A DNA stretch of 16,291 nucleotides, from positions 1 through 16,291 of the forward strand of contig JAKQBN010000012.1 of the NCBI GenBank assembly GCA_029559475.1, in the 5' to 3' direction. Of this stretch, positions 1 to 16,291 are shown in pieces. Under the pieces are notes generated by a model. It saw only the letters and a list, made by a program, of their open reading frames with translations, did no database searches and was not told the DNA's origin. Position 1 is the stretch's first letter; the number at the start of each line of letters is the position of its first letter. The translations under genes and the position numbers were made by a program. This DNA is from a bacterium (GTDB taxonomy: Bacteria; UBA4055).

Positions 1-1
1 A

Positions 2-628
2 ATGGCAGAAGGGATGAAAAAGTATTCCTTCGGAACTGATGAACCGAAAGTTCAGCTTTCAACAATTGATGAACTAGAAGAATATACGTATTATGTAGCA
101 GGAACGGTCGGCGAACTGCTTTCGAGACTTTTCACGTTAGAACATTTTAGAGTACCTGAAAAAAACAGAGAAATAATGTTCCAGAACGGAATAGCATTCG
201 GAAAAGCTCTGCAGTATGTGAATATCATAAAAGATTCGCGCGAGGATTTCACTGAGGGCAGATGCTTTATACCTGCCGAACTATTGAATAAATACGGCAT
301 AAGCCTCGACGAGTTTTTCAAAAGCAGCAGAACGAATGAAATAAAAGCGGTTTACAGCGAACTTATCCAAAGAACCGAGGAACATTTGGAGGCCGCTGTT
401 AAATACATAGAAGCTGTTCCGGTAAGATTATGGAAAATTAGGCTTTTCTGCATCTGGCCTGTCGCACTTGCATACGCAACTTTAAACGGAATAAAACGCG
501 ATCTCGACGATTTCATCCTGACGAACGATACCTATAAAATTTCAAGAAAAGAAGTTAAATCCATACTCAAAAAAGGCTACATCGCCGCATTCTCGAACCG
601 GTATTTCAAACTGCTCATAAAAAAATAA
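2..628 (+). CDS. Squalene/phytoene synthase family protein, 5' end missing
   Basis: This is the C-terminal ~208 residues of a trans-isoprenyl diphosphate synthase of the squalene/phytoene synthase family, which condenses two prenyl diphosphates head to head. The segment YVAGTVGELLSRLF (residues 31-44 of the visible part) matches the conserved YVAG...LSRLF helix. NIIKDSREDF (residues 74-83) is the second Asp-rich motif binding Mg-diphosphate, with D78, E81 and D82 conserved. GRCFIPAEL follows, as in squalene synthases. The first Asp-rich motif lies upstream, outside the window, so the Met at base 2 is probably internal (MAEGM fits the family's helix just before YVAG) and the gene is cut by the window edge. 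The YxxYVAG and NIIxD wording is closer to eukaryote-type squalene synthase than to typical bacterial HpnC/HpnD. No C-terminal membrane anchor is seen. Product (squalene, dehydrosqualene or phytoene) cannot be decided from this part. Confidence 0.85.
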   Translation: MAEGMKKYSFGTDEPKVQLSTIDELEEYTYYVAGTVGELLSRLFTLEHFRVPEKNREIMFQNGIAFGKALQYVNIIKDSREDFTEGRCFIPAELLNKYGISLDEFFKSSRTNEIKAVYSELIQRTEEHLEAAVKYIEAVPVRLWKIRLFCIWPVALAYATLNGIKRDLDDFILTNDTYKISRKEVKSILKKGYIAAFSNRYFKLLIKK

Positions 629-678
629 TTTTATTCCTTTGCTTTGTAATACTTCAGGTAGTATATTTAATACGTTAT

Positions 679-686
679 TATATTTG
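679..686 (+). promoter_or_regulatory. Possible Bacteroidetes-type -7 box upstream of the C10 protease
   Basis: TATATTTG matches the TAnnTTTG element known from Bacteroidetes sigma-ABfr promoters. It sits 36 bases before the start of the protease gene, in the only gap between that gene and the preceding one. The partner TTTG (-33) element is not at the usual distance: the nearest TTTG ends about 32 bases upstream. This is a weak call based on one box. Confidence 0.25.
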
Positions 687-708
687 AGAAATGTGCGGAC
701 AGTACCGT

Positions 709-714
709 AAGGAG
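709..714 (+). promoter_or_regulatory. Shine-Dalgarno site of the C10 protease gene
   Basis: AAGGAG lies 8 bases before the ATG at 723. This is one of the strongest ribosome binding sites in the window and supports both the chosen start and the signal peptide that follows it. Confidence 0.75.
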
Positions 715-722
715 ATGTTATT

Positions 723-3700
723 ATGAAGAAAATTTTGATCATTATACTTTCAGCATCGCTTTTTATTTTCGCATCGATAGTCCCTGTAGAACGAGCAAAG
801 AAAGTAGCGGAAAACTACTATAAAAACTATGCACCTACTGCCCAGAAGGGCAATGTTATCACAAGAACCATCGCCAAAAAATACGAAGGCGAAGTAACTT
901 ACTACGCTTTTGAATTCGGCAATCAGAACGGTTTTGTAATTGTAACCGCCGATGATGGTCTAAGAACGATCCTCGGATGGTCGTTCGACAGCGGACTCTG
1001 TTCAGAAGAGGATTTTTACAACATGAGAAATCCTTTCGCCAACAGAATGTCCTGGACCGACAGGGAAATAATCCAGGCAAGAAAAGATAAATTTGTAGAT
1101 GCTCAGGCTCAGAAAGATTGGAAAGACATGGAAAACAACATATTCCCGTCTTCAACAAAAGCTATCGTAGTTCCCGCTCTTGTTCAGACAAGATGGGGTC
1201 AGGGATATCCTTATAATGTAGCTTGCCCTCTGGACGGCGGACAGCCAACAATGAATGGCTGTGTTGCTCTTGCAATGGCTCAGGTAATGAGATATCACCA
1301 GGGACCCAGTAACCCTATGGGCTCACATTCTTATTTCTGGGAAGGCGAATATGATTCTTTAACATTATCAATAAATTATACAAATTCCACATATGATTAT
1401 TCCCTGATGCCCACAACAACAGAGGCAATCAACACTTCGGCAGAAAGTACAGAAGTTTCTGAACTCTGCTATGAGGCGGGTGTCTCCGTGGATATGGATT
1501 ACGGCACATTTGAAAGCGGAGGTTCTGGAGCATATTTAATTGATATTGTTGATGCTTTTAAAACGCATTTCAACTCATGGAGCGATATTTTTTATGTTTC
1601 GGTCGGAACTGTCACAGATGAAACAACTCAATCTGCAAATATTAACTCCGATCTCGACAACTCAATACCTGTAATATGGGCAGGATCAGGACCGGACGGT
1701 GGCCACTGCTTCATTCTTGACGGAAGAACCGATGATTACAATTACCATTTCAACTGGGGCTGGGAAGGAAGTATGGACGGATGGTATAAATTAAACAACC
1801 TGAACCCCGGAACAGAATTTACATCGTCGCAGCAAGCAGTATTTAAGATCAGAGTTGACAGTCCGCCCCCGGTTACTTGGCCATCTCCAAGAGATTTCTC
1901 TGGTTTCGTAACAAATTCTGAAGATGCCGTGCTTACATGGAAAATTCCTTATGAATATCATAACAGTGTATTAACTGGCTACAAGTTGTTCCGTAACGAT
2001 AAAGTTATAGCTGTGTTAGATTCCTCAGCCAGGATCTATACTGATAGTGCGCTTTGTCAGGGATCGTATCTTTATTATGCATCGGCTACATTTACGAATC
2101 CCGAAGGTGAATCTCACATCTCACAAAGCAAAACTATCGTAATAACAGAAAATAATGATTTTCCGGCACCGGTGAATGTCAATGCCGTCGTAATAGGCAG
2201 AACAGGCATTGATCTGTCATGGTATAAACCTTATATCGGTACGATATATCTGAGCGACGGATTCGAAAAAGGCAGCCTTTCCGAGTGGACACTGAAAAAA
2301 TCAAAGCTGTTCATACAGTCTGCAGACTGGTGGGCTGATGACACCGGCGACAGATGGTTCATTGAGGACGGATCCCAATTAGGCTCGACTGAATATATTC
2401 ACAGCGGTTCCTACGCAGCGGCTATCGGCTATTCTGCTGGGTATGAATCTTCTCATCCTATGAGCTGGCTTTGCTCTCCAGCTTTCGAGATCGAGCATAC
2501 CGGGGCCACGCTGAGTTTCTACAGATGGTATTATTCAGATACGGTTTACCCTCCTACTCAGCTCTATGTAAAACTTTACTGGGGTACATTCGCCGAAACT
2601 AAAGGATCTGACGTGCTGTCGAATTCTGAATCTGTTGATTTCTACGACACAACAGCTGAATCAGGACCGCATGCGTACGATTTTAAAACATATAATACAG
2701 CACATACCGGAGCAGAAACCATGGTATGCTTTATATTCAACTACTCTGATGGTTATCAGACTGCTGTTGATGATATTGTGATCGGTTACGGCTCGAAATA
2801 TGCGGGATCAAAAGGTTCAGTTGAGCCTACAGATTATCAGATCTTCAGGAACGGATCATTAGCGGCGACCGTGCACAGAACCGGACTCGAAGAATCATGG
2901 ACGGATACCGGATTTACAGATGGTACTAATGATTATTTTGTAAGATGCCTTTATCCTGCCGGGATTTCAATCCCGTCGAACAGAGCTTCGGCATTTATAG
3001 ATGCCAATCCTGCTCCGGGATTTCTTACTGGTAAACTTAGTACAAATCAGCAAGATATTGATCTTGACTGGTACGCACCCTGTCATTTGCCACCGGGGTG
3101 GTTCGGATATACTGGTGATGAACCGGATTCTTATTTCGATTATCTGGACAAAACCGAATATCCTGGTACATGGAAGAAAAAAAGAACTCAGTTTTACGGT
3201 TCGGAACTCGGACTGTATTATCCTATAAGGGTTGATTCCATAGCTGCAGCTTTTTATGAAGATGCTTCAGAGCCTTGGGTTGACAGCATTTTCACATTCA
3301 AGGTTTACACTAGAAACACTGCCGATACTGCCGATTCATTACTTTACGGACCTTCAGGCAACCTTGAAGCGGAAAGCGGATATTTCACAGTAATACATTT
3401 ACCGACTCAGCTTGTAATGAATAAACCCTGGTGGGTGGAAATAGAAGTCAGAGATGAAACGAACTCTTCACAACCCGGAGTATTTTCTTCTGTAGGCTCA
3501 AAAGGATTCTCTTCTGCTTACTATACTCCCGTCGGATCAGAACTTGCGGCAGGCTGGTATACCATTAGTAACGGAACTAAGCCGTACGAGTGGTGGATTA
3601 TCAGCTACTGTACAGGAACTGAGCCGGTAATAGCAAAAGACGGTTCGATTAATGGGAATAACGAAAGAGTTTTCGTTCTAGGACCTCAGGACGCCATCCT

Positions 3701-4232
3701 TGCTGCAGAAAAATTAAAACCGGTTAATAATTTAACCCTGACTTCAAAGCGGAATGTAAACAGTAAAGGTCTTTTAGGCTATCATATTTTCCGGGAAGGT
3801 GAAATGGTAGGTACAACGACCGAAACATTATGGACAGATTCCCTGGTTAAAAAGGAATACGGCGACTTAAGTTACTATGTAACGGCATTTTACAATAATC
3901 CAGCTGGTGAATCTGCTCCTTCGAACGAGATAACTATTTTAATTTTAGGCATTGAAGATAATATTCCCTATGGAACAGACCTCTCGCAAAATTATCCGAA
4001 TCCGTTCAATCCCGAGACGAACATCAAATTTTCGATCGCAAATAATACCGTTGTAAAACTAAAGATATATAATTCTGCAGGTCAGTTGGTAGCTTTCCCG
4101 GTGAACAAGTTCATGAATAAAGGCAGCTATAATGTCGTACTGAACGCTTCAAAATTAAGCGGAGGGTTCTATATATACAAACTTGAGGCTGACGGAAAAG
4201 AATTCACGAAGAAATTGACAATCATTAAGTAG
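723..4232 (+). CDS. Secreted C10 (streptopain-like) cysteine protease with adhesin-like tail and T9SS sorting domain
   Basis: Exported multidomain cysteine protease of 1169 aa. Order: signal peptide (1-18); Spi-type inhibitory prodomain (about 20-145); C10 peptidase (about 150-375) with TRWGQGYPYN, nucleophile C180 in MNGCVALAMAQ, H328 in GGHCFILDG and the NWGWEGSMDGWY loop; an intact fibronectin-III domain (about 381-477); a second Fn3 that starts at about 483, is interrupted by a MAM/cleaved-adhesin-like sandwich (about 503-695, SDGFEKGSL...) and resumes at about 700-758; a third Fn3 (from about 760) interrupted by another beta-rich domain (about 786-1000) and resuming at about 1014-1075; and a type IX sorting domain (about 1082-1169) with NYPNPFNPETNIKFSI and terminal KKLTIIK. 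The catalytic pair is intact, so it is probably active, released or anchored at the cell surface. The start follows a good Shine-Dalgarno. The next gene is a paralogue of its tail, 13 bases downstream. Substrate is unknown. Confidence 0.92.
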   Translation: MKKILIIILSASLFIFASIVPVERAKKVAENYYKNYAPTAQKGNVITRTIAKKYEGEVTYYAFEFGNQNGFVIVTADDGLRTILGWSFDSGLCSEEDFYNMRNPFANRMSWTDREIIQARKDKFVDAQAQKDWKDMENNIFPSSTKAIVVPALVQTRWGQGYPYNVACPLDGGQPTMNGCVALAMAQVMRYHQGPSNPMGSHSYFWEGEYDSLTLSINYTNSTYDYSLMPTTTEAINTSAESTEVSELCYEAGVSVDMDYGTFESGGSGAYLIDIVDAFKTHFNSWSDIFYVSVGTVTDETTQSANINSDLDNSIPVIWAGSGPDGGHCFILDGRTDDYNYHFNWGWEGSMDGWYKLNNLNPGTEFTSSQQAVFKIRVDSPPPVTWPSPRDFSGFVTNSEDAVLTWKIPYEYHNSVLTGYKLFRNDKVIAVLDSSARIYTDSALCQGSYLYYASATFTNPEGESHISQSKTIVITENNDFPAPVNVNAVVIGRTGIDLSWYKPYIGTIYLSDGFEKGSLSEWTLKKSKLFIQSADWWADDTGDRWFIEDGSQLGSTEYIHSGSYAAAIGYSAGYESSHPMSWLCSPAFEIEHTGATLSFYRWYYSDTVYPPTQLYVKLYWGTFAETKGSDVLSNSESVDFYDTTAESGPHAYDFKTYNTAHTGAETMVCFIFNYSDGYQTAVDDIVIGYGSKYAGSKGSVEPTDYQIFRNGSLAATVHRTGLEESWTDTGFTDGTNDYFVRCLYPAGISIPSNRASAFIDANPAPGFLTGKLSTNQQDIDLDWYAPCHLPPGWFGYTGDEPDSYFDYLDKTEYPGTWKKKRTQFYGSELGLYYPIRVDSIAAAFYEDASEPWVDSIFTFKVYTRNTADTADSLLYGPSGNLEAESGYFTVIHLPTQLVMNKPWWVEIEVRDETNSSQPGVFSSVGSKGFSSAYYTPVGSELAAGWYTISNGTKPYEWWIISYCTGTEPVIAKDGSINGNNERVFVLGPQDAILAAEKLKPVNNLTLTSKRNVNSKGLLGYHIFREGEMVGTTTETLWTDSLVKKEYGDLSYYVTAFYNNPAGESAPSNEITILILGIEDNIPYGTDLSQNYPNPFNPETNIKFSIANNTVVKLKIYNSAGQLVAFPVNKFMNKGSYNVVLNASKLSGGFYIYKLEADGKEFTKKLTIIK
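2178..3720 (+). repeat. Upstream copy of a ~1.5 kb paralogous adhesin module
   Basis: This part of the protease gene (split Fn3, MAM-like domain, second split Fn3 and its insert) is paralogous to 4600-6110 in the next gene. Long blocks match closely in protein, for example QLYVKLYWGTFAETKGS and GSELAAGWY in both. By eye, sampled nucleotide stretches are roughly three-quarters identical with many silent differences, so the duplication is not very recent. Confidence 0.85.
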
Positions 4233-4245
4233 AAAATGTGATATA

Positions 4246-6609
4246 ATGAAGAAAAAAATTGCTGTGTCTATTATTGCAGCGGTTGTTCTGCTTTTCGGGC
4301 AGGACTGGCCTGCTCCGGAGAATCTTAACGGCAGCATCGCAAACTACGAAGATGTGACTCTTACCTGGACACGACCGGCTGGAGTAAAAGCCGGAACTTT
4401 AACAGGCTATAAAGTTTACAGGGATAATGTCGTAATAGCCAGTCCGTCATCTTCTGAAACTTCATATAATGATAGCGATCTTTCAGCGGGTGATTATAAT
4501 TATTCTGTTACCGCAACCTATACGTCACCGGCAGGAGAATCCGTAAATTCCAACTTCAAAAATATCATAATTGTTGAGGACAGCAATTATCCTGTGGCCA
4601 CTCAGGTAGAAGCAACCGCAACCGGCAGAACACATATAGATCTGAACTGGATCAGACCTTATCTTGGAACAACTTTCTTCAGCGACGGTTTCGAATCAGG
4701 GAATCTTTCAGCGTGGACATTAAAAATATCAAAGATATTTACCGGAACCAGTTCCTGGTGGGCAGCTGACGACGGCACAAGATGGTTTTGTGAAGACGGA
4801 ACTAATTTTGGAGCGACATATATCCACAGCGGATCCTATTCGGCAGCAATAGATTATTCGGCAGGCGGCGGAGATCCCCGTCCGATGAGCTGGCTGTGCT
4901 CTCCGTCATTCAATCTTACACAGTCAAGTGCTACTCTTAAATTCTGGATGCGCTACAATTCAACTTCTTCATATCCGTTAACTCAGTTATATGTTAAATT
5001 GTATTGGGGTACTTTTGCAGAAACAAAAGGTTCTGCAGTACTTACAAATTCAGAAGCTGTTGATTTCTACGATACGATAGAAGAGACAAATGCCTACGCC
5101 TCACAAAAATCCTACACTACTGCTCACACCGGATCAGAAACTAGAATATGCTTTATTTATAACTATACAGGCGGTTATCCGGCGGCAGTAGATTATATAT
5201 CTATAGGCTATTATACTCAACCTGAAATTCTTGGTTATGAGGTTTACAGAAACGGTTCTTTGGCTTCAACTTTACCGGAAACGAGTACTTCTGAAACATG
5301 GACAGATACAGGATTCGCTGACGGATGGAATGAATATTATGTCAGATGCTTATATCCGACAGGCTCTTCAATACCATCGGAAAGAAGCTCGGCTTTTATT
5401 GATGCCAACCCTAAACCCGGATTTCTTTCAGGAGTACTTAACGCAAATCAGGCGGACGTTGACCTTGACTGGTACGCTCCTTATCACCAGCCTGCAGGAT
5501 GGTTCGGATATATCGGTGCTGAACCGGATTCATATTTTGATTATCTTGACAAAACAAACGATCCGGGAACTTGGAAGAAAAAAAGAACAAGAATGTACGG
5601 CGCAGATCTGGGACTTTACTATCCTATCACCGTAGATTCTATCGCTGCAGCTTTCTATGAAGACGCTGCAGAACCTTGGGCCGACAGCATGTTCACTTTC
5701 AAAGTATATACATTTAATACTGCAGGAACGGCCGACTCTGTGCTTTATACTTCTGGACTTCTTGAAGCAGAAAGCGGTTTCTTTACTTATCTGAAGCTGC
5801 CGACACCTCTGGTAATGGTAAAATCATGGTTCGTTGAATTTGAAGTAAGGGATAACACGAACTCGTCACAGCCGGGCGTATTCTCAAGCATAGGTACTGA
5901 CGGATTCTCTTCAACATACTATACTCCTACAGGATCAGAACTTGCGGCAGGCTGGTATTCAATAACTGACGGAACCAACCCGTACGAGTGGTGGATCATC
6001 AACTACTGTACAGGAACAGAACCGGTAATCGCAAAAGACGGATCTGTCGTAAGCCAGAAAGAAAAAGTCATCACCCTCGGACCTCAGGACGCTATAAAAG
6101 CAGCCAACAGAGAGATCGAGTACCCTGTTGTAAATAAACCGACAAGCTCAAAAGGTTTAACGAAATATAACGTATGGAGAAACGGTGTTGACATCGCTGA
6201 TGTTACAGGCGCGACTTCTTACAAAGACGTAGGCGCACCTGGAGGCGACAACACATACTACATCACTGCTGTTTACGCAAGCCCGACTGGCGAATCAGTA
6301 GGATGCGAATCAGTTGTTGTTAACGTACCTGCTTCTGCTCCTGGCGTACCTGCTAACCTGACCACTTCGATCGTAAGCGGCAACGTTTACATCAACTGGG
6401 ATGATGCAGTTAACGCGACAAGCTATGACGTTTATTCCTGCGCTACTCCGTACGGAACATACGCGTTCTTAGCAAACGTAGCAACCAGTGAATATACTTA
6501 CACCGGCGTTGCAGCTAACAGCAAAATGTTCTTCTACGTAGTTTCGAAAAACGCAAAATCAGCATCACCGAGAACTATTGAAATAGTAAGGCCGGCTTCC
6601 GCTAAGTAA
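4246..6609 (+). CDS. Secreted fibronectin-III/MAM-like adhesin-type protein, paralogue of the protease tail
   Basis: Predicted exported 787-aa protein with no protease domain. Order: signal peptide (about 1-20, hydrophobic AVSIIAAVVLLFG); intact Fn3 (about 22-112); a second Fn3 split by a MAM/cleaved-adhesin-like domain (about 143-325), resuming with GYEVYRNGSLAST; a third Fn3 from about 388 split by a second beta domain (about 412-610) and resuming with KYNVWRNGVD (to about 695); a final Fn3 (about 696-787). It closely follows the domain order of the preceding protein but ends in an extra Fn3 where that protein has its type IX sorting domain. Without a visible sorting domain its surface anchoring is unexplained. 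The start is 13 bases after the previous stop with no clear Shine-Dalgarno, suggesting translational coupling. The last ~470 bases use mostly C-ending codons (Asn nearly always AAC), unlike the rest. Likely role is binding to a surface or carbohydrate, or assisting the protease; this is inference. Confidence 0.8.
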   Translation: MKKKIAVSIIAAVVLLFGQDWPAPENLNGSIANYEDVTLTWTRPAGVKAGTLTGYKVYRDNVVIASPSSSETSYNDSDLSAGDYNYSVTATYTSPAGESVNSNFKNIIIVEDSNYPVATQVEATATGRTHIDLNWIRPYLGTTFFSDGFESGNLSAWTLKISKIFTGTSSWWAADDGTRWFCEDGTNFGATYIHSGSYSAAIDYSAGGGDPRPMSWLCSPSFNLTQSSATLKFWMRYNSTSSYPLTQLYVKLYWGTFAETKGSAVLTNSEAVDFYDTIEETNAYASQKSYTTAHTGSETRICFIYNYTGGYPAAVDYISIGYYTQPEILGYEVYRNGSLASTLPETSTSETWTDTGFADGWNEYYVRCLYPTGSSIPSERSSAFIDANPKPGFLSGVLNANQADVDLDWYAPYHQPAGWFGYIGAEPDSYFDYLDKTNDPGTWKKKRTRMYGADLGLYYPITVDSIAAAFYEDAAEPWADSMFTFKVYTFNTAGTADSVLYTSGLLEAESGFFTYLKLPTPLVMVKSWFVEFEVRDNTNSSQPGVFSSIGTDGFSSTYYTPTGSELAAGWYSITDGTNPYEWWIINYCTGTEPVIAKDGSVVSQKEKVITLGPQDAIKAANREIEYPVVNKPTSSKGLTKYNVWRNGVDIADVTGATSYKDVGAPGGDNTYYITAVYASPTGESVGCESVVVNVPASAPGVPANLTTSIVSGNVYINWDDAVNATSYDVYSCATPYGTYAFLANVATSEYTYTGVAANSKMFFYVVSKNAKSASPRTIEIVRPASAK
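4600..6110 (+). repeat. Downstream copy of the ~1.5 kb paralogous adhesin module
   Basis: Second copy of the module at 2178-3720. It covers the split Fn3 domains and their two inserted beta domains, ending at the shared GPQDAI segment. Similarity fades after this point, where this gene goes on with different Fn3 sequence and the protease gene goes to its sorting domain. Confidence 0.85.
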
Positions 6610-6617
6610 TATATTAT

Positions 6618-6848
6618 ATGGGAAACATTGTTTTAAACTGGGACGATTTGACAAGCGCGACAAGCTATAATGTTTATTCATCTCCGAATCCTTATGGAAC
6701 ATTTACATTTCTTGCAGCTCTACCGTTAAGCGAGTACACTTATACAGAAGTGGGTACTCATAAAACGATGTTCTTTTATATCACTGGGACAAATAACACA
6801 AAAGAATCTCCGAAAATTATTGAGGTAAAAAAAGACGCTTGTAAATAA
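6618..6848 (+). pseudogene. Orphan C-terminal fibronectin-III fragment, likely duplication remnant
   Basis: A 76-codon open frame whose protein aligns without gaps to the last ~75 residues of the preceding gene: GNxxxNWDD, ATSYxVYS, PYGT, SEYTYT and MFFY are shared, about 36 of 70 positions identical by hand count. It starts 8 bases after that gene's stop in another frame, has no Shine-Dalgarno, no signal peptide, and lacks the first strand of the Fn3 fold, so it could not form a complete exported domain. The best reading is a remnant of a tandem domain duplication: an older tail cut off from its gene by a newer one. A short functional peptide translated by coupling is possible but less likely. 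Confidence 0.6.
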
Positions 6849-6893
6849 CTCTATGATTTTAATATCGTCAAATACTCTTAATCTATATACTAA

Positions 6894-6921
6894 TTGACTT
6901 TCGACTGAAAAAGTTTATATT
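6894..6921 (+). promoter_or_regulatory. Sigma-70-like promoter for the pyrD operon
   Basis: TTGACT (6894-6899) and TATATT (6916-6921) are separated by 16 bases, close to the housekeeping consensus, and lie about 38 bases before the pyrD start in the largest fully non-coding gap of the window. A TATAAT at 6930-6935 is an alternative -10 but has no good -35. The predicted transcription start is near 6928. Found by eye only. Confidence 0.5.
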
Positions 6922-6925
6922 TCAG
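6905..6925 (+). promoter_or_regulatory. Inverted repeat over the pyrD -10 region, possible operator
   Basis: CTGAAA (6905-6910) and TTTCAG (6920-6925) form a 6-base inverted repeat whose right arm overlaps the -10 box. The position would suit a repressor site. The arms are short and AT-rich, so chance is a real possibility. Confidence 0.2.
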
Positions 6926-6958
6926 ACTTTATAATTTAATCTATGGAACGCGCACGGA

Positions 6959-7876
6959 ATGATAAAATTATCTGTAAATATAGGCGGCGGGGTAACATTA
7001 AAAAATCCGGTGATGACAGCATCCGGCACTTTCGGATACGGAGAGGAATTCGCAGAGCTTTACGACCTCTCGGTACTGGGCGGAATAGTTACAAAAGCGA
7101 TCACTCCGGAAGTCAGGATCGGCAATCCTATGCCTAGAATAGCGGAGACCGAATGCGGAATGCTGAACTCTATCGGCCTTGCCAACCTCGGGCTCGATGA
7201 TTTTTTAAAGAAAAAAATTCCTGTGATCAGAAAGTTCAATACCGCTGTTTTTGTAAACGTGGCGGGAAAAGAACTTAAGGATTATCTAAAAGTCGCCGAG
7301 AAGATGAACGACCTTGACTGCATAGCAGGTATCGAGGTTAATATCTCCTGCCCCAACGTGAAAGAGGGCGGAGTCGCGTTCGGAACTGATCCGAAAGTCG
7401 CGGCTGAAGTAACGAGAGAAGTCAGGAAAGTCTATAAAAAGCATCTAATGGTAAAATTATCGCCGAACGTAACGGACATCACTTCAATCGCTAAAGCAGT
7501 AGAAGCGGAAGGCGCAGATTCGTTATCTCTAATCAATACTCTGTTCGGAATGGCGATCGATGTTAAAACTTTTAAGCCTAAAATTAAATCTGTCGTAGCG
7601 GGCTACAGCGGACCGGCTATCAAACCTGTAGCGCTTCAGGCTGTTTATAAATGTTCGAAAGCTGTAAAAGTGCCGCTTATCGGAATGGGCGGAATTTATA
7701 CAGCTGAAGACATTGTCGAGTTCATGCTTGCCGGTGCAACAGCGGTTCAGGTCGGGACGGCGAATTTTACAAATCCGCTATCGGCTATGAATATCGCCAA
7801 AGATCTTGAAGCTTTCTTGAAAACCCGAAAAATATCCGATGTAAATTCACTTATCGGAGGAATGATAATTGACTAA
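6959..7876 (+). CDS. pyrD: Dihydroorotate dehydrogenase, class 1B catalytic subunit
   Basis: Oxidises dihydroorotate to orotate, the fourth step of UMP synthesis, in the cytoplasm with FMN. The 305-aa length is normal for class 1. Visible motifs: the N-terminal NPVMTASGTFGYG; TKAIT; NSIGLANLG; NISCPNVKEGG with the catalytic-base cysteine C131, which separates class 1 from class 2 (serine); VKLSPNVTD; and GMGGI with VQVGTAN for the FMN phosphate. The NPVMxASGTFG start and NVKEGG wording favour class 1B (NAD-linked, PyrD-PyrK) over 1A. No pyrK iron-sulfur/FAD subunit lies in the window. The start is fixed by the family N-terminus, as the upstream Shine-Dalgarno is poor. It is the first gene of a long operon, and its stop overlaps the start of purM. 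Confidence 0.95.
   Translation: MIKLSVNIGGGVTLKNPVMTASGTFGYGEEFAELYDLSVLGGIVTKAITPEVRIGNPMPRIAETECGMLNSIGLANLGLDDFLKKKIPVIRKFNTAVFVNVAGKELKDYLKVAEKMNDLDCIAGIEVNISCPNVKEGGVAFGTDPKVAAEVTREVRKVYKKHLMVKLSPNVTDITSIAKAVEAEGADSLSLINTLFGMAIDVKTFKPKIKSVVAGYSGPAIKPVALQAVYKCSKAVKVPLIGMGGIYTAEDIVEFMLAGATAVQVGTANFTNPLSAMNIAKDLEAFLKTRKISDVNSLIGGMIID
7856..7871 (+). promoter_or_regulatory. Shine-Dalgarno and TTG start of purM inside the end of pyrD
   Basis: GGAGG (7856-7860) stands 8 bases before TTG (7869-7871). The TTG is in frame with the purM protein and gives MTNYDDKYLKRGAS, the expected family N-terminus. The nearby ATG at 7882 is out of frame. The site therefore decides for a TTG start and an 8-base overlap with pyrD. 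Confidence 0.75.
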
Positions 7877-9059
7877 TTACGATGATAAATATCTGAAAAG
7901 GGGTGCGAGCGCTTCCAAGTCGGAAGTTCACTCCGCAATAAAAAATACGGACAAAGGTCTGTTCCCGGGAGCGTTCTGCAAGATAATTGAAGACAAGCTC
8001 GGAAATGATCCTGCATACTGCAATATAATGCACGCAGATGGTGCGGGCACCAAATCATCACTTGCGTATATTTATTACAAAGAGACCGGTGATATCAGCG
8101 TATTCAGAGGCATCGCTCAGGATTCGCTTATCATGAACGTTGATGATATAATCTCTGTCGGCGCTGTATCGAACATGCTCTTTTCAAATACTATAGGCAG
8201 AAATAAGCACATAATCCCCGGAGAAGTTATCAGGGAGATAATTGACGGATACGAAGAAGTGATATCGATGCTTAACGACAACGGCATTGATATACATTCG
8301 TGCGGCGGCGAAACTGCAGATGTCGGCGACCTTGTAAAAACTATCATTGTCGATTCAACTATAACTGCAAGAATGAAGCGCTCAGACGTTATAGACTGCT
8401 CAGGAATAAAGCCGGGAGATGTGATAGTCGGACTTGCGAGCTACGGAAAAGCTAATTACGAAAAGCAGTATAATTCAGGCATGGGTTCCAACGGGCTTAC
8501 ATCAGCAAGGCACGATGTTTTCACAAAAATATATTACGAGAAATATCCGGAATCATACGCTGATAATACAGCTACTGAATATGTTTACTGCGGAAAGTAT
8601 AATCTGACCGACAGCTTCGTGCACGGAGGATTAACTGTAGGTCAGGCTGTTCTTTCACCGACAAGGACATATGCTCCTGTGCTCAAAAAGATCTTTGAAG
8701 AGATCGGCCGGGAGAGAATTCACGGGATAATCCATAACAGCGGAGGCGGCCAGGTGAAGTGCAGAGGTTTCGGCAAAGGCATACATTACGTGAAGGATTC
8801 GATCATTGAAGTGCCTCCTCTTTTCGAACTCATTAGAGATTCAGGCCGGAACAGCTATGCAGAAATGTTCCAGGTATTCAACATGGGCTGCAGAATGGAA
8901 ATAGTTTTGCCGGAAAGATACGCTGAGGAAGTACTGACGATCTCAGGATTTTTCAACGTTGACGCCAAAGTCATCGGATATATCGAAAAAAATCCGGTCA
9001 GCGGTACCCAAAATAAAGTTACAATAACCGCTCCCGACGGAAATAAAACGGAATATTGA
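7869..9059 (+). CDS. purM: Phosphoribosylformylglycinamidine cyclo-ligase (AIR synthase)
   Basis: Catalyses ATP-dependent ring closure of FGAM to AIR, the fifth step of purine synthesis. The 396-aa protein shows family marks: the N-terminal YLKRGASASK; ADGAGTKSSLAY (nucleotide-binding glycine-rich segment, about 56-67); FRGIAQDSLIMNVDD; the GGETADVGD segment; and the C-terminal-domain HNSGGGQVKC with FNMGCRMEIV. Length and wording (IHNSGGGQ rather than HITGGG) are closer to the long Bacteroidetes-type PurM (~390 aa) than to the ~345-aa E. coli type. It starts with TTG behind a strong Shine-Dalgarno inside the end of pyrD, which couples pyrimidine and purine genes. maf follows after 7 bases. 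Confidence 0.95.
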   Translation: MTNYDDKYLKRGASASKSEVHSAIKNTDKGLFPGAFCKIIEDKLGNDPAYCNIMHADGAGTKSSLAYIYYKETGDISVFRGIAQDSLIMNVDDIISVGAVSNMLFSNTIGRNKHIIPGEVIREIIDGYEEVISMLNDNGIDIHSCGGETADVGDLVKTIIVDSTITARMKRSDVIDCSGIKPGDVIVGLASYGKANYEKQYNSGMGSNGLTSARHDVFTKIYYEKYPESYADNTATEYVYCGKYNLTDSFVHGGLTVGQAVLSPTRTYAPVLKKIFEEIGRERIHGIIHNSGGGQVKCRGFGKGIHYVKDSIIEVPPLFELIRDSGRNSYAEMFQVFNMGCRMEIVLPERYAEEVLTISGFFNVDAKVIGYIEKNPVSGTQNKVTITAPDGNKTEY

Positions 9060-9066
9060 TCTTATT

Positions 9067-9654
9067 ATGAATTTAAACGACAGAAATATTGTATTAGCGT
9101 CAAAATCACCAAGGCGGAAAGAGCTTCTCGAGAACATAGGACTAAAATTCTCGGTAAAACCCGCTGAAATCGAAGAAATCCACAGGGGAGTATCGGGATT
9201 CGGCGAGATCGTGATGGATCTTGCGGAACAGAAAGGTGAAGCGGTTGGTAAACTCATGTTCCATGACAGAATAATAATTGCCTCTGATACGATCGTGGTA
9301 ATTGATGGCGAAATTCTCAACAAGCCTGAGGATAGAGATCATGCATTTAAAATGCTTAGGCAGATAAGCGGCAGAACTCACAGCGTATTCACTTCTCTGT
9401 ACGTTTACGACGGTTATCTTAAAAAAACCGTAAAAGAATACACTGAAACCAAAGTCGAGTTTTATGAACTGACTGACGAACAGATAAACGATTACCTTGA
9501 TACGCACGAACCTTTCGACAAAGCCGGAGCTTACGGTATCCAGGGATACGGCTCGAAATTCATTAAAAAGATCGACGGCTGCTTTTTCAGCGTTATGGGT
9601 TTTCCCGTACCGTTATTTTCACAAAAAATGTATAAATTCGGATATCTGCTATGA
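9067..9654 (+). CDS. maf: Maf-family nucleoside triphosphate pyrophosphatase (dTTP/UTP type)
   Basis: Hydrolyses non-canonical or excess nucleoside triphosphates to monophosphate and pyrophosphate; the family is also tied to division arrest. The 195-aa protein has the full motif set: ASKSPRRKELL (11-21), ASDTIV with catalytic D74, NKP with K86, QISGRTHSVFT (99-109), AGAYGIQG with Q159, and GCFFSVMGFP. The AGAYGIQG and GRTHSV forms match the YhdE (dTTP/UTP) branch rather than the YceF (7-methyl-GTP) branch. It follows purM after 7 bases, with only a poor ribosome binding site, and its TGA overlaps the ATG of the next gene by 4 bases, so translation is probably coupled through all three. Confidence 0.93.
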   Translation: MNLNDRNIVLASKSPRRKELLENIGLKFSVKPAEIEEIHRGVSGFGEIVMDLAEQKGEAVGKLMFHDRIIIASDTIVVIDGEILNKPEDRDHAFKMLRQISGRTHSVFTSLYVYDGYLKKTVKEYTETKVEFYELTDEQINDYLDTHEPFDKAGAYGIQGYGSKFIKKIDGCFFSVMGFPVPLFSQKMYKFGYLL

Positions 9655-10886
9655 AAAAAACTATACTGCTTATAACCTTCCTCTGTTTTTCTCTGATGCT
9701 GTACGGAGCCGGAGTAGTCGTTAAGGACAAAATGATTACTTTAAAATGTACCGGAATATCCTACATGGGATCAGGGATCACTGTTGACGATGCTAAGGCT
9801 TTCGCCGTTAACGACGCCAAGAGAAGCGCGCTTGAACAGGTCGGGACTTATCTCGAGTCCCATATGGAACTTTCCAACAATATGGTGACAAAAGACGAGA
9901 TAGTAACCTATACCGCAGGAGTATTAAAAGCGGAAATCCTAAAAGCCGAGAACAAGGTCATCGAGGGTACTTTCGCTATTGAAGTTACCATAAATGCGAC
10001 TATAGACATGGACTATCTTAATGACAGGCTTGCAAAAATCAAAGACGACACTGAATTAAGAAAAATGCTTGAAGAACAGAAAAGACTGAATGACAAGCTT
10101 ACGAAAGAGATCAATCAGCTGAAAACTACAAAACAGGAATCTGTTCCCGAAAAGAGTAAGAACATCGCTAAATCACTCGAAGCAGCAGATTATTTCGAAA
10201 TCGGATTCAAGGCTCAGGAGAACGGTCTTTACGAAGAAGCTTTAAAGAATTATAAGAAAGCGATCGATCTAAATCCGAAAATAGCTCAAATTTATAATAA
10301 CAGAGGTTTGGTTCATTATTTTATGAAGGACTACGCGAAAGCCGAGAGCAATTTTGATAAGGCTATAGAACTCGATCCGAAACTCTGCATGTCCTACAAC
10401 AACAAAGCGATAATTTATTACGAAAGGCGGCTTTACGAACAGGCTATAAAATATTTCAACATGGTGATCGAACTCGACCCCAAACTCGAACAACCCTACT
10501 ACAACAGGGGATTTGCGTATTACAAGCTTAACCAGATGGATCTGTGCATTAAAGACCTGAAAACCTACCAGAACATGGCAAAAAATAAATACGGAGACGA
10601 ATCCAGAGTCGCAAAGTTCATAAAAGATAATGAAAAGTATGTAACTCCCGCTCCTGCGACTCCCCAATCCGACCTTATATCTGTGCCGAATCTGTACAAT
10701 AACAGTCAGGAAGAAGCAAAGAAGAAGATCAAACAGGCCGGATTAGTTCTGGGTCTGATCAAATCGGTTACAGATGAGGATAAAGCCTTTAACCGCGTGA
10801 TCGGACAGTCTTTGAAGAAAGGGGAAAAGGTGAAAAAGGGAGCGGTGATCGATATTACGGTAAACGTTGAAGCCAGCGGCTGGTAA
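9651..10886 (+). CDS. Exported TPR protein with N-terminal LPP20/FlgT-like and C-terminal PASTA domain
   Basis: Predicted envelope protein of 411 aa. A signal peptide (1-20, LLITFLCFSLMLYGA) is followed by an alpha/beta domain (about 24-120: TLKCTGISYMGSG, AVNDAKRSALEQVGTYLES, FAIEVTINATID) resembling LPP20/FlgT N-terminal domains. A charged coiled-coil stretch (about 125-160) leads to about three to four tetratricopeptide repeats (about 177-310), each ending like AIxLDPK. A Pro/Ala linker precedes one PASTA domain (about 341-407: SVPNLYNNSQEEAKKKI, GLVLG, VIGQSLKKGEKVKKG). PASTA domains usually bind peptidoglycan fragments or beta-lactams in kinases and penicillin-binding proteins, and a single one on a TPR protein is uncommon. 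No lipobox cysteine is seen. It overlaps maf by ATGA. The role is probably as a scaffold in the periplasm; unproven. Confidence 0.85.
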   Translation: MKKTILLITFLCFSLMLYGAGVVVKDKMITLKCTGISYMGSGITVDDAKAFAVNDAKRSALEQVGTYLESHMELSNNMVTKDEIVTYTAGVLKAEILKAENKVIEGTFAIEVTINATIDMDYLNDRLAKIKDDTELRKMLEEQKRLNDKLTKEINQLKTTKQESVPEKSKNIAKSLEAADYFEIGFKAQENGLYEEALKNYKKAIDLNPKIAQIYNNRGLVHYFMKDYAKAESNFDKAIELDPKLCMSYNNKAIIYYERRLYEQAIKYFNMVIELDPKLEQPYYNRGFAYYKLNQMDLCIKDLKTYQNMAKNKYGDESRVAKFIKDNEKYVTPAPATPQSDLISVPNLYNNSQEEAKKKIKQAGLVLGLIKSVTDEDKAFNRVIGQSLKKGEKVKKGAVIDITVNVEASGW

Positions 10887-10898
10887 AAGGAGAGAATT

Positions 10899-11420
10899 AT
10901 GATACTCGGATATAAAGGGATCAGACCTCAATTTGACGAAAGCGTTTTTATAGCACCTTCGGCTGATGTTATCGGAAGAGTGAAATTAGGAAAAAATTCA
11001 AGCGTGTGGTTCAACGCTACTGTGAGAGCCGATGTTAACGAAATTATAATCGGCGACAACACCAACATTCAGGACAATTGCTGCCTGCACGAGATCGACG
11101 AATATCCGCTCGTAGTCGGCAGCAATGTGATAGTGGGCCACAGCGTTACTCTTCACGGATGCAGAATAGGCGATAACACACTGATCGGTATGGGAGCCAC
11201 AGTACTTGATGACGCTAAGATCGGAAAAGGATCTGTCGTCGCGGCGGGATCGGTGGTACTCGAGCATAAATCATTCCCGGATTATTCTCTGATAGCCGGT
11301 GTTCCCGCAAAGGTGATCAGGGAGCTTCCGAAGGATACTGAAGAAAAATTATATAATCATGCCATTGCCTATGCGGCTTATGCGGCGGATTATAAAAAAG
11401 AACTGGAATTAAATACATAA
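10899..11420 (+). CDS. Gamma carbonic anhydrase-like left-handed beta-helix protein
   Basis: A 173-aa trimeric hexapeptide-repeat protein of the YrdA/PaaY/CamH group. The repeats run from about 18 to 125 with typical I/V-G-x-x-x steps (VIGRVKLGKNSSVW, IIIGDNTNIQD, CRIGDNTLIGMGATVLD, AKIGKGSVVAAGSVV), followed by a C-terminal helix. The three zinc-ligand histidines are in place: H64 (CCLHE), H81 and H86 (GHSVTLHGC). R43 and D45 in VRADVN and the NIQDN segment are also conserved. The acidic loop that holds the proton-shuttle glutamate in archaeal Cam is missing, as in most bacterial members, so carbonic anhydrase activity is uncertain. AAGGAGAG lies just before the ATG. It sits in the operon between the TPR-PASTA gene and pnp, 13 bases from the latter. 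Confidence 0.9.
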   Translation: MILGYKGIRPQFDESVFIAPSADVIGRVKLGKNSSVWFNATVRADVNEIIIGDNTNIQDNCCLHEIDEYPLVVGSNVIVGHSVTLHGCRIGDNTLIGMGATVLDDAKIGKGSVVAAGSVVLEHKSFPDYSLIAGVPAKVIRELPKDTEEKLYNHAIAYAAYAADYKKELELNT

Positions 11421-11433
11421 AATAGGAGTAACG

Positions 11434-13515
11434 ATGTTTTTTAGCAAAAAAATGATGCTCGGCGGAAAGGAACTTGTCCTTGAATCCGGAAAGATGGCAA
11501 GACAGGCGAACGGAGCCGCAGTAGTAAAATATGGGGATAACATGATCCTCGTGACGATATGCGCCCAGAAAACACCGGCAGTAGGATTCGATTTCTTCCC
11601 TATGACGGTTGAATACAAAGAAAAAATGTACGCCGCCGGAAAATTTCCGGGCGGTTTTATAAAAAGAGAAGCCAGACCTTCAAACAATGAGATCCTGAGC
11701 GCAAGGATAATCGACAGGCCGATAAGGCCTTTGTTTCCCGAAGGTTTCAACAATGAAGTTCAGATAATCTGCAACGTGCTGTCTTCTGACGGGGAAGTCG
11801 TGATGGATGTTTTCGGAATAATCGGAGCGTCTCTTGCTGTCAATCTTTCCGACATTCCGTTCTCTCAGCCTGTGGCGGCTGTTAGAGTCGGAAGGCTGAA
11901 CGGCGAACTTGTAGCTAATCCGACTTCCAAACAGATGAAGGAATGCGACATCGAGCTCGTCATTAGCGGAGGAAAAGGATTCATATCTATGGTAGAGGGT
12001 GAATCGAGAGAGATCAGCGAGGATGAACTTCTGCAGGCAGTTCAGTTCGGTCAGAATATAATTGACACTATCTGCGATTTCCAGTCTGAGATCGTTAAAG
12101 AGTTCGGAAAACCTAAATTTGAATTCACAGTGCCTGAAATATCTGAAGAGCTTATAGCTAAAGTCAAATCGCTTTCCGAACATAAAACGCATGAATTTAC
12201 AAAAATCAAGATCAAAGAGGACAGGAACGAGGCAAGAAGACTTCTTTACGCCGATGTTGTGGACGCGCTTGAGGAAGAATATCCTGAAGATGAAAAGCAT
12301 TTTGTTACTGTAATGCACGACCTTGAAAAAGATATAGTCAGAAAGAACATAATTAAGAACAACGTGAGGATCGACGGCAGAAAACCGGATCAGATCAGGC
12401 AGATTACCTGCGAACTTGACATATTACCGAGAGTTCACGGCTCGGCTCTTTTCACAAGAGGCGAAACTCAGAGCTTAGGCGTTTGTACATTAGGCGGCGA
12501 TTCCGATACGCAGACCATTGAGAACATTTACGAGAACGAGGAGCAGAAATTCTATCTTCACTATAATTTCCCGCCGTTCTCGGTAGGCGAAGTGAAAAGG
12601 ATAACCGGAATATCAAGAAGAGAGATCGGCCACGGACATCTCGCTGAAAGATCTTTCCATCCGGTTCTTCCGTCAGAAGAGGAATTCCCGTACACGATCA
12701 GGCTTGTTTCTGAAATACTCGAATCCAATGGATCTTCATCAATGGCTTCGGTTTGCTCGAATTCACTCGCCATGATGGCTGCCGGAGTACCAGTTAAAAA
12801 GCAGGTGGCCGGTATAGCAATGGGACTGATAAAGGAAGGCGATGATGTAGTTATCCTTTCCGACATCTTAGGAGACGAGGACCATTTGGGCGACATGGAC
12901 TTTAAAGTGACCGGTACTGAGGACGGAATATGCGCATATCAGATGGATATTAAAATACAGGGTATATCTATCGATATTATGAAAAGAGCGCTCGAACAGG
13001 CTAAGCAGGGCAGACTGCACATACTCGGCATCATGAACGCGACAATATCAAAACCGAGAGCTGCGCTTTCTGAACACGCGCCGAGGATACTGAATTATAA
13101 AATCTCTCCTGATGAGATCGGCATGTTCGTAGGCCCGGGCGGAAAAAACATTAAAAGTATAATAGCTGAGTACAATGTAAAGATCGATGTTGACGATAAC
13201 GGCTATATCAAGATCCTGTCCGAAGGTGAGAACGGCGAAGCCGCACTTAAACATATTCAGACGATGTTCGCGAAGCCCGAAGTCGGGGCTATTTATGAAG
13301 GTGTAGTAAGAGGCATCAAGCCTTTCGGTGTTTTCGTTGAGATAATGCCTAAGATCGAAGGCCTTGTCCACGTATCTGAACTTTCCCTGGAAAGAATTAC
13401 GAACGTCGAGGAACATTTTAAGATGGGCGACAGAATAAAGGTTAAATTCATAGGAACAGACAAGGAAGGCAGGATAAAACTGGTCAGGAAAGAACTGTTA
13501 AAACCAGCTGAATAA
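11434..13515 (+). CDS. pnp: Polyribonucleotide nucleotidyltransferase (PNPase)
   Basis: Phosphorolytic 3'-5' exoribonuclease for mRNA turnover. The 693-aa length is standard. Order: first RNase PH core (about 10-145, with GGFIKREARPSNNEILSARI and DRPIRPLFPEGF); alpha-helical linker (about 235-305); second RNase PH core (about 309-540) with LFTRGETQSL and the catalytic DILGDEDHLGDMDF, where D481 and D487 have the six-residue spacing of E. coli D486/D492; KH domain (about 555-612) with GPGG at 567-570; and S1 domain (about 618-690: GVVRGIKPFGVFVEI...GLVHVSEL). Nothing is truncated. AGGAG lies 5 bases before the ATG. The common neighbour rpsO is absent; instead it sits after a hexapeptide protein and 28 bases before a cyclase gene. 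Confidence 0.97.
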   Translation: MFFSKKMMLGGKELVLESGKMARQANGAAVVKYGDNMILVTICAQKTPAVGFDFFPMTVEYKEKMYAAGKFPGGFIKREARPSNNEILSARIIDRPIRPLFPEGFNNEVQIICNVLSSDGEVVMDVFGIIGASLAVNLSDIPFSQPVAAVRVGRLNGELVANPTSKQMKECDIELVISGGKGFISMVEGESREISEDELLQAVQFGQNIIDTICDFQSEIVKEFGKPKFEFTVPEISEELIAKVKSLSEHKTHEFTKIKIKEDRNEARRLLYADVVDALEEEYPEDEKHFVTVMHDLEKDIVRKNIIKNNVRIDGRKPDQIRQITCELDILPRVHGSALFTRGETQSLGVCTLGGDSDTQTIENIYENEEQKFYLHYNFPPFSVGEVKRITGISRREIGHGHLAERSFHPVLPSEEEFPYTIRLVSEILESNGSSSMASVCSNSLAMMAAGVPVKKQVAGIAMGLIKEGDDVVILSDILGDEDHLGDMDFKVTGTEDGICAYQMDIKIQGISIDIMKRALEQAKQGRLHILGIMNATISKPRAALSEHAPRILNYKISPDEIGMFVGPGGKNIKSIIAEYNVKIDVDDNGYIKILSEGENGEAALKHIQTMFAKPEVGAIYEGVVRGIKPFGVFVEIMPKIEGLVHVSELSLERITNVEEHFKMGDRIKVKFIGTDKEGRIKLVRKELLKPAE

Positions 13516-13543
13516 TAAATTCCGTAACTATTAAGGCTTTTGT

Positions 13544-16291
13544 ATGAATGAGGGCGATACAGTAAGAAAACTACGCGCGATAATGTTCTCGGACATCGTC
13601 GGGTATTCAAAGATGATGCAGGCGAATGAAACTGAAGCCCTGAAGCTTTTGCAGAAACACAAGGAAGTCGTTACCGAGATATCGGCTAAATACGGCGGAA
13701 ATATTATCAAACATATCGGCGACGAGATCCTTGTCGAATCTGAAAGCGCGGTCATGCTCGTTTCATGCGCAAAGGAACTGCAGAAATATTTCGAGGAAAG
13801 AAACTCTACCGTACCAAAAGCAAGAGAACTCTGGGTAAGGATAGGAATTCACATCGGCGATGTAATAATCAAGGAAAACGACATATTCGGGGACGGAGTT
13901 AACATCGCTTCGAGGATCAGACCGATCGCAAGGCCCGGAGGGATCGTTATTACACACTCTGTCCTGATCCTCTTAGGAAATCAGGGCGACATAAAATGCA
14001 GTTTCTTAGGTAATAAAAAGCTTAAGAATATTAAAGAGAAAGTGCAGGTTTACGAAGTTCTTCTGGACTCGCAGACCGATCAGCTCCATAATAACGGCAG
14101 ACCTTTCGAACTGAACCGTGATAACATTCTCAAGATATATCTGCCGATAGGACTAACCTTTTTCTTTCTGTTCCTGATGTTTTTCTTAATGGCTTTCAAC
14201 AATTTCACGGATTATGAGGAAGATTATTACAGATCGGACTATAAGTCGTCTTACGAAATAACTCAGCAGATCAAGAGTTCTAAAAATGTGAAAGCGAATT
14301 ACTTCAACATAGTGTCCTCGCCTGAAGATGAATCTGACAAAATAATCCGTTATTACAGACAGATGAATTCCTCTGAGCCGGATAATCCGAAAACGGCTTT
14401 ATTTTTAGCTGCTGCCTACCTGCATTCGGGAAGAAGCGGAAATATGCTTGACAGCGCTGCTATCCTTATCAGAAAAGCGGAACGGTCAGGACTTAACAGC
14501 GTTTATCTTAAGATCTTAAAGCTTGATATATATACTCAAATACGTTCTAGGATGAACGCCGAATATCTCGCTCAAAATCTTTCATCGGAATATTCCGGTA
14601 ACCCGCTGGTTCTTTTTAAGTGCGCCGGTGTTTATAGTGACCTGTGCAAAGATACTGATAAAGCATCTCTCCTCTACAGGAAAGCCCTCAATGAATTTTC
14701 CGATTATGCCGCGGCGATGAACGCACTATCAGAAATGGAATACGACAGATACGAACCTGGTAAGGCAAAGGCTATTTCTGATTCCTCTCTTGCGGTTAAC
14801 CCCTCCTGCCCCGGATCTGTCAGTCAAGCCGTAAAAGTTTATACCGCGCTTTCCGAATTCGATAAAGCCCGCAAAGTCCTGGAGCAGCTCCCAGATGAGG
14901 ATGTTAACAAATATCTTCTTAACGCGAAGATCAACCTTATCGAGAACGATCCTGCTGCGGCTCTCGAATGCATTAACGAAGGCCAGGCGGAGTTCCCGAC
15001 CGAATCAAGGCTTATTGATGCGTACTACAATATACAAAAAATAATCACACTATCTGATTCGATACAACAGAAGGAAAGTTCTGTTTCCTCCAGCAAAAAC
15101 AAGTGGATAAGTTCATGGGAAGACGCAGTTAAAACTTCTTCAAAAGAAAAGAAACCTCTGCTTATTGCAGCGCTGGACAATGAAAATATTTCATCAAAAT
15201 ATCTTGAATTCGCACTGACTCAGGATGAAATAGCCGAGGCTGCAGGCGATGCTGTTCTGTACAGACTTTACCGCCACAGCGACAAAAAGCTTCTCGACGA
15301 ATTCGGAATAACAGGTTTCCCCGCTCTTATCCTTACAGATGAGAACAAATATGTTATAAGATCATTCACCAACACTAAAGGAAATATTTCAGACCGTGAG
15401 GTCGTTTATTCCTTCATAAAAGAATCTGTCGAACTCGGAAAACGAAAACTGTCGATGGAAAAAGATACGGAGGAGAACCGCTACAAAACGGCAAGGGATT
15501 TTTCGCATGCGGAGGAACTCGCTCTGGAATTCGAGATACCTGTCATAGTCGTTCTTTCCCCGAAAGGGTCCGCGTTTTCGGAAACGTATCTTAAGCAGAC
15601 GATTTTCAACCCCGGCTTCATGGAGAATTACAGGAAAACAGTGCTTCTTTCAGCTTCTGAAGATGAGATCCCGGTTCTGGCCAAAAAATACAATACAAGT
15701 AAATTCCCCGCCGTTCTGTTTTTTAACGAGGATATGAACCTTATTTCGTTAAAATACGGAGTAATGCCCCAGAAAGTGCTCGCGGCGGAGATCGACAAGA
15801 TCAGACTTTTTAGAAAAAGAAAGGACATGCCTAAAGAAGAAATAAACTGGGTATATGATCAGAAAGAAGCCGCCCGTTTCTCCGCTCAGGAAGGAAAGAA
15901 CCTTTTCGTTTATTTTTCAGGTTCTGATGAAGAAGTTTACAGCCCTCAAGAGAACATTTTTTCCGATTATGAGATAATTAAAAAGATCAACTCTTCTTAC
16001 ATACCGCTGTATCTCGACGGGAAAAATTCGGATCTTTATAAAAAAGGTGAAACTGGATCTCTGCCTGCTGTCGGATTTATGAACCGGTTCGGCGATCTGA
16101 TATATTGTTCAGCTCTTCCCGAGGATAAATTCGCGCTAAATTCATTTTTGGATTTCAAAACGAATTCCGATATTCTTTTAAGCATCGGCAGCCGCAGTTT
16201 TAAAAGATTTCTTATGAAAGCGGATGAAAATTTTATGATGCTTAAAAACAGACTGTACGAATCCGCTGGGACCGGCCTTATCACATCGATT
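13544..16291 (+). CDS. Class III nucleotide cyclase fused to membrane segment, TPR-like region and three thioredoxin-like domains, 3' end missing
   Basis: The frame is open from ATG 13544 to the right edge (916 codons, no stop). Residues 10-172 form a class III cyclase of the type often fused to TPRs: FSDIVGYSKMM (metal D17), IKHIGDEIL (K56, metal D60), GIHIGDVI, and DIFGDGVNIASRI with D113, N120 and R124. The K56/D113 pair predicts ATP as substrate, giving cAMP. One membrane segment (about 197-219) follows, so the rest should be extracytoplasmic. Residues about 280-500 are helical, TPR-like repeats (ASLLYRKALNEFSDYAAAMN). Three thioredoxin_7/DUF255-like domains follow at about 521-630, 650-755 and 768-865, each with the cis-proline (GFPALIL, KFPAVLF, SLPAVGF) but without CxxC. 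AAGG 7 bases upstream is a weak ribosome binding site. No sign of a frameshift. It is probably the last seen member of the pnp operon. The sensed signal is unknown. Confidence 0.85.
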   Translation, partial: MNEGDTVRKLRAIMFSDIVGYSKMMQANETEALKLLQKHKEVVTEISAKYGGNIIKHIGDEILVESESAVMLVSCAKELQKYFEERNSTVPKARELWVRIGIHIGDVIIKENDIFGDGVNIASRIRPIARPGGIVITHSVLILLGNQGDIKCSFLGNKKLKNIKEKVQVYEVLLDSQTDQLHNNGRPFELNRDNILKIYLPIGLTFFFLFLMFFLMAFNNFTDYEEDYYRSDYKSSYEITQQIKSSKNVKANYFNIVSSPEDESDKIIRYYRQMNSSEPDNPKTALFLAAAYLHSGRSGNMLDSAAILIRKAERSGLNSVYLKILKLDIYTQIRSRMNAEYLAQNLSSEYSGNPLVLFKCAGVYSDLCKDTDKASLLYRKALNEFSDYAAAMNALSEMEYDRYEPGKAKAISDSSLAVNPSCPGSVSQAVKVYTALSEFDKARKVLEQLPDEDVNKYLLNAKINLIENDPAAALECINEGQAEFPTESRLIDAYYNIQKIITLSDSIQQKESSVSSSKNKWISSWEDAVKTSSKEKKPLLIAALDNENISSKYLEFALTQDEIAEAAGDAVLYRLYRHSDKKLLDEFGITGFPALILTDENKYVIRSFTNTKGNISDREVVYSFIKESVELGKRKLSMEKDTEENRYKTARDFSHAEELALEFEIPVIVVLSPKGSAFSETYLKQTIFNPGFMENYRKTVLLSASEDEIPVLAKKYNTSKFPAVLFFNEDMNLISLKYGVMPQKVLAAEIDKIRLFRKRKDMPKEEINWVYDQKEAARFSAQEGKNLFVYFSGSDEEVYSPQENIFSDYEIIKKINSSYIPLYLDGKNSDLYKKGETGSLPAVGFMNRFGDLIYCSALPEDKFALNSFLDFKTNSDILLSIGSRSFKRFLMKADENFMMLKNRLYESAGTGLITSI

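Follow-up and report, generated by a model that had tools for sequence, protein, structure and literature searches.

What kind of receptor arises when a nucleotidyl cyclase is joined, through a membrane span, to an array of TPR-like repeats and thioredoxin folds devoid of the CxxC motif, and what could such an array perceive? The question is raised by an open reading frame (13544-16291, plus strand, 916 aa) that runs open to the end of the window, the whole 16,291-nucleotide stretch of DNA analysed here. The window is the entire contig C29 of a 2.28 Mb assembly of 83 contigs that is 92% complete. Its final 141 bases recur, without a single difference and in frame, at the end of contig C22 (minus strand); both copies lie at contig ends, and the match looks like an assembly k-mer overlap. 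Joining C29 to C22, which supplies the missing C-terminus, gives a cyclase protein of about 1254 aa. Uninterrupted orthologues of 1253-1255 aa are found in five genomes (G001, G002, G007, G009 and G011), with the same architecture and gene order as the window protein, and partial orthologues lie at contig ends in four others (G003, G008, G010 and G012). The array is full length in six genomes and fragmentary in four more, and gene order is constant wherever the context is visible. Because the overlap, the in-frame continuation and the five independent full-length orthologues agree, an assembly artefact or a truncated gene is ruled out. The protein is laid out as follows.

13544..14065, plus strand: class III nucleotidyl cyclase domain, residues 1-174 (PF00211)
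14126..14200, plus strand: predicted single transmembrane helix, residues about 195-219 (hydropathy)
14207..15055, plus strand: first extracytoplasmic TPR block, residues 222-504 (TPR_19, AlphaFold2, VIA-align)
15083..15445, plus strand: thioredoxin-fold unit 1, residues 514-634, no CxxC (Thioredoxin_7 at 521-596, model topology, alignment)
15482..15808, plus strand: thioredoxin-fold unit 2, residues 647-755, no CxxC (Thioredoxin_2 at 707-748, profile match to unit 1)
15833..16156, plus strand: thioredoxin-fold unit 3, residues 764-871, no CxxC (Thioredoxin_7, profile match to unit 1, model topology)
16157..16291, plus strand: start of the second TPR block, residues 872-916 (remainder in contig C22)
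L003:7281-8438, minus strand: remainder of the cyclase, to residue 1254 (contig C22, 141-bp in-frame overlap)

The cyclase domain and its membrane span

The N-terminal domain matches Pfam Guanylate_cyc (PF00211) at residues 12-170 (E 1.4e-16; 61.1 bits against a curated cut-off of 21.9), a family that also scores above its cut-off in the orthologues, and the nearest solved sequence is 3mr7 (E 2.8e-33). The catalytic residues that a preliminary description had listed as intact, D17, K56, D60, D113, N120 and R124, are all present and invariant across the nine sequences covering the domain; this conservation rules out a degenerate cyclase. We take D17 and D60 to be the metal aspartates, K56 and D113 the base residues, and N120 and R124 the transition-state residues of class III cyclases, and the Lys/Asp pair predicts ATP as the substrate. 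Pairwise identity averages 82% for the cyclase domain and 45-60% for the extracytoplasmic domains. The enzyme is therefore under constraint, and we infer that it is active.

Hydropathy analysis gives one segment above threshold in the protein, starting at about residue 195, in keeping with the span placed earlier at about 197-219. One predicted helix thus lies between the cyclase and the external domain, the arrangement that defines a single-span receptor-type cyclase. This profile, together with the need of the cyclase for cytoplasmic ATP, suggests that the array lies outside the cytoplasmic membrane. An acidic stretch directly follows the helix in all orthologues. The linker between the cyclase and the membrane (residues 175-194) is short and not conserved among orthologues, so it gives no positive indication that a signal-transducing element lies there.

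Thioredoxin folds between two TPR blocks

Beyond the helix, the helical repeat region noted in the preliminary description proves to be a TPR block. TPR_19 matches the window protein with E 2.3e-10 (score 41.1, cut-off 25), an AlphaFold2 model of residues 222-916 gives the block a pLDDT of about 90, and VIA-align of the model returns Z of about 20 to APC/C TPR subunits. Structure prediction of the missing C-terminus, proposed earlier as a check, brings in a second TPR block that was beyond the first view of the locus: it spans residues 872-1254, scores 34.9 with TPR_2 (cut-off 27) and was also modelled with AlphaFold2. The thioredoxin units are placed between these two blocks and so are not the whole sensor. 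The anatomy of the proposed TPR and thioredoxin sensor stands, but it has to be extended to include the second block.

Three lines of evidence support the thioredoxin units. Scored over the whole protein, Thioredoxin_7 (best stretch 521-596) reaches E 1e-6 and 29.2 against a cut-off of 27, and Thioredoxin_2 (best stretch 707-748) reaches E 7e-7 and 30.0 against the same value; searched singly, each unit falls below the Pfam cut-off, with unit 3 alone giving E 0.0064 to Thioredoxin_7. Profile comparison matches unit 1 to unit 2 (E 4e-8) and to unit 3 (E 9e-8), and the match between units 2 and 3 is weak. Finally, structure prediction, the check by which the preliminary description would have a thioredoxin fold within 521-865 refuted, was made with AlphaFold2 and shows beta-alpha thioredoxin topology with fair confidence in two units, at a pLDDT of about 80 for unit 1 and about 70 for unit 3. 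Of the three folds proposed earlier, units 1 and 3 have Pfam, profile matches and modelled topology behind them; unit 2, with a low pLDDT of about 50, is a probable fold supported by its Thioredoxin_2 stretch and its profile match to unit 1. Confidence in the relative placement of the domains is low (pTM 0.55-0.61).

Foldseek matches to the model, all with low whole-chain TM-scores, include PDILT, ERp44, PDI, ERdj5 and calsequestrin, each of them a tandem thioredoxin-fold protein; VIA-align of the model is filled by TPR matches and so did not probe the thioredoxin part. Calsequestrin (1a8y), PDILT (5xf7) and ERp44 share the tandem folds of the window protein, and calsequestrin has three of them without CxxC. 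Unlike the window protein, calsequestrin and the PDI-family proteins are soluble proteins of the eukaryotic ER or SR, without TPR or cyclase. The array is not strongly acidic, and calsequestrin-like calcium storage is therefore not suggested.

Alignment with bacterial Thioredoxin_7 (PF13899) proteins shows what has been kept and what has been lost. All three units have the same succession of strands and helices as these proteins, and their cis-Pro segment as well, but both cysteines of the WCxxC or CxxC motif that the aligned proteins retain are gone; in units 1 and 2, the position of the second Cys is aligned with an invariant Ser. In the orthologue alignments, CxxC is absent from all three units of every orthologue, as the preliminary description had seen for the window protein, and the units lack the active site that marks a catalytic thioredoxin or disulfide oxidoreductase. 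Units 1 and 2 contain no Cys in any full-length orthologue, and no array Cys is common to all. Unit 2, the most conserved extracytoplasmic unit with a mean pairwise identity of 60% (units 1 and 3 and the two TPR blocks reach 45-49%), appears to be functionally central.

Distribution and gene neighbourhood

The cyclase-array gene is present in 10 of 13 family genomes and is not an isolated oddity. The locus of one genome missing from this count, G005, is a run of N (L124:1-12001, G005:C5), so its absence is not evidence of loss. Close relatives that carry a name are Candidatus Delongbacteria, except for one labelled 'uncultured bacterium'. G004, a family member without the cyclase, has two adjacent Thioredoxin_7 genes (G004:C66:5268-6115).

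Outside the family, the receptor plan recurs and the thioredoxin folds do not. Over 386 genomes, profiles made from the whole external region and from the thioredoxin array find only generic TPR or single thioredoxin-domain matches there, and a scan of genome contigs, seeded with two cyclase peptides only, finds no full-length relative outside Delongbacteria. The best-scoring outside cyclase (L155, G041:C17) belongs to the same cyclase subfamily and has the same order of cyclase, membrane span and TPR; it differs in its CBM53-like end, in its length (819 aa versus 1254 aa) and in that no thioredoxin folds were found in it. None of the three genomes examined from its phylum has the array. TPR is found in about 21 of the 36 nearest cyclases from other families, and thioredoxin families are not among the 25 commonest in these 36 (each in at least four members). 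Profiles of the thioredoxin units match no cyclase ORF; weak phmmer matches of single thioredoxin proteins were rejected as falling in other ORFs or, in the one case inspected, in TPR. By eye, none of the PF13899 matches listed over the 386 genomes shares an ORF with a listed cyclase outside the family. The combination of cyclase and thioredoxin is not catalogued in Pfam or NCBIfam, and no paper on such a fusion was found in the literature searched, where the nearest case is a Leptospirillum cluster of separate cyclase, TPR and thioredoxin-fold genes (PMC7084401).

The preliminary description expected that class III cyclases are joined to TPR elsewhere, which the outside cyclases bear out, and knew of no family with this architecture, in keeping with the searches of Pfam, NCBIfam, the 386 genomes and the literature, which gave no such fusion outside the phylum. 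Since a cyclase, membrane span and TPR occur together elsewhere and these searches found no combination with thioredoxin, what is new is the thioredoxin insert within an already known type of receptor. The array protein seems to be an envelope sensor of a type not yet catalogued.

The genes around the cyclase follow the order DHODH, AIR-synthase-like, Maf, TPR-PASTA protein, gamma-carbonic-anhydrase-like, PNPase, cyclase, 3xPASTA membrane protein and 525-aa signal-peptide protein, with slight variation between genomes in the small upstream genes. Three neighbours bear on the array.

Window 9651-10886, upstream of the cyclase: TPR protein with one PASTA domain
L003:6441-7262, downstream of the cyclase: 3xPASTA membrane protein
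L003:4845-6422, minus strand: 525-aa protein with a signal peptide and a conserved IPARDIYD-like N-terminus

The 3xPASTA gene begins 18 bp past the cyclase stop and accompanies the cyclase in every genome in which the 3' side is visible; G004 and G006, both without the cyclase, have no close relative of it. Its product resembles the transmembrane and PASTA part of PknB/PrkC-type PASTA kinases, matching PknB_PASTA_kin at positions 341-562 with E 1.3e-29, although at 103.7 bits it lies far below the cut-off of 450. Pfam shows PASTA only. PASTA Ser/Thr kinases are defined by a kinase domain plus a PASTA tail at an equivalog score; the downstream protein has no kinase domain, and the adjoining enzyme is a cyclase. 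The PASTA domain of the upstream TPR-PASTA protein has a close counterpart in the 3xPASTA protein (54% over 67 aa), and both proteins may act in one envelope system.

The 525-aa protein, whose match to the TonB plug is non-significant (E 0.044), is conserved across the phylum, including in G004 and G006, and is therefore not tied to the cyclase. In G002 its gene is split into two ORFs (L024:851-2333), which suggests a broken gene or a misassembly. In G008, a Ser/Thr kinase of 1263 aa that contains an AAA-like region is encoded some 7 kb away from the gene of the 525-aa protein (L031:11256-15047, minus strand). Elsewhere in the window, positions 723-4232 encode a C10-family peptidase with a Spi inhibitor propeptide and a Por secretion tail, followed at 4246-6609 by a tandem partial copy that matches its residues 386-1082 at 59% and lacks the peptidase domain.

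Proposed envelope sensing and its alternatives

This anatomy is best accommodated, in our view and with moderate confidence, by a class III adenylyl cyclase of the single-span receptor type whose non-catalytic external TPR and thioredoxin array would bind protein and report the state of the envelope as cAMP. Two chains would pair to form the cyclase dimer, and the array would provide a non-catalytic platform for protein or peptide binding, a role that TPR and redox-dead thioredoxin folds play in other proteins. The bound ligand would most likely be an envelope protein, possibly the co-encoded 3xPASTA membrane protein. Its binding would shift the dimer and alter cAMP output, which could then be read by cNMP-binding regulators of the same genome. 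Proteins with PF00027 are found in all 13 family genomes, five of them in the genome of the window, and possible cAMP readers therefore exist.

The hypothetical partnership of the array with the 3xPASTA protein draws on gene linkage and on the binding of muropeptides, which are cell-wall fragments, by the PASTA region of PknB (PMC3145798). By the same analogy, one can picture a two-gene system in which the kinase-less PASTA protein would bind cell-wall fragments or another envelope cue and dock on the array of the neighbouring cyclase, turning the state of the cell wall or of envelope proteostasis into cAMP instead of protein phosphorylation; we offer this version as speculative and rather improbable.

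The strongest competitor, though somewhat unlikely, is that the array is a scaffold and not a sensor, holding a cyclase that is constitutively active, or regulated from the cytoplasm, at a site of envelope assembly, such as the neighbouring PASTA and signal-peptide proteins, and so positioning cAMP synthesis. Scaffolding is a typical role of TPR and dead thioredoxin folds, the gene is linked to those of the PASTA membrane protein and the 525-aa signal-peptide protein, and the unconserved linker fits a passive tether. Against this, the large external domains of single-span receptor-type cyclases usually regulate them.

A second alternative, envelope proteostasis, is brought to life by E. coli CnoX/YbbN (PDB 3QOU), a protein holdase in which, as in the array here, a non-reductase thioredoxin fold (SXXC) is joined to TPR (PMC8129009). 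A periplasmic holdase or chaperone fused to a cyclase would bind unfolded envelope proteins as CnoX does and signal proteostasis through cAMP; the matches of the model to PDI-like proteins and the conservation of unit 2 agree with this. However, the likeness to CnoX is one of fold, and the order and number of domains differ. CnoX is a soluble, cytoplasmic protein in which a single N-terminal thioredoxin domain precedes TPR, has no membrane span or cyclase, and retains the SXXC Cys and a working Cys63, whereas the window protein has a cyclase, a span and three units between TPR blocks. We consider this reading, live as it is, to be unlikely. Control of the cyclase by disulfide chemistry in the array, suggested by the thioredoxin folds and by the few Cys that most orthologues have in their first TPR block, is largely refuted by the cysteine conservation described above and by the presence of only two Cys in the entire G007 orthologue, and is very improbable.

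Many different sensor domains are attached to bacterial class III cyclases, and tandem non-catalytic thioredoxin folds set between TPR blocks were not found as a cyclase sensor in the collections and papers searched. If the envelope-sensing model is true, PDI-like redox-dead arrays would serve as receptors outside eukaryotes, and a phylum known here from metagenome assemblies alone would gain a concrete, expressible signalling protein. The close linkage of the cyclase to a kinase-less PASTA gene would make a connection between the cell wall and cAMP open to direct testing.
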